Assembly: GCA_902826815.1 (NCBI GenBank)
Contig: CADEGF010000012.1
Coordinates: 45,810 to 109,809, forward strand
Source: an uncultured Mycobacteriaceae bacterium
GTDB taxonomy: Bacteria > Actinomycetota > Actinomycetes > Mycobacteriales > Mycobacteriaceae
Length of the DNA: 64,000 nucleotides
Reading direction: 5' to 3'
In this document: positions 1 to 64,000 of the stretch, piece after piece
How the letters are laid out: each line of letters opens with the position of its first letter
Numbering within the stretch: position 1 is the first letter of the stretch
Program-made: the position numbers and the translations under genes
Notes under the pieces: generated by a model
Seen by the model: only the letters and a program-made list of their open reading frames with translations
What the model was told of the DNA's origin: nothing
Database searches by the model: none

Positions 1-27
1 GCGTCGGCCAGGCCGATCAGCGCGAAT

Positions 28-43
28 CTGACCAACCGGTCAG
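28..43. promoter_or_regulatory. Perfect inverted repeat, candidate TetR-type operator at the left edge
   Basis: The sequence CTGACC-AACC-GGTCAG is a perfect 6-bp inverted repeat around 4 bp. It lies in the short non-coding stretch between the left end of the window and the stop codon of the first gene. TetR-family operators often look like this. The gene it would control lies outside the window, so the assignment is inference only. Confidence 0.35.
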
Positions 44-91
44 AAATGGCGTGCGCCAACGAATTCCATGTCGCGTGACGCGCCCGCCGTG

Positions 92-931
92 CTACTGATG
101 CGCGGGCAGCGGCAGCCGGAGCAGCTCGCGTGTTTCGGCCGCCGACGCCGGATGCCGGTCGTACTCGGCGCAGAGGCTTGCAACGCGGGCGACCAGCTCG
201 GCGTTGGAGGCCGCGAGCCGGCCCTTGCTGTAGAAGATGTTGTCCTCGAGTCCGGTACGCACGTGCCCACCGCGCGCCAGCGCCCAGCGGTTGGCCTCCA
301 GCTGGAACCTACCGGTCGCCATGCATGTCCATGTCGCCTCCGGCATCAGCTCCCGAATCTCGGCGGAGAAGAAGTCCACCAACGACTCCCGCGGAGGCAG
401 CGCGTTCTTGATGCCCATGACCAGCTGCACCTGTGGCCCTGGCGCCAGCAGGCCGCGGTCCAGCAGGTCGGCCGCCTTGTACAGCATGGCCAGGTCGAAC
501 ACCTCGATCTCCGGCCTGATGCCGAGATCGATCAGCCGACCGGCGATGTCCTCCACCACGTCCGGCGGATTTTCATAGATGCCGGTCGGGAAGTTCACCG
601 ACCCGGTCGAGAACGACGCCATCTCCGGCCGCAGCTCGAGACAGGCGAAGCGCTCCTCGATCGTCCTGCCGCGCGCCCCCGTCGACATCTGCACAATCAT
701 CTCCGGGCAGGCTTCCCGAATGCCGCGCTGGACCTCCTCGTACAGCGCGGGGTCGGACCCAGGCCGCTCATCGGCATCGCGGACGTGGACGTGGCAGACC
801 GTCGCGCCCGCCTCGAACGCCTCAATGGCCGACGCCACCTGACGTTCGGGTACGACCGGAAGCGCGGGGTTGTCGCGGGTGGTCGGCACGGCACCGGTGA
901 TTGCGACGGTGATGATCGCCGGAGTGGTCAT
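92..931 (-). CDS. Beta-keto acid cleavage enzyme (BKACE, DUF849)
   Basis: 279 aa. Enzymes of this family (prototype Kce, 3-keto-5-aminohexanoate cleavage enzyme) transfer the acyl part of a beta-keto acid to CoA using acetyl-CoA, giving acetoacetate and a new acyl-CoA. The Zn-site motif HVHVRD is present (H47, H49), and E229 in GLEDNIF fits the third ligand. The length is normal for the family. The ATG at 929-931 overlaps the TGA of the upstream biotin carboxylase (ATGA), with GGAGG just ahead, so translation is probably coupled. It is the last gene of a four-gene minus-strand operon with a split biotin-dependent carboxylase. That context suggests it consumes a beta-keto acid made by the carboxylase. 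The family is clear, but its substrate cannot be read from sequence. Confidence 0.93.
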   Translation of the reverse strand: MTTPAIITVAITGAVPTTRDNPALPVVPERQVASAIEAFEAGATVCHVHVRDADERPGSDPALYEEVQRGIREACPEMIVQMSTGARGRTIEERFACLELRPEMASFSTGSVNFPTGIYENPPDVVEDIAGRLIDLGIRPEIEVFDLAMLYKAADLLDRGLLAPGPQVQLVMGIKNALPPRESLVDFFSAEIRELMPEATWTCMATGRFQLEANRWALARGGHVRTGLEDNIFYSKGRLAASNAELVARVASLCAEYDRHPASAAETRELLRLPLPAHQ

Positions 932-2304
932 GTCATTGCCTCCTGTGGGATGTGAGAGAGCGGCAGCCGGTCGGCCAGGTAGGACGTGGTGTGCGTCGCA
1001 TCGACGAACTCCGACTGGTCGAGCAGCCACCGGTGAAATGGAAGGGTCGTCGGGACCCCGTCGACCCTGAACTCGCGCAGTGCACGCCGGGCGCGCCGGA
1101 TCACCTGATAACGATCGGCGCCGTGCACGATCAGCTTCGCCAGCAACGAGTCGTAGTACGGCGACATCTCCCACCCGCTGTAGCAGTGCGTGTCGCAGCG
1201 GATACCCGGCCCCGCTGGCGGTTCGAACACAGCGATCCGTCCGGGGCCGGGCCGGAAGTCGGCGGTGGGGTCCTCTGCGGTGATCCGGAACTCCATGGCG
1301 TGTCCGTGAGAAGCCGGCGAGTCGAGTCCGTCGAGGGGCTGACCGCCAGCAATCAGCAGCTGCCACGCCACCAGGTCGACGCCGGTGATCTCTTCGGTGA
1401 CCGGGTGCTCGACCTGGATCCGGGTGTTCATCTCGATGAAGGTGAATTCGCCTGTCGTGACATCCAAGAGGAACTCGACTGTCCCCGCGCTGCGGTAGTC
1501 CGCCGCAGCGGCAAGGCGCAGCGCGGTTTCGGACAACTCGGCCCTGACCGAGTCGGCGAGGGACGGCGCAGGCGCCTCCTCGACGAGCTTCTGATGACGA
1601 CGCTGAAGAGAGCAGTCCCGCTCCCCCAGCGACACCAGCCCACCGTGGTGGTCGCCAAGCACCTGGACCTCCACATGGCGCACAGCCGGGAGGTAGCGCT
1701 CGACGTACATGCCGTCGTCTCCGAACGCACCGGCCGCCTCCTGCCGCGCGAGCGCGAGTGTGGGTATCAGCTCGTCCTCGCGGTTGACGACGCGCATCCC
1801 CTTGCCCCCGCCGCCCGCGCTGGCCTTGAGTAGCAGCGGATAGCCGTGGTCGCGACCAAAGCGCAGCGCCTGCTCGTCGTCTCGCAGAATCCCGTCGGAG
1901 CCCGGCACGATCGGTACGCCTGCGTCGGCGGCGAGCGTTCGCGCGCGTGCCTTGTCGCCCATCTGGGCGATCGTCTCCGGAGCCGGGCCTACCCAGGTCA
2001 ATCCGGCCGATCCGACCGCACGCGCGAACCCCGCGTCCTCGGAAAGAAATCCGTACCCGGGATGCACGGAGTCGCAATCGGTGGCCTCCGCCACGTGCAC
2101 GAGTGCGTCGCGGTTCAGGTAGCTGGCGGTGGCGGGCGGTGGTCCGATCAACACCGAGCGGTCGGCGAGCGCGACATGGCGCGCGTCCCGGTCGGCGGCG
2201 GAGTGCACGGCCACGGTCTCGATGCCGAGGTCCCTGGCAGCGCGAATCACGCGGACGGCGATCTCACCCCGGTTGGCGACGAGAAGGCGCTGCAAACCCG
2301 ACAT
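928..2304 (-). CDS. Biotin carboxylase subunit
   Basis: 458 aa, the usual length of a free-standing biotin carboxylase. It carboxylates the biotin on a carrier protein using ATP and bicarbonate. Visible landmarks are the N-terminal [19 protein letters not shown], the glycine-rich ATP loop [21 protein letters not shown] and EMNTRIQVEHPVTE. It starts 3 bp after the carboxyltransferase stop and its TGA overlaps the start of the BKACE gene. With the neighbouring carboxyltransferase and carrier it makes a split three-subunit carboxylase, in contrast to the single-chain pyruvate carboxylase at 58958-62341. Function as a biotin carboxylase is secure; the acceptor of the whole complex is not. Confidence 0.95.
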   Translation of the reverse strand: MSGLQRLLVANRGEIAVRVIRAARDLGIETVAVHSAADRDARHVALADRSVLIGPPPATASYLNRDALVHVAEATDCDSVHPGYGFLSEDAGFARAVGSAGLTWVGPAPETIAQMGDKARARTLAADAGVPIVPGSDGILRDDEQALRFGRDHGYPLLLKASAGGGGKGMRVVNREDELIPTLALARQEAAGAFGDDGMYVERYLPAVRHVEVQVLGDHHGGLVSLGERDCSLQRRHQKLVEEAPAPSLADSVRAELSETALRLAAAADYRSAGTVEFLLDVTTGEFTFIEMNTRIQVEHPVTEEITGVDLVAWQLLIAGGQPLDGLDSPASHGHAMEFRITAEDPTADFRPGPGRIAVFEPPAGPGIRCDTHCYSGWEMSPYYDSLLAKLIVHGADRYQVIRRARRALREFRVDGVPTTLPFHRWLLDQSEFVDATHTTSYLADRLPLSHIPQEAMT

Positions 2305-2307
2305 CGC

Positions 2308-3777
2308 TCAGCGCACCACGTTCAGCCGCAGCCCGGGGCGCTCCACGCGGATCGTCTGACCTGCCGGGCCGCTGCGCAGGCCGTCGAGCAAGTGCGCCAG
2401 CGGGTCAGACGCTGACGCGTGTGACGGCGCCGCGCGCCGACGTGCCTGCCGCAGATCGGTGAGCTCCTGGTCGGAGTAGAACGCTGCGAGCAGCAGGTCG
2501 TCGTCGGAGTCGAACGGTCCCCGCTCCCGCCGTAGCTCGGGCAGCGCGGCCGGAATGACCTCGCCGGCCCGGCCCTCGAACGGCTCAGATGCTCCGCGTG
2601 CGAAAACACGGTCGGCAACATTGGGGTCGACCTGGCCGGCCAGGCGGCCGTAGTACCCGCGTACGTACCTGGCGACCTCGTCCGGAATCGTCGCGTACCG
2701 CTCGTCGCCGAGCACGTTCAGCATCGCCTGCGCGATCACGTACTGGGCGAACGGGCTGACCAGGATCGGGTAGCCGAGATCGACGCGGACCTGTTCGGCC
2801 TCCTCGAGGATCTCGGCCGCGCGATCCTCCAGGTTCATCCGCTTCAGGTCGGCGCGCAGGTTGGAAATCATGCCGCCGGGCACCTGGTGCCGGTACAGAT
2901 CGGGGTCGAACCGGTTCGGCACGGCGAGCGGGAACCCGTGACGGTGGGCGACGCCGGTGAAGTAGTCCGTCATCGCGGCCAGCCCGTCGCGGTCGAGTCT
3001 GCTTTCGATGCCGTCCTTCGCAAGGTGTCGCGCGCAGTACTCGGTCGACGGCAGGGACGCTCCGCCCGCGAGCGGATCGCTCGCGGTGTGCAGGATGTCG
3101 ACGCCGAGGCGCGCCGCCTCGAGGTAGCACGGCTCGGCCATCCCCGACAATGAATGCGAGTGCAGTTCCAGGGGCACATCGCCGATCACCGACTTGAGTG
3201 CGGGCACGAGCGTGCGCACCCGGTCCGGGAGCAGCAGGCCCGACGGGTCCTTGATCATCACGGTGTCAGCGCCGAGACCGACCAGTTCGCGGGCCACCCG
3301 CTGGTAGTACTCGTCGGTGTGCACCGGGGAGATCGTGTACACGAGGGCGGCGGCCACGTGCAGGCCCTCCTCCTTGCCGACCCGCACCGACGCCTCGAGG
3401 TTGCGGGTGTCGTTCAGCGCGTCGTAGACGGTGATGCGGTGCATCCCGTTGGCCCGGATCCGCCGGATGGTCAGCTCGACGACGTCGTCGGCGAAGAACC
3501 GGAACGTGAACAGACTCTGGCCGCGGGTCATGATGTCGATCGGCGTGGTGCGGACACGCTCGGCGACCAGACGCATCCGCTCCCACGGATCCTCGTGCAG
3601 GAAGCGGACGCACACGTCGAAGACGGCGCCGCCCTCGAGGTTGATCCAATCGAACCCGACGCGGTCCATTTGCTCGGCGATCGGCAGGATCATTGCGTTC
3701 GTCATCCGGGTCGCCCACAGCGACTGGTGGCCGTCACGGGTGGTGACGTCGACGTAGCGCATTCGCTTGGCGCTCAT
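2308..3777 (-). CDS. Carboxyltransferase subunit, pyruvate carboxylase / OadA-like DRE-TIM barrel, substrate unknown
   Basis: 489 aa with the ATG at 3775-3777, which overlaps the carrier gene stop (ATGA). It resembles oxaloacetate decarboxylase alpha and the carboxyltransferase part of pyruvate carboxylase: VTTRDGHQSLWATR near the N-terminus, EGGAVFDVCVRFLHEDPWER, IKDPSGLL, LHSHSLSG and the PGGMISNLR segment. Metal-site residues D15, K176, H206 and H208 are kept, as are R14 and Q18. Compared with pyruvate carboxylase in this same window, IYRIFDALN becomes RITVYDALN, so the pyruvate-binding Arg is Thr (T116), and RGRNTVGY becomes RGQSLFTF. The acceptor is therefore probably not pyruvate. A ketone or another keto acid is my inference. 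Decarboxylation in the reverse direction is possible in principle. Confidence 0.9.
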   Translation of the reverse strand: MSAKRMRYVDVTTRDGHQSLWATRMTNAMILPIAEQMDRVGFDWINLEGGAVFDVCVRFLHEDPWERMRLVAERVRTTPIDIMTRGQSLFTFRFFADDVVELTIRRIRANGMHRITVYDALNDTRNLEASVRVGKEEGLHVAAALVYTISPVHTDEYYQRVARELVGLGADTVMIKDPSGLLLPDRVRTLVPALKSVIGDVPLELHSHSLSGMAEPCYLEAARLGVDILHTASDPLAGGASLPSTEYCARHLAKDGIESRLDRDGLAAMTDYFTGVAHRHGFPLAVPNRFDPDLYRHQVPGGMISNLRADLKRMNLEDRAAEILEEAEQVRVDLGYPILVSPFAQYVIAQAMLNVLGDERYATIPDEVARYVRGYYGRLAGQVDPNVADRVFARGASEPFEGRAGEVIPAALPELRRERGPFDSDDDLLLAAFYSDQELTDLRQARRRAAPSHASASDPLAHLLDGLRSGPAGQTIRVERPGLRLNVVR

Positions 3778-4298
3778 GCGGGTTCGATCCAAATCAGCGG
3801 CTGGCCGAACTCCACCAAGGCAGTGTCGTCGGCGTCGATTCTGGCGACCTTGCCCGCCACCTCGGTCTTGAGCTCGGTGAATAGCTTCATCACCTCGACG
3901 AGGCCAACGGTGTCCCCGGCCGCGACGACGTCACCGGCCTCCACATACGACGGCTCCCCTGGCTTGGGTGAGCGGTAGAAAGTACCGACCATCGGGGCGC
4001 CGATCGCCACCCAGTGATCGGGGACGCCGGGCGCGTCGTCGGAGCCTGCCTTCGTCTGCGGGGCGGCGGTGACCGCCGCTTCGAGTTCGGCGGTGGTGCT
4101 CGACGCCGCAGGTTCGGGGCTCGCTTGCGCGACGCCGACGGCGGTCCGCGACTCGGCGCAAACACCGTTGCTGCCCATCGGATCTCCGTGTCGTACCCGC
4201 AGCCTCAGATCGCCCCACTCCAGATCGACCTCGGAGGCGTCGATCGACTCGAGCAACCGAAGGATCTGTCCGACTTCAGCGAACGTCAGGTCCGGCAT
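3774..4298 (-). CDS. Biotin carboxyl carrier protein
   Basis: 174 aa, AccB-like. It has an N-terminal helix, an Ala/Pro-rich linker (about residues 45-90) and a C-terminal biotinyl domain. The biotin attachment motif is EVMKLF with K138; MKL instead of MKM is normal for AccB-type carriers. It carries carboxy-biotin between the biotin carboxylase and the carboxyltransferase encoded immediately downstream. It is the first gene of the operon, and the IclR-type palindrome at 4342-4356 lies 44-58 bp ahead of its start, so its promoter is where control of the whole operon should act. Confidence 0.93.
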   Translation of the reverse strand: MPDLTFAEVGQILRLLESIDASEVDLEWGDLRLRVRHGDPMGSNGVCAESRTAVGVAQASPEPAASSTTAELEAAVTAAPQTKAGSDDAPGVPDHWVAIGAPMVGTFYRSPKPGEPSYVEAGDVVAAGDTVGLVEVMKLFTELKTEVAGKVARIDADDTALVEFGQPLIWIEPA

Positions 4299-4341
4299 CT
4301 GCCCCTACCTCTCCGGGTTGAGATTGGCAATCGTGCATTTT

Positions 4342-4356
4342 TGGAAAGGCTTTCCA
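4342..4356. promoter_or_regulatory. IclR-type operator ahead of the carboxylase operon
   Basis: TGGAAAGGCTTTCCA is a 7-bp perfect inverted repeat around one base. It fits the E. coli IclR consensus TGGAAATNATTTCCA except in the centre. It sits 44 bp upstream of the carrier protein start codon, and a second copy precedes the MFS/amidase operon. The IclR gene at 4518 is the obvious candidate to bind both. Binding itself is inferred. Confidence 0.75.
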
Positions 4357-4517
4357 TTCTTGAGTGTTGTTCAGCTCATGGCTGGTGTCAAGGCATGGAA
4401 GCGGCCGTTGCGCGAACGCGCTGGTCGACGTGCCGCGTCGCCGGTGACGCGAGATGTACGCTCACACAAGCACTACGGATCTCACAGGTGACGAATCGGA
4501 TACGGAGGTGCTCGCTG

Positions 4518-5303
4518 ATGGCGAGTCCGATGCAGTCGACGTCCGTGGGGACACAGGCGATCAGCCGAACCCTCGCCGTTCTCACCTTGTTCCGCGAAAA
4601 CGACGGTGATCTCGGCATCTCCGACATCTCGAGGCAGCTGTCGCTCAGCGTCAGCACAGTGCACCGGATCGTGCGCGCACTCGTCGACGACGATTATTTG
4701 AGCCAGGACGTCGGAAGCGACCGCTACACGCTCGGACGCTCGGCCGTTCTGCTCGGCCATGCGGCCAACCGTCGACTCGGGCTCGACCGCGCCAAGACGG
4801 TGATCGAGCGCCTCCGCGACGAGTCGGGCGAGTCGGTCAACCTCGGCGTACGGGATGGCGCGGAAATGGTGGTGGTCGTCAGCGTCGAGTCCAGGCAGGG
4901 GTTGCGGATCTCCCAGTCGCCCGGCAGCCGGCTCCCCGTTCACGCCACCGCCATGGGTAAGGCGACGCTGTCCCACGGAACCCGATCCATCGAGGATGAG
5001 GTCGCCGGCCTGGACATGCCGCTTCAACGGCTGACCAAGAACACGATCACAACGGCCACGGCACTGCGCAAGGAGCTGAACCTGGTTCGCCGCCGCGGGT
5101 ACAGCATCGATGATCAGGAGGCGATCGAGGGTGTGCGTTGTATCGCCGTGCCGATCATCTCGCCGGAGGGCGACCTGCTCGCCGCAATGGCCGTGCAGGG
5201 TCCGACCGTGCGCATGACCGACGCCCAGCTGAAACGGGCTGTTCCACTGCTGCGTGCGGCTGCACACGAGATCGCGGCGCTGCTCCCGCCAGACCCGCTG
5301 TGA
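4518..5303 (+). CDS. IclR-family transcriptional regulator
   Basis: 261 aa. The N-terminal winged helix (about residues 10-70, with SDISRQLSLSVSTVHRIVRAL as recognition region) is followed by the IclR effector domain with GSRLPVHATAMGKA, GYSIDDQEAIEGVRCIAVPI and GDLLAAMAVQGP. The ATG at 4518 is preceded by GGAGGTG at a good distance. It is transcribed away from the carboxylase operon and towards the amidase, from which its stop is 16 bp away. Two matching operators flank it, one per catabolic operon, so it is very likely their local regulator and would respond to a pathway compound. The effector is unknown. Confidence 0.93.
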   Translation: MASPMQSTSVGTQAISRTLAVLTLFRENDGDLGISDISRQLSLSVSTVHRIVRALVDDDYLSQDVGSDRYTLGRSAVLLGHAANRRLGLDRAKTVIERLRDESGESVNLGVRDGAEMVVVVSVESRQGLRISQSPGSRLPVHATAMGKATLSHGTRSIEDEVAGLDMPLQRLTKNTITTATALRKELNLVRRRGYSIDDQEAIEGVRCIAVPIISPEGDLLAAMAVQGPTVRMTDAQLKRAVPLLRAAAHEIAALLPPDPL

Positions 5304-5319
5304 TGGCATGGTCGCGCGG

Positions 5320-6696
5320 TTAGCGGATCGCTTCGCGTCGCGCCGGTAGGCACTGCCAGCCGACCCAGCGCTCGACGGCTCGCGCCACCCGAAGGATCCC
5401 GGCCTCGTCGCCGTAGCCGCCGGCCACGTGAAGTCCGACGGGCAGGCCGTTCTCGGCCACCCCGCACGGAACCGAAACCGACGGCAGCCCGAGGAAGCTT
5501 GTCGGAAGTAGGAAACGCCGAACCCGTTTGAGCTCGTCGGGCCTCGCGTCCAACCGGAGGGGCTCGACCGGCTGGGTCGGCGTCACCAACACGTCCACGG
5601 AGTCGAAAACGGCACCCATACGCAACTGCAGCTTCGCCCTGTCGGCAAGCGCGCGCTCGTACATTTCCTGGCTCACCGCCGAGCCACGGTCGATGTTGTC
5701 GCGCACGACGGGTCCCCACAGCGTTGGGTCGCATGCAGTACCTGCCAGCTCTCCCATCGCCCGGTGGAACTCGTAGCACAGGACGTCAAAAAGCCTGTCC
5801 GGCTCCAGTAGCGAGTCGAGTGCGGGAATCACGACGCTGCGGATCTCGGCGCCCAGCTCGGCGAGGGCGTCGACGGCCTTGCGCACCGGACGCTCCACAC
5901 CCGGATCGAGGCCGACCAGTGAGAGATTCTCGATCAGCCCGATCCGCACGCCTTCGAGACCGACAACCGACGCGTCCTCGATGGCGAGCGTCTCGCGGTC
6001 GGTCATCACGCTAAGCAGCACCGCCACGTCGTCCACCGTGCGAGCAATCGGGCCCGCGGCATCCAGCGTCGGGGCCCGCGCGAAAGCTCCCGAGATATCG
6101 ACGGATCCGTACGTCGGGCGGACCCCCACCACCCCACAGACGCTCGCAGGGAAGCGGATCGAGCCACCGGTGTCAGAGCCGACACCGGCCATGGCCATGC
6201 CCGCGGCGACCGCCGACGCCGTGCCTCCCGACGAACCGCCCGCCGAGTACTCGCCGTTCCACGGGTTGCGCATATCGCCGAAGGCCTCGTTTCGTCCCGA
6301 CATGTCGGCGGCGAACTCGGCGAGGTTGTTCTTGCCAAGGAACACCACGCCCGCTGCACGCAGCCTGCCCACGACGGCGGCGTCCGCCTTCGCCTTTGCG
6401 GCATAGGCGCGCGAGCGGGACCCCGCGGTCGTGCGTACGCCGACGACGTCGAACAGGTCCTTCACCGAGATCGGGATGCCATGCAGCGGCCCGCGATCGA
6501 TGCCGGCCGCCAGTTCGGCGTCCAGCGACGTCGCCTGGCGTAGCGCGTCGTCACCGGTCACCTCGATGAAGGCAACCAGGCTCGGGTCGAGAGCCGCGAT
6601 CCGTTCGAGGTGGGACGACGCAAGCCCGACACAGCTGAACTCTCCGCTCCGAAGCCGGGCGCCGGCGGCAGCGATGGTCAATGATTCTGCGGTCAC
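5320..6696 (-). CDS. Amidase-signature hydrolase
   Basis: 458 aa. The Ser-cisSer-Lys triad of the amidase signature family is visible: K79 in ISVKDLFD, S155 in AGGSSGG and S179 in GSDTGGSIRFPAS. These spacings match the family. It hydrolyses a C-N amide bond to release ammonia or an amine. There is no GatB neighbour, so it is not the glutamyl-tRNA amidotransferase subunit. It follows the MFS transporter gene by 16 bp and shares its operator. In this context it probably trims an imported amide before the carboxylase/BKACE step. Substrate not predictable from sequence. Confidence 0.9.
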   Translation of the reverse strand: MTAESLTIAAAGARLRSGEFSCVGLASSHLERIAALDPSLVAFIEVTGDDALRQATSLDAELAAGIDRGPLHGIPISVKDLFDVVGVRTTAGSRSRAYAAKAKADAAVVGRLRAAGVVFLGKNNLAEFAADMSGRNEAFGDMRNPWNGEYSAGGSSGGTASAVAAGMAMAGVGSDTGGSIRFPASVCGVVGVRPTYGSVDISGAFARAPTLDAAGPIARTVDDVAVLLSVMTDRETLAIEDASVVGLEGVRIGLIENLSLVGLDPGVERPVRKAVDALAELGAEIRSVVIPALDSLLEPDRLFDVLCYEFHRAMGELAGTACDPTLWGPVVRDNIDRGSAVSQEMYERALADRAKLQLRMGAVFDSVDVLVTPTQPVEPLRLDARPDELKRVRRFLLPTSFLGLPSVSVPCGVAENGLPVGLHVAGGYGDEAGILRVARAVERWVGWQCLPARREAIR

Positions 6697-6712
6697 TGTC
6701 GCGATGTCTCGC

Positions 6713-8155
6713 CTAGGCCTTCTTCGCCTTGGCCGGTAAATCGGTACCGAGATCCTCCATGTTGCGACCGCTGGTCTCCTTGCCGAGGAAGAACATCGGT
6801 GCCGCCAGCAGGACCATGGCCACCGCTGCGGCCGTGAGCACGGCAGTCACCCCGAACCCGTCGAACAGGCTTGGCAGGAAAGCGACCAGGATGCCGCCGG
6901 TCAGGCCCCGGCTGGTCATCTCTCCGAGGCTGGTCCCCAGTCCGCGCAGCCGGGTCGGATACTGCTCCGCCATATACATCTTCGGGATCGAGAAGCTCCC
7001 GAGCCCGAACCACGCGGTGGCGAGACCCCCGATGACGACGACCACGATTCCGACGACCGGTTCGAGCGTGAGCAGGATCAGGCCGACGGCGGCGATCACC
7101 ATGTACACGGCGAAGACCGGCTTCCGTCCTCGGGTGTCGGCGAACTTGCCCTGGTAGAAGACACCGAACGCCGAGACGAACATCATCACGCCGGTGTACA
7201 ACAACGCGTTCGACTTCGTCGCCCCGAGCATGCCGAAGATCTTCGGCGCGTAGGTGAGCATGGTGTACCAGACGATGAACGAGGCGGTCAGGGCCGAGTA
7301 TGCGATCAGGCTGCGGCGGAGATAGGGCGCCTTCAACAGTCGGCGCATCCGCATCGACTCACGGTCCGCGGTGTGGTCGAGCACTGCCACGATCTCGGGG
7401 TCGACGATCTTGTCATCGTGCGCGAGGCCGGCTTCGTCCTCGATTTGGTTGACCAGCTTGCGTACGTCGTCACGGTCACTCGCCGACCCCGTACGCTCCG
7501 CCTTGCGGAGCTGGAACCGTGGACTCTCCGGCACCCATTTGGCCAGCACCGGCAACAGCAGCAGCGGAATCCCGCCAATCAGGCACGGCACCCGCCACGA
7601 CCATTCGGTGTCGAACGTGCTGACCGCCCACAGTCCGACAAGCGCAGGCAGCGTGTACCCGGCGTTCAGGACCCACTGCGCGTAGCCCATGATCCGGCCG
7701 CGCGCTTCCTTGTTCACCAACTCGGAGATCATCAGGTACGGCACGGGGAAGATGGCGCCCTCCCCGAGGCCCGCGATCATCCGCAGCACGATCAGCGATC
7801 CGAAGTTCGTGGCGAACGCGCAGAGCAGTGTGAAGACGGCGAACACTGCGGTGCCGACAAGCAGCACCTTCTTGCGGCCGTACAGGTCGGCCAACCTGCC
7901 GGCAGGCAGCATGCCGAGGAGCAGTCCGATGGTCCCGGATGCGCCGAGAAGTCCGATCTGGCCCGGGGACAGGTCCCAATGCGGCCCGAGCACCAGGATG
8001 AGAACGCTCACCAGGCCGATGTCGAACGACTCGAGCAGCCAGACGAGCACGACCACACCGATGCCGACGCGAAGCGTGCGGGTGACGGGCGCCCGGTCGA
8101 GGCGGGTAAGCAGGTTCGCATCGACGGCGACGACGGATGAAGCATCGGAAGGCAT
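6713..8155 (-). CDS. MFS transporter, sugar-porter/AAHS-like
   Basis: 480 aa with about 12 hydrophobic segments. The loop 2-3 motif GRLADLYGRKKV, the central PESPRFQLRKAE and a second GKFADTRGRKPV are major-facilitator signatures, nearest to sugar-porter and aromatic-acid:H+ symporter families. It should be an inner-membrane uptake system for the pathway substrate. I chose the ATG at 8153-8155 because GGAG lies 8 nt upstream; a GTG at 8162-8164 is possible but would place GGA directly against the start. The promoter region holds a strong IclR-type palindrome. It is co-transcribed with the amidase. Confidence 0.92.
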   Translation of the reverse strand: MPSDASSVVAVDANLLTRLDRAPVTRTLRVGIGVVVLVWLLESFDIGLVSVLILVLGPHWDLSPGQIGLLGASGTIGLLLGMLPAGRLADLYGRKKVLLVGTAVFAVFTLLCAFATNFGSLIVLRMIAGLGEGAIFPVPYLMISELVNKEARGRIMGYAQWVLNAGYTLPALVGLWAVSTFDTEWSWRVPCLIGGIPLLLLPVLAKWVPESPRFQLRKAERTGSASDRDDVRKLVNQIEDEAGLAHDDKIVDPEIVAVLDHTADRESMRMRRLLKAPYLRRSLIAYSALTASFIVWYTMLTYAPKIFGMLGATKSNALLYTGVMMFVSAFGVFYQGKFADTRGRKPVFAVYMVIAAVGLILLTLEPVVGIVVVVIGGLATAWFGLGSFSIPKMYMAEQYPTRLRGLGTSLGEMTSRGLTGGILVAFLPSLFDGFGVTAVLTAAAVAMVLLAAPMFFLGKETSGRNMEDLGTDLPAKAKKA

Positions 8156-8172
8156 CGTTGGCACTCCATATA

Positions 8173-8198
8173 TTCCACATGTTGGAAAGCTTTTCCAA
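8173..8198. promoter_or_regulatory. IclR-type operator with an extra half-site, ahead of MFS/amidase
   Basis: TTGGAAA-GCT-TTTCCAA (8182-8198) is a 7-bp perfect inverted repeat that matches the operator at 4342-4356. Just upstream, TTCCA at 8173-8177 pairs with TGGAA at 8183-8187, so three half-sites overlap. It lies 27-43 bp upstream of the MFS start codon, where a bound regulator would cover the promoter. Confidence 0.75.
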
Positions 8199-8575
8199 AG
8201 TGATCCACGTCATGGTGCCTCTCCCCGACACTTTCTGTCAAGGACCGACCTGCGCCTGCGGCCGATGCACGCTGTCCGACGTCACCGCTTGCTGCACTCC
8301 GCCGAACTTGTCACTGTTGCAGTGTTTCTCTGCGACGAAAATCATTGCGCAACTATCATTTTGGGATGCACGGCTTTCAGATAGCCGTACCGGCGGCACC
8401 AATTGCGAGCCAGCACCTGCAGCCTCAGCGAAGTCAGATGCTCGTCATACACAACGCCGAGAGGCAGCGAACAGAAAACGAGTAGTGAACTACTCAGTCG
8501 GCAGCGCGGATTCGCGACTACGGTCTCGTAAATGGCGGCCTGATGGCAGCCGTCTAGTGCACTGAGGAGCTATTC
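8199..8575. other. Non-coding spacer between divergent genes, with a 7-bp inverted repeat
   Basis: I see no convincing gene in this stretch. It is poorer in GC than its surroundings, as expected for a divergent promoter region. At 8480-8495 GAGTAGT-GA-ACTACTC is a perfect inverted repeat about 80 bp before the start of the secreted Fn3-type protein; it could be an operator for that gene. A GAGGAGCT Shine-Dalgarno lies at about 8562-8570. Confidence 0.6.
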
Positions 8576-9589
8576 ATGTACCGGATAACGTTCAGACGGC
8601 TCGCCGGCTGGTTGGCCGGAACAGCCGGGATGTTCGCTCTTGCGCTGTATGGCGTCGGACCCGCTGCGGCAGAAGACTTCTATCCTCCGTTCAATATCCA
8701 GGCAACTGGGCACTACGGGGCCTGCTTCAGCGTCACCTGGCAGGCCGAGCCGACGGGGGTCACCAGCTTCTCGGTGGAGCGCAAGGAACCGTTCCAGCGC
8801 TGGGAAGTGTCCGCCGATCAGCACGACGTCTGGGCCTGCGGCATGGAGCCGGGCAACTGGTATGACTTCGAAGTTTGCTCCTACTACGGCACTGAAGACG
8901 GTGACACCGCCTGTGCCCAGGCGCGACTGCAGCTTCTCAAGGTCGGAAACATGGAGCCAAGTGGGCGTCCGCCGCAACCCCAAATCGTCGAAACACCTCT
9001 TGGTGAAACCTGGATCGGAGTCAAGTGGGACGCCGCCGGATTCGACTACGACTCGTACTTCGTCAACTACACCCCCAAAGGCGGCGGGGTGAAGACCATC
9101 CATCACGACGATGACGGCACCTGGGGCTACCAGCGCATCGACGGGCTGCTGCCGAGCCGCACCTACATTTTGCAGGTGCAGGGCTGCACCGAAGTCTGGT
9201 TCGGCATCGCTTCCGACAAATGCTGGGACTGGTCTCCCCCTGTCGAGGTGACTACGGCGGCCTATCCACTACATTCCGGCCCGGACACCTGCGCGCCGGG
9301 TTTTGTCTGGCGCGAGGCCTTCCCCGACGACCACGTCTGTGTGGGGCCGCAACGCCGCGAGGCGGTGAAGGTCGATAACACCCAAGGCCCCGGCCGCCGT
9401 GCAGGCGTGTGCACAGACGAGATGCTGAGAACGCAGTCGTGTCCGTTCGTGATACCGGATGACTGCAAGCAGGGTTTCGTCTGGCGGGAGGCGCGACCAG
9501 AAGACCATGTCTGCGTGAGCCCGCAAGAAAGGGACGTCGTCCGACAGGAAAACGCCACGGCGGGCGAGCGCCTCGCACAGCCGCGGTGA
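8576..9589 (+). CDS. Secreted protein with fibronectin type III-like domains and GFVWREA repeats
   Basis: 337 aa. A signal peptide is evident: basic start, hydrophobic stretch and an AAAE cleavage region near residue 32. Two beta-rich segments (about 35-125 and 130-225) look like Fn3 domains, with a WxxxW/PGNWYDFEVCSY pattern in the first and LLPSRTYILQVQGC in the second. The C-terminus has two copies of a Cys-bounded motif, CAPGFVWREAFPDDHVCV and CKQGFVWREARPEDHVCV. This short element occurs in many exported actinobacterial proteins, but its role is unknown to me. It is probably an exported, disulfide-bonded surface protein of unknown function. Confidence 0.75.
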   Translation: MYRITFRRLAGWLAGTAGMFALALYGVGPAAAEDFYPPFNIQATGHYGACFSVTWQAEPTGVTSFSVERKEPFQRWEVSADQHDVWACGMEPGNWYDFEVCSYYGTEDGDTACAQARLQLLKVGNMEPSGRPPQPQIVETPLGETWIGVKWDAAGFDYDSYFVNYTPKGGGVKTIHHDDDGTWGYQRIDGLLPSRTYILQVQGCTEVWFGIASDKCWDWSPPVEVTTAAYPLHSGPDTCAPGFVWREAFPDDHVCVGPQRREAVKVDNTQGPGRRAGVCTDEMLRTQSCPFVIPDDCKQGFVWREARPEDHVCVSPQERDVVRQENATAGERLAQPR

Positions 9590-9650
9590 GAGCAGCCAGG
9601 CATTCGGCGAGTTCGGCAGACCTCCAAGGGCCAAACCTTTCACACGGTTG

Positions 9651-9676
9651 GTTTCGCGACCGTCAAAGAGCGGTAC
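9651..9676 (+). promoter_or_regulatory. Possible SigF-type promoter of the DUF1206 gene
   Basis: GTTT, 16 bp, then CGGTAC, which resembles the mycobacterial SigF pattern GTTT-N15-17-GGGTAT with mismatches in the -10 part. It ends 24 bp before the ATG of the DUF1206 gene. This is a visual match only. Confidence 0.3.
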
Positions 9677-9700
9677 TCGGCCCCGCAAGGAGGTCGGCGC

Positions 9701-10519
9701 ATGAGCAACACGTCAGTCCACGGAGCGGTCGACAAGGCAACCGATAGCCAAGCGTTCGAGTACACGGCGCGGGTCGGCTTCGCGGCCAGCGGTGTGCTGC
9801 ACCTGCTCGTGGCCTTCATCATCCTGTGCCTCGCGTTCGGTTCGGGCGGCAACGCCGATCAGTCCGGCGCGCTCGGCACTCTCGCGAAACAACCCGGAGG
9901 CACCCTCATGCTCTGGGTCGCGGCCGTCGGGCTGGTGGCGCTAGGACTGTGGCGCCTCGCCGAAGCGGTGGTCGGATCAAAGCCCGGTGAGCGCTCCGGA
10001 CAGCAGCGCGACGACTCACCCGCGTGGAAGCGCGCGAAATCGATTGGCCTGGCCATCGTCAACTTCGCGATCGCGTTCTCAGCAGCACGCTTCGCGATGG
10101 GCAGCGGTCAGTCCAGCGGCCAGCAGAACGCCGGACTATCGGCACAGCTGATGCAATCGGGCTGGGGCAAGACACTGTTGATCGCGGTGGGCTTGGGATT
10201 CGCAGCGGTCGGCGGTTACCACGTCTACAAGGGCGCGTCGAAGAAGTTCCTCAAAGACCTGCGCGTCTCCGGCGGCACGGGCATCACTGCCGTCGGCGTT
10301 ACCGGATACATCGCCAAAGGCCTGGCGCTGGCCGGAATCGGCGTGCTCGTGATCGTGGCGTCGCTGCAATCCGACCCGTCGAAATCGACCGGGCTGGACG
10401 CGGCAATCAAGACGGTTGGCGCGGCGCCGTTCGGCAAGTTCCTCTTGATCGTCGCCGCAGTCGGGATCGCCGCATTCGGCGCGTACAGCTTCGTGCGAAG
10501 CCGATACGGCCGGATGTAG
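9701..10519 (+). CDS. DUF1206 membrane protein
   Basis: 272 aa. Three internal repeats of roughly 85 residues, each with two transmembrane segments, give about six segments in total; each repeat has a G-rich pattern such as ARVGFAASGVLHLLVAF and TGYIAKGLALAGIGVLVIV. This is the DUF1206 architecture. The function is not known. The start is supported by AAGGAGG 5-12 bp upstream. It is a single gene convergent with the hemophore-related gene. Confidence 0.88.
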   Translation: MSNTSVHGAVDKATDSQAFEYTARVGFAASGVLHLLVAFIILCLAFGSGGNADQSGALGTLAKQPGGTLMLWVAAVGLVALGLWRLAEAVVGSKPGERSGQQRDDSPAWKRAKSIGLAIVNFAIAFSAARFAMGSGQSSGQQNAGLSAQLMQSGWGKTLLIAVGLGFAAVGGYHVYKGASKKFLKDLRVSGGTGITAVGVTGYIAKGLALAGIGVLVIVASLQSDPSKSTGLDAAIKTVGAAPFGKFLLIVAAVGIAAFGAYSFVRSRYGRM

Positions 10520-10527
10520 CGCCCGAC

Positions 10528-10917
10528 CTATTGGAACGACTCGACCAGCGCGGCCAGCTGTCCCGGAGACACCGCGACACCGCACTGGGCCCGCAGATCC
10601 GTGAGCGGTTGGGCGATGCGCTTGAGGTCGAGGAACTCACCGGGGTGCGCGAGGAAGTAATTCTGGACGCTGGCCTTGGCGTCGCCCGTCGATTGTGTAC
10701 CGGCCTGCGTCAGCACATCGTCGGCACCGGGGTGCGCGGCCAGGTAGGCCCCGGCGTCCGCCATCACCCCGCTGGCCGTCGAAGAAAGGCCGCTGGCTGT
10801 GCACGGCGCGGCGTTTGCCGTCGGCAGCGCGATGGTGGTGGCCACCGCGCCGGACAGTGCGGATGCGATGAAGGCGCAGGCCACTCCGCGGCGCATCACA
10901 GTTGCAGACCTATTCAT
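10528..10917 (-). CDS. Hemophore-related exported protein (Rv0203/Rv1174c family)
   Basis: 129 aa. A signal peptide ends near NAAP, followed by a small helical domain with AAHPGADDVLTQAG, FLAHPGEFLDLKRIAQPL and the conserved pair of cysteines (PCTASG, QCGV) expected to form a disulfide. Family members such as Rv0203 bind haem outside the cell. The ATG at 10915-10917 has AAGGGG ahead. It faces the iron ABC operon across about 200 bp that contains an IdeR-like box, which fits an iron-acquisition role. The family match is good, but haem binding is not shown here. Confidence 0.75.
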   Translation of the reverse strand: MNRSATVMRRGVACAFIASALSGAVATTIALPTANAAPCTASGLSSTASGVMADAGAYLAAHPGADDVLTQAGTQSTGDAKASVQNYFLAHPGEFLDLKRIAQPLTDLRAQCGVAVSPGQLAALVESFQ

Positions 10918-11067
10918 TGATTCGTACCCCTTGTGTCGTTGCAGGCCAGGCTGCCCCAAAGTCTTTCATGTCCGCGCAGCACGTGTGCCAGCGGATTCAC
11001 AGTTCCGCCATAGATCGACGTTTCCGACGGGCGGGCAGTTTGTGAGCGCGGCACCGGGTATCTTCAT

Positions 11068-11086
11068 TTAGGTAACCCTCAGCTAA
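11068..11086 (+). promoter_or_regulatory. IdeR (iron-dependent regulator) box
   Basis: TTAGGTAACCCTCAGCTAA matches 14 of 19 positions of the IdeR consensus TTAGGTTAGGCTAACCTAA, including the whole left end and the CTAA end. It lies 31 bp before the ATG of the iron-binding lipoprotein, so IdeR with iron should repress this operon. Confidence 0.7.
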
Positions 11087-11117
11087 AAGCGCCTGTAGGC
11101 GTGGGAAGGACGCCTGG

Positions 11118-12134
11118 ATGCGCCTCCGTTGGAGCCGGATCGCCGCACTCGTATCGACCGTTGCCGTAGCACTGTCAATGACTGCTTGCTCGGGTTCGGG
11201 TGACAGCGACGAACTGCTGATCTACAACGCCCAGCACGAATCCCTGACCAAGGAATGGATCGACGCCTTCACCAAGGAGACCGGCATCAAGGTCACCTAC
11301 CGGCAGGGCGGCGACACCGAGTTGGGCAATCAGCTGGTCGCCGAGGGCGATGCCTCGCCCGCCGACGTCTTCCTCACCGAGAACTCCCCCGCGATGGCCG
11401 CTGTTGAGAAGGCGGGGCTGTTCGCCGACCTGAACGCCGACACGCTCGATCAGGTTCCCGCGCAGTATCGTCCGGCCACCGGCAAGTGGACGGGTGTCGC
11501 GGCGCGCAGCACGGTGTTCGTCTACAACAAGACCAGGCTGCAGCCCGATCAGCTGCCGAAATCCATGACCGATCTCCAGCAGCCCGAATGGAAGGGTCGC
11601 TGGGGCGGGGCACCGGCAAAGGCCGACTTCCAGGCGATCGTCTCGGCCTATCTCCAACTCAAGGGCGAGGCGGCCACCGCGCAGTGGCTGGCAGGCATGA
11701 AGGCCAACGCGAAGATCTACAACGACAACATCGCCACCATGAAGGCCGTCAACGCCGGTGAGGTCGACGGCGGCATCATCTACCACTACTACTGGTACCG
11801 CGATCAGGCCAATACCAAAGAGGGCAGCGGAAATACGGCGCTGCACTACTTCAAGAACGAGGACCCTGGCGCATTCGTCAGCCTGTCCGGCGGCGGTGTG
11901 CTGAAGTCAAGCAAGAAGGCCGAGCAAGCGCAGCAGTTCATCAAGTTCGTCACGGGCAAGGCCGGCCAGGAGGTGCTGGAGAAGGGCACCTCGTTCGAAT
12001 ACCCGGTGGCCAGCGGTGTTCCTGCGAATCCGGCTCTGCCGCCGCTTGATTCGCTGCAGGCGCCGAAGGTCGACCCGTCGACCCTGGACGCGCAGAAGGT
12101 GGCCGACCTGATGACGAAGGCTGGCCTGCTGTAG
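11118..12134 (+). CDS. Ferric iron ABC transporter, substrate-binding lipoprotein (FbpA-like)
   Basis: 338 aa. The signal peptide ends in a lipobox, MTAC, with C24. The body is a family 1 solute-binding protein: ELLIYNAQHESLTKEWIDAFTKETGIKV, VFLTENSPA, GVAARSTVFVYNK and a tyrosine-rich stretch HYYWYRD, where FbpA-type proteins place their iron-binding tyrosines. It should collect Fe3+ outside the membrane and hand it to the permease encoded next. An IdeR box lies in its promoter. Confidence 0.88.
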   Translation: MRLRWSRIAALVSTVAVALSMTACSGSGDSDELLIYNAQHESLTKEWIDAFTKETGIKVTYRQGGDTELGNQLVAEGDASPADVFLTENSPAMAAVEKAGLFADLNADTLDQVPAQYRPATGKWTGVAARSTVFVYNKTRLQPDQLPKSMTDLQQPEWKGRWGGAPAKADFQAIVSAYLQLKGEAATAQWLAGMKANAKIYNDNIATMKAVNAGEVDGGIIYHYYWYRDQANTKEGSGNTALHYFKNEDPGAFVSLSGGGVLKSSKKAEQAQQFIKFVTGKAGQEVLEKGTSFEYPVASGVPANPALPPLDSLQAPKVDPSTLDAQKVADLMTKAGLL

Positions 12135-13709
12135 GTGGTCGCTCCCCCAGTCACGCGCCCCGCGGCACCGGTTTCGCGGTCGGAGTCGGCCGCCCGTCCC
12201 GGTCCGCTGGTCTCGACCACGGTCGCGTTACTGGTCGCCGCCACCTGCATTCCGCTCGGTTACGTGGTGTGGGGCGCGGTGTCCGTCGGGTGGACCCGCG
12301 CCTACGAACTGGTGGTCCGCCCGCGGGTGGGCGAGCTGTTGTTCAACACCGTCGCCCTTGTCGTGGTCACCGTACCGCTGTGTGTGGTGATCGGTGTCGG
12401 GGTCGCCTGGCTGGTTGAGCGCACCGACCTGCCCGGCCGGACGATCTGGCGCCCGCTGTTCGTTGCGCCGCTTGCCGTTCCGGCCTTCGTCAACAGCTAT
12501 GCCTGGGTGGGAGCCATTCCATCCCTGAACGGGTTGTGGGCCGGTGTCTTGATCACGACGCTGTCGTACTTCCCCTTCATGTATCTGCCCGTCGCCGCGA
12601 CGCTGCGCAGGCTCGACCCTGCCGTCGAGGAATCGGCGCGTGCGCTCGGATCCGACTCCGCCGGTGTGTTCTTCCGCGTGGTGCTGCCGCAGCTGCGGTT
12701 GGCGATTCTGGGCGGCGCGCTGCTGATCGGCGTGCATCTGCTCGCCGAGTTCGGCGCGTTCGCGATGGTGCGGTTCGACACCTTCACCGTCGCGATCTTC
12801 CAGCAGTTCCAGGTCACCTTCGACGGGGCGGCGGGCAGCATGCTGGCGGGCGTCCTCGTCCTGCTGTGCATGGTGCTGCTGTTGGCCGAGGGTGCCGCCC
12901 GCGGGCGGGCCAGGTACTCGAGAATCGGCTCCGGCGTGCCCCGCGCCGCGGTGCCGGTTCATCTCGGCCGCAACGCATTTCCCGCCACCATCGGCCTATT
13001 GGTGCTTGCGGTGCTGGCCATCGGTGTGCCGGTGTGGACGATCATGCGCTGGCTGTGGATCGGCGGCGCCAAGGTGTGGGACTTCGGCGAAATCGCCAAC
13101 GCGCTCGGGCAGACCATCGCGCTGGCGGCTGCCGCAGCGGCGCTGACGACAGTGCTGGCGTTCCCCGTGGCGTGGGTGGCGGTCCGGTCGAATGGCCTGC
13201 TGGCGCGCGCGGTGGAAGGCGCCAACTTCGTCACCAGTTCGCTCCCAGGCATCGTCACCGCGCTCGCGCTGGTGACCGTGGCCATCCATTTCGTCCGCCC
13301 GCTCTACCAGTCCGCGCCGCTCATCGTGTTCGCGTACGTGCTGTTGTTCATGCCCCGCGCCCTTGTCAATGTGCGCGCGGGGCTTGCGCAGGTCCCGCCC
13401 GGCCTCGAGGAGGCCTCGCGGTCGCTGGGCTGTTCGCCGAGCGCCACCTTCTTCCGGGTCACCCTTCGACTGACGGCGCCCGCCGCGGCGGCTGCCGCAT
13501 CTTTGGTATTCGTTGCCGTGGCAACCGAATTGACGGCCACGCTGCTGTTGGCCCCCACCGGCACCAGAACGTTGTCGATGCTGTTCTGGTCCTTCAGCAG
13601 CGAGCTGGACTACGCGTCCGCCGCACCCTACGCGTTCACGCTTGTCGTGCTCGCCATTCCGCTGACGCTGATCCTGTTCCGGCAGTCGACGAAGGCGGCC
13701 GCGCTGTGA
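12135..13709 (+). CDS. Ferric iron ABC transporter, permease (FbpB-like)
   Basis: 524 aa with about 12 membrane segments. It is a fused permease with two copies of the inner-membrane component fold, each with an EAA-type loop (EESARALGSDSAGVFFRVVLPQL and EEASRSLGCSPSATFFRVTLRL). The GTG start lies directly after the TAG of the binding protein, with no spacer, so translation is probably coupled. It works with the binding protein and the ATPase on either side. Confidence 0.9.
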   Translation: MVAPPVTRPAAPVSRSESAARPGPLVSTTVALLVAATCIPLGYVVWGAVSVGWTRAYELVVRPRVGELLFNTVALVVVTVPLCVVIGVGVAWLVERTDLPGRTIWRPLFVAPLAVPAFVNSYAWVGAIPSLNGLWAGVLITTLSYFPFMYLPVAATLRRLDPAVEESARALGSDSAGVFFRVVLPQLRLAILGGALLIGVHLLAEFGAFAMVRFDTFTVAIFQQFQVTFDGAAGSMLAGVLVLLCMVLLLAEGAARGRARYSRIGSGVPRAAVPVHLGRNAFPATIGLLVLAVLAIGVPVWTIMRWLWIGGAKVWDFGEIANALGQTIALAAAAAALTTVLAFPVAWVAVRSNGLLARAVEGANFVTSSLPGIVTALALVTVAIHFVRPLYQSAPLIVFAYVLLFMPRALVNVRAGLAQVPPGLEEASRSLGCSPSATFFRVTLRLTAPAAAAAASLVFVAVATELTATLLLAPTGTRTLSMLFWSFSSELDYASAAPYAFTLVVLAIPLTLILFRQSTKAAAL

Positions 13710-14755
13710 CCAACATGCTCGACATCCGCGGACTGGGAAAGTCGTTCAACGGCCAGCCGGTGCTCGACCACATCGACCTCAGCGTGCGCGCGGGAAGCAC
13801 GACCGCCGTCGTCGGGTCGTCGGGCTGCGGCAAGACCACGCTGCTGCGACTCGTGGCCGGATTCGAGATGCCCGACGCAGGAACGGTCACCATCGCCGAC
13901 CGGGAGGTGGCCAGTCCCGAGCGGTCGGTCGCATCCCACCGGCGCGGCGTCGGCTATGTCGCGCAGGACGGGGCACTGTTCCCCCACCTGACCGTCGGTC
14001 AGAACATCGCCTACGGTCTGTCGGGATCGGCTCGCGGTCGCGAGGTGCGCAACCGGGTGACCGAGTTGCTCGAAACCGTCTCTCTGGACGCGTCATACGC
14101 GTCGCGCAGGCCGCATCAGCTCTCAGGCGGTCAGCAGCAGCGCGTCGCGCTCGCCCGCGCACTGGCACGCAAGCCGGTCATGATGCTCCTCGACGAACCG
14201 TTCAGCGCGCTGGACACCGGGCTGCGGGCGTCGACCCGCAAGGCGGTTGCCCAGCTGCTCGCCGACTCCGGGGTGACAACGCTGCTGGTGACGCATGACC
14301 AGGAGGAGGCGCTGTCGATCGCCGACCAGATCGCGGTGATGCGTGACGGACGCTTCACCCAGGTCGGCGCCCCGCAGGACGTCTACCGTCGGCCCAACGA
14401 CCGCTTCACCGCCGAGTTCCTCGGCGACTGCATCGCCCTGCCGTGCACCGTCGCCTCCGGTGTCGCCGAGTGCGCGCTGGGCCGGGTGCCGGTGCAGACC
14501 TCGATCGGCGACGGACCGGCAACGCTCGCGCTTCGACCCGAACAGCTTGTCGCGACGGTGATTTCCGACAGCGAGGGCGCCGCCGGCGTCGGTACCGTGT
14601 TGGCCACCGAGTTCCTCGGCCACGACGTGCTTCTGACGATCGACCCCGCCGGCGACATCGCACCGATCATCGTCCGGCAGCACAGCCTCGATCCGCCGGC
14701 CATCGACGCCAAGGTTCGGATCGCCGTGATAGGAAACGGGGTCGTCCTGCGATGA
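13706..14755 (+). CDS. Ferric iron ABC transporter, ATPase (FbpC-like)
   Basis: 349 aa from a GTG that overlaps the permease stop (GTGA). Walker A is GSSGCGKTT, the signature is LSGGQQQRVALARAL and Walker B is VMMLLDEPFSALD, followed by the H-loop VTHDQEEAL. The C-terminal third is a TOBE-type regulatory domain, as in FbpC and related importers. Its stop overlaps the start of the adenylation/acyltransferase fusion (ATGA), which ties that enzyme to the iron operon. Confidence 0.92.
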   Translation: MTNMLDIRGLGKSFNGQPVLDHIDLSVRAGSTTAVVGSSGCGKTTLLRLVAGFEMPDAGTVTIADREVASPERSVASHRRGVGYVAQDGALFPHLTVGQNIAYGLSGSARGREVRNRVTELLETVSLDASYASRRPHQLSGGQQQRVALARALARKPVMMLLDEPFSALDTGLRASTRKAVAQLLADSGVTTLLVTHDQEEALSIADQIAVMRDGRFTQVGAPQDVYRRPNDRFTAEFLGDCIALPCTVASGVAECALGRVPVQTSIGDGPATLALRPEQLVATVISDSEGAAGVGTVLATEFLGHDVLLTIDPAGDIAPIIVRQHSLDPPAIDAKVRIAVIGNGVVLR

Positions 14756-17301
14756 GCGGGCTGGTCGACCATTTGCGCGATCACGGCGACCGGGTCGCGG
14801 TGCTGACCGACGCCACGTCGCTGACCTACACCGAACTCGCCGACCGGGTGTCAGATGTCGCCGCGCGGCTCGGCGGAACCCGCAGGCTGGTACTGCTCGA
14901 GACGTATAACGACCTGCCCACGCTCGTGCATTACCTCGGCGCGCTTGCAGGCGATCACGTCGTGCTGCCGATGTCCCCCGGCCGCGGTCACTCCGGCGTG
15001 CTCCTTGCCTATGACCCCGATGTCGTCATCGACGCCGACGGCATCCATGAGCGACGGCAAGGCAGTGCACACCGGCTGCACCCCGACCTCGCCCTGCTGC
15101 TGTCCACCTCGGGCAGTACCGGTTCGCCGAAGTTGGTCCGGCTGTCTCGCTGCAATCTCGCCGCCAACGCCAAAGCGATCGCCGAGTACCTGGACATCCG
15201 GCAAACAGACAGGGCCGCAACCACTCTGCCGATGTCGTACTGCTACGGCCTGTCGGTGATCCACACCCACCTGCTCCGGGGCGCCGGACTCATCCTCACC
15301 GATCGTTCGGTGGTCGACGAAGAGTTCTGGACGTTGTTCCGTGCGCACCGCGGCACATCGTTCGCCGCCGTGCCGTACACCTTCGAGATGCTCGATCGGA
15401 TCGGCTTCGACGGCATCGACCTGCCCGATCTGCGCTACCTCACCCAGGCAGGCGGCCGGCTGTCGCCGGACCGAGTGCGCAGTTTCGCGGCGCTCGGCAA
15501 CCGCAAGGGCTGGCAGCTGTTCGTCATGTACGGCGCAACAGAGGCCACCGCCAGGATGGCCTATTTACCACCGGACCTCGCCGAATCACAGCCCGAGTCG
15601 ATCGGGCGCCCGATCCCCGGCGGCTCCTTCACACTCGAACCGCTCGAAGGGTGGTCGGAGCCCGACGTCGGCGAATTGTTTTACCGGGGACCGAACGTGA
15701 TGATGGGCTACGCGCACGCCGCAGCCGATCTTGCGCTCGGCAAGACCGTCGACACGCTGCGCACCGGCGATGTCGCGCGACGCACCTCCGACGGCCTCTA
15801 CGAGGTGATCGGCCGCAGCAGCCGCTTCGTCAAGCTCTACGGGCTGCGCATCGACCTGCAACGGGTGGAGGCCGCGCTTAGCGCAGAAGGTGTGACTGCC
15901 TTCTGCATCGACGACGACGAACGGCTGGTGGTCGCGGCCGTAGCGCGTGACAGCGTTGCCGTGCAACGTATTACCGTCGCGGCATCCGGCCTGCCCGCAG
16001 CCGCCGTCCGCGCGATCGAGATGGCCGAACTGCCGCTGCTGCCGTCAGGTAAGCCGGACTATCAGGCCATCCGTGAGCTCGCTCGTGGAATCGACGACCC
16101 GGCGAAATCCTCCGGCGACCTCCGCGCAGTGTTCGCCGATGTGCTGCAGATCGATGCCAGGACGATCCGCCCCGAGCAGAGCTTCGTCGACCTCGGCGGC
16201 AACTCGCTGTCGTATGTGGCGATGTCGGTCCGGCTGGAGCGGGCGCTTGGCCGCCTCCCGTCGGACTGGCAGAGTCGGCCGTTGGCCGAACTGGAGCGCA
16301 TGACACCGCCCGAACGGCGATCCTGGCCGTGGCTCGGCGCGACACTGGAGACCAGCGTCGCGCTGCGCGCGGCGGCCATCGTGTTGATCGTCGGATCGCA
16401 CGCAACGCTCTACGAGATGTGGGGCGGCGCGCACCTGCTACTTGGCATCGCGGGCTACAACTTCGGCCGGTTCTGCCTGACGCCCGTGCCTCGCGCGGAT
16501 CGAGTTCGCCACCTGCGCAAGACGATTACCTGGATCGTCGTGCCCTCGGTGCTCTGGATAGCCCTGGCGTTGCTGATCACCAACGACTATCACTGGACGA
16601 ACCTGTTCCTCGTCGAGAAGTTCTTCGGCCCCGACGACAGCATGACCGCCGGCCGTCTCTGGTTCATCGAGGTGCTGGTCTGGATTCTGGTGGCCCTGAC
16701 CCTGGTGGTCTGGCTACCCGCCGCCGACAGGATGGAGCGACGACGGCCGTTCGCGTTCGCGGCGGTGTTCCTGGTCTTCGGGCTGGCCGTGCGCTACGAC
16801 CTGTTGGGGCTGCACTTCGGCCGCGAGGCGTGGTTCACGATCCTCGCGTTCTGGTTCTTCGCGGTGGGTTGGGCGGCGGCGAAATCCTCCACGGTGTGGC
16901 AGCGGCTGCTGGTGACAGTGGTGTTGGTCGTCAGCCTGCACGGCTACTTCGAGAACACCCATCGCGAGATGCTGGTGCTGGCAGGCTTCCTGCTGCTGAT
17001 CTGGCTGCCCGCGATCCGATGCCCGGGCTGGTGCACCGTCTTCGCCGGAACCGTCGCTGAGGCATCGCTTTACACCTACCTGACGCACTACCAGATCTAT
17101 CCGTTGTTCGACGCCCATCCGCTTCTCGGCGTCATCGGGGCGATCGTCATCGGCGTTTTGATCACCCGACTGGTCAACGGGACGCGGACGTGGATCCGCG
17201 AGCACCGAAGGCGACCACGAGTGAGGATCGCAGCGAGGCACGAGCGAGGACCGGTGGGCCCACGCCCGAAGGGCAGGGGACGACTGGGAGCCGAGGCATG
17301 A
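14752..17301 (+). CDS. Adenylation-carrier-membrane acyltransferase fusion (A-PCP-AT3)
   Basis: 849 aa in three parts. Residues 1-440 are an AMP-forming adenylation domain with STSGSTGSPK (118-127), YGATEA (260-265), TGD (338-340) and the catalytic Lys K434 in LPSGKPDY. Residues 450-510 are a carrier domain with LGGNS and phosphopantetheine Ser S485. Residues about 530-820 hold around 10 membrane segments starting with the R-X10-H motif of acyltransferase-3 proteins (R539, H550). The protein should activate a carboxylic acid, load it on its own carrier and pass it to an acceptor at or across the membrane. The position of the Asp that binds the alpha-amino group in amino-acid-specific domains is not Asp here (YCYGL), so an ordinary amino acid is less likely. 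The substrate is unknown. The C-terminal tail is very basic. Confidence 0.85.
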   Translation: MSGLVDHLRDHGDRVAVLTDATSLTYTELADRVSDVAARLGGTRRLVLLETYNDLPTLVHYLGALAGDHVVLPMSPGRGHSGVLLAYDPDVVIDADGIHERRQGSAHRLHPDLALLLSTSGSTGSPKLVRLSRCNLAANAKAIAEYLDIRQTDRAATTLPMSYCYGLSVIHTHLLRGAGLILTDRSVVDEEFWTLFRAHRGTSFAAVPYTFEMLDRIGFDGIDLPDLRYLTQAGGRLSPDRVRSFAALGNRKGWQLFVMYGATEATARMAYLPPDLAESQPESIGRPIPGGSFTLEPLEGWSEPDVGELFYRGPNVMMGYAHAAADLALGKTVDTLRTGDVARRTSDGLYEVIGRSSRFVKLYGLRIDLQRVEAALSAEGVTAFCIDDDERLVVAAVARDSVAVQRITVAASGLPAAAVRAIEMAELPLLPSGKPDYQAIRELARGIDDPAKSSGDLRAVFADVLQIDARTIRPEQSFVDLGGNSLSYVAMSVRLERALGRLPSDWQSRPLAELERMTPPERRSWPWLGATLETSVALRAAAIVLIVGSHATLYEMWGGAHLLLGIAGYNFGRFCLTPVPRADRVRHLRKTITWIVVPSVLWIALALLITNDYHWTNLFLVEKFFGPDDSMTAGRLWFIEVLVWILVALTLVVWLPAADRMERRRPFAFAAVFLVFGLAVRYDLLGLHFGREAWFTILAFWFFAVGWAAAKSSTVWQRLLVTVVLVVSLHGYFENTHREMLVLAGFLLLIWLPAIRCPGWCTVFAGTVAEASLYTYLTHYQIYPLFDAHPLLGVIGAIVIGVLITRLVNGTRTWIREHRRRPRVRIAARHERGPVGPRPKGRGRLGAEA

Positions 17302-17317
17302 GAGAGCGAGCGGGCCG

Positions 17318-18127
17318 CTACCGCGGCTTCGGTTCCCGCTCTGCGATAAGCCCCTCCTGGACCGCGGTTGCGGCGATGACACCGTCGGCGCGAACGAGGC
17401 TGCCCGTCACGACACCGCGGCCCCGCGCGGCGGTAGGTGACCGCGTTTCCAGCAGGTTCCATTCGTCCGCGCGCACCGGCCGGTGAAACCAGATCGACGA
17501 ATCGGTGGTGCCGCTGCGGTGCGTGCGGGCCTGCATCGAGTGCCCGTGCACCTGCAGGGCGGGGTCGATCATGTACACGTCGGTGACGTAGACGGCGACG
17601 AGGGTGTGGATCAGTGGCTCGTCGGGGATCGGAACCGTTGCCCGCCACCAGAATCGCCGCACGAACTCGCCGCCGGTGTTCTTGTCGTCGATCCTGATGT
17701 CCAGTTCGTCGAGCGGCATCGACGGGGCGGGTCCGGCGGGTCCGGTCTGCGGCAGCGTGTCCGGGTCGCCCACGCGGGCGTGGTCGCCGTGTTCGGGCCC
17801 CGGCAGATCCACCGCGAAGGACACCGACGATGTCGTCAGCAGGCGGCCGTCCTGGCGGGCATCGATCCGGCGCGCCGCGGCGGTTCTGCCGTCGAACACC
17901 GGGGTGACCGTGTACTCGACGGGATCGCCCGCCTGGCCCCCGCGCAGGAACTGCAGATGCATGTTCGTTGGCAGTCGGTCGGAATCGACGGTCCGACATG
18001 CCGCGGCGAGGCTCTGCGCGACGAACTGGCCGCCGTAGGAGCGCTTGCCCTCAGGGCCGCTGGCAGGCCCGATCCATATGTTGTCGGCACCGGGGTGGAG
18101 TTCCAGCAGTTTGAGCAGCCGGCTCAT
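17318..18127 (-). CDS. Acyl-CoA thioesterase, TesB-like double hotdog
   Basis: 269 aa. Two hotdog halves are visible: an N-terminal one with SYGGQFVAQSLAAACRTV and FLRGGQAGDPVEYTV, and a C-terminal one with IHTLVAVYVTD and HSMQARTHRSGTTDSSIWFHRP. TesB-type enzymes hydrolyse acyl-CoA to the free acid and CoA. The ATG at 18125-18127 overlaps the CoA-transferase stop (ATGA). It is the last gene of a minus-strand operon with the CoA-transferase and E1 genes, so it could release the acid from the CoA ester made there. Confidence 0.85.
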   Translation of the reverse strand: MSRLLKLLELHPGADNIWIGPASGPEGKRSYGGQFVAQSLAAACRTVDSDRLPTNMHLQFLRGGQAGDPVEYTVTPVFDGRTAAARRIDARQDGRLLTTSSVSFAVDLPGPEHGDHARVGDPDTLPQTGPAGPAPSMPLDELDIRIDDKNTGGEFVRRFWWRATVPIPDEPLIHTLVAVYVTDVYMIDPALQVHGHSMQARTHRSGTTDSSIWFHRPVRADEWNLLETRSPTAARGRGVVTGSLVRADGVIAATAVQEGLIAEREPKPR

Positions 18128-19323
18128 CGAACGGTCCCCGACTCGTTGAGCGCCTCGAGGTCGCCCTCGCTGAGCCCGAGCCATTCGGTGAGCACGCCTG
18201 CGGTGTCGTCGCCGAGCGCCGGTGCGGCGACCGCGGGCGCGTAGTCGCCGTTGATCGCGACGGGCAGGCCCGGCGCCAGATATTCGCCGATTCGAGGCTG
18301 GTCCAGCCGGGTGAACATCGGATTGGCCGTCACCCGGTCGTCGTCGGCCACTTCGGCGAAGGTGCGGTAGCGCTCCCACAGAACCGATGACGCCGACAGC
18401 GCATCGGCGACATCCGACGCCGGGTGCGTGGAAAACCACTCGCCGAACAGTCCGGTCAGCGCGTCGCGGTGACGGTACCGGTCACCTTCGTCGGTGAAGT
18501 CGGCGTTGAGCGCTTCAGCAAGTGCGGCAACGGCGTTGGTGGTCCCGGTGAGTTCGGTCAGATCGCGGAAGTGGCGCCGGGTGAGTGCGACGATCATGAA
18601 CGACACCCCGTCGCTGCTGGTGAACTCCTGGCCGTACTGCCCGTAGATCGAGTTTCCGATCCGTTCCCGCGTCGAGCCGTTCACCATCACCTCGGTGAGG
18701 AAGCTGAGATTGCCCGCTGTCGCGAGCGCGACGTTCTCCAGCGGGATGGAGATCCGCTGGCCGCCTCCGGTGCTGTCGCGGTGGCGCAGCGCGGTGACGA
18801 CCGACAGCGCCGCGTAGATGCCGCATGAGACATCCCACGCGGGCAGCACATGGTTGACCGGGCTTGCGAGGTCGGGCGGCCCCGTCACCATCGGGAATCC
18901 GAGACCGGCGTTGACGGTGTAGTCCACGCCCGTACCGCCGTCGGCGCGGCCGGACACTTCGACATAGATCAGGTCGGGCCGCAGCCTCGTCAACGTGTCG
19001 TAGGAATGCCATTCGCGCCCGGCGACATTCGTGATCAACACCCCGGCGTCGACGATCAGCCGCTGTACGAGATCCTGGCCGTCCGGCGAGCGGAAATCGG
19101 CGGCCACCGACCGCTTGCCCTTGTTCAGCCCGGCCCAGTAGATGCTCGCGCCTTCGTCGGTGACCGGCCAGCGAAGGTAGTCGGCGGCACCGTCGATCGG
19201 ATCGACGCGCACCACCTCAGCGCCGAGCTGAGCCAGCGTCATCCCGGCCAACGGCACCGCGACGAAGCTCGAGATCTCGACGATCCGCACACCGGCCAAG
19301 GGTCGCGTCGGGTCACCACTCAC
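18124..19323 (-). CDS. CaiB/BaiF family III CoA-transferase
   Basis: 399 aa, the normal size. The N-terminus GVRIVEISSFVAVPLAGMTLAQLGAEVVRVDP and NKGKRSVAADF are typical. These enzymes move CoA between carboxylic acids. The usual VxVSLLDA-type segment after GGGQR reads ISIPLENVALA, so the family's catalytic region is diverged. The GTG start has no good Shine-Dalgarno; translation may depend on the E1 gene ending 23 bp upstream. It is one of four tightly packed genes. Confidence 0.85.
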   Translation of the reverse strand: MSGDPTRPLAGVRIVEISSFVAVPLAGMTLAQLGAEVVRVDPIDGAADYLRWPVTDEGASIYWAGLNKGKRSVAADFRSPDGQDLVQRLIVDAGVLITNVAGREWHSYDTLTRLRPDLIYVEVSGRADGGTGVDYTVNAGLGFPMVTGPPDLASPVNHVLPAWDVSCGIYAALSVVTALRHRDSTGGGQRISIPLENVALATAGNLSFLTEVMVNGSTRERIGNSIYGQYGQEFTSSDGVSFMIVALTRRHFRDLTELTGTTNAVAALAEALNADFTDEGDRYRHRDALTGLFGEWFSTHPASDVADALSASSVLWERYRTFAEVADDDRVTANPMFTRLDQPRIGEYLAPGLPVAINGDYAPAVAAPALGDDTAGVLTEWLGLSEGDLEALNESGTVR

Positions 19324-19346
19324 CGGCTCAAGCTATCAATCGCGCC

Positions 19347-21521
<2,175 letters not shown>

Positions 21522-21533
21522 GGGTCTCCTGGT

Positions 21534-22451
21534 TCAGCGACTGATCGTGGGACGGGCCACCACGTTACGGATGAAAGCGACGATCTGTGCGGCCCCGGTC
21601 CGGTCCTGGTCCTGGTCGGGGTCGTAGATCGCGATGCTGCCCCCGATGCATGACGCCGACGTGGTGAACAGCGCCATCACCATGTCGGTGAGCTGATCCC
21701 AGGTCAGGCCACCTGGCTCGGCGGGGAAGTCGGGCAATCCCTGCGCAGGGAACTCGATCGGATCGAGCACGTCGAGGTCGATGTGCAGCCACCACCTGTC
21801 CACGCCCGCGGCCAGCTGTTCGATGGCGCGGCGTCCCGCCCCTGCGGGGTCGTCGGCGACCTCGGCGAGCGGTGCCACCCACACCCCGTTGTCGGCGAGC
21901 GTGCCGACATTGAACTGTCGCCGCCACGCGTCGTCACGCGGGCCGAGTACGACGATCCGGTCGCGTCGCAGCGCCGGAAGCCGAGAGCCGAGTTCGCCGC
22001 CGAGCGTTCGTCCCGTCAGCCCGAGCAGCAGCCCGAGCTCGGTGTTGGCGGCTTCGCCGTCCTCGGACACGTCGAGCGGCATGGTGTCCTCGTGCCCGTC
22101 GATGAACACAAGGCCGACCTCGCCGACGTGGTCGCGCAGCCCCGTGACGATGCCGAGCAGCGTGGAGCAGTCGCCGCCATAGACGATCGGTAACCTGCCC
22201 GACGTCACCGCCGACCCGACGCGCTCGTTGAGCGCACGCGTCATCGCCAGCAGCGCGCATTCGTTGATCAGGCTGGTCGGACCGCGCGACGGGTCACCGC
22301 CAGGCAGGTCGAGCTCACAGTGGCCCGCGACGTGGTGGTGTTCGAACGCGTCGAGCAGCCCGGCGTCGACAAGCGCGTTCGCCGCCCGCGCCTGGTTGCC
22401 CGGTCGCCCATAGCCGTCGAACGGAACGCCGATCAGCTCGATCTGTGCCAC
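21534..22451 (-). CDS. Arginase/agmatinase-fold protein with one altered metal ligand
   Basis: 305 aa. The ureohydrolase fold is shown by YGGDCSTLLG (residues 91-100), FIDGHEDT (117-123) and HIDLDVLDP (223-231). Five of the six usual Mn ligands are present (D118, H120, D122, D225, D227). The first, the His of GGDHS, is Cys95. Enzymes of this fold hydrolyse guanidino or formimino groups to urea or formamide. The Cys change may alter metal use or activity. It is first in an operon with a 2-oxoacid dehydrogenase E1, a CoA-transferase and a thioesterase. The compound it acts on is unknown. Start GTG. Confidence 0.8.
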   Translation of the reverse strand: MAQIELIGVPFDGYGRPGNQARAANALVDAGLLDAFEHHHVAGHCELDLPGGDPSRGPTSLINECALLAMTRALNERVGSAVTSGRLPIVYGGDCSTLLGIVTGLRDHVGEVGLVFIDGHEDTMPLDVSEDGEAANTELGLLLGLTGRTLGGELGSRLPALRRDRIVVLGPRDDAWRRQFNVGTLADNGVWVAPLAEVADDPAGAGRRAIEQLAAGVDRWWLHIDLDVLDPIEFPAQGLPDFPAEPGGLTWDQLTDMVMALFTTSASCIGGSIAIYDPDQDQDRTGAAQIVAFIRNVVARPTISR

Positions 22452-22549
22452 ACCCAGAACATTAGGTCGAGCGAACCGTCGCGTCGTTGCGAATCACGGA
22501 GCGATTTCGGCGCGCTAATAAACGCTCAGCATCGATTACCGCGCCGGAA

Positions 22550-23323
22550 TCACACCAGCTCGATTGCTTCGGCAATGCTCGGCAGGATGCGGCTTGGCCG
22601 GAACGGATACCGGTCCACGTCGTCGCGGGTGGTCGACCCGGTCAGCACAAGGATCGTCTCCAGACCCGCCTCGATGCCCGCGACGACATCGGTGTCCATC
22701 CGGTCGCCCACCATGTAGGTGTTCTCGGAATGCGCCTCGATGCGGTTGAGCGCGCTGCGGAACATCATCGGGTTCGGCTTGCCGACGAAGTACGGGTCCC
22801 GGCCCGTCGCCTTGGTGATCATCGCCGCGACCGATCCCGTGGCGGGCGTCGGCCCTTCTGCCGACGGTCCGGTGACGTCGGGGTTGGTCGCGATGAACCG
22901 TGCGCCGGCCAGGATGAGCCGGATCGCCTTGGTGATCGCCTCGAACGAGTAGGTGCGCGTCTCACCGAGCACGACGAAGTCCGGCTCGACGTCGGTGAGC
23001 GTGTAGCCGACCTCATGCAGCGCGGTCGTCAGCCCCGCCTCGCCGATGACGTAGGCCGACCCGCCGGGCAACTGGTCGCCGAGAAAGGCCGCCGTCGCCA
23101 GCGCCGACGTCCAGATCGCCGATTCCGGTACCGACAGGCCCGACCGGGCCAACCGCGCCGAAAGGTCGCGCGGCGTGAAGATCGAGTTGTTGGTCAGGAC
23201 GAGGAAGGGTCGCTTCTTTTCGACGAGGCGTTGCAGAAACTCGGCGGCCCCCGGTAAGGCACGCTCCTCGTGGACCAGGACACCGTCCATGTCTGTCAGC
23301 CAGCACTCAGGCTTGGATCGCAC
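22550..23323 (-). CDS. HAD-superfamily phosphatase, NagD-like (class IIA)
   Basis: 257 aa. The HAD motifs are in order: CWLTDMDGVLVHE with nucleophile Asp, LTNNS, a cap with the NagD-type FIATNPD, then VGKPNPMMF and YMVGDRMDTDVVAGIEAG. These enzymes remove phosphate from small metabolites. I chose the GTG at 23321-23323, which has GGGAG upstream and puts the first motif near residue 11; a start about 30 codons earlier would add a tail without similarity. It stands alone, 98 bp from the arginase-like gene. Confidence 0.88.
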   Translation of the reverse strand: MRSKPECWLTDMDGVLVHEERALPGAAEFLQRLVEKKRPFLVLTNNSIFTPRDLSARLARSGLSVPESAIWTSALATAAFLGDQLPGGSAYVIGEAGLTTALHEVGYTLTDVEPDFVVLGETRTYSFEAITKAIRLILAGARFIATNPDVTGPSAEGPTPATGSVAAMITKATGRDPYFVGKPNPMMFRSALNRIEAHSENTYMVGDRMDTDVVAGIEAGLETILVLTGSTTRDDVDRYPFRPSRILPSIAEAIELV

Positions 23324-23359
23324 GCGCCCAGTCTCCCAATTCCGTCCGTTGGCATCTGG

Positions 23360-23403
23360 AGCTTCACAACAAATCCCGGGAAGCTTCACAACAACTTTCG
23401 GGA
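23360..23403. repeat. Two tandem 22-bp direct repeats in the methyltransferase leader
   Basis: Positions 23360-23381 and 23382-23403 are the same 22-bp unit, with three mismatches. The first 13 bp (AGCTTCACAACAA) and the last five are identical. The period equals about two turns of the helix. It lies 47 bp before the methyltransferase start, so it may be a binding site for a regulator. Confidence 0.7.
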
Positions 23404-23449
23404 ATGGGTGCCCGGTCATGGTTCGCTGAAACCCACGTGGAGGTGCGAT

Positions 23450-24556
23450 ATGTCAGATGACAGGTCCACAGTCGATGTGCAGCGCGAACGTCGGATGATG
23501 CGCGCTTTTCAGAATCCGGTGGTGTCCGCGCTACTGCACAGGCTCGTCAATCCGCAGGATGTCATCGAGGCCGGAATGGCGTTCTGGTCCTCGCGGCTGA
23601 TCCTGACCGCCGTCGAGAGCGGTGTGTTCACCCTTCTGGCGCATGGGCCGCTGTCGGCGGGGGAATTGATAGACCGGCTCGGATGGCACCCGCGGGCCGC
23701 GGCAACCGCACTGGACGCGCTGGTCGCCGCAGGGCTGCTGCGGCGCGACAAGGCGGGGCGATACGCCAACACCCTTCGGGCATCGACATTCCTCGACCGC
23801 GCGAAGTCGACCTATATCGGCGGCCTGATGGAGCTGTCGAGCACACGGCTCTACGAGCTGTGGTCGGGGCTGGACGACCTCTTGAAGACCGGTGTGCCAG
23901 CGGCGACGGAAGAGCGCGACGAGAATGAGTTCTTCGACGTTCTCTACCGCGATCCGGTCGCCCTGAAGACGTTCCTCTCGGGAATGACCGGTATCTCCAC
24001 CGGCGAAGCCACCCTGCTGGCGGCCCGCTTCCCGTGGAAACGCTTCACGACATTCGCCGATCTCGGCTGCGCCCAGGGCGCACTGCCGGTGCGGGTGGCG
24101 CTCACCCATGGCCATCTTGACGGCACGGGCTTCGATCTCCCGGTCGTCGAGTCGATCTTCACCGACTACGTGGAATCGTTCGGCCTCGACGACAGGCTCC
24201 GGTTCGCCGCGGGAGATTTCTTCAAAGACCCGCTGCCCAACGCCGACGTGCTCTCGTTCGGCCACGTCTTCCACGGCCAGAGCAGCGACGGACGGCGGGA
24301 TCTGGTGTGCAAGGCACGCGATGCGCTCCCCCGCGGGGGCGCGCTGATCGTCTACGACGCGATGACCGGGCCGGGCCGGTCCAGGAACCGCTTTCACAGC
24401 CTGTTATCGAGCCTCAACATCATGCTTGAGACGCGTGACGGCTACGAATCGACTACGTCTGATTGCGCAGATATGTTGCGGGCAAACGGATTCGGCGATG
24501 TCAAGGTGCGGCATCTGATCGGGCCGACGTCGATGGTTTACGGCTTCAAGATCTGA
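23450..24556 (+). CDS. SAM-dependent O-methyltransferase (family 2, CrtF/hydroxyneurosporene type)
   Basis: 368 aa. The N-terminal half is a helical dimerisation/winged-helix domain (AFWSSRLILTAVESGVFTLLAHGPLSAGELIDRLG, RAAATALDALVAAGLL). The C-terminal half is the SAM-binding Rossmann fold, with FADLGCAQGALPV for the usual DxGGGxG loop, RFAAGDFFKDPLPNADVLSFGHVFHG and a GALIVYDAM strand. It probably methylates a hydroxyl group on a small molecule. The ATG at 23450 is supported by GGAGGTG. No biosynthetic genes are adjacent, so the substrate is open. Confidence 0.85.
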   Translation: MSDDRSTVDVQRERRMMRAFQNPVVSALLHRLVNPQDVIEAGMAFWSSRLILTAVESGVFTLLAHGPLSAGELIDRLGWHPRAAATALDALVAAGLLRRDKAGRYANTLRASTFLDRAKSTYIGGLMELSSTRLYELWSGLDDLLKTGVPAATEERDENEFFDVLYRDPVALKTFLSGMTGISTGEATLLAARFPWKRFTTFADLGCAQGALPVRVALTHGHLDGTGFDLPVVESIFTDYVESFGLDDRLRFAAGDFFKDPLPNADVLSFGHVFHGQSSDGRRDLVCKARDALPRGGALIVYDAMTGPGRSRNRFHSLLSSLNIMLETRDGYESTTSDCADMLRANGFGDVKVRHLIGPTSMVYGFKI

Positions 24557-24591
24557 CTTTCCTGACTTTCCGCAGTGGGGTGGACATATTG

Positions 24592-24629
24592 CATACTCTT
24601 GGTATGTTATTACCTACCTAGAGTATGTT
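24592..24629. promoter_or_regulatory. Cluster of GTATG half-sites ahead of the NTF2/DUF3237/TetR genes
   Basis: CATAC-TCTTG-GTATG (24592-24606) is an inverted repeat, and GTATGTT occurs again at 24623-24629, 21 bp from its first copy. The outer CATACTC and GAGTATG also pair across 22 bp. The region is AT-rich and lies just before the Shine-Dalgarno of the NTF2-like gene. The TetR gene downstream is a plausible binder. Confidence 0.5.
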
Positions 24630-24651
24630 TCTTACAGCGATCGGAGCCGCC

Positions 24652-25047
24652 ATGTCCCCCACCGCCGCTACGGCCATCGACCTCAGAGCGATTTCGGAGA
24701 GCTATTTCGCCGCATGGGCGCAGCGAGATCCGGACGCCATCGTCGCGCTTCACACCGATGACACCCGGTTCTGGACCCACACGGGCGGCGAACCGGTCGA
24801 CGGCCGCGACGCCGTCCGCGCCACGTTCTCCCAGCTGTTCGAACTGTTCCCCGACTTCGCGTTCGAGACGTACCGGGTGTTCTACGGAGAAGACCACTGG
24901 GTGCTCGACTGGGCGCTGATATCCGGCAAGCGCCGTTTCGACTGCGTCGACATCGTCGTCGTCTCGCCCGACGGGCTGGTCGCCCGCAAGGACACGTTCA
25001 TCGACACGGTCCAGCTGCAGGCTGCAATGGAGACGGTGACCCGATGA
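24652..25047 (+). CDS. SnoaL/NTF2-like protein
   Basis: 131 aa. A single NTF2-like cone fold is suggested by the N-terminal helix SESYFAAWAQRDPDAIVALHTDDTRFWTHTGG, GRDAVRATFSQLFELFPD and the beta strands ending VARKDTFIDTVQLQ. Such proteins are small enzymes or ligand binders (polyketide cyclases, ketosteroid isomerase relatives). The ATG at 24652 has GGAG ahead; an earlier ATG at 24625 lacks one. Its stop overlaps the next start (ATGA), so it works with the DUF3237 protein. Function unknown. Confidence 0.8.
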   Translation: MSPTAATAIDLRAISESYFAAWAQRDPDAIVALHTDDTRFWTHTGGEPVDGRDAVRATFSQLFELFPDFAFETYRVFYGEDHWVLDWALISGKRRFDCVDIVVVSPDGLVARKDTFIDTVQLQAAMETVTR

Positions 25048-25547
25048 CGACCGTCGAGGCGGGCCATGCCCCCACAGAACAGCTGCCGCACTTCGACCGG
25101 TTGCCCGCCGAGCACCTTTTCGACATGCAGGTCGAACTTCAACCGCCGCAACTCATTTCCACGACGCTGGGCACCAGGCTGACGTTCATCGTCAACGGCG
25201 GCGTAATCGACGGACCACGGCTGCAAGGCGCGGTTCTGCCCGGCGGCGGCGACTGGCTGCTGGTCGGCAGCGACCAGATCGGCCGAGTCGACGTCCGCGT
25301 CACGCTGCGCACCCACGACGGTGCGCTCATCCACTACGAGACACGCGGCGTCATCAAGATTCCCGCCGACGGCCTGGATCGGCTCGCGGCAGGCGACACG
25401 TTGTCGTTCGACGAGACCTACGTCCGTACGACTCCGAAATTCGAGACGGCCGACGAGCGCTACACGTGGCTCAACGAGGTCGTGGCCATCGGCTATGGCG
25501 TCCTGCCGCCGAATGGCGTGGACTACCGCGTCTATCGGATTTTGTAG
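25044..25547 (+). CDS. DUF3237 protein
   Basis: 167 aa. The whole length fits DUF3237, a beta-barrel family of unknown function: VNGGVIDGPRLQGAVLPGGGDW, RVDVRVTLRTHDGALIHYETRGV and the C-terminal WLNEVVAIGYGVLPPNGVDYRVYRIL. Family members are often found with oxidoreductases for aromatic or steroid compounds. It is translationally coupled to the NTF2-like gene and followed 50 bp later by the TetR gene. Confidence 0.85.
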   Translation: MTTVEAGHAPTEQLPHFDRLPAEHLFDMQVELQPPQLISTTLGTRLTFIVNGGVIDGPRLQGAVLPGGGDWLLVGSDQIGRVDVRVTLRTHDGALIHYETRGVIKIPADGLDRLAAGDTLSFDETYVRTTPKFETADERYTWLNEVVAIGYGVLPPNGVDYRVYRIL

Positions 25548-25597
25548 CGGCGACGCGGCGGGGCAGTTCGTTGCTGGGCAGCCGTTATCGTGGGTTC

Positions 25598-26200
25598 GTG
25601 CCGGCCAAGCAGGCGAGACGGACCCAGGCGGAACGCACCGAGTCGACGGTCACCGCTCTCGTCGACGCCGCGCGCGAACTCTTCGCGCAGGACGGCTACG
25701 CCGCAACCTCTCTCGACGCGGTGGCCGCCAAGGCCCGCGTCACCAAAGGCGCCGTCTATCACCACTTCCAGGGAAAGCAGCAGCTCTTCGAGGTGGTCTT
25801 CGCGCGTGAAGTCGACCGGCTGTGCACGGTGATGCCAGCCGTGTACGCGTCCAAGCGCGATCCATGGGATGCGTTCGACGCCTGCTGTCGGGCATTTCTG
25901 GAGGAGTGCCTTGAGCCGGGGCTGCAGCGCATCATGCTCCTCGACGCGCTTGCGGCCATCGGGTGGGAGGGCGTGCGGCGCATGGAGGCTCCGATGATGG
26001 AACTGATGGAGATCGCCATCGCCACAGCGGTCGATGCAGGCCGGATAGCGCCGCGACCCGCCGCCCCCCTTGCCGTCTTTCTGTACGGCGCCCTCTGCGA
26101 GACGTCGATGACCGTCGCGCGCGCCGACGACAAGAAGGCGGCGCACCGCAGTGCGCTCGCCGAATTGAGCCACGTGCTCAACGGTCTGCGACTCGACTGA
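25598..26200 (+). CDS. TetR-family transcriptional regulator
   Basis: 200 aa. The N-terminal helix-turn-helix is clear: VDAARELFAQDGYAATSLDAVAAKARVTKGAVYHHFQGKQQLFEVVF. The rest is a helical ligand-binding domain. GTG start; the Shine-Dalgarno is weak. It follows the NTF2-like and DUF3237 genes on the same strand and probably controls them through the half-sites at 24592-24629. The ligand is unknown. Confidence 0.9.
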   Translation: MPAKQARRTQAERTESTVTALVDAARELFAQDGYAATSLDAVAAKARVTKGAVYHHFQGKQQLFEVVFAREVDRLCTVMPAVYASKRDPWDAFDACCRAFLEECLEPGLQRIMLLDALAAIGWEGVRRMEAPMMELMEIAIATAVDAGRIAPRPAAPLAVFLYGALCETSMTVARADDKKAAHRSALAELSHVLNGLRLD

Positions 26201-26295
26201 TCGCTGAAACTGTCCGAACGTAACTGAACTCACCTTGCGCGGCGCGGTTGCGAATTAGGGTGAGGCATCTCCAGACGAGCAGCGAGGTGCACAAC

Positions 26296-28173
26296 ATGAG
26301 TGACCGACCGGTTCGATCAAGGCGGGCGACCAAGACCGCGGCCAAGAAAGCGGCGAAGAAGACGGCGAAGACGGCCGCCCCCGCCAAACGCGCGACGCGT
26401 CCCACCAAGACCGCCGCGAAGAAAACCCCCGCCAAGCGGGCCGCACCGGCCAAGCGAGCGACCAAGACCGCCGCGAAGAAGGTGGCGAAGACGGCCGCTC
26501 CGGCCAAACGCGCGACGCGTCCTACCAAAGCCCCTACCACGGCCCCCGCTGCGAAGGCGGACGCACCGGCCAAGCGCCCCATCAGAAAAGCCGTCGGCCT
26601 GAAATCAGGAGCCACCACACCCGTCGCGACAACGTCTACGTCGTCCAAGCCGACCGAGGTCAGTGTCGGCACGGACGCCGCCTTCGCATCGGGTTCCGGG
26701 CAGTCGCGACGCAAGTTGAAGAACGTCTCGGAGGTGCGCCACTTCTTCAGGACCAACGATGTACCGATCCTGTTCTTCGGCGCTACCCCGTTCAATCTGC
26801 TCGGCCTTGATCGCTGGGTCCGCAACTTCACCTACATCACCTATTACGACGCGTGGGATGGCGCCCATCCACGGGTGTTCACGCCGGCCGACAAGCCGTA
26901 TCAGGAGTTCGAGAGCGGCGAGGAGATCAACAACTGGCTGCTCACCAACCACGAGGTGCGGGCGCACATCGACTCGGTGACACCGCGCGGCATCCGGCCC
27001 AAGGTCGCGATGGTCTTCTTCGACAGCGAAACCGAGGAGATCTGCAAGGAACTCGGCTACGACCTGATCCTTCCCGCCGCAAGCCTGCGCACACATCTGG
27101 ATTCCAAGATCGTCACGACGCAGCTCGGGAATGAGGCGGGCGCACCGAGCGTGCCGAACGTGCTGACCCGCGTCGACGACTGGGCCGGGCTTCAGAAGGC
27201 GGCCGAAAAGGCCGGTCTCGGTGACGAACTCGTCGTCCAGACGCCCTACGGCGACTCCGGCAAGACCACCTTCTTCATCTCGTCGGAGGCCGACTGGAAG
27301 AGGCACAGCAAGGACATCGTCGGCGAAGAGATCAAGGTGATGCGCCGCATCAACAATCGCCCGGTCGCGGTGGAGGCGGTGCTCACCCGGTGCGGCACCG
27401 TCGTCGGACCCTTCATGTCGGAGCTGATCGGTTACAAGCGGCTCACCCCGTCGCGCGGCGGCTGGTGCGGCAACGAGATGTTCCCCGAGGTGCTGACAGG
27501 CGAAAGCAGACACACCGCAACGCAGTTGGTGCGGCGGCTCGGCGATCGGCTGGCCAAGGAGGGCTACCGGGGGTTCTTCGAGGTGGATGTGCTCGTGGAC
27601 ACCGACACCGGTGAGATCTACCTCGGTGAGCTCAACCCGCGCATCAGCGGCGCGTCCTCGATCACCAACGTCACTGCGGGCGCCTACGCCGATGTGCCGC
27701 TGTTCCTGTTCCACATCCTCGAGTACATGAACGTCGACTTCGAGCTGGACATCGACGAGATCAACGAGCGGTGGGAGGAGCTGGCGTCGGGCGATCTGTG
27801 GAGCCAGATGGTGATGAAGGAGACCGACGACATCGTCCAACGGCTGACGGCGACGCCGCAGACCGGCCAGTACTCACTCGACAGAAGCGGCGCGCTGGTG
27901 TTCCGTCGGCCCGCGCTGGACTGGCACCAGCTGCAGAACGAGGCCGAGGCGTTCTTCATGAGGATCTACGCCCCCGGCGACTACCGCTGGAAGGGCGCCG
28001 ACCTCGGGGTGCTCGTCACGAAGGGCCGGCTGCAGATCGACTCGGCCGCGGGCAAGTCGTCATTGACCATTCGCGCCCGCCATCTCATCGACTCGATCCG
28101 CGCCGAATACGCAGGTACGCCGATCGCGAAGCCCGCCACGCCGATCACGAACGCGGGCGTGAAGTCGGGCTGA
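26296..28173 (+). CDS. ATP-grasp ligase with a histone H1-like N-terminal tail
   Basis: 625 aa. Residues 1-110 are almost only Ala, Lys, Arg, Pro and Thr, in PAKRAT and AAKK repeats like the C-terminal tail of mycobacterial HupB or histone H1. A 20-residue unit at 19-38 recurs at 59-78 with one change. Residues about 140-600 are an ATP-grasp domain: VVQTPYGDSGKTTFF (ATP loop), a Cys/Gly-rich SRGGWCGNEMFPEV, and IYLGELNPRISGAS with the metal-binding Glu and Asn. ATP-grasp enzymes join a carboxylate to an amine or thiol through an acyl-phosphate. The tail suggests binding to DNA, RNA or another polyanion. The substrate is unknown. GAGG lies 8 bp before the ATG. Confidence 0.85.
   Translation: MSDRPVRSRRATKTAAKKAAKKTAKTAAPAKRATRPTKTAAKKTPAKRAAPAKRATKTAAKKVAKTAAPAKRATRPTKAPTTAPAAKADAPAKRPIRKAVGLKSGATTPVATTSTSSKPTEVSVGTDAAFASGSGQSRRKLKNVSEVRHFFRTNDVPILFFGATPFNLLGLDRWVRNFTYITYYDAWDGAHPRVFTPADKPYQEFESGEEINNWLLTNHEVRAHIDSVTPRGIRPKVAMVFFDSETEEICKELGYDLILPAASLRTHLDSKIVTTQLGNEAGAPSVPNVLTRVDDWAGLQKAAEKAGLGDELVVQTPYGDSGKTTFFISSEADWKRHSKDIVGEEIKVMRRINNRPVAVEAVLTRCGTVVGPFMSELIGYKRLTPSRGGWCGNEMFPEVLTGESRHTATQLVRRLGDRLAKEGYRGFFEVDVLVDTDTGEIYLGELNPRISGASSITNVTAGAYADVPLFLFHILEYMNVDFELDIDEINERWEELASGDLWSQMVMKETDDIVQRLTATPQTGQYSLDRSGALVFRRPALDWHQLQNEAEAFFMRIYAPGDYRWKGADLGVLVTKGRLQIDSAAGKSSLTIRARHLIDSIRAEYAGTPIAKPATPITNAGVKSG
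26350..26529 (+). repeat. In-gene repeat encoding the Lys/Ala-rich tail unit
   Basis: Positions 26350-26409 and 26470-26529 encode the same 20-residue unit (one Thr/Val difference), 120 bp apart. Lys/Ala-rich tails expand and shrink easily, so copy number may vary among strains. Confidence 0.75.
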
Positions 28174-28199
28174 ACCAGGCGGCCACTAAAGTCATCGCC

Positions 28200-29399
28200 A
28201 TGGCTCTCGGAGGCGACACCGGACGCGTGCCGTCTGACGTGACGCTGGACAACTGGCAGTCGGCCGGCCAGCTCCACTGGACGTTTCAGCACATCGCCGA
28301 GTTCCTGCCCACCGCGGTGATATCCCGCGGTACCGGGCCAGTCGCCGAGATGCCGCAGGCGCTCGGAAACCTGGCTGGGCTCTCCGAAGTCCCGCTCTAC
28401 GACAAGACGAACGGCAAGCGCACCACCGTCGGCGACGTGATGGCGGCCACCGTCACTGACGGCTGGATGGTCACCCAGCACGGCAAGGTGCTCGAAGAGC
28501 ATTACTACGGCGGCATGCAGGCCGACTCCGCGCACCTGCTGATGTCAGTGAGCAAGTCGTTGGTGGGGATGGTCGTCGGTGCGCTCGTCAGCAGCGGCAG
28601 TGTGAATCCGGACGCGGAGCTGACCCACTACGTACCCGCGCTCGCGAACTCCGGCTATGCGGGTGCGACGGTGCGCAACCTGCTCGATATGCGTTCGGGC
28701 ATCAAGTTTTCCGAGGACTATCTCGACCCGATGGCCGAGGTGCGGTTGATCGAGCAGGCCATCGGATGGGCGCCGCGAACCGCGCCGGACCTGCCCACGA
28801 CGATGTACGACTTCCTGGCGAGCCTGCAGCAGAAGTCGCCGCACGGCGGGCCGTTCGAGTACCGGTCCTGCGAGACCGATGTGCTGGGCTGGGTCTGCGA
28901 GGCGGCAGGCGGACTGCGGATGCCCGAGCTGATGTCGCAGCTGCTGTGGTCAAAGCTCGGGGCGCGGGCCGACGCGACGATCGGCGTCGACTCCGTGGGC
29001 ACAGGCATGTTCGACGGCGGCATCAACACATGCCTGTCCGATCTGGTCAGGTTCGGCTCGCTGTTCACCAACGGCGGCACGTCGCAAACGGGCGAACGCG
29101 TGGTCTCGCTGTCGTGGATCGCCGACACCGTCTCCGGCGGGCTCGACTCGCGATCCGCATTCGCCGCCAGCCCCGGCGACAACCGCATGCCCGGCGGGAT
29201 GTACCGCAATCAGTGCTGGTTCCCGCATGCGGGCAACAACGTGCTGCTGTGCCTCGGTATTCACGGCCAGATGATCTACGTCAACCGCGCCGCCGACATG
29301 GTCGCCGCCAAGCTGTCGAGCTGGCCGCTTCCCCAAGACGCCACCATGCTGTTCCCCACCATCGCCGCCTTCGACGAAATCGCGGCGAACATCTCCTAG
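28200..29399 (+). CDS. Serine hydrolase of the beta-lactamase / class C family
   Basis: 399 aa. The catalytic Ser-x-x-Lys is SVSK (S116, K119) within AHLLMSVSKSLVG, and YRSCETDVLG fits the second (Tyr-x-Ser) motif. RNLLDMRSGIKFSEDYLD is typical of the family. Such proteins are esterases, aminohydrolases or carboxypeptidases rather than true beta-lactamases in most mycobacteria. No signal peptide is seen, so it is probably cytoplasmic. It starts 26 bp after the ATP-grasp gene on the same strand, so the two may be co-transcribed. Substrate unknown. Confidence 0.85.
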   Translation: MALGGDTGRVPSDVTLDNWQSAGQLHWTFQHIAEFLPTAVISRGTGPVAEMPQALGNLAGLSEVPLYDKTNGKRTTVGDVMAATVTDGWMVTQHGKVLEEHYYGGMQADSAHLLMSVSKSLVGMVVGALVSSGSVNPDAELTHYVPALANSGYAGATVRNLLDMRSGIKFSEDYLDPMAEVRLIEQAIGWAPRTAPDLPTTMYDFLASLQQKSPHGGPFEYRSCETDVLGWVCEAAGGLRMPELMSQLLWSKLGARADATIGVDSVGTGMFDGGINTCLSDLVRFGSLFTNGGTSQTGERVVSLSWIADTVSGGLDSRSAFAASPGDNRMPGGMYRNQCWFPHAGNNVLLCLGIHGQMIYVNRAADMVAAKLSSWPLPQDATMLFPTIAAFDEIAANIS

Positions 29400-29416
29400 C
29401 CCGCTAGGTTGATCGT

Positions 29417-30121
29417 GTGGAGACCATCAGCATCGACGCTCCTGCCGGACCGATCGACGCGCTGCTCAGCGTTCCGGACGGCCCTGGGCCGTGGCCAGGA
29501 ATCGTGCTGGTCCACGACGCAATCGGCTACGGGCCGGACAACGAGAGAATCGCGCGCAAGGTCGCCGCGGCGGGATACATCGCGATCACGCCGAACATGT
29601 TCGCCCGCGGCGGTCGCATCCGCTGCATCACCCGCGTCTTTCGCGACCTGTTGACCCAGCGCGGCCGCGCGCTCGACGACATCCTCGCCGCCCGGGATCA
29701 TCTGCTCGCCATGCCGCAGGCGTCCGGCGCCGTCGGCATCGCAGGTTTCTGCATGGGTGGTCAGTTCGCCCTGGTGCTGTCCCCCAACGGGTTTGGCGCG
29801 TCGGCGCCGTTCTACGGCACGCCGCTGCCACGCAACCTGCGCGAGACGCTGGACGGCGCTTGCCCCATCGTTGCCAGCTTCGGCCGTCGCGACCCCATCG
29901 GTGTCGGTGCGGCCGACAAGCTGCAGAAGGTCGTCGACGAGTTGGACATTCCGTCCGACATCAAGGCCTATCAGGGCGTCGGGCACGAATTCGCCAACCG
30001 GCTTCCGGCTCAACCGCTGATCCGCATCGCGGGGTTCGGCTACAACGAGGCCGCCGAAACCGATGCGTGGTCGCGGGTCTTCGCCTTCTTCGGCGAGCAC
30101 CTGAGCCAGACAAGCGGCTAG
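29417..30121 (+). CDS. Dienelactone hydrolase family protein
   Basis: 234 aa. An alpha/beta hydrolase with the dienelactone-hydrolase triad: nucleophile C112 in GFCMGG, D159 in GRRDP and H190 in GVGHEF. It probably opens a lactone or ester. The start is a GTG in GTGTGGAG, with no strong Shine-Dalgarno; it lies 17 bp after the serine hydrolase stop. Its end meets the conserved DUF2469 gene head-on (5 bp apart), and this is where synteny with M. tuberculosis begins. Confidence 0.88.
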   Translation: METISIDAPAGPIDALLSVPDGPGPWPGIVLVHDAIGYGPDNERIARKVAAAGYIAITPNMFARGGRIRCITRVFRDLLTQRGRALDDILAARDHLLAMPQASGAVGIAGFCMGGQFALVLSPNGFGASAPFYGTPLPRNLRETLDGACPIVASFGRRDPIGVGAADKLQKVVDELDIPSDIKAYQGVGHEFANRLPAQPLIRIAGFGYNEAAETDAWSRVFAFFGEHLSQTSG

Positions 30122-30125
30122 CCCC

Positions 30126-30431
30126 CTATTCGGGCAGCCGCAGCTCGGGCTTCTCCACCTCTTCGATGTTCACATCCTTGAAGGTGATGACCCGCACCTG
30201 CTTGACGAACCGGGCAGGGCGGTACATATCCCACACCCAGGCGTCGGCAAGCCGCAGTTCGAAGTACACCTCGCCGTCGGCGTTCCTCGGCACCAGCTCC
30301 ACGCTGTTTGCCAGATAGAACCGCCGCTCGGTTTCCACCACGTAGCTGAACTGCCCCACGATGTCCTTGTATTCGCGGTACAGCGAGAGCTCCATCTCGG
30401 TTTCGTACTTCTCGAGATCTTCGGCACTCAT
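30126..30431 (-). CDS. DUF2469 protein, Rv2901c orthologue
   Basis: 101 aa, acidic. It is recognisable from SAEDLEKYETEMELSLYREYKDIVGQFSYVVETERRFYLAN and by its place after rnhB. The family is confined to actinobacteria and its function is unknown. It closes the conserved rplS-lepB-rnhB block. Confidence 0.92.
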   Translation of the reverse strand: MSAEDLEKYETEMELSLYREYKDIVGQFSYVVETERRFYLANSVELVPRNADGEVYFELRLADAWVWDMYRPARFVKQVRVITFKDVNIEEVEKPELRLPE

Positions 30432-30505
30432 CGCTTCAACAGTCCTTCGTGTTCGTTTGGCCCTCGGCTCTTCGCGCGAGCGCTCATCGCTCCGACAATC
30501 TTCCC

Positions 30506-31228
30506 TTACCCCGCTTCGCCGCGCTGCTCCGGTAGGCAGTCAGCCGCGAGTTCCGTGATCACCTTGGTACCGGTGGGTGTGGCCACCCGGCGGACGTTGA
30601 TGAACGAGTATCTGTGCTGGCTGCACGGTCCGAGGCGGGCCAGCGCCGCCCCGTGCGCCTGCGTGCTGTAGCCCTTGTGCTCGGCGAACCCGTAGCCAGG
30701 GTGATCGGCCTCCATCTTCACCATCAGGCGATCCCTGCTGACCTTGGCCAGCACGCTGGCGGCGGCGATGCAGGCCGCCGCGGCGTCGCCACCAACGACC
30801 GGCAGCGACGGCACCGCAAGGCCCGGCACCCGGAATCCGTCGCTCAGCACGTAACCCGGCTTCAAGGACAAGCCCGCGATGGCCCTGCGCATCCCCTCGA
30901 TATTGGCCACGTGCACCCCGCGGCGGTCCACCTCGACAGACGGGATGAACACCACGTGATACGCCAGCGCGTACCGGCGGATCAGGGGAAACAGCCGCTC
31001 GCGTTCCTTCTCGTTGAGCTTCTTGGAGTCATCGAGCGCGGCCAAGCTCTCCAGCCGGTTCGGCCCGAGCACACATGACGCGACGACCAGCGGTCCTGCA
31101 CAGGCGCCCCGCCCGACCTCGTCAACGCCCGCGACCGGCCCGAGACCGGAGCGGTAGAGCGCCGACTCGAGGGTGCGCAGCCCGGCGGACTTGCGGATCA
31201 CCGTTCGCGGCGGCCAGGTCGCAGCCAC
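30506..31228 (-). CDS. rnhB: Ribonuclease HII
   Basis: 240 aa. It removes RNA from RNA-DNA hybrids, including single ribonucleotides in DNA. The acidic active site begins with [48 protein letters not shown] and YGFAEHKGY follow. The GTG start shares one base with the lepB stop (TAGTG). The C-terminus is a little longer than usual ([31 protein letters not shown]). Confidence 0.95.
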
Positions 31229-32070
31229 TATTGGGTCTGCGGATCCACCGAGTTAACCCCACCCCATCGTGATGGCGGCCAGGCGATGAACCGCGCCTTT
31301 CCGATGACATTGTCCAGCGGAACGGTTCCGGCGTTCGGATCGCCGGTGCACTTGATCCCGCTCTGGAAATCGGCGGGGTTGTCGGCGCAGTGCACCCGCG
31401 AATCGGCCGAATGCGTGCGGTTGTCCCCCATCACCCAGACCCGGTGGTCGGGCACCTTGACAGGGCCGAACTCGAAGCCGAAACAGCGGTACTTGTCGGG
31501 ATCGGGCACGTTCATGGTCTGAAGATCGAGATAGGGTTCGTCGAGTTTCTTGCCGTCGACGGTCAGCCCCGTGCTTTGGCGGCATTCGACGGTCTGGCCG
31601 CCCGTTGCGATGACCCTCTTGACGAGGTCGTTCTCGTCCGGCGGGACGAAACCGATGAACGAGAGGGCGTTCTGCACCCATCGCAGCGCGTCGTTATCGG
31701 ACCGGATGGACTTGTATCCGGCATTCCAGTTCGGCGGGCCCTTGAACACGACCACGTCACCGGGCCTCGGCTCGGTGAACCGGTAGCTGATCTTGTCGAC
31801 CATGATGCGGTCGCCGACGCAGCCTGAGCAGCCGTGCAAGGTGGGCTCCATCGACTCCGACGGAATGAGATACGGCCGGGCGATGAACGTCAGCATCAGG
31901 TAGTACAGACCGACCGCGATCACCACGAGAATGGCGGCTTCGCGAAGTGCGCCGCCCTTGCGCTTCTTTTTGTCGGCGGCCTCTTCTGCGGCCTCGTCGG
32001 CCTGCTCGTCGGCGTCGCCGTCGAGCGTGCGCTCGGATGAGGAGTCTGGGGGGTCCGCGGTTCCGCTCAC
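31228..32070 (-). CDS. lepB: Signal peptidase I
   Basis: 280 aa from the GTG at 32068-32070. An acidic/lysine-rich cytoplasmic head of about 45 residues is followed by one membrane segment ([18 protein letters not shown]). The catalytic Ser is in PSESMEPTL and the Lys in [10 protein letters not shown], followed by VMGDNR. It cleaves signal peptides of exported proteins outside the membrane. Earlier in-frame starts exist, but only add Arg-rich sequence that overlaps the rplS-lepB spacer. Confidence 0.94.
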
Positions 32071-32113
32071 GGGATCAGCGTAGCCACGACGAAGCCGGAT
32101 ACCGCGAGCGACG

Positions 32114-32455
32114 TCAGCGCTTTTCCTTGATCTTCGCCTTCTTGCCGCGGAGTTCGCGCAGGTAGTAGAGCTTGGCGCGACGAACGTCACCACGGGTGAC
32201 GACGTCGATGTGGTCGATGTTCGGCGAATGCACGGGGAACGTCCGCTCGACGCCGACGCCGTAACTCTCCTTGCGCACCGTGAAGGTCTCGCGGATGCCG
32301 CCGCCCTGGCGGCGAAGCACGACGCCCTTGAACACCTGGATGCGCTCCTTGGCGCCCTCGATGACCTTGACGTGCACGTTGACGGTGTCCCCGGCGCTGA
32401 AGTCCGGAATGTCGTCGCGCAACGACGACTGATCGACGAAGTCCAGCGTGTTCAT
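32114..32455 (-). CDS. rplS: Ribosomal protein L19
   Basis: 113 aa with the typical [29 protein letters not shown] and [34 protein letters not shown]. It is part of the 50S subunit at the interface with 30S. It leads the rplS-lepB-rnhB-DUF2469 group. The 294 bp on its upstream side, up to the divergent lppW gene, hold no gene and must contain both promoters. Confidence 0.97.
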
Positions 32456-32749
32456 CGGTGACTCTTCCTTGCTGTTCGCGGCTATCGGCGGCCCCGCCTG
32501 CGGTCACGCAGGAACATGGCCGGCCGCGCCGATCGGTTCGGGCGTATCTTGTGCATCTCGCGGTTCACGGCCTCGCCGGCCCGCGTCTCGCACAGACAAC
32601 TGGTCAATTGTGCCAGACGGGGCCGCATGCAGTGAAATCGCGCGCCTGACTGGGTCCCGCTGCCACCGACGACCGGTTAGTCTCACTGCTACGGGCGGGC
32701 GGCGGTCAGCCACGTCCGTTCCCGCGTTAGCGCCTAATGGAGGATCCGT

Positions 32750-33667
32750 ATGCGTCGGCGGCCATCGAGGCTGGTGGCGGTGTCCGCGGTGGTGCTTGCC
32801 CTGGCCGCGTGTGAAGCCCGGTCCTACGGCACCCCGCCGTCGGCCAGCCCCGCCCCCGCTCCGCTGATCGTCGTCGCCCCGCAGGGGCCGCTGGCCCCGC
32901 TGCCAGAAGCCGCGCCCGACGAACCCGCCTCGTCCTTCGACGGGCTGGACGAACGGACCAAGCAGGCCACGGCGGAAGCCACCGCCAAGGGCGCCGACAT
33001 CACCGCCGTCGTGCTGGACCGATCGACCCGTCAACGGGTCACCAACGGCAATGACAGGGGCATCGCCATCGCATCGGTGGTCAAGCTGTTCATCGCCGAC
33101 GACATGCTGCTGCGCGGGCCGCCACTGTCGCCCGACGACATGAAAATGTTCGAGTCGATGCTGCGATCCTCCGATGACAGCGCGGCGCAGGTGTTTTGGG
33201 ACCGCAATGGCGGCAGCGCAATCGTCACGCGGGTCGCGGCCCGCTACGGGCTCTCCGGCACTCGGCCCAACGGCCTGTGGTTCAACACCATCAGCACGGC
33301 CGCCGACCTGGTGCGTTACTACGACATGATGCTGTCAGGCGAGGGCGGACTGCCCCGTGACAAGGCCGACATGATCGTCGACAACCTCGCCCAATCCACG
33401 CCGACGGGAATCGACGGAATGATGCCGGGTGGCGTGTACCCGCAGCGTTTCGGCATCCCCGAGGGCCTCTACGCCGAACCGGTTGCTGTCAAACAGGGCT
33501 GGATGTGCTGCGTCGGCTCGGACTGGATGCACCTGTCGACGGGCATCATCGGATCCGACCACCGCTACGTCATGGCGATAGCGTCAGACCAACCGGCGAC
33601 CGCGGACGCGGCACGCGCGACCATCACCCAAGCCGTCAAGACGATGTTCCCTGGCGGGCGGATCTAG
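32750..33667 (+). CDS. lppW: LppW-like lipoprotein, first copy
   Basis: 305 aa. The signal peptide ends in a lipobox, LAAC, with C21, so the protein should be lipid-anchored outside the membrane. The rest is a beta-lactamase-like fold: SVVK in IAIASVVKLFIADD is the Ser-x-x-Lys motif, [18 protein letters not shown] takes the SDN place and VAVKQGW the KTG place. The last motif is weak, so enzyme activity is uncertain. It sits divergent from rplS, as Rv2905 does. GGAGG lies 7 bp before the ATG. Confidence 0.88.
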   Translation: MRRRPSRLVAVSAVVLALAACEARSYGTPPSASPAPAPLIVVAPQGPLAPLPEAAPDEPASSFDGLDERTKQATAEATAKGADITAVVLDRSTRQRVTNGNDRGIAIASVVKLFIADDMLLRGPPLSPDDMKMFESMLRSSDDSAAQVFWDRNGGSAIVTRVAARYGLSGTRPNGLWFNTISTAADLVRYYDMMLSGEGGLPRDKADMIVDNLAQSTPTGIDGMMPGGVYPQRFGIPEGLYAEPVAVKQGWMCCVGSDWMHLSTGIIGSDHRYVMAIASDQPATADAARATITQAVKTMFPGGRI

Positions 33668-33782
33668 CCCGACGCGTACTAGGCTGAGGCGGTCGGTGGT
33701 GGCAGGCGGCCGCAATCGGGCTCAAGAGGGTTGGTCCCGCATCCCCGGCTCAAGATCTGGTTGTCGTTACTGGAGGAGAGCT

Positions 33783-34709
33783 ATGCGTCGGCGGCCGTCG
33801 AGTCGGGCGACGGCGACCGCAGCCATTGTGATTGCGGCGCTGGTCGTTGCCGGTTGCGCGGCGCCGAGTCCCGGCACACCGCCGGATTCGGAAACCCCAC
33901 AGCTGACCATCGTCGCGCCACAGAACAACACCCTGCCGATGCCGGAAGCCCCGCCGGAAGCGCCGTCCAACGGGTTCGACGGCCTCGACGCCAGGACCAA
34001 ACAGGCAGTGGCCGATGCGGCGAACGCGGGCGCAGACATCTCGGTCGTCGTGCTGGACCGTGACACCGGCCAGACCGTCTCGGACGGGGACGGCTCGTCG
34101 TTCCCGATCGCCTCGGTGGCGAAGCTGTTCATCGCCGACGATCTGCTACTGCAGGAATCCAAGGGCCAGACGGCGCTTTCCCCTGCCGACCGCAAAGCGC
34201 TCGAGTCCATGCTGCGGTCGTCCGACGACAGCGCGGCGCAGAACTTCTGGGACCGCCTTGGAGGAAACGCCGTCATCGCCCGCGTCAAAGCGCGGTACGG
34301 CCTGGCAGGCACGACGGCCCCGTGGAACGGGCACTGGGACGTCACCACCAGTACTGCAGCCGATCTCGTCCGTTACTACGACATGCTGCTTGACGGCAGC
34401 GGCGGTTTGCCTGCCGAGCAGGCCAACGTCATCATGAGCAACCTCGCGCAGTCGACGCCGACCGGAATCGACGGCTACCCACAGCGTTTCGGTATCCCGG
34501 AAGGGCTCTACGCCCAGCCGGTCGCGGTCAAGCAGGGCTGGTTCTGCTGCTGGAACGGCGGGAACCAGTTGCACGTCTCGACCGGTGCGATAGGAGCCGA
34601 CCGCCGCTATGTGATGGCGATGGGATCGCTGGACCCGACCGGTGCCGCGGCGGCGCGCGACAGGATGACCCAGTTCGTCAAGACGATGTTCCCCGGCGGG
34701 AAGATCTAG
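33783..34709 (+). CDS. LppW-like lipoprotein, second copy
   Basis: 308 aa, clearly a tandem duplicate of the gene before it: the same MRRRPS start, lipobox VAGC (C25), the [30 protein letters not shown] segment, Ser-x-x-Lys as [21 protein letters not shown] and the KTMFPGGKI end. The translation starts of the two genes are also almost identical at DNA level. GGAGGAGAG precedes the ATG. Its stop overlaps the trmD stop on the other strand. Confidence 0.88.
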
Positions 34710-35398
34710 TCGTTGCCCATCAGGTCGGGGCGGCGTTCCCGGGTGCGCTCCAGCGCCTGTTCGCGTCGCCAAGCCGCCTGCTTCGCGTGGTCACCCGACA
34801 GCAGCACATCGGGGACATCCAGGCCGCGCCACCTCGGCGGCCTGGTGTAGCTCGGCCCCTCGAGCAGACCTGAATTGTGCACAGAGTGCGAATCCTGCTG
34901 GTGCGACGCGGGATTGCCCAACACATCGGGAAGTAGCCGCACGACGGCCTCGATCATCACCAGCGCCGCCGATTCGCCGCCGGGCAGCACATAGTCGCCG
35001 ATGGACACCTCTTCGACGCGCATCCGCTGCGCGGCGTCGTCCATCACGCGCTGGTCGATGCCTTCGTAGCGCCCACACGCGAAGACCAGATGCGACTCGT
35101 CGCCCCAGCGTTGCGCCGTCGCTTGGGTGAACAACCGCCCCGCAGGCGTCGGAACGACGAGAAGCGTTTCCGCCGTGCATATCTCGTCGAGCGCCTCGCC
35201 CCACACCGGCGCCTTCATCACCATGCCGGGGCCGCCGCCGTAGGGCGAGTCGTCGACTGAGCGATGGACGTCGTACGTCCACCGGCGCAGATCGTGCACC
35301 TCGAGTTCGACGATGCCCGCCTCGATCGCTTTGCCTGGCAACGACTGCCGCAGCGGATCCAGATACTCGGGGAAGATCGTCACCACATCAACGCGCAT
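34706..35398 (-). CDS. trmD: tRNA (guanine-N1)-methyltransferase
   Basis: 230 aa. It methylates G37 of tRNAs with SAM, preventing frameshifting. [29 protein letters not shown] and the trefoil-knot segment YEGIDQRV plus [14 protein letters not shown] are diagnostic. It lies 3 bp after the rimM stop in the rpsP-khpA-rimM-trmD operon. Confidence 0.97.
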
Positions 35399-35401
35399 GG
35401 G

Positions 35402-35923
35402 TCAGTCCAGCTCCAGAAGACCGTCGGGCGGGTCGATCTCGATGGTTTGATTCTGCAGCGACACCTCGGTGACGATCGCACCGACGAACGGCACCAGCAC
35501 TTCAGCGCCGGTCTCCGACGTCACCGACAACAACTCACCAGCCGCGGTGTGCAGCACTTCGTTGACGTTGCCGACCAACTGACCGTCGGTCGTCACGACC
35601 CGCAGCCCCTCGAGCTGGTGGTCGTAGAACTCGTCGGGATCGGCGATCGGCGGCAGGTCGTCGGTGTCGACCAGAAAGACACTGCCGCGCAAGGCTTCCG
35701 CGGCGTTGCGGTCACCGACGCCCGACAGTCGGACCAGCAGCCTGCCGCTGTGCTCGCGCGCGGAGTCGATGACCAAGGTCTGGCGTGGCCCGCCGCCGCG
35801 CGGTTGGGCTCGCAGTTGGGTGCCCGGCGCGAAGCGCGTGTCGGGGTCGTCGGTGCGAACCTCGACGACGACTTCGCCGGTGATGCCATGAGCCTTCACG
35901 ACCCGCCCGACCACCAGGTCCAT
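35402..35923 (-). CDS. rimM: Ribosome maturation factor RimM
   Basis: 173 aa. It helps 16S rRNA processing and 30S assembly by binding S19. [27 protein letters not shown] marks the N-terminal barrel; the C-terminal PRC-barrel domain has [35 protein letters not shown]. Standard place between khpA and trmD. Confidence 0.96.
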
Positions 35924-35933
35924 ATCGGACCCG

Positions 35934-36176
35934 CTACTGGTCGGTGTCCACCACGTCGACGCGGATACCCCGGCCGCCGATGCCGGCGACCAGCGTGCGC
36001 AGCGCCGTCGCGGTCCGGCCGCCGCGGCCGATGACCTTGCCGAGGTCCTCGGGGTGCACGTGCACCTCGACGGTACGGCCGCGCCGTGATGTCACCATGT
36101 CGACTCGCACGTCGTCTGGGTTGTCCACGATGCCGCGGACCAGGTGCTCGACGGCGTCGACGACGACCGAGCTCAC
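35934..36176 (-). CDS. khpA: KH-domain RNA-binding protein KhpA (Rv2908c orthologue)
   Basis: 80 aa, a single KH domain with the GxxG loop in [17 protein letters not shown]. In other bacteria KhpA pairs with KhpB/Jag to bind RNA. The GTG start overlaps the rpsP stop (GTGA). Confidence 0.94.
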
Positions 36177-36727
36177 GATTCCTCGGTCTGCGCGGCGGGT
36201 GCGGCGTCGGCACCTTCAGCGGCAGGCTCGGACTCGTCCTTGACGGGTGCGGCAGCTGCCTCGGCGGCGTCGGGGGTCTCGGCGGATTCTGATGTCGCCG
36301 ACGCATCGGCTCCGTCGCCCTTGGCGGCCTTCTTGGCAGGCGCCTTCTTCTTCTTGGCCGTGGTGGCCTCGGTGCTCGGGCCGCCGTCGGCCTCCGCGAG
36401 CGCGGCGTTGAACAGATCCAGCTTGCTCGGCTTGGGCTCCTTGACCTTCAGCGTGCCCTCCGCGCCGGGCAGACCCTTGAACTTCTGCCAGTCGCCGGTG
36501 ATCTTCAACAGGGCCAGCACCGGTTCGGTGGGCTGGGCGCCGACGCCGAGCCAATACTGGGCGCGCTCCGAGTCGATCTCGATGAGGCTCGGATCTTCCT
36601 TCGGGTGGTACCGGCCGATGACCTCGATGGAGCGCCCGTCACGACGGGTGCGCGCGTCGGCGACGGCGATGCGGTACTGGGGATTGCGGATCTTGCCGAA
36701 CCGGGTGAGTTTGATCTTGACAGCCAT
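36173..36727 (-). CDS. rpsP: Ribosomal protein S16 with a long Ala/Glu/Lys tail
   Basis: 184 aa. The first 80 residues are S16 ([41 protein letters not shown]). The rest is a low-complexity extension with [16 protein letters not shown] and a Glu/Ala-rich end, as in other mycobacterial S16 proteins. First gene of the operon; the 177 bp upstream to the next gene are non-coding and hold its promoter. Confidence 0.96.
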
Positions 36728-36904
36728 GGTTGAAGCGAATTCTCCTGATGATTGCCACGCTGCAATTCAGCGATCGCGGGCCGAGTGCCCGGATCCGGTT
36801 TTGCCTTACGTGTGTGACCATCGCGGGGCCGTAGTCCCGCGGCAGACAGCCGCCCATTGTGCCAGAACAGCCCCTACCGGGCGAAATCGCGCCCGGTCCG
36901 CCCG

Positions 36905-37327
36905 TCACAGGATCTTGTCGTAGCACTTGATCTCGACGCGACGGGCGAACCGCCAGCCGTCGGCGGTGCGGACGAACTCGTCGTCGTACCAGACGCCGAC
37001 CTGCATCACCTTCGGCTTCTCCCCCTTGAGGATCATCGGGTTGAAACAGAAGGTGCGGGCGGTGGCAGTGTCACCGGCGAGCTTGATCGCGGGCAGGCCA
37101 AGCATGTGGGCGTTGCGCTCGAAATACGTGGGCAGCGTCTGGGCCAGCCACGTCTTGATCTGCGGATACCGGCCGTCGATGCCGCCGGTGTCGCGGTAGT
37201 CGATGTAGGCGTCTTCGGTGAAGAGGTCGTCCAGCTCGTCGAACTCCCGGCGGTCGATGGCCTCGGAATAGCTGATCAGCAGGTGTTGGAGTTCGAGGCG
37301 GTCGGAGATCTCTTCGAGGCTCAGCAT
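36905..37327 (-). CDS. SnoaL/NTF2-like protein, Rv2910c orthologue
   Basis: 140 aa from the ATG at 37325-37327. SDRLELQHLLISYSEAIDRREFDELDDLFTEDAYIDY and WRFARRVEIKCY show the NTF2-like fold of small cyclases, isomerases and dioxygenase beta subunits. Its conserved location next to dacB2 matches M. tuberculosis. Function unknown. Confidence 0.87.
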   Translation of the reverse strand: MLSLEEISDRLELQHLLISYSEAIDRREFDELDDLFTEDAYIDYRDTGGIDGRYPQIKTWLAQTLPTYFERNAHMLGLPAIKLAGDTATARTFCFNPMILKGEKPKVMQVGVWYDDEFVRTADGWRFARRVEIKCYDKIL

Positions 37328-37388
37328 TCGTCCATCTTGCACGCGCGACGAGGTGTCATTCAGCGATGCGAGTTAAGGTGCTAGACCC

Positions 37389-38285
37389 ATGGGGAGGTTT
37401 ATCGCTGTCGCCGCAGCATGCCTGGGCCTGGTCTTCGTGTCCGTCGCACCGTTGTCCGACGTCCCGCCCGCCGAGGCAGAGCCGCCAGTCATCCAGCCGG
37501 TCGGCAATGTGGCGCCTCCGGACGGGCCCGCCCCGGCGTGGATCGTCGCGGATATGGACACCGGAGCTGTGCTGGCCGAGCGAGAGATGAACATTCCGCA
37601 TCCGCCCGCGAGCACCATCAAGACGCTGCTAGTGCTCACCGTGCTCGACGAGGTGACCAATCAGGACGCGACGGTCGTCGGCACGGAGGCGGACACCCAG
37701 GTCGAATGCAGCTGCGCCGGCGTCGAGCCGGGTCGCACCTACACCGCGCGCCAGCTCCTCGAAGCGGTCCTTTTGATGTCGGGCAATGACGCGGCCAACG
37801 CGCTGGCTGACATGATCGGCGGCTACGACGTCGCGGTCGCAAAGATGAACGCCAAGGCCGCATCGCTCGGCGCGCTGGGCACCCACGCGACCACGCCGTC
37901 CGGGCTGGACGGACCCGCGGGCGACGGCGCCACCACCCCTCGCGATCTCGCGGTGATCTTCCGCGCCGCGATGGCCAACCCGGTGTTCGCGCAGATCATC
38001 GCGCAGCCCGCGGCGACGTTCCCGACGGAGACGGGGGACGTGCCGCTGGTCAACGACGACGAACTCCTGCACCGCTATCCCGGCACGCTTGGCGGCAAGA
38101 CCGGATTCACCGACGCCGCGCGCAAGACGTTCGTCGCCGCCGCCGACCGCGACGGACGCCGGCTGGTGATCGCCATGATGTACGGGTTGATCAAAGAGGG
38201 CGGGCCGACGTACTGGGATCAGGCGATGGGCCTCTTCGACTGGGGATTCGCACAGGACAGGCAGCTGAGCGTCGGGTCGCTGTAG
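37389..38285 (+). CDS. dacB2: D-alanyl-D-alanine carboxypeptidase DacB2
   Basis: 298 aa. An N-terminal signal peptide (to about residue 30) is followed by a penicillin-binding domain with S75-T-I-K78, S131-G-N133 and K237-T-G. It trims the terminal D-Ala of peptidoglycan stem peptides outside the membrane. The place matches Rv2911. The mature N-terminus is Pro-rich. A second copy follows directly. Confidence 0.93.
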   Translation: MGRFIAVAAACLGLVFVSVAPLSDVPPAEAEPPVIQPVGNVAPPDGPAPAWIVADMDTGAVLAEREMNIPHPPASTIKTLLVLTVLDEVTNQDATVVGTEADTQVECSCAGVEPGRTYTARQLLEAVLLMSGNDAANALADMIGGYDVAVAKMNAKAASLGALGTHATTPSGLDGPAGDGATTPRDLAVIFRAAMANPVFAQIIAQPAATFPTETGDVPLVNDDELLHRYPGTLGGKTGFTDAARKTFVAAADRDGRRLVIAMMYGLIKEGGPTYWDQAMGLFDWGFAQDRQLSVGSL

Positions 38286-38376
38286 TCGCGACGTCATCAA
38301 AAGTTGTTGATCCGCAATGGATCCGAGACCTCCGCGCGGCTAAAACCAGTGTTCGCACACGATACGCTCGGCCTCC

Positions 38377-39204
38377 GTGCGAAAGATGTTGGCTGCGTTG
38401 ATAACCGCGCTCGCGATGACGGGCTCTGCGGTGGGCTCACCGACCGCATCGGCTGAACCCGGCGTCCAGCCGCCAGGCGCCATTTCCCCTCCAGACGGCC
38501 CAGCGGAGGCGTGGCTGCTCGCCGATCTCGACTCCGGACGCATCCTCGCGTCGCACGATCCGTACGGCCAGCATGCGCCTGCAAGCACGATCAAGCCGTT
38601 GCTCGCGATGGTCGTACTCGACAACCTTCGGCCCGACAACTTCGCACGCGCCAACCGGTCCCACACCGAGGTCGAATGCTCCTGTGTCGGACTGGAACCG
38701 GGACAGGCCTACACCACCCGTCAGCTCCTCGAAGCGCTGTTGATGGTGTCGGGCAACGATGCGGCGAACATGTTGGCCGACATGCTCGGCGGGCAGCGCG
38801 TCGCGGTCGCGGCGATGAATCACAAGGCCGCCGCTCTCGGCGCAAAAAGCACACGTGCGTCGTCGCCGTCCGGCCTGGACGGCCCGGGTTGGGAGTCGAT
38901 CACCACTCCCCACGATCTGGCGGTGATCTACCGCGCAGCCCTCACCTATCCCCTGATCGCCCAGATCTTCGGTGAGCGCTCCGCGCAGTTCCCCGGCAAG
39001 ACGATCACCGCCCAGAACGAACTGCTGTCGCGTTATCCCGGCACCATCGCGGGTAAGACGGGCTTCACCAACCTCGCCCGCGATACGTTCGTCGCCGCAG
39101 CCCAGCGCGGGAATCGCAGGCTGATCGTCGTGGAGATGTACGGCCAGGGCGACCTCTACGGCCAGGCGATCGGCCTGTTCGACTGGGGCTTCGCACAGGC
39201 CTGA
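38377..39204 (+). CDS. D-alanyl-D-alanine carboxypeptidase, tandem paralogue of DacB2
   Basis: 275 aa. Same layout as its neighbour: signal peptide ending near SASA, S70-T-I-K73, SGNDAAN and GKTGF, and the same ends of the domain (LFDWGFAQ). Start at GTG 38377, or ATG 38386 three codons later. Separated from the first copy by 91 bp, so it may have its own promoter. The two may differ in timing or substrate. Confidence 0.92.
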   Translation: MRKMLAALITALAMTGSAVGSPTASAEPGVQPPGAISPPDGPAEAWLLADLDSGRILASHDPYGQHAPASTIKPLLAMVVLDNLRPDNFARANRSHTEVECSCVGLEPGQAYTTRQLLEALLMVSGNDAANMLADMLGGQRVAVAAMNHKAAALGAKSTRASSPSGLDGPGWESITTPHDLAVIYRAALTYPLIAQIFGERSAQFPGKTITAQNELLSRYPGTIAGKTGFTNLARDTFVAAAQRGNRRLIVVEMYGQGDLYGQAIGLFDWGFAQA

Positions 39205-39364
39205 GGCCTCCCCGAGGGAGGTCCCCACAATCGGCCACCTCCGAGTGACTTAGTGTGCTGAGCCATCAATTCACACCTGGCTTCGCCCAACGTGCGCTGG
39301 CTGCGAAATCTCGCCCGCTTTTTCGCAGTGGATGCACGTTCGGTGGCGTTCGGGATCTGCAGTG

Positions 39365-40165
39365 CTACTTGCCGATCGCCTCGGCGGGCGGCGGGCATGC
39401 GTCGTGATCCTGGAGATCCTCACCGTGGCCGCTGCCCGGACTCGCGGCATCCGCGCCGCCCGCAAGGAGAACGAACCCAGGCCGCCCGTCAGCGTCGGTG
39501 CTGCCAACGGCGACCAGCGTCTGCATGCCCATGGACTCGCCGCCGCCAAGACCGTCGGCCAGCAGCCGGAACGGGTTCACGACATCGAGCTCGTCGCCCG
39601 GTACCGCGATGGCGCGGTAGGACTGCCCGGCCAGCGGCACGGGTAGGTCCGCCCAGCTCGGCCCGATATCTCCGGCGTGAGCGGCCAGCGTCTGACGGAC
39701 GTCGGCGCGAACGCAGTCGATGTGGATGTGCAGCTGGTTTTGAGATCGCGCCCCCGAGGAGTTGATGGCCAGGCTCATCCAGTCCCGCGACAACCCGCGG
39801 CCCGCACGCTGTTCGACGTACGACCGGGCCCGCCACGCGTCGGCGAAGTAGTTCGGTGCGTCCGCCGAGAGGATCTCAGGGCTTTCGATCCCGGCGACTC
39901 GCTCGGTGGGAATCAACAGGAACTGCGTTTCGCCGACGAGGTCCTTCAACACCGCGTAACCGCGCGATTCGCCACCTGCGACATCGACGAACGCGCAGGG
40001 CGCTGGGTCGTTTGCCGTGCGCTGGTCGGGCACGCACTGCCCGTTCACGATGTTCCACAAGGCATTTGGGTCGGCCGTCGCCTGCGGCATACCTGTCGCC
40101 AGCCCGAGCACCGTCAGCAGGCATGCCGTGACGCGCAGCAGCCGCGCGCTAGTAGACGCGGCCAC
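39365..40165 (-). CDS. cdh: CDP-diacylglycerol pyrophosphatase, exported
   Basis: About 266 aa. A hydrophobic stretch (LLTVLGLATGMPQATA) is a signal peptide. The Cdh family, a HIT relative, is shown by NALWNIVNGQCVP, FLLIPTERVAGIESPEIL and the catalytic SQNQLHIHIDCV. It hydrolyses CDP-diacylglycerol to phosphatidate and CMP. The start is uncertain: I took the GTG at 40163-40165, which overlaps the amidohydrolase gene by 17 bp; another GTG at 40132 is possible. In M. tuberculosis the homologue (Rv2289) is elsewhere, so its presence here is a local difference. Confidence 0.82.
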   Translation of the reverse strand: MAASTSARLLRVTACLLTVLGLATGMPQATADPNALWNIVNGQCVPDQRTANDPAPCAFVDVAGGESRGYAVLKDLVGETQFLLIPTERVAGIESPEILSADAPNYFADAWRARSYVEQRAGRGLSRDWMSLAINSSGARSQNQLHIHIDCVRADVRQTLAAHAGDIGPSWADLPVPLAGQSYRAIAVPGDELDVVNPFRLLADGLGGGESMGMQTLVAVGSTDADGRPGFVLLAGGADAASPGSGHGEDLQDHDACPPPAEAIGK

Positions 40166-41219
40166 GCAGGATGACCACGTCCGGATTGTTGATGACCGCC
40201 GCACCCGTCCGCGGGTCGTCGGCATAGCAGACGAGGTCCGCGGGCGCGCCGTGCTCCAGTGACGGCCTGCCCAGCCAGCTGCGAGCGGTCCAACTCGCTG
40301 CGCCGAGCGCCTCCGTAGGCGTCATCCCGACCTGTTTCAGCGCGTCGATCTCATCGCCGATGCGGCCGTGCGCGACCATGCTGCCGGCGTCAGTACCCGC
40401 GAAGATCGGCACACCGGCCTCATGCGCGGCGGCGACGCGGGCCCCGCACCGCGCATACAGGTCCCGCATGTGGCTGGCGTACGCCGGGTACTTCGCCGCG
40501 GCGTCGGCGATACCGGGAAAGTTCTCGACGTTGATCAGCGTCGGCACCAATGCCGTGCCGTGCTCGACCATCAGCGCGACGGTGTCGTCGGTCAGCCCCG
40601 TGCCGTGTTCGATGCAGTCGATGCCCGCCTTGATCAGGCCCGGGAGCGCGTCCTCGCTGAACACGTGGGCGGTGACGCGTGCACCCTCGGCGTGCGCCGC
40701 TTCCATCGCCGCGGAGAGCACATCGTCGGACCACAGCGGTGCGAGGTCGCCGACCTCCCTGTCGATCCAGTCACCGACGAGCTTGACCCAGCCGTCGCCC
40801 CATCGGGCCTGCTCGGCGACCGCATCCGGCAGCTGCGACTCGTCTTCCAACTCGATGGCGAAGTCGCGCTGATAGCGCTTCGGCCGGGCCAGATGGCGGC
40901 CGTGCCGGATGATGCGCGGCAGGTCATCGCGGTCGTCGAGAGAGCGGGTGTCGATCGGCGACCCGCAGTCGCGCAGCAGCAGCGCACCGACTCCGCGTTC
41001 GGTCACCGCCTGCTCGATGCATTCGTCGATGTCGTCGAGCGGACCATGGTCACCGAGGCCGACGTGGCAGTGCGCGTCGACGAGACCGGGCACGATCCAG
41101 CCGCTGTCGAAGACTGTCTGCGCATCGGCCACCGGCTCGGCGCTCAGCGTGCCGTCGACGATCCACCACTGGACCGGCTCGTCATCGGGCAACCCCGTGC
41201 CTCTGACGTGAAGGCGCAT
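40149..41219 (-). CDS. Amidohydrolase, Rv2915c orthologue
   Basis: 356 aa. A metal-dependent TIM-barrel hydrolase: the first metal motif is VDAHCHVGLGDHG, VKLVGDW holds the bridging Lys, VTAHVFSED and CIEHGTGL give the next His residues and FAGTDAG the Asp. Close to imidazolonepropionase/prolidase-type amidohydrolases. The ATG overlaps the ffh stop by one base (TGATG). The substrate is unknown. Confidence 0.88.
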   Translation of the reverse strand: MRLHVRGTGLPDDEPVQWWIVDGTLSAEPVADAQTVFDSGWIVPGLVDAHCHVGLGDHGPLDDIDECIEQAVTERGVGALLLRDCGSPIDTRSLDDRDDLPRIIRHGRHLARPKRYQRDFAIELEDESQLPDAVAEQARWGDGWVKLVGDWIDREVGDLAPLWSDDVLSAAMEAAHAEGARVTAHVFSEDALPGLIKAGIDCIEHGTGLTDDTVALMVEHGTALVPTLINVENFPGIADAAAKYPAYASHMRDLYARCGARVAAAHEAGVPIFAGTDAGSMVAHGRIGDEIDALKQVGMTPTEALGAASWTARSWLGRPSLEHGAPADLVCYADDPRTGAAVINNPDVVILRGRVY

Positions 41220-42784
41220 CAGTTCTTGGGGAACTTCAGCTTCGACAGATCGATGTCGGCGAGGCCGGGCGGCAGCTCGTCGAGACCCTTCGGCATGTTC
41301 GACAGGTCGGGGAAGCCTTCTGGGACTCCCGCGCCCGGACCGAACGGGCTGCGCGCCTTCGGCGGCGTCGGCCCCCGTCCGCCCTTCTTCTTTCCGGCCT
41401 GCTTGTTCTTGCCCTTACCCGCCTTGCGCGAAGAACCCTTGCGGCCGAACGGCATTCCCATCTGGCCGGCCATCTGCGACATCATCTTGCGGGCCTCGAA
41501 GAACCGGTCGACGAGCTGATTGACCTCCGACACCGTGACACCGGAGCCGTTGGCGATCCGCAGCCGTCGTGACGCGTTGATGATCTTCGGCTCGGCCCGC
41601 TCAGCGGGTGTCATACCGCGGATGATGGCCTGTACCCGGTCCAGCTGCGAGTCGTCGACCGCGGCAAGCGCGTCCTTCATCTGGCCCGCGCCGGGCAGCA
41701 TACCGAGCAGGTTTCCGATCGGGCCCATCTTGCGGATGGCCATCATCTGCTCGAGGAAGTCCTCGAGCGTCAGCTCGCCCGAACCGATCTTGGCGGCGGC
41801 CTCTTCGGCCTTCTGCGCGTCGAAGACCTGCTCGGCCTGTTCGATCAGGGTCAGCACGTCGCCCATGCCGAGGATTCGGCTGGCCATCCGGTCGGGGTGG
41901 AAGACGTCGAAGTCGTCGAGTTTCTCGCCCGCGGACGCGAACAGGATCGGAACGCCGATGACCTCGCGCACCGACAGCGCGGCGCCACCGCGGGCATCGC
42001 CGTCGAGCTTGGTCAGCACGACGCCGGTGAATCCGACGCCCTCGCGGAACGCCTCCGCGGTGGTGACCGCGTCCTGGCCGATCATCGCGTCGACGACGAA
42101 CAGCACCTCGTCGGGGTCGACGGCGTCGCGGATCGAGGCGGCCTGCGCCATCAGCTCGTCGTCGATGCCGAGCCGGCCCGCGGTGTCGACGATGACGACG
42201 TCGAAATGCCTGGCCCTGGCCTCGGCGAGGCCGTCGGAGGCCACCTTGACCGGGGCGCTGGCATCGGTGTCGACGGAACCGTCGGCCGACGCGCCGGGAT
42301 GCGGTGCGAAGACCTCGACGCCTGCCTGGCCGCCGACGACCTGAAGCTGGTTCACCGCACCGGGGCGCTGCAGGTCGCTTGCCACCAGCAGCGGCGTATG
42401 ACCCTGCCCCTTAAGCCATTTCGCGAGCTTGCCGGCCAGCGTCGTCTTACCCGAGCCCTGAAGGCCCGCGAGCATCACCACGGTCGGAGGGGTCTTGGCG
42501 AAGGCCAGCTGGCGGGTCTCGCCGCCGAGGATGCCGATGAGCTCCTCGTTGACGATCTTGACGACCTGCTGGGCCGGGTTCAGCGCGGCGGAGACCTCTG
42601 CGCCCCGTGACCGCTCCTTGATGCGGCTGACGAACTCGCGCACCACGGGCAGCGAGACGTCTGCCTCCAGCAGGGCCAGCCTGATCTCGCGGGTCGTCGC
42701 GTCGATGTCGGCGTCGGTCAACCGACCCTTGCCGCGCAGGCCCGTCAGGACACCGGTCAACCGGTCGGACAGGGATTCAAACAC
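41219..42784 (-). CDS. ffh: Signal recognition particle protein Ffh
   Basis: 521 aa from the GTG at 42782-42784. The N domain is followed by the GTPase domain with LQGSGKTTLAGKLA, DTAGRLGIDDELM and TKLDGDARGGAAL, then the Met-rich M domain that binds 4.5S RNA and signal peptides (GPIGNLLGMLPGAGQM). The tail is Lys/Gly/Pro-rich. It brings ribosomes making membrane proteins to FtsY, encoded at 47420. Confidence 0.96.
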   Translation of the reverse strand: MFESLSDRLTGVLTGLRGKGRLTDADIDATTREIRLALLEADVSLPVVREFVSRIKERSRGAEVSAALNPAQQVVKIVNEELIGILGGETRQLAFAKTPPTVVMLAGLQGSGKTTLAGKLAKWLKGQGHTPLLVASDLQRPGAVNQLQVVGGQAGVEVFAPHPGASADGSVDTDASAPVKVASDGLAEARARHFDVVIVDTAGRLGIDDELMAQAASIRDAVDPDEVLFVVDAMIGQDAVTTAEAFREGVGFTGVVLTKLDGDARGGAALSVREVIGVPILFASAGEKLDDFDVFHPDRMASRILGMGDVLTLIEQAEQVFDAQKAEEAAAKIGSGELTLEDFLEQMMAIRKMGPIGNLLGMLPGAGQMKDALAAVDDSQLDRVQAIIRGMTPAERAEPKIINASRRLRIANGSGVTVSEVNQLVDRFFEARKMMSQMAGQMGMPFGRKGSSRKAGKGKNKQAGKKKGGRGPTPPKARSPFGPGAGVPEGFPDLSNMPKGLDELPPGLADIDLSKLKFPKN

Positions 42785-42794
42785 GCGTGCCAGC

Positions 42795-42954
42795 CTAGCT
42801 GGCCTCGGGCACCGGCGATTCTGCGACGCCCCCGTCGGCTGACCGCCGCGCCGAGGCTGCAACTACGCAGGAGAAGTACGAGTAAACCACTGCCGGAATG
42901 CAGTTTCGGCGCGAACTCGCGCACCGACCACTTCTAGCTGGCCTCGGGCACCGG
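42795..42954. repeat. Duplicated glnD end flanking a 118-bp palindromic element
   Basis: The 21 bp at 42934-42954, which encode the last residues of GlnD (PVPEAS and TAG), recur exactly at 42795-42815. Between them lies a 14-bp stem (42848-42861 with 42899-42912, two G-U pairs in RNA) and a stretch CTGCCGGAATGCAGTTTCG at 42890-42908 that recurs near mutM. It looks like an insertion or local duplication. Confidence 0.7.
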
Positions 42955-45438
42955 TTTCGCAGGCGGAGTGGGCAGCACCTCGTACAGGTCGTGTTGCAGC
43001 TCGTCACGGACCGTAGCGCTGTCACCCTCGCCCTCGGCGGGGATCACGATGCCGAACAGGTCGACGACCGACGAGCCCAGGGTGGTCACCTTCGCCCATG
43101 CGATGTCCACGCCGTCGCGTTCGAACACAGCGGTGAGCCGGGCAAGCAGACCTGCGCGGTCGGTGGACCGGATCTGGACCACGTGCTCGCCCTGTTCGGC
43201 GCCGTCCGACCACAGAATCTTCGGCGGCGCCGCCGCGTGGTTGATGGGCACGCCTGCGGGCACTTCACCCGCCCGCTTCGTGCCGTACTGCGCAGCCTCA
43301 CGGTCGCGGCGATCCAGGGACGCCAGCACATCGAGTTCGCCGTCGAGTGCGAGGATCAGCTGTTGGCGCAGCAGCTCCGCGGCGGGCGGCGAACCGAAAT
43401 GCGGGGAGACGACGAACGTGTTGATCGCCGCTCCCTGGTGGCCGTTGACCGACGCCGAGTGCACTCGAAGCGAGTTCAACGCCAACACCCCTGCCGCCTT
43501 CGACAGCAGACCACGCCGGTCGGGCGCGATCATCGTCACGTTGTAGATGTGCGCGCCGTCGCCCGGCGTCATCTCCACGTGAATGCCCACGGTCGCGGCC
43601 AGCGAAAGATGCCGCGGGTCAACGGGATCGGCGTGCGGCAGTTCCTGGCCTGCCATCAGGAGCCTGCATCGCCGCACCAGGTCGCCGATCAGCGACGCCT
43701 TCCAATCGCCCCACACCCCTGGGCCGGTCGCCAACGAGTCGGCCTCGGCCAGCGCATGCAACAACTCCAGCAGGACGGTGTCGCCGTCAAGAGCTCCGAC
43801 CACGGTTTCGATGGTCTTCGGGTCCTGCAGGTCTCGACGAGTCGCGGTGTGCGGCAGCAGCAGGTGATGCCGCACGACCTTGGCGAGCAACTCGATATCG
43901 GAGGGCCACAGGCCCAGCCTGGTGCCGATCTGGACGGCGAGTTCGGCTCCGATGACACTGTGGTCGCCACCTCTGCCCTTACCGATGTCGTGACACAGGG
44001 CACCGAGCAGCAGCAGGTCGGGCCGCGACACCCGAGTGGTGAACCCACTTGCCCGCGAGACTGTTTCGACGAGATGGCGATCGACTGTCCAGATGTGTAC
44101 GACGTCGCGTGGTGGCAGGTCACGCACCGCACCCCACTCCGGGAACAGCCTGCCCCACAGGCCGGTGCGGTCGAGCGCCTCGATGGTGGCCACCGCTGTC
44201 GGGCCGGCGGCAAGCATCACCAGCAGGTCCTTCAGCGCCTGCGGCGGCCACGGTGTGCGCAGTTCGGGCGCGGTCTGACCCAGCCGGGCCAAGGTGGACG
44301 CCGCCATCGGCAGGCCGGTGGTCGCCGACGCGGCCGCCACCCGGAGGATGAGGCCGGGGTCGCGCTCTGGCCGCGCGTCGCGGGCCAGAATGACTTCGCC
44401 CCCGAATTCGATGACGCCTTCGTCGAGTGGTCGGCGCACCGGTCGCCGGAGCGCGGCGAATCCCCTGCGCGGCAAGGCATTAGCCGCTGTGCGTATCCCG
44501 GCCTCGACGTAGAAGCTGATCGTGCGCGCGGCGTCGGAGAGCGTGCGCGCCAGATCGAAGCGGTCGCCGATGTGCAGGGCTGCACCGATCTCGTCGGCGT
44601 GCTGGGCAAGCACGAGGTCGCGGCCGCGGCCCGCGACGCGGTGCAGCTCGGTGCGCACGTTGAGCAGCGCGAGGTGCGCCTCGCCGAGCGTTTCAGTCGG
44701 CGAGGCGAGTGACCGGCTCGGGTACACGTCGGCCAGCTGGGCGATCGCCAGCGCATTGAGCAGCTGTACATCGCGCAGGCCGCCGCGACCGGTTTTCAGG
44801 TCGGGTTCGGCACGGTGAGCGATCTCGCCGCTGCGCTGCCAACGCTGCTTGGTGTGATCGACGAGTTCGTCGAAGCGCGATGCGATTCCGGTACGCCACT
44901 GCCTGCGCGCCCCGCCGACCAACAGCGACGACAGGTCGGCGTCACCGGCGATGTGGCGCACCTCAAGCATCGCGAGCCCCGCCGAGATGTCCTGGGCGGC
45001 AACCTTCATCGCCTCGTTCACGGTCCGCACACTGTGGTCGAGCCGAATATTGGCGTCCCACAGCGGATACCAGAGATTCTCGGCGACCTCACTGACGACC
45101 TTCTTGGGCAAGTTGTCATGCAGCAGCATCAGGTCGAGGTCGGAGTACGGAAGGAGTTCACGACGACCGAGGCCGCCGGTCGCGACGATTGCGAAGCCAC
45201 TGGTTTCGGTGATCCCGATCTCGGCTGCCTTTGACGAGAGCCAGAAATCGTGCAGGTCCAGCAATGCGTCGCGAAGCGCCGCCGAATCGAGGTGATGGGA
45301 GCCGGAGAGAAGCTTCTTGCACGCCGCCGTCAGATCGGTCGCCGCTCTCGACGAGACCGCCGCTGACGGTCCCCTAGCAAGCTGTGGGCCCACCGATGAG
45401 GGAGCGCCGGCGGCGGAATCTCGCTTCTGCTTTGCCAT
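42934..45438 (-). CDS. glnD: PII uridylyl/adenylyltransferase GlnD
   Basis: 834 aa. The nucleotidyltransferase domain has [21 protein letters not shown]; a central HD domain has [18 protein letters not shown]; two ACT domains end the protein ([14 protein letters not shown] and [16 protein letters not shown]). It modifies PII (GlnB/GlnK) on Tyr51 according to nitrogen supply; in mycobacteria and corynebacteria the modification is adenylylation. GGGGGAGG precedes the ATG. Last gene of the amt-glnB-glnD operon. Confidence 0.95.
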
Positions 45439-45491
45439 TTGGTTGTCCTCCCCCGGCCCTTTACCTGTTAACGCTCACGGTGCAAGGCCGG

Positions 45492-45504
45492 GAGACGACG
45501 TCTC
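45492..45504. other. 13-bp palindrome between glnB and glnD
   Basis: GAGACG-A-CGTCTC is a perfect inverted repeat in the 76-bp spacer. It could be an RNA hairpin that lowers glnD expression or a protein site. No T-run follows, so a classical terminator is unlikely. Confidence 0.35.
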
Positions 45505-45514
45505 ACTTCAGTGG

Positions 45515-47244
<1,730 letters not shown>

Positions 47245-47346
47245 TCGCTGTCTCCTCCTTCGACAAGGCAGGGCCGCAAAGGTTTTACGACCGTTGACCT
47301 GGTCCAAGACTTTGCTGAGTGGTTGTTTCGTCTAAGACGCCTGTGC

Positions 47347-47394
47347 GTTTCGCTCGTGTGAACGGATGCGCGGGTTACGTTTCGCCGGTGTTAC
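47347..47394 (-). promoter_or_regulatory. Two GlnR-type boxes upstream of amt
   Basis: Read on the minus strand, 47379-47394 is GTAAC-ACCGGC-GAAAC, an exact match to the actinobacterial GlnR pattern GTnAC-n6-GAAAC. A second, TTCAC-ACGAGC-GAAAC at 47347-47362, differs at the first base. They are 32 bp apart, three helix turns. GlnR should activate amt-glnB-glnD when nitrogen is scarce. Confidence 0.75.
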
Positions 47395-47419
47395 ATCGCG
47401 CGGTTTCGACGCGCTTTCG

Positions 47420-48751
47420 TTAACCGAGGAGCGCGTCGACGAACGCTTCGGGCTCGAACGGGGCCAGATCGTCCGGGCCCTCACCGAGGCCGACGAGCTT
47501 GACCGGCACACCCAGTTCCTGTTGGACGCGGAAGACGATGCCGCCTTTTGCGGTGCCGTCGAGTTTGGTCAGCACCACGCCGGTGATGTCGACGACGTCG
47601 GCGAAGACCCGCGCCTGTGCCAGGCCGTTCTGTCCGATCGTCGCGTCGAGCACCAACAGCACTTCGTCGACCGCTGCGCGCTTGCTCACTACGCGCTTGA
47701 CCTTGCCGAGTTCGTCCATCAACCCGGTCTTGGTGTGCAACCGGCCCGCGGTGTCGATCAGGACGACGTCAGCGCCTGATTCGATGCCCTTGTCGACGGC
47801 GTCGAAGGCCACCGATGCGGGGTCGGCGCCCTGTGCCCCGCGGATGACCTCCGCGCCCACCCGGGACGCCCAGGCCTGCAGTTGGTCGGCCGCCGCGGCA
47901 CGGAAGGTGTCAGCAGCTCCGAGCACCACCCTGCGCCCGTCGGCGACAAGCACCCGCGCCAACTTGCCGACCGTGGTGGTCTTGCCAGTGCCGTTGACGC
48001 CAACGACCAGCAGCACGGACGGGTGATTGTCGTGCGGTAGGGCCCGCACGGAACGGTCCAGGTCCGGCTTCAGTTCGGCGACCAGCACGTCACGCAGAAC
48101 CGCGCGCGCATCGCCTTCGCTGTGCACCCGGCCGCTGGCGAGCCGTTCGCGCAGCGCGCCCACCACCGACTCGGTCGTCACCGCGCCGAGGTCGGCGACC
48201 AGCAGCGTGTCCTCCACGGCCTCCCATGAGTCCTCGTCGAGGTCGCCACCGCCGAGCAGGCCGAGCATGCTTCGGCCCAGCGTGTTCTGTGATTTCGCGA
48301 GTCGGCCGCGCAACCGCTCCAGCCGACCTTCCGGCGGCGCTATGGCGCCGACATCAGGCGCAGCCGGCGCGTCCAGGTCGGGCGCGGCGGGTGCTTCTGG
48401 CGTTTCCGGTGCCGCGGGTTCCACGGACGGCTCAGGCAACCGCACGTCGGAGATGGGCCGTTTGGGCGCGTCACGCGGGATGGTGGCGTCGTCGCCGACC
48501 GCGGGCAGGCCGCTGGTGTCCAGTCGCTCCGGCGGAGCTTCGGCGGTCGCAGAACCCGTCGATTGTGTGAACGTGATGCCAGAAGATGCCGCGTATCCAC
48601 CTGACCGATCGATGGGTGTGGCAGTGTCTGCGCTGGTGGACGAGTCGAGGCTGATCTTGCGGCGACGCGATCGGACCAGGCCGAACACCACGACTGCAGC
48701 GACGACCAGGACGGCGATGACCGCGAGTGCGATCCAGAGACCTTCAGACAC
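47420..48751 (-). CDS. ftsY: Signal recognition particle receptor FtsY
   Basis: 443 aa from the GTG at 48749-48751. It starts with a membrane segment (LWIALAVIAVLVVAAVVVFGLV), a long Pro/Ala/Glu-rich linker (about residues 45-145), then the NG domain with VNGTGKTTTVGKLA, DTAGRLHTKTGLMDEL and TKLDGTAKGGIVF. It docks Ffh-ribosome complexes at the membrane. No clear Shine-Dalgarno at this start. Confidence 0.95.
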   Translation of the reverse strand: MSEGLWIALAVIAVLVVAAVVVFGLVRSRRRKISLDSSTSADTATPIDRSGGYAASSGITFTQSTGSATAEAPPERLDTSGLPAVGDDATIPRDAPKRPISDVRLPEPSVEPAAPETPEAPAAPDLDAPAAPDVGAIAPPEGRLERLRGRLAKSQNTLGRSMLGLLGGGDLDEDSWEAVEDTLLVADLGAVTTESVVGALRERLASGRVHSEGDARAVLRDVLVAELKPDLDRSVRALPHDNHPSVLLVVGVNGTGKTTTVGKLARVLVADGRRVVLGAADTFRAAAADQLQAWASRVGAEVIRGAQGADPASVAFDAVDKGIESGADVVLIDTAGRLHTKTGLMDELGKVKRVVSKRAAVDEVLLVLDATIGQNGLAQARVFADVVDITGVVLTKLDGTAKGGIVFRVQQELGVPVKLVGLGEGPDDLAPFEPEAFVDALLG

Positions 48752-48785
48752 GCTGTCATTGTTGCAATACGGGTAGACGGTGACG

Positions 48786-49796
48786 ATGGACCCCATGCAG
48801 TCCCGCAAGGCCAAGCACATCGACGTGTGCCTGACAGACGCTGTGGACTACCAGACCGTGACGACCGGGCTGGAACGCGTCGTGCTGCCGTACAACGCGC
48901 TCACCCAGACCAGTTTGGGCGCGATCGACCTACACACCGAGTTCCTCGGGGTGCGGCTGGATGCGCCCGTTTTGATCGGGGCGATGACGGGCGGCTCGGA
49001 GCTCTCCGGCGTCATCAACCGCAATCTGGCCGCCGCCGCGGAGAAGCTGGGCATCGGCATGATGCTCGGCTCGCAGCGCATCATGCTCGGCGACGAGGTG
49101 GCGTCTGCGAGCTTCACTGTTCGCGACGTCGCACCCAACGCACTGCTGATCGGAAACATCGGCCTCGCGCAGCTTTCCGATGACCTGGTGCCGGAGCTGA
49201 TCGACGCCCTCGATCGAGTTGGCGCGAATGCACTAGCGGTGCATACGAATCCGCTGCAGGAAGCGATGCAGCACGAGGGTGACACCGACTTCTCGGGTTC
49301 GATCGAGCGGCTGCGCAAGGTGGCCCACGCCATCAACTATCCGGTGATGCTCAAAGAGGTCGGCCACGGTATCGGGGCGGCCGCCGCCGCGGAGCTGGTG
49401 GACTGCGCCCTCGCAGCCGTGGACGTGGCAGGGGCGGGCGGTACGTCGTGGGCGCGGGTCGAGCAGTTCGTCCGCTACGGCGAGATCCGCTACCCGACGC
49501 TGGCGGAGTGGGGCATCCCGACTGCGCAGGCGTTGCGGGAGGTCCGCCAGACGCTGCCCGACGTGCCGCTGGTCGCCTCTGGCGGCATCCGCACCGGGAT
49601 GGACGCCGCCAAGGCACTCGCGATGGGCGCCGACGTTGTCGCGGTGGCGCGCCCGCTGCTCGCCCCCGCCATCGAATCGACTGCGGCTGTGGTGGATTGG
49701 CTTGCGAGCTTCATCGCCGAGCTGCAGATCTGCCTGCACGGCTGCGGTGCGGCCGATCTGGCGGCCTTCCGCCGCCGCGGAGTCAGCCCGCGGTGA
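48786..49796 (+). CDS. fni: Type 2 isopentenyl-diphosphate delta-isomerase
   Basis: 336 aa from the ATG at 48786 (a GTG two codons earlier is possible). An FMN enzyme that interconverts IPP and [31 protein letters not shown] (catalytic/Mg segment), [24 protein letters not shown] and [15 protein letters not shown] are diagnostic. It is on the opposite strand between ftsY and smc, where M. tuberculosis has no gene, and its 3' end overlaps smc by 14 bp. Confidence 0.93.
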
Positions 49797-52700
49797 CCAA
49801 TTCCTGGCCGCGCATGCGCTGGCTGATCACCGCGGTGATGCCGTCGTCGCGCATCGTGACGCCGTAGAGCGCGTCGGCGACCTCCATCGTCGGCTTCTGG
49901 TGGGTGATGACGATCAGCTGCGACCGCTCCCGCAACTGTTCGAACAGCGAAATCAGCCTGCGCAGGTTGGCGTCGTCCAGCGCGGCCTCCACCTCGTCCA
50001 TCACATAGAACGGCGACGGCCTTGCCCGGAAGATCGCCACCAGCATTGCCACCGCGGTCAGCGACTTCTCGCCACCGGACAGCAGCGACAGCCGCTTGAT
50101 CTTCTTGCCGGGTGGGCGCGCCTCGACCTCGATGCCGGTGGTCAGCATGTCGTTGGGGTCGGTGAGCAGAAGCCTGCCCTCGCCACCGGGGAACAGCGTC
50201 GAAAACACTTGCGTGAACTCGCGTTCCACGTCGATGAAGGCCTCGGTGAACACCTGCAGGATGCGCGTGTCGACGTCGGTGATGACGTCGAGCAGATCCT
50301 TGCGCGCCCCCTTCACATCCTCCAGTTGGGTGGACAGGAAGTTGTAGCGCTCCTCGAGCGCGGCGAACTCCTCCAGCGCCAACGGATTGACCCGGCCGAG
50401 TTCATTGAGTTCGCGTTCGGCCTTCTTGGCGCGACGCTCCTGGGTCGGGCGGTCGAACGGCATCGGCGCGGGCGCGGTCACCTGCTCACCGCGTTCGCGG
50501 GCCTGCTCGTACTCGGCCATCTCCAACTCCGACGGCGCCAGCGCGATGTCCGGCCCGTACTCGGCGATCAGGTCGGCGGTCGCCATCCCGAACTGCTCGA
50601 GGACCTGCTGCTCGAGCTGCTCGATCCGAAGTGCGGCTTGAGCTTTGACGACCTCGTCGCGATGCAGCGCCTCGGTGACCGCGGCGATCTTGGTAGTGAA
50701 CTCGGTGACCTGCTCGCGGACCTTCGCCAGCGCGTCGATGCGGTGATGGCGTTCGCCTGCCAGGTCGTCACGGCGCCTCGACGCGACGGTCACCGTCGAT
50801 TGAAGCCGCTGGGAAAGGTGGCGGCCCGACTCCGCGACGGCCGCCGCCACCGCCGCGGCGTGCGCCCGTGCTTCGCGTGCGCGCTGGGCTCGCAGCCTGG
50901 CCTCGCGTTCGGCAGCGGCCGCCCGGCGCAGCGAATCCGCCCGGCCCCGAACGGCATTCGCGCGCTCTTCGGCTGTGCGGACCGCAAGGCGGGCCTCGAC
51001 CTCTGCCGACCGGGCGGCCTCGGCCTCGGCGACCGTCTGCTGGCGATCGGCGGGTGCAGAATCCACCAGCGGCGCCTGCTCGGCGTTGTTCAGCCGCTGC
51101 TCGAGCGCGACCAGCTCCTCGACGGTCTGCTCCCGACCCGACTCCAGCTCGTCACGCTGGCGGATCAGCCGCTGCCATTCGTCGTCTGCTGTGCGGGCGT
51201 CCTGGCCCAGCCTGCCGAGCTGTTCGTAGATCGCCGAAATCGCGGCGTCCGACTCGTTGAGTGCGGCCAGCGCATGCTCGGCTGCGTCCTGGCGGGACTT
51301 CTGTTCGGCCAGCGCTCCGGCCAGTGCCGCGCCGAGCTCACTGGTCTGGTTCTCGGCCTGTGCGAGCTCGGAGCGGGCCTTCTCGATCTCGGAGGTGAGC
51401 TCGAGCGTGCTGGGTTTGCGATCCGAACCGCCGCTGACCCAACCGGCGCCGACGAGGTCTCCCTCGACCGTGACGGCACGCAGTTGCGGCCGTGTCGAGA
51501 CCAGATCCAGCGCGGCCGCGAGGTCACGGACCACCGCGACACCGGACAGCATCGCGGTGAGCGCACCGCGCAGCCGCGACGGCATGTCCACAAGGTCGGT
51601 CGCCCACAACGCGCCCTGCGGCGGCAGCGTTGCAGGCGGAGCCTCCACGGGCCAGTCGCCGAGCACGATCGCCGCACGACCACCGTCGGACGCCTTGAGC
51701 GCCGCGACGGCCGAGCTGGCGGCTCCGAAACTCTCGGCGGCGACGGCGTCAGCGGCGGCCCCCAGCACCGCAGCGACGGCTGCCTCATACCCGGGCCGCA
51801 CCTTGACCAGATTCGCCAGCGAACCGAAAAGTCCTGCACCGGAAAGGTTCCGCTGCAACCACGCGGCGCCGTCCTTGCGGTCGAGGCCGACCGAAAGGGC
51901 GTCGATGCGGGCGCGAAGCGACGCGACGTGGCGTTCGGCGCTTCGCTCACCCGCCTGAAGTTCGGCGACGCGTTCGTCGGCCAGTCGCAGCGCGGCCACC
52001 GTTCGGTCGTGGTGCTCGTCGAGCCCGACCTCGCCTGCGTCGAGTTCGCCGACGCGGCCCTGCACCGTCTCGAACTGGGCCCGCGAATGTTGCGCGCGGG
52101 TGCCCGACTCCTCGATGTTCTCGCTCAGCCGCGCGACGGTCTCGTCGATGGACTCCATCCGGGTGCGCATGGTGTCGACCTGGCCTGCCAGCCGGGCCAG
52201 CCCTTCGCGACGGTCGGCTTCGGCGCGTACCGCGGCAAGGTGTGCACGCTCGGCCTCTGCGGCGACCCGCTCACGTTCGGTCAGCTCGTCGCGGGCCGCG
52301 GTCAGCCGCTCGCGGGATTCGGCCAGCGCGGCGAGCAACTCCCGTTCGTGTGCGGCCACCTCCTCGGCCTCGGCCTCCAGCGCGTCGGGATCGACCCCAC
52401 CCGACGCCTCCTGCTCGGTGTCGAGGTGCTGGGCCCGCTCGCTGGCGATGCGGACCGTCGCGCTGACACGTTCGGCCAACGCCGACAACCGGAACCAACT
52501 CTGCTGGGCGGTCTCGGCGCGCTCGCTGAGCCCTGCGACCGCGGTTTCGTGCGCGTCGAGTTCGACGGTGGCGGCCTCGAGCCGGGTGGTCATCTCGTCG
52601 TGTTCGCGGCGTAGCGACGTCTCGGCCTGGTTGGTGTTGTCGAATTCGCCTCTGCGGGTTACCAGGTCGTCGGCGGCCAGCCGTAGCCGCGCATCGCGCA

Positions 52701-53364
52701 GGTCGGCCTGGATGGTCTGGGCGCGGCGGGCCATCTCGGCCTGCCTGCCGAGCGGCTTGAGTTGGCGGCGCAACTCGGTGGTGAGATCCGTCAGCCGCGC
52801 CAGGTTGGCCGACATCGAGTCGAGCTTGCGGACCGCCTTCTCTTTGCGCTTGCGGTGCTTGAGGACGCCCGCGGCCTCTTCGATGAACGCCCGCCGGTCC
52901 TCCGGTCGCGACTCCAGGATTTCGGAGAGCTTGCCCTGACCGACGATGACGTGCATCTCACGGCCGATGCCGGAGTCGCTGAGCAGTTCCTGCACATCCA
53001 TCAAACGGCAACTGCTGCCGTTGATCTCGTACTCGCTGCCGCCGTCGCGGAACATCCGGCGGGTGATGGACACCTCGGAGTACTCGATCGGCAGCGAATT
53101 GTCGGAGTTGTCGATGGTGACGGTGACCTCGGCGCGGCCAAGCGGTGGCCGAGACGACGTGCCTGCAAAGATGACGTCTTCCATCTTGCCGCCGCGAAGG
53201 GTCTTGACGCCCTGCTCCCCCATCACCCAGGTGAGCGCGTCGACCACGTTCGATTTACCGGAACCGTTGGGTCCGACGACACACGTGATGCCGGGCTCGA
53301 AGCGCAGAGTCGTCGGCGAAGCAAAGGACTTGAAGCCCTTCAGCGTCAGACTCTTGAGGTGCAC
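49783..53364 (-). CDS. smc: Chromosome segregation protein SMC
   Basis: 1193 aa from the GTG at 53362-53364 ([15 protein letters not shown]). Walker A is [14 protein letters not shown], then a long coiled coil, a hinge around residues 510-660 ([20 protein letters not shown]), the second coil and the C-terminal signature [10 protein letters not shown] with Walker [14 protein letters not shown]. It organises and separates chromosomes. Standard place between ftsY and acyP. Confidence 0.96.
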
Positions 53365-53390
53365 GATGGGCCACACTACAGCCGCGAGGG

Positions 53391-53675
53391 CTAACGCTCG
53401 GTGAAGCCCGTCATCGCGTCGCCGACTTGTGTCCAGTCGGAGACAACTTTCTCGACATGGCCCGGGGTCTTTCCGCCTTCCAGCAGGTCAAGCAGGCGCT
53501 GGCAGGCGTCCCGAGGCCCCTGCACGACGACCTGGACACGCCCGTCCGGCCTGTTCGACGCGTACCCGGTCAGCCCGAGTTCCAGGGCACGCGACCGCGT
53601 CCACCACCGAAACCCGACACCCTGCACGTCGCCGTGCACCCAAGCCGTCAGCCGTACCTCAGCTAACTCCTGCAT
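53391..53675 (-). CDS. acyP: Acylphosphatase
   Basis: 94 aa. The substrate-binding segment is [41 protein letters not shown], with the catalytic Arg in GFR and Asn in SNRPDG. It splits acyl phosphates. The ATG at 53673-53675 has GAGG 6 bp ahead and overlaps the OsmC gene by 17 bp. Confidence 0.94.
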
Positions 53676-54075
53676 CACTAACCTCAAATGTCACTTCAGT
53701 CCCGGACTTCAGGGTGCGGCCGACCGTGCAGACCGAATCGATCGCCCGTTCCACCACCGTGATCACCCGCGCCCGCTCGGCTTCCGACAGCCCGGACAGA
53801 TCGAGTTCCATCCGCTCGTCGAGGCGCGGATAGCGCTCCTGCTCGCGATCGGCGGCCCCCGACACGTTGATCGTCGTCTGATAGTCCTCGCCAAGGCGGC
53901 GTTGAAGCGGGATATCGCTGGACATACCGCTGCAGGCGGCGAGCGCGATCTTCATCAGCTCGCCGGGGGTGAACACGCCGTCGACGTCCTCGCTGCCGAC
54001 GAGCACCTCCGCCCCGCGCGTGCTGCGACCGACATAGCGGCGCACGCCGGTGCGCTCAACCCACAGTTCCGTCAT
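53659..54075 (-). CDS. OsmC-family protein, Rv2923c orthologue
   Basis: 138 aa. The two redox cysteines are in LAACSGMSSDI and DSVCTVGRTLK. OsmC/Ohr proteins reduce organic hydroperoxides. It starts with MTELWVERTGVRRYVGRSTRG. Located between mutM and acyP, as in M. tuberculosis. Confidence 0.9.
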   Translation of the reverse strand: MTELWVERTGVRRYVGRSTRGAEVLVGSEDVDGVFTPGELMKIALAACSGMSSDIPLQRRLGEDYQTTINVSGAADREQERYPRLDERMELDLSGLSEAERARVITVVERAIDSVCTVGRTLKSGTEVTFEVSDAGVS

Positions 54076-54109
54076 GTCCTATTTCTACAACCCCCCTTTC
54101 TACAACCCT

Positions 54110-54172
54110 CCGCGAAATTGCATTCCGGCAGCGGAACTGCGAGTGACCAGCTGCCGGAATGCAATTTCGCGG
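54110..54172. repeat. Perfect 23-bp inverted repeat between mutM and the OsmC gene
   Basis: Arms 54110-54132 and 54150-54172 are perfect complements around a 17-bp loop. The arm core CTGCCGGAATGCAATTTCG recurs, with one change, at 42890-42908 beside glnD. No T-run follows on either strand. It is probably a dispersed palindromic repeat, which may also end mutM transcripts. Confidence 0.8.
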
Positions 54173-54177
54173 GAGTT

Positions 54178-55035
54178 CTACGAGCGGCGGACGCGCGGTT
54201 TTGGTTGACACCGTGGGCAGTAGAACGACGAGCGGTTCATGAAACACTCCCGACGCATGATCGCGCCGCACCGCCTGCACGGCTCGCCTTCGCGGCCGTA
54301 GGCGTCCAGCGAACGCTCGAAGTAGCCGGATTCGCCGTTGACGTTGACGTACAGCGAATCGAATGACGTGCCGCCCTGCCCGAGCGCCTCGGTCATCACC
54401 TCGGACGCGGTGTCCAGCAGCTCGGCGAGCTTCTTGCGCGGCAACGACGACGCCAGCCTGGTGCCGTTGATCTTGGCGCCCCACAGCGCCTCGTCAGCGT
54501 AGATGTTGCCGATGCCGGAGACCACCGTCTGGTCGAGCAGCTGGCGCTTGATCTCGGAATGCTTGCGCCGCAACACCGTAACGACACCATCGCGGTTGAA
54601 TTTCGGGTCAAGCGGGTCGCGCGCGATATGCGCGACGGGCGCAGGCACGTCGGTGCCGTCGACGGTGACCAAGTCCGCGAGCATCCAGCCGCCGAACGTC
54701 CGCTGGTCGACGAAACTGAGCGCGGTCCCGTCGTCGAGCAGCGTCGCGATCCTCAGATGCCCCTCGTTGGGCACCGGCCCAAGGAGCATCTGCCCGCTCA
54801 TTCCGAGGTGGACGACCAACGCGGAGTCGTCACTGAGCGTCAGCCAAAGATATTTTCCGCGTCGGCCCGTACCGGTGATCGACATGTTCAGCAGTCGCGC
54901 GGTCAGGTCGGCGGGCCCGGCCTCGTGCCGTCGCACCGCGCGCGGATGGTGCACCCGCACGGCGGTGATCGTCTTACCCAAAACGTGTGCCTCCAGCCCC
55001 CGCCGAACGACCTCTACTTCGGGGAGTTCAGGCAT
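54178..55035 (-). CDS. mutM: Formamidopyrimidine-DNA glycosylase
   Basis: 285 aa. The catalytic N-terminus PELPEVE follows the ATG; the helix-two-turn-helix is near [16 protein letters not shown]; the C-terminal zinc finger has [24 protein letters not shown]. It removes oxidised guanine from DNA. The ATG overlaps the rnc stop by 8 bp. Confidence 0.96.
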
Positions 55036-55732
55036 CGACGTTCGAGGCGGACAGCGCCGTCCAGGCGGCCGCGGCGGCCTTCAGCTCGGCTTCCTTCTTG
55101 GTGCGGCCGACCCCGCTGCCGTATTCGGTGTTCGTCACGACAACCGTCGCGGTGAACTCCTTGTCGTGGTCGGGTCCGGTCGCCGTCACCAGGTAGGACG
55201 GTGCGCCCATCCCGCGTGCGGCGGTCAGCTCCTGAAGGCTGCTCTTCCAGTCCAGCCCCGCACCGAGCGTCGGCGCCGTGTCGAGCAGGGAGCTGAACAA
55301 CCGCAGGATCACCTCCCGAGAACCCGCCAGGCCGTGCTCGAGATAGATTGCGCCGAGCAGGGATTCGACTCCGTCGGCGAGAATGCTCGACTTGTCGGCG
55401 CCGCCGGAGTTCTCCTCGCCCCTGCCGAGAAAAAGGTGCGCGCCGAGACCGCCGTCGGACAGTGCTCGGCCGACATCGGCCAACGCCTGGGTGTTGACGA
55501 TGCTGGCGCGCAGTTTGGCCAGATCGCCCTCTGCGGAGTCGGGGTGCCGGTGGTACAGCTCCTCGGTGATCGTCAGCCCGAGGACCGCATCGCCGAGAAA
55601 TTCCAGCCGCTCGTTTGTCGGCAGCCCGCCGTTCTCGTAGGAGTAGCTGCGGTGTGTCAGCGCCATCGTGAGCAACTCGTCGGGAAGCTCGACCCCGAGG
55701 GCCTCGAGGAGTGCGGCACGGTCACCCGTCAC
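55028..55732 (-). CDS. rnc: Ribonuclease III
   Basis: 234 aa from a GTG that overlaps the DUF177 stop (GTGA). The catalytic [14 protein letters not shown] and the [16 protein letters not shown] segments are followed by a double-stranded RNA-binding domain ([39 protein letters not shown]). It processes rRNA and other double-stranded RNAs. Confidence 0.95.
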
Positions 55733-56295
55733 TTGTCGTCGGTCTCCAGCATCGACGTGAGCTTCGCCCAGCGCGGGTCGATTTTCTCGTGCTTGTGTCC
55801 GGGTTCGGCAGTCGCCATCGCAATGCCGCAATCCGGGCACAGCCCTTGGCAATCCGGCCCGCACAACGGCGAGAACGGCAGCGCGAGACCCACGGCGTCG
55901 ACGATCGCCTGCTCGAGGTCGACCGAGTCGGGCTGGCCGCTGGAGCCGACACGTCCGACCTCGTCGGCCTCGGTGGTCGCCTCCGTCGTGCTGTCGGGGT
56001 AGGCGAAGAGCTCGGTGAGGTCGATCTCGACCTGCCCGGTGACCGGGGTGAGGCAACGTGCGCACTCACCCGTCGTCGGCGCCGACACCGTTCCGGTGAC
56101 CAGCACACCTTCCGATACGGATTCGATCCGCAGATCCAGTTCGAGTGGCGCGCCCTCGGGGATCGCCACCAGCTCGACCCCGATGCGCGCCGGGCTCGGC
56201 ACCGTTTCACCGAATGTCATCATCGAGCCTGGCCGTCGGCCCAGCCGAGAAATGTTGATCACGAGCGGCGAACGGGATTTTCTATGCGTCGCCAT
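55729..56295 (-). CDS. DUF177 protein (YceD family), Rv2926c orthologue
   Basis: 188 aa. The metal-binding region C-A-R-C-L in TGECARCLTPVTGQVEIDLTELFAYP and a later CGPDCQGLCPDCG are typical. In other bacteria it is linked to 23S rRNA metabolism and sits next to rpmF, which is missing here as in M. tuberculosis. Confidence 0.93.
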   Translation of the reverse strand: MATHRKSRSPLVINISRLGRRPGSMMTFGETVPSPARIGVELVAIPEGAPLELDLRIESVSEGVLVTGTVSAPTTGECARCLTPVTGQVEIDLTELFAYPDSTTEATTEADEVGRVGSSGQPDSVDLEQAIVDAVGLALPFSPLCGPDCQGLCPDCGIAMATAEPGHKHEKIDPRWAKLTSMLETDDK

Positions 56296-56347
56296 AGCTC
56301 AATTCTACGACCCGTATATCGCGGGCTCAGCCCGCATACCGCGGTGG

Positions 56348-57085
56348 CTAGCGCGTGGCGTAGTCGTGCGTACCTGCGGCGGTGCGCAACTGGTGGCGGC
56401 CACGGCCAACCGATCGAATTGTTCCGTTGAGGAACTCCTCGAACTCCCCAAGCTTGCTGTCGACGTAGATGTCGCATTCGCCACGAAGCCGATCGGCCTC
56501 GGCATGGGCTGCGTCGATCAGCCGGGTGGCCTCAGCATTCGCCGACTGGACGGTCTCGGTCTGCGACACAAGGCGCTGCTGCTCCTTGATGCCTTCCTGG
56601 ACGGCCTTCTCGTAGGACAGGTTGCCGTTCTCGATCAGGCGGTCCGCCTCGGCCTTGGCGCGGCCTGCGCTGGCCTCGTATTCGCGCTTTGCGGTCGCGC
56701 TGACGCGTGCGGCTTCCTCGCGGGCCTCGCCGACCATCCGTTCGCTGTGCTGGCGCGCCTCGGCGACCATGCGGTCGGCCTGGGATTTCGCGTCGGCCAA
56801 CAGCCGGTCAGCCTCGGTACGGGAGTGGTTGATCATGGAATCGGCCTCGGCGTGGGCCGTCGCCACCATCGAGCCGGAATGCTCCTTTGCCTCGTTGAGC
56901 AGCTGGTCGCGGGCGTCCAACACATCCTGGGCATCGTCGAGTTCGCCGGGGATGGCGTCCTTGATGTCGTCGATCAGCTCGAGCACGTCGCCGCGGGGCA
57001 CCACGCAACCTGCCGTCATCGGGACGCCGCGGGCCTCTTCAACGATCGCGCCCAACTCATCAAGCGCTTCAAATACTCGGTACAC
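56348..57085 (-). CDS. sepIVA: Septation protein SepIVA (Rv2927c orthologue)
   Basis: 245 aa. A DivIVA-domain coiled-coil protein: MYRVFEALDELGAIVEEARGVPMTAGCVVPRGDVLELIDDIKDAIP at the start and then about 130 residues of Ala/Glu/Arg-rich coiled coil (ADRLLADAKSQADRMVAEAR). In mycobacteria SepIVA takes part in septation and envelope growth. GTG start with GGAGG 7 bp ahead. It is preceded by a 226-bp spacer without a gene. Confidence 0.93.
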   Translation of the reverse strand: MYRVFEALDELGAIVEEARGVPMTAGCVVPRGDVLELIDDIKDAIPGELDDAQDVLDARDQLLNEAKEHSGSMVATAHAEADSMINHSRTEADRLLADAKSQADRMVAEARQHSERMVGEAREEAARVSATAKREYEASAGRAKAEADRLIENGNLSYEKAVQEGIKEQQRLVSQTETVQSANAEATRLIDAAHAEADRLRGECDIYVDSKLGEFEEFLNGTIRSVGRGRHQLRTAAGTHDYATR

Positions 57086-57260
57086 GGCACACCCTCCAGG
57101 CGTTGTTGTTGTTACTAGTGTGCCTGGTGTTACCCCTGTGACTGCGCTAAGTCCGCCGGTGTGTCGCCGGCCGGCTTCCAGTGGCCCACCCAGGCCCGCC
57201 CTATATCGGCCACATTATGTCAATGCGCGCACGGTGTGCATATCGAGCCCGAACGAAGGC

Positions 57261-57280
57261 CGCGCTGATGCATCAGCGCG
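57261..57280. other. Perfect 20-bp palindrome
   Basis: CGCGCTGATGCATCAGCGCG reads the same on both strands. It lies 32 bp past the hemerythrin-like gene stop and about 175 bp before the SepIVA start. It could be a dyad operator or a short hairpin ending the coaD-side operon. No T-run follows. Confidence 0.5.
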
Positions 57281-57311
57281 CCGGACGGTCTTTGCTCGGT
57301 GAACTAATTCG

Positions 57312-57878
57312 CTAGTTGACCGCCTGCTTCATCAGGTCCCGCGCGCGGTCGAGCATCGATGCGAAGGGGCCGAGCGCGAAGTTGGCCTTGGCCGATTCCA
57401 CGCCGGCATGCGGACGGGTCGGTGCGATGGCCTCGGCCGCCTGGACCGCACCCGCCATTCGCTTGCGCTCCTCGGCGGTGAGTTCGCGGGTCAGCTTCGT
57501 GAACTCGTCGTTCTCCTCGTGCTCGGCATGCTCGACCACGGCATCTCGGAAACTGGTCAGCTCGTCGATGAACTCCTTGGAGTCGATGTCCATACTCTCG
57601 AGCTTCGACAGATGCTCCTTGGCCACATGCTCTTCGTGCAGCAGCGCGTCGATCACCGTGTCACCGTCGGCGATCTCATGGCGCGCGCGTGGATGGACGA
57701 CCATTTCCTCGGCGGTCTCGTGTACGGCCAAGAGCTGGCGCAGAGAGGTGAACGACTTCTCGCGGGCCTCTGCACTCGACGCGGACAGCACGTCGTCGAA
57801 CATGTCTTTGATCAAATTGTGTTGGTCTTTGAGGAACTTGACGACGTCATCGGTCGACTGAACAAATGTTTCAACCAC
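57312..57878 (-). CDS. Hemerythrin (HHE) domain protein
   Basis: 188 aa from a GTG at 57876-57878 (a TTG two codons earlier is possible). The metal-binding His/Glu residues appear in KDQHNLIKDMFDD, AVHETAEEMVVHPRAR, LLHEEHVAKEHL and VEHAEHEENDEF, as expected for a di-iron four-helix bundle. Such proteins in mycobacteria are linked to oxygen, nitric oxide or peroxide response. It begins 28 bp after coaD on the same strand. In M. tuberculosis this junction is filled by the PDIM/PGL cluster. Confidence 0.9.
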   Translation of the reverse strand: MVETFVQSTDDVVKFLKDQHNLIKDMFDDVLSASSAEAREKSFTSLRQLLAVHETAEEMVVHPRARHEIADGDTVIDALLHEEHVAKEHLSKLESMDIDSKEFIDELTSFRDAVVEHAEHEENDEFTKLTRELTAEERKRMAGAVQAAEAIAPTRPHAGVESAKANFALGPFASMLDRARDLMKQAVN

Positions 57879-57906
57879 GACCAACGACTACCCGATGGCC
57901 GTACGA

Positions 57907-58383
57907 CTAACCCTTGAGCTTGGCCTGCAGGCGCGCATTCACCGCATCGGGCAACAACTCGGAGACGTTGCCACCCAGCGACGCCACCTCCTTGGCCAGC
58001 GACGACGACACGAACGAGTGCTGCGGCGTGGTGGCCACGAAGAACGTGTCCACCCCGGCGATGTGCTTGTTCATCTGGGCCATCTGCAGCTCGTATTCGA
58101 AGTCCGTGCCGGTGCGAAGACCCTTCACGATCGCGGTCAGTCCGCGGGTCTTCACGAAATCGACGACCAGCCCCTCCCCGGACTCCACCCGCAGGTTGGG
58201 CAGGTGCGCCGTCGACTCCTCGATCATCGCGATGCGCTCGTCGACGTCGAACATGCCCTTCTTGGCCGGGTTCACCAGCACCGCCACCACCACTTCGTCG
58301 AACTGGGCGGCTGCGCGCTCGAAGATGTCGATGTGGCCGAGGGTCACCGGGTCGAAGGATCCCGGACATACCGCGCCGCTCAT
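57907..58383 (-). CDS. coaD: Phosphopantetheine adenylyltransferase
   Basis: 158 aa. [18 protein letters not shown] carries the nucleotidyltransferase motif T-x-G-H, and the end has [21 protein letters not shown]. It makes dephospho-CoA, the penultimate step of CoA synthesis. ATG at 58381-58383, 11 bp after rsmD. Confidence 0.96.
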
Positions 58384-58394
58384 GAGGCACGACG

Positions 58395-58961
58395 CTACAG
58401 GGGACCCCTGATCCGCTCGGCGATCTCGAGGCGGGTGTCGCCGTAGCGGCGCACCTGCCACGGCTGCCAGCCGTCCGGCCAGTCGAGGTCAGGCCCGGAT
58501 GGGCCGCGCTCGACGACGACGACGCTGCCCTCGGCCGTCCAGCCACGACTGGCCAGCGCCGCGATCATCTCGTTCACCTCCGCGGCGGCGACGTCGTAGG
58601 GCGGATCGGCGAATACCAGGTCGACGGGCCTTTCGGTGCCCACAGCCAGCACCGAGGCGACGGCGCCGCGGCGCACCGTGGCCCCGGTGACGCCAAGCGC
58701 CTTGATGTTCTGGCCGATCACCGCCGCTGCCCGCTGATCGGATTCGACGAAGAGAGCGGTGGCCGCTCCGCGCGAGAGCGCCTCGAGCCCGAGCGCTCCT
58801 GAGCCCGCGTACAGGTCGAGTACGGAGGCGCCGTCCAGATCCATGCGGGCGGTCAGCACGTTGAACAGCGACTCCCGCACCCGATCGGTGGTGGGCCGGG
58901 TGCCGCGCGGCGGCACCGCGATGCGCCGCCCCCCGAGGGCACCGGCGACGATGCGGGTCAG
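58395..58961 (-). CDS. rsmD: 16S rRNA (guanine966-N2)-methyltransferase RsmD, apparent CTG start
   Basis: 188 aa if it starts at CTG 58959-58961. [33 protein letters not shown] is the family N-terminus, [20 protein letters not shown] the SAM site and FADPPYD the catalytic motif. The codon for the first Met of its M. tuberculosis homologue is CTG here, and it overlaps the pca stop as CTGA, like the ATGA/GTGA overlaps elsewhere. The only usual start nearby is a GTG at 58916 that would cut off conserved residues. Confidence 0.88.
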
Positions 58962-61900
58962 CTGACGACCACCAGGAGGTCGCCGCCCTCGACCTGTGCG
59001 GTCTTCGATACGGCGATGCGGCTGACGGCGCCTGCCTTGGGGGCGGTGATCGCCGCCTCCATCTTCATCGCCTCGATGGTGGCGATGGTCTGGCCCGCAT
59101 CGACCTTGTCTCCGTCGGTGACGGCGACGGTGACGACACCGGCGAACGGCGCGGCGACGTGGTCGGGATTGGACCGGTCGGCCTTCTCGGCGGCGGGGAC
59201 GTCGCTGGCGATACTGCGATCGCGCACCACCACCGGGCGCAGTTGCCCGTTGAGGATGCACATCACGGTGCGCATACCGCGTTCGTCAGGCTCGGAGATC
59301 GCTTCCAGCCCGATCAACAGCTCGACGCCGCGTTCGAGTCGGACCCGATGCTCGTCACCTGGCCGAAGCCCGTAGAAGAACTGGTTGGCCGAAAGGCTCG
59401 AGGTGTCGCCGTAGAGATCGCGGTGGGCGTCGAATTCCTTTGTCGGACCCGGGAACAGAAGCCGGTTGAGTTCAGCCTGGCGTTTTGGGCCAGCAGAAGC
59501 CAGCGTCTCTTCGTCGTCGGGTGTCAGCTCCTGGGTCGGCTTGGCCGGTGGACGGCCCGCAAGCGCCTTGGTGCGCAGCGGCTCCGGCCAGCCGCCTGGC
59601 GGATCGCCGAGCTCGCCGCGCAGGAACTCGATGACGGAATCGGGGATGTCGAATCGTGCTGGGTCGGCGGCGAATTCGTCGGCGGTGGCCCCCGCCCCCA
59701 CCAACGCCAAGGCGAGGTCGCCGACCACCTTGCTCGACGGGGTCACCTTCACCAGCCGGCCGAGGATGCGGTCGGCCCCGGCGTAGGCATTCTCGACGTG
59801 CTCGAACCGGTCCCCCAGCCCAAGCGCGATGGCCTGCTGGCGAAGGTTCGACAGCTGGCCCCCGGGGATCTCGTGGTGATACACCCGTCCGGTCGGCGCG
59901 GGCAGACCAGATTCGAAGGGGGCGTATACCTTTCGGAGCGCTTCCCAGTACGGCTCGAGCTCGCACACCGCGGCCAGCGACAGCCCGGTGTCGTATTCGG
60001 TATGCGCGGTGGCCGCGACGATTGAGCTCAACGCCGGTTGGCTCGTCGTGCCCGCGAGCGGTGCCGCGGCGCCGTCGACCGCCGATGCGCCCGCCTGCCA
60101 TGCCGCTAGATAGGTGGCCAGCTGACCGCCCGGAGTGTCATGGGTGTGTACGTGTACCGGCAGGTCAAACCGCGAGCGCAACGCAGAGACCAACGCCGTT
60201 GCAGCCTGCGGCCGCAGCAACCCGGCCATGTCCTTGATCGCCAACACGTGCGCGCCTGCGTCGACGATCTGCTCGGCCAGCTTCAGGTAGTAGTCCAGCG
60301 TGTAAAGGTTCTCACCGGGATCGGACAGATCACCGGTGTAGCTCATCGCGACTTCGGCTATCGCCGTGCCCGTTTCACGCACTGCGTCGATCGCCGGACG
60401 CATCGACTCGACGTTGTTCAGCGCGTCGAAGATCCGGTAGATGTCGATACCGGTCGCGGTCGCCTCGTCGACGAACGCCTTCGTCACCAGCTCCGGATAC
60501 GGGGTGTAGCCAACGGTGTTTCGCCCGCGCAGCAGCATCTGCAGGCAGATGTTGGGCATCGCCGCCCGAAGCGCGGCCAGCCGCTCCCACGGATCTTCCT
60601 TCAAGAACCGAAGCGCCACATCGTAAGTCGCGCCGCCCCAGCATTCGACCGACAACAGCGCGGGCATCATCCGCGCCACGTATGGCGCCACCATCACCAG
60701 CCCGTTGGTGCGCACGCGCGTCGCCAACAGTGACTGGTGTGCGTCGCGGAACGTGGTATCGGTGACGCCGACCGCCGGTGAGTCGCGCATCCACCGCGCG
60801 AAACCCTCGGGGCCGAGTTCGACGAGGCGCTGCCTGCTACCGGGCGGCGGGGGCGCCCCGAGATCGATCTGCGGCAGCTTGTCATAGGGATAGACCGTCG
60901 ACATACGCGGCCCGTGCGGCTGGTTCACCGTCACATCGGCCAGATAGTTGAGGATCTTGGTGCCGCGGTCGGCCGGTGTGCGCGCGGTCAGCAGATACGG
61001 CCGCTCGTCGATGAACGACGTCGTGATCCGACCGGCCCGGAAGTCGGGGTCGTTGACCACCGCCATCAGGAACGGGATGTTCGTCGACACGCCCCTGATC
61101 CGGAACTCGGCAAGCGCGCGGCGGGCGCGCGTGATCGCGGCGGAGAAATCGCGGCCCCGGCAGGTGAGCTTGACCAGCATCGAGTCGAAATGCGCGCTGA
61201 TCTCCGCGCCGAGGTTGCTGCCGCCGTCCAACCGGATACCCGCCCCGCCGGGTGAGCGGTACGCGGTGATGCGACCCGTGTCGGGGCGAAAACCGTTGGC
61301 GGGATCCTCGGTGGTGATCCGGCACTGCAAAGCAGCCCCGCGCGCCGTCAACGTGTCCTGGCTCAGCCCGATCTGCTCGAGCGTCTCGCCGTCGGCGATG
61401 CGCATCTGGGAGGCGACCAGGTCGACGTCGGTGATCTCCTCGGTGACGGTGTGCTCGACCTGGATCCGCGGGTTCATCTCGATGAACACATGGCGGCCGC
61501 GCTCGTCGAGCAGGAACTCGACAGTGCCCGCATACGAGTAGTTGATCTCACGGGCGAATGCGATTGCGTCGGCACACATCTTGGCCCGCAGCTCCTCGGG
61601 CAGGTTCGGCGCCGGCGCCAGCTCGATGACCTTCTGGTGGCGCCGCTGCAGGCTGCAGTCGCGCTCGAACAGATGCATCACGTTGCCGTGCCTGTCGGCC
61701 AGAATCTGCACCTCGATATGGCGCGGATTGAGCACGGCCTGCTCCAGATACACCATCGCGTCGCCAAACGCAGACTCCGCCTCGCGGCTGGCCGCCTCGA
61801 TCGCCTCCGGCAACCCCGCGGCTTCGGTCACCCGCCGCATCCCGCGGCCGCCACCGCCGGACACCGCCTTGACGAACAGCGGGAACTCCATGTCCGACGA

Positions 61901-62341
61901 CGCGGCGACGAGCTCGTCGACCGACGCCGACGGCGCCGAGGACGTCAACACGGGCAGACCCGCCGCCCGCGCGGCAGCGATCGCACGCGCTTTGTTACCC
62001 GTCAGCTCGAGCACCTCGGCCCCCGGCCCGACGAACGTGATCCCCGCATCGGCACACGCCGCGGCCAGATCGGGGTTCTCCGACAGGAAGCCGTACCCGG
62101 GATAGACCGCATCGCAGCCGGCCTGTTTGGCGACCCTGATGATCTCGGCCACCGACAAATAGGCGCGGACCGGATGGCCCGTCTCACCGATCTGATACGA
62201 CTCGTCGGCCTTCAGCCGGTGCTGGGAGTTGCGATCCTCATACGGGTACACCGCGACGGTCGTGATGCCCATCTCGTAAGCGGCACGAAACGCCCGGATC
62301 GCGATCTCGCCGCGATTGGCCACCAAGATTTTGGAGATCAC
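58958..62341 (-). CDS. pca: Pyruvate carboxylase, single chain
   Basis: 1127 aa, four parts in order: biotin carboxylase ([38 protein letters not shown]), carboxyltransferase ([53 protein letters not shown]), tetramerisation region and biotin carrier domain with [10 protein letters not shown] near the C-terminus. It converts pyruvate to oxaloacetate. It keeps the pyruvate-site residues that the split carboxyltransferase at 2308-3777 has lost, so it is a useful internal control. GTG start; 34 bp from the VKOR gene. Confidence 0.97.
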
Positions 62342-62375
62342 CGAAGAACCCTAACGCCAACCCGAGGCGCGCCGT

Positions 62376-63023
62376 TTAGATGAGGGTGGACCAGTAGTTC
62401 CAGAACCGCACCAGGATCATCAGGATCAGCGCGGCGAACCACAGCGTGACCAGCGACCAGCGCCATTGGTGGATAACCCGCGCGACGCCGTTCTCCAGTT
62501 GCGGTTGCAGCGCGATGGACGCCACCACGACGAGAAGCGGGATGGTGATCGCCCAGACCACCATGCAGTACGGGCAGAGGGCGCCGATGCGGTAGAGGCT
62601 CTGGAAGATCAGCCAGTGGATGAACGCGGCGCCGAGCAGTGTGCCGATGGCCAGCCCGCCCCAGTACCACCGCGGCAGCCGGACCTTCGCGATCGCAAGC
62701 ACCCCGGTCACCACGACGACGGTGAATGCCACGATGCCGATCAGCGAGTTCGGGAAGCCGAACGCCGAGGCCTGCGGGGTGGTCATCACCGAACCGCAGG
62801 ACAGCACCGGGTTGATGCTGCACGACGGTACGTAGTCGGGGTTGATCAGGATCTCGATCTTCTCGATCGTCAGCGTGATCGCGGCGGTCAGCCCGAGCGC
62901 ACCGGCGATCAGGACCCACACCGCGCTGGTCCGGCGCACGTCGACGCCTGACCTCAGCTCGTCGGATGCGGGCTCGGCCGGGCTGTTGGCTGGCTCGGCG
63001 GCGCTGTCGGCGGTGACGGTCAC
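62376..63023 (-). CDS. Vitamin K epoxide reductase family protein (Rv2968c orthologue)
   Basis: 215 aa, four to five membrane segments. The loop cysteines in SCSINPVLSCGSV and the active-site CPYC in YRIGALCPYCMVVW are those of bacterial VKOR, which re-oxidises DsbA with a quinone. GTG start overlapping the stop of the DsbA-like gene (GTGA), so the two are made together as a disulfide-forming pair. Confidence 0.94.
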   Translation of the reverse strand: MTVTADSAAEPANSPAEPASDELRSGVDVRRTSAVWVLIAGALGLTAAITLTIEKIEILINPDYVPSCSINPVLSCGSVMTTPQASAFGFPNSLIGIVAFTVVVVTGVLAIAKVRLPRWYWGGLAIGTLLGAAFIHWLIFQSLYRIGALCPYCMVVWAITIPLLVVVASIALQPQLENGVARVIHQWRWSLVTLWFAALILMILVRFWNYWSTLI

Positions 63024-63811
63024 GGGGCGGCCGGCGGTGCGGCGGGTGGCGTGGGATTAGGGGCGGCCGGCCTGGTCATCATCCCTGGCACGTCACCGAC
63101 GATGGACTTGATCTGGTTGACGAAGTCCTCGGGCGACTTGGTCGAGATGTCGAACTCTTCGCCGTTGATCTTGACCGTCGGGGTGGACTGGATACCGGTA
63201 GCGCTGGCAAGGCCCTGGACCATCGCCACGTACTTGCCCTTGTTGATGCAGTCCGGAACGGAGCCGCCGGCCCCTGCCTGGCGCGCGACCTCGATCAGCC
63301 GGGCGTCGTCGGGGTAGCTGCCTCCGGTCTCGCCCGGCTGCTGGGCGTACAACGCGGCGTGGAATCGGCGGAACGCTTCCTTCGACTCGTCGGCGACGCA
63401 GTAGGCGGCACCCGCCGCGCGCGAGGAGTAGTTCGCGGTGCTCGGCGAGTCCAAGATCGCGACCATGTAGTAGTCGGCTTGGATGGCTCCGCTGTCGATG
63501 AGCTGATTGATCGTCGGCCCGAACTTCTTCTCGAATTCTCCGCAGTGCGGGCACAGGAAATCCTCGTAGAGCGACACCACGGCCTTTGGCTCGGTGGTGC
63601 CCTCCTTGGTAATGAGCTTGCTCGACGACACGGAGACCGACTTGGCCTCGCCTGCTGCAGGCTTCTTGTCGGCGCCCATCACGATGTAGAGCACCAACCC
63701 GACGCCGAGCAGGACCACGATCGCGGTCAGACCGATCTGAATCAGCAGGTTGCGCCTGCGGTCGGCGGCGTTGAGGTCGTAGCGAGCATTCTTCTTGGGT
63801 TTCGTTGCCAC
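63020..63811 (-). CDS. DsbA-like membrane-anchored thiol oxidoreductase (Rv2969c orthologue)
   Basis: 263 aa. A basic N-terminus and one membrane segment (LLIQIGLTAIVVLLGVGLVLYIVM) anchor a thioredoxin-fold domain outside, with active site CPHC in LYEDFLCPHCGEFE and cis-Pro in GIQSTPTVKING. It introduces disulfides in exported proteins and is recharged by the VKOR partner. The C-terminus is Pro/Ala-rich. GTG start. Confidence 0.94.
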   Translation of the reverse strand: MATKPKKNARYDLNAADRRRNLLIQIGLTAIVVLLGVGLVLYIVMGADKKPAAGEAKSVSVSSSKLITKEGTTEPKAVVSLYEDFLCPHCGEFEKKFGPTINQLIDSGAIQADYYMVAILDSPSTANYSSRAAGAAYCVADESKEAFRRFHAALYAQQPGETGGSYPDDARLIEVARQAGAGGSVPDCINKGKYVAMVQGLASATGIQSTPTVKINGEEFDISTKSPEDFVNQIKSIVGDVPGMMTRPAAPNPTPPAAPPAAP

Positions 63812-63845
63812 GCGTCAAGGGTACCGGCGAGGTTCTGACCGTTCG

Positions 63846-64000
63846 TCAGCTCCGGTGCAGATGGGTGCGCAAGGCGGTGATGATGTGGTAGGTCGCGGTG
63901 GCGGCTCCGCCGCCGAGACCGAAGAAATTGGGGAAGGCGTGGACCAGCGAACCGTACTCGCGCAGGTCAACCGAGACGCCCGCCGATGACAACGCCGCAG
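63846..64000 (-). CDS. lipN: C-terminal end of an alpha/beta-hydrolase esterase (LipN-like), cut by the window edge
   Basis: The last 50 residues are visible: SVDLREYGSLVHAFPNFFGL followed by a Gly/Ala-rich stretch and the end ALRTHLHRS. LVHAF holds the catalytic His of hormone-sensitive-lipase-type esterases. In M. tuberculosis lipN (Rv2970c) follows the DsbA-like gene, in agreement. The 5' part is beyond the window. Confidence 0.8.
   Translation of the reverse strand, partial: AALSSAGVSVDLREYGSLVHAFPNFFGLGGGAATATYHIITALRTHLHRS

Follow-up and report, generated by a model that had tools for sequence, protein, structure and literature searches.

We lean towards reading a four-gene unit of an uncultured Mycobacteriaceae bacterium as a split biotin-dependent ketone carboxylase coupled to a beta-keto acid cleavage enzyme (BKACE), with sulfoacetone (2-oxopropane-1-sulfonate) as the most likely compound degraded. 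The unit was found in a 64,000-nucleotide stretch of contig CADEGF010000012.1, referred to below as the window. Biotin on the carrier protein (BCCP) would be charged by the biotin carboxylase subunit (BC) by using bicarbonate and ATP, and the carboxyltransferase subunit (CT) would then carboxylate sulfoacetone at its methyl carbon to give 4-sulfoacetoacetate. BKACE would convert this product and acetyl-CoA into sulfoacetyl-CoA and acetoacetate; SauS would reduce sulfoacetyl-CoA to sulfoacetaldehyde, and Xsc would release sulfite and acetyl phosphate from the latter. All substrates and reactions given here for CT and BKACE, the direction of flow and the roles of the transporter and the amidase described below are predictions from sequence. 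Ketone carboxylation followed by BKACE, as proposed in the initial annotation, is still the best reading of the pathway, but a sulfonated methyl ketone is now the likelier substrate.

The seven genes of the unit claimed earlier (positions 92–8198) were all found as open frames, and their families were confirmed by Pfam. BCCP (3774–4298, minus strand) has a Biotin_lipoyl domain (55 bits) with the biotinyl lysine motif EVMKLF (lysine 138), CT (2308–3777, minus) has HMGL-like and PYC_OADA domains, and BC (928–2304, minus) has Biotin_carb_N, CPSase_L_D2 and Biotin_carb_C; the biotin-dependent carboxylase set is complete. BC also contains ERDCS, RRHQK and GGGGKGM, which we take to be functional motifs of biotin carboxylase. 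BKACE (92–931, minus; PF05853) is of the 3-oxoadipate-type subgroup (NF053568). The BCCP/CT and BC/BKACE junctions, two of the three in the unit, are 4-nt ATGA overlaps, which bears out the proposed coupling of carboxylase and BKACE; CT and BC are 3 nt apart. The start of CT is likely ATG 3777, which overlaps the BCCP stop, and therefore probably not TTG 3792 of the listed ORF. An IclR-family regulator (about 4518–5303, plus strand; IclR_C, HTH_IclR) is divergent from the carboxylase genes and 79% identical to its counterpart at a locus of Mycolicibacterium agri (L019). An amidase-signature hydrolase (5320–6696, minus; PF01425, 348 bits) and an MFS transporter (6713–8164, minus; PF07690, 156 bits) are separated by 16 nt. 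The amidase scored above cut-off for none of the 25 NCBIfam models listed, and its sole PDB match at E<=1e-60 was a GatA subunit. The closest subfamily of the transporter was aromatic-acid/H+ symport, yet below cut-off (TIGR00895, 187 vs. 418).

Exact TGGAAA-N3-TTTCCA palindromes occur in the window only twice: TGGAAAGGCTTTCCA (4342–4356) lies before BCCP in the BCCP/IclR divergent gap, and TTGGAAAGCTTTTCCAA (8182–8198) lies upstream of MFS-amidase. No other exact site was found in the 64-kb window with spacers of N2 to N4, and 30 mononucleotide shuffles of the window gave a mean of 0 exact sites and of 0.07 sites with <=1 mismatch. In M. agri L019, such a palindrome is present at both corresponding places, in the same divergent gap and upstream of the MFS gene. 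The two palindromes support the earlier assignment of the transporter and the amidase to the same regulon; they are putative operators, through which the IclR regulator would control two transcripts, BCCP-CT-BC-BKACE and MFS-amidase.

A search for co-occurrence in other genomes, set as a test beforehand, found the unit to be conserved, with the order BCCP-CT-BC-BKACE the same in all six close actinobacterial loci (L010–L014, L019); L014, a low-coverage MAG contig, has one in-frame stop inside the CT frame. Amidase and MFS genes accompany the unit in four of the six, and an AtoE-type carrier is found instead in the other two, so that the amide suggested initially as the starting compound is not general. 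The carrier gene follows BKACE in L010 (PF02667) and L013, and SauS in L030. Acetoacetate is a substrate of AtoE; as it is the carboxylate isostere of sulfoacetone, the AtoE-type carrier was counted for sulfoacetone. The sulfoacetone model leaves the amidase without a role, which was counted against it. BKACE was absent from the examined DNA at 11 of the 22 collected loci and at L118, some of these being on short contigs; loci of this kind were also counted against the model.

CT shares its domain family, including the metal-site HxH and the lysine, with pyruvate carboxylase, oxaloacetate decarboxylase alpha and transcarboxylase 5S. Its score of 453.7 exceeds the cut-off (402) of the domain model "pyruvate carboxylase subunit B", with oadA-type models below cut-off, and, aligned with pyruvate-type CTs, it retains HxH, the lysine, one arginine and RDxHQ. 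These features would suit a conventional carboxylase of pyruvate or acyl-CoA, whether anaplerotic or of the transcarboxylase type, with BKACE as a chance neighbour; given the gene order with BKACE kept at six of six close loci, we regard this as highly improbable. A full-length pyruvate carboxylase outside the system, used as contrast, is intact in the same window (58961–62341, minus strand; PRK12999, 1744 bits vs. 965; TIGR01235, 1413 vs. 1114), and CT is 29% identical to it over 389 positions. At active-site columns common to OadA, PC-beta and this enzyme, the Trp of the WGG motif is Glu in the window CT, the Tyr of GY is Phe, and the Arg of FR[VI]FD/YRIFD is Thr. On the strength of these three differences and the intact enzyme, CT was rejected as the cell's pyruvate carboxylase; both points were also counted for the sulfoacetone model, and the lack of the three residues common to the pyruvate-type CTs compared supports the initial proposal. 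The other 17 aligned CTs of the clade also have Phe and Thr and, in place of Trp, Glu in 6 and Val in 11; in the tree, the clade is separate from the pyruvate-type CTs, from which the split subunits are a further difference. Two active-site charges differ between actinobacterial CTs (NLEGG with FRFF or FRFY) and the others (DLVGG with mostly FEFF), and substrates across the clade therefore need not be identical; the charge differences were counted against the sulfoacetone model.

The connection with genes of sulfonate breakdown (SauS, Xsc, TauE) makes sulfoacetone the most economical substrate. SauS is an acylating sulfoacetaldehyde dehydrogenase. Its gene adjoins CT in a Roseovarius MAG (L030), with the SauS ATG overlapping the CT stop, and starts 43 nt past the stop of BKACE in a gammaproteobacterial MAG (L021); in Amycolatopsis acididurans (L011), SauS-SauC-SauD-MFS-BCCP-CT-BC-BKACE-amidase lie on one strand, and xsc is 2.7 kb before SauS. 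In L018, a TauE/SafE sulfite exporter gene (PF01925) lies within the BC-CT cluster at a distance of two genes from BC, and homologues were found in L016, L017 and L020. Xsc is encoded in all seven actinobacterial CT genomes (six fetched and that of the window) vs. 4 of 295 other genomes sampled from the phylum (Fisher p 8e-12; 2e-10 without the window), and SauS was above cut-off in five of the seven vs. 1/295 (p 6e-9, or 2e-7 without the window); it was not found in G297 and G301, both MAGs. Within the family of G308, CT occurs in 3 of 295 genomes, G308 as the starting genome included, and SauS in all three and in 44 of 295 overall (p 0.003). Xsc is also present in the three genomes with only a distant CT (behind L027–L029), the base rate being known for the phylum only, and neither SauS nor Xsc was found in a related Rokubacteria MAG (G315, L031). 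In the genome of the window, SauS (785.5 vs. cut-off 600) and Xsc (1089 vs. 676) are encoded outside the locus of the unit, on another contig (C32), in a cluster of xsc, tauE, a SucCD-like ligase gene, sauS and an MFS gene; the exact operator is absent from the 19.9 kb around them (L040). The separate contig, the two of seven genomes without SauS, G315 without both and the Xsc found with distant CTs were counted against the sulfoacetone model.

The window BKACE matches PF05853 over its full length (312 bits vs. 24.8; positions 1–274 of 274) and is predicted to be an acetyl-CoA-dependent beta-keto acid cleavage enzyme. The family motifs HxH, STG and RTGxED are kept as HVH, STG and RTGLEDN; these align with Kce (2Y7D), of which we take them to be the catalytic residues (His pair, Ser, Arg, Glu-Asp), and the Glu at GAE of Kce is Val in the window enzyme. 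Identity is 69–91% to the copies of the six close loci, 49.8% to 3NO5, 48.4% to 3CHV and 38.5% to Kce. Together with those six copies, each directly after BC, it forms a separate group in the family; the BKACEs of CT loci do not form one clade in the tree, which suggests repeated recruitment of BKACE and was counted for the sulfoacetone model. With 415.7 bits against a cut-off of 350, it bears the NCBIfam name of a 3-oxoadipate:acetyl-CoA acetyltransferase (NF053568), which was counted against the sulfoacetone model. This score, BKACE relatives within pca or maleylacetate clusters (L158, L157) and exact carbon arithmetic would fit a levulinate pathway, in which CT carboxylates the levulinate methyl group to give 3-oxoadipate, and BKACE with acetyl-CoA yields succinyl-CoA and acetoacetate. 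Such a pathway appears decidedly unlikely, as it leaves unexplained both SauS in or beside the operon at three loci and the enrichment of Xsc. All eight CT-locus BKACEs scanned exceed the NF053568 cut-off, so the model does not discriminate here; the four actinobacterial ones are the lowest of ten (416–429), vs. 470 and 490 for two from 3-oxoadipate-type clusters. The neighbours of the window BKACE are carboxylase, IclR, amidase and MFS genes, with no protocatechuate, maleylacetate or related 3-oxoadipate-forming genes beside it. A 3-oxoadipate-type enzyme also fits 4-sulfoacetoacetate, because both substrates have a distal anion.

The pathway had been called undescribed, which holds in part. 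HpeCBA is the phosphophenylethanone carboxylase of the Hpe pathway of Rhodococcus rhodochrous GD02, with XccBCA and the acv genes (acvABCDEF, syntenous to hpeHICBAD) as relatives; phosphorylated acetovanillone and 4-hydroxyacetophenone are thus methyl ketones with described biotin-dependent carboxylation (PMC9618137). As in the window, the biotin enzyme is split into BCCP, CT and BC, and the methyl carbon is carboxylated to give a beta-keto acid (PMC9618137). The Hpe pathway employs a kinase as well as a phosphatase, and a CoA synthetase with a beta-ketoacyl-CoA hydrolase is the proposed means of cleavage (PMC9618137), whereas in the window unit BKACE would cleave and the substrate would be an aliphatic sulfonate. 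This established carboxylation also speaks for another methyl ketone or keto acid as substrate (acetoacetate, to give 3-oxoglutarate and malonyl-CoA; an aryl methyl ketone as in Hpe; an amidase-released ketone), with sulfonate genes co-occurring for ecological reasons, and the amidases of four close loci, two kinds about 36% identical, suggest that an amide matters. We consider this unlikely: ecological co-occurrence alone would not place SauS within the same operon, the seven genes of the unit include no kinase (HpeHI), phosphatase (HpeD) or thiolase like those of the Hpe-like plasmid loci L155 and L156, and the CTs of these two loci, which stood in for HpeB in the comparison, are only 39–40% identical to that of the window.

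For sulfoacetone, the downstream intermediates sulfoacetyl-CoA and sulfoacetaldehyde would be shared with sulfoacetate degradation (SauS with SauCD or SauT, and Xsc). In the excerpts of the reports on those routes, sulfoacetate is ligated to CoA (PMC12890257, PMC12625764), whereas here carboxylation of a ketone and then BKACE would yield sulfoacetyl-CoA. The synthetic CO2-reducing CORE cycle in E. coli, as excerpted, also feeds a chain ending in BKACE (formyl-CoA and acetoacetate) from a biotin-dependent carboxylase, which further narrows the claim of novelty; it is a designed cycle in which acetyl-CoA is carboxylated and malonyl-CoA reduced to the semialdehyde before BKACE, with no ketone or sulfonate (PMC11961710). 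The deoxyribonate pathway of Pseudomonas simiae, as excerpted, likewise has a catabolic BKACE, which is proposed to give acyl-CoA and acetoacetate and shares its operon with SDR and MFS genes, but its beta-keto acid arises by oxidation of a hydroxy acid and not by carboxylation (PMC6365646). A natural coupling of biotin-dependent ketone carboxylation to BKACE, or a link to sulfonates, was not found in the literature searched.

We give roughly even chances to a complete, undescribed C3-sulfonate (sulfoacetone) pathway of methyl carboxylation, BKACE, SauS and Xsc that came together on several occasions, its BKACEs, transporters (AtoE, TAXI-TRAP, MFS) and feeder enzymes (SDR in proteobacteria, amidases in actinobacteria) having been acquired independently. 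Sulfonates make up a large organic sulfur pool. The degradation routes in the literature consulted feed the SauS and Xsc steps from sulfoacetate or taurine. In this relative of the mycobacteria, the rare gene set probably serves to carboxylate a small ketone that contains sulfur and to cleave the product, and it may represent an unreported bacterial route for the breakdown of organic sulfonates. The set also illustrates how genes named automatically as "pyruvate carboxylase subunit B" and "3-oxoadipate acetyltransferase" can be interpreted through their context. If the model is right, BKACE would also act as the closing half of a module, found in nature, of the type "carboxylate, then cleave". 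A sulfonated ketone would have a dedicated route that releases sulfite and costs one ATP and one CO2 for each molecule, and the genes would serve as markers for tracing sulfoacetone, or precursors of it, in soil and marine settings.

The unit at window positions 92-8198 consists of genes for an MFS transporter (6713-8164, minus strand), an amidase (5320-6696, minus), an IclR regulator (about 4518-5303, plus), BCCP (3774-4298, minus), a carboxyltransferase (CT; 2308-3777, minus), a biotin carboxylase (BC; 928-2304, minus) and BKACE (92-931, minus). Each of these families, as named in the initial annotation, was backed by Pfam; BCCP carries the biotinyl lysine motif and BC the ATP-grasp and RRHQK motifs, and profile and structure matches of the amidase gave a general amidase only. 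ATGA overlaps were found at the BCCP/CT and BC/BKACE junctions, the latter bearing out the proposed translational coupling of carboxylase and BKACE; the CT/BC and MFS/amidase gaps are 3 nt and 16 nt. Past BKACE, outside the window, lie a convergent ORF and then further ORFs, which by eye we take to be alpha/beta-hydrolase-like and core-gene-like, respectively. Palindromes are located upstream of BCCP (TGGAAAGGCTTTCCA, 4342-4356) and of MFS (TTGGAAAGCTTTTCCAA, 8182-8198), and were the only exact sites when the 64-kb window was scanned for TGGAAA-N2..4-TTTCCA (control: 30 mononucleotide shuffles, mean 0 exact sites). The 18.8 kb scanned of the Mycolicibacterium agri locus (L019) contained exactly two exact sites, at the same two positions, and this sharing agrees with the single regulon suggested earlier; the other close loci contained no exact site. 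The IclR protein presumably binds both palindromes.

A role of the unit as the cell's pyruvate carboxylase (PYC) was rejected: an intact, full-length PYC is encoded at window 58961-62341 (1744 bits vs. a cut-off of 965) and is 29% identical to the CT. The window CT was aligned with 25 other CTs and with OadA 2nx9 and PC-beta 5ks8; L017 and L025 did not enter this alignment, nor did the repeats L115-L117. Its clade comprises 18 sequences (window, L010-L016, L018-L024, L030, L118 and L119). In this alignment RD[GA]HQ, the Arg of RGQ, the Lys and HxH are retained throughout the clade, the Arg of FR[VI]FD is replaced by Thr and the Tyr of GYRHY by Phe in the 18 sequences, and the Trp of the WGG motif is replaced by Glu in the seven actinobacterial CTs and by Val in the other eleven. 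Trp, Tyr and Arg, which we take to have roles in pyruvate binding, are all present in the window's own PYC. A distant clade (L027, L028 and L029; 37-39%) has Ser for the KD-motif lysine and RNAQQ for RDxHQ, and is possibly a non-canonical biotin carboxyltransferase; Xsc, the sulfite-releasing sulfoacetaldehyde enzyme, is encoded in all three genomes behind these loci.

When the CT was searched for in one genome of each species, 22 loci were found. Conservation of the gene set elsewhere, raised earlier as a check, was found: the order BCCP-CT-BC-BKACE occurs in 6/6 close actinobacterial loci (L010-L014 and L019; best segments 67-91% identical). MFS and amidase genes accompany it in four of the six (L011, L012, L014 and L019); the window's amidase shares about 36% identity with those of L011, L012 and L014, and therefore two kinds of amidase were recruited. 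An AtoE-type short-chain acid carrier directly follows BKACE in L010 (9.7-kb contig; Pfam) and in L013, where it was assigned at 64% identity; the AtoE, TauE, Rieske, CoA-transferase and TRAP groups were each defined by one member identified with Pfam/NCBIfam, its homologues being grouped by BLAST. The genus sample (297 genomes, E<=1e-60) yielded the window and two CT matches of 37 and 40%, and the family sample (401 genomes, E<=1e-80) yielded, the window aside, no CT match above 41%; the closest copy found, L019, came from the species-wide scan and was not among the matches in either sample. This lack of near copies suggests that the unit is rare and was probably transferred horizontally. Among plasmid copies the best CT match was 46.5%, and the one annotated copy (Caballeronia, L154) had no BKACE among the genes listed in its incomplete gene table. 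L015, L025 and L026 lie on short or edge contigs, where missing neighbours mean little. The same run of neighbouring ORFs is found in L025 (Polycyclovorans MAG contig) and L022 (Roseovarius halotolerans contig), and therefore one of these is probably mis-binned.

Sulfonate genes adjoin the unit in several loci. In the gammaproteobacterial and Roseovarius MAG loci L021 and L030 the adjoining aldehyde dehydrogenase is SauS, the acylating sulfoacetaldehyde dehydrogenase, by NCBIfam (730 and 753 bits vs. a cut-off of 600); its ATG overlaps the CT stop in L030, and it starts 43 nt downstream of the BKACE stop in L021. The Amycolatopsis acididurans locus (L011) is a one-strand run of SauS (791 bits), a SucC/SucD-like (SauCD-like) ligase, MFS, BCCP, CT, BC, BKACE and amidase, in which the MFS-to-BKACE genes overlap by a few bases, as judged from BLAST hit starts; Xsc (809 bits vs. 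676) precedes SauS by 2.7 kb. Genome G783 has the carboxylase genes, Xsc and SauS inside about 19 kb, with no BKACE seen. A TauE sulfite exporter (PF01925, 105 bits) is encoded two genes from BC in L018, with homologues in L016, L017 and L020.

In the window's genome SauS (785.5 bits) and Xsc (1089 bits) lie in one cluster on contig C32 together with TauE, MFS and a SucCD-like ligase that scores below the succinate-CoA ligase cut-offs; it resembles the sulfoacetate clusters described in the available text of PMC12625764 and PMC12890257. This complete-looking sulfoacetate cluster (L040, G000:C32:30000-49900) reads xsc, tauE, IclR, SucD/SucC-like ligase, sauS, MFS and a second IclR-like ORF, followed by three ORFs that, going by appearance alone, may encode a tripartite tricarboxylate transporter; no NCBIfam model matched the largest of the three at E<=1e-40. 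The exact palindrome was not found in L040, which has a single one-mismatch site (L040:15714).

Genomes were searched for SauS at 20 of the 22 loci (L026 was omitted, as was L025, which has the same neighbours as L022); with the genome of L017 not covered, 19 genomes resulted. SauS was above the cut-off in 13/19: 4/6 actinobacterial genomes, 8/9 with other clade members (in the ninth, G306, a match of 467 bits is truncated at a contig end), 1/3 with only a distant CT (G311-G313) and 0/1 for the Rokubacteria MAG locus L031. Xsc was found in 20/21 CT genomes at E<=1e-150 (above the cut-off in 19), including all six actinobacterial ones and excluding only that of L031 (G315); its presence in 3/3 genomes with only a distant CT speaks against specificity. 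The base rates among 295 other genomes sampled in the window's phylum, the only phylum for which that of Xsc was taken, were 1/295 for SauS and 4/295 for Xsc. The Fisher p-values, which ignore shared ancestry, were 6e-9 for SauS (5/7) and 8e-12 for Xsc (7/7) with the window counted, and 2e-7 and 2e-10 without it. In the family of Roseovarius halotolerans (G308, the genome behind L022), SauS occurred in 44/295 genomes and CT in three, G308 included, all with SauS (p 0.003).

BKACE is present in 11 of the 22 CT loci and was not found in the DNA examined of L015-L018, L020, L025-L029 and L031. The window BKACE belongs to the subgroup of 3-oxoadipate enzymes, and 3-oxoadipate also carries a distal anion; a 3-oxoadipate enzyme placed, as is usual, among protocatechuate genes was set aside, since the unit has no such genes. 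Members of the subgroup also occur within the cluster in L021, L022, L023, L024, L030 and L119, about 6 kb from BCCP and behind transporter and SDR genes in L022 and L023. In a tree of 22 BKACE sequences, one deep node of which is supported at only 0.11, the seven actinobacterial BKACEs split from the rest (0.99), L021 pairs with L119 (0.99), L024 groups with L157, a maleylacetate-type cluster copy (0.91), and L030, L022 and L023 (together 0.98) group with 3CHV (0.88). BKACE was thus probably recruited to CT loci repeatedly, and the finding of different BKACEs beside the same carboxylase argues that both act in one pathway.

A second, distant BKACE (32-34% to that of the window; L022 5714-6565, L023 6282-7133, L021 17294-18133) adjoins an SDR gene in all three loci and also BCCP in L022 and L023; it is perhaps a second cleavage step or serves an alternative substrate. 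BKACE gave two partial hits at G000:C48:44154-44765, one of 75 bits and one of 47 bits that contains an in-frame TAG; they may mark the remnant of a BKACE gene or a chance resemblance inside another gene. L016-L018 and L020 have BC-CT with SDR, TauE and a stand-alone Rieske protein, BKACE not being nearby; with a small BCCP-like gene in L016 and L018 and a class III CoA-transferase in L016-L018, they may represent a variant activating its product by CoA transfer.

Biotin-dependent carboxylation of a ketone or keto acid coupled to BKACE cleavage, possibly from an imported amide, had been proposed in the initial annotation. The gene unit is real and conserved, and the SauS/Xsc links narrow the substrate, probably to a sulfonated ketone. 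BKACE takes the acetyl portion off a beta-keto acid and joins it to acetyl-CoA, leaving acyl-CoA and acetoacetate (PMC6365646, available text). If BKACE makes the SauS substrate, then by the known reactions of both families its beta-keto acid would be 4-sulfoacetoacetate, and the ketone carboxylated would be sulfoacetone. The SDR of several proteobacterial loci (L016-L018, L020-L023 and L118) could serve to oxidise the corresponding alcohol, and the AtoE-type carrier to take up an acetoacetate isostere; these substrates and roles we infer from gene context. This reading is weakest in that it leaves the amidase unexplained, that SauS/Xsc lie elsewhere in the window's genome, and that the active-site charges of actinobacterial CTs differ from those of other CTs.

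According to the available text of PMC9618137, Hpe is an established case of a split biotin enzyme that carboxylates methyl ketones, and XccBCA and the acv genes are related to it; HpeCBA is active on phosphorylated ketones only, and the Hpe route therefore needs a kinase and a phosphatase. Cleavage there is by enzymes other than BKACE, and the CTs of the Hpe-like plasmid loci L155 and L156 are 39-40% identical to that of the window. In a synthetic cycle, as far as described in the text available, a biotin carboxylase feeds BKACE via a reductase (PMC11961710). In the open-licence PMC literature nothing was found on sulfoacetone, its synonyms or sulfoacetoacetate, nor any paper that brings Xsc and a biotin carboxylase together; sulfoacetaldehyde and beta-keto acid cleavage came together only in PMC10470551, in the accessible text of which sulfoacetaldehyde appears merely in a reference. 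From its gene context the unit is probably a sulfonated-ketone pathway; the kinds of enzyme are already known, and if this reading is true, the novelty would lie in their combination in nature and in the substrate.
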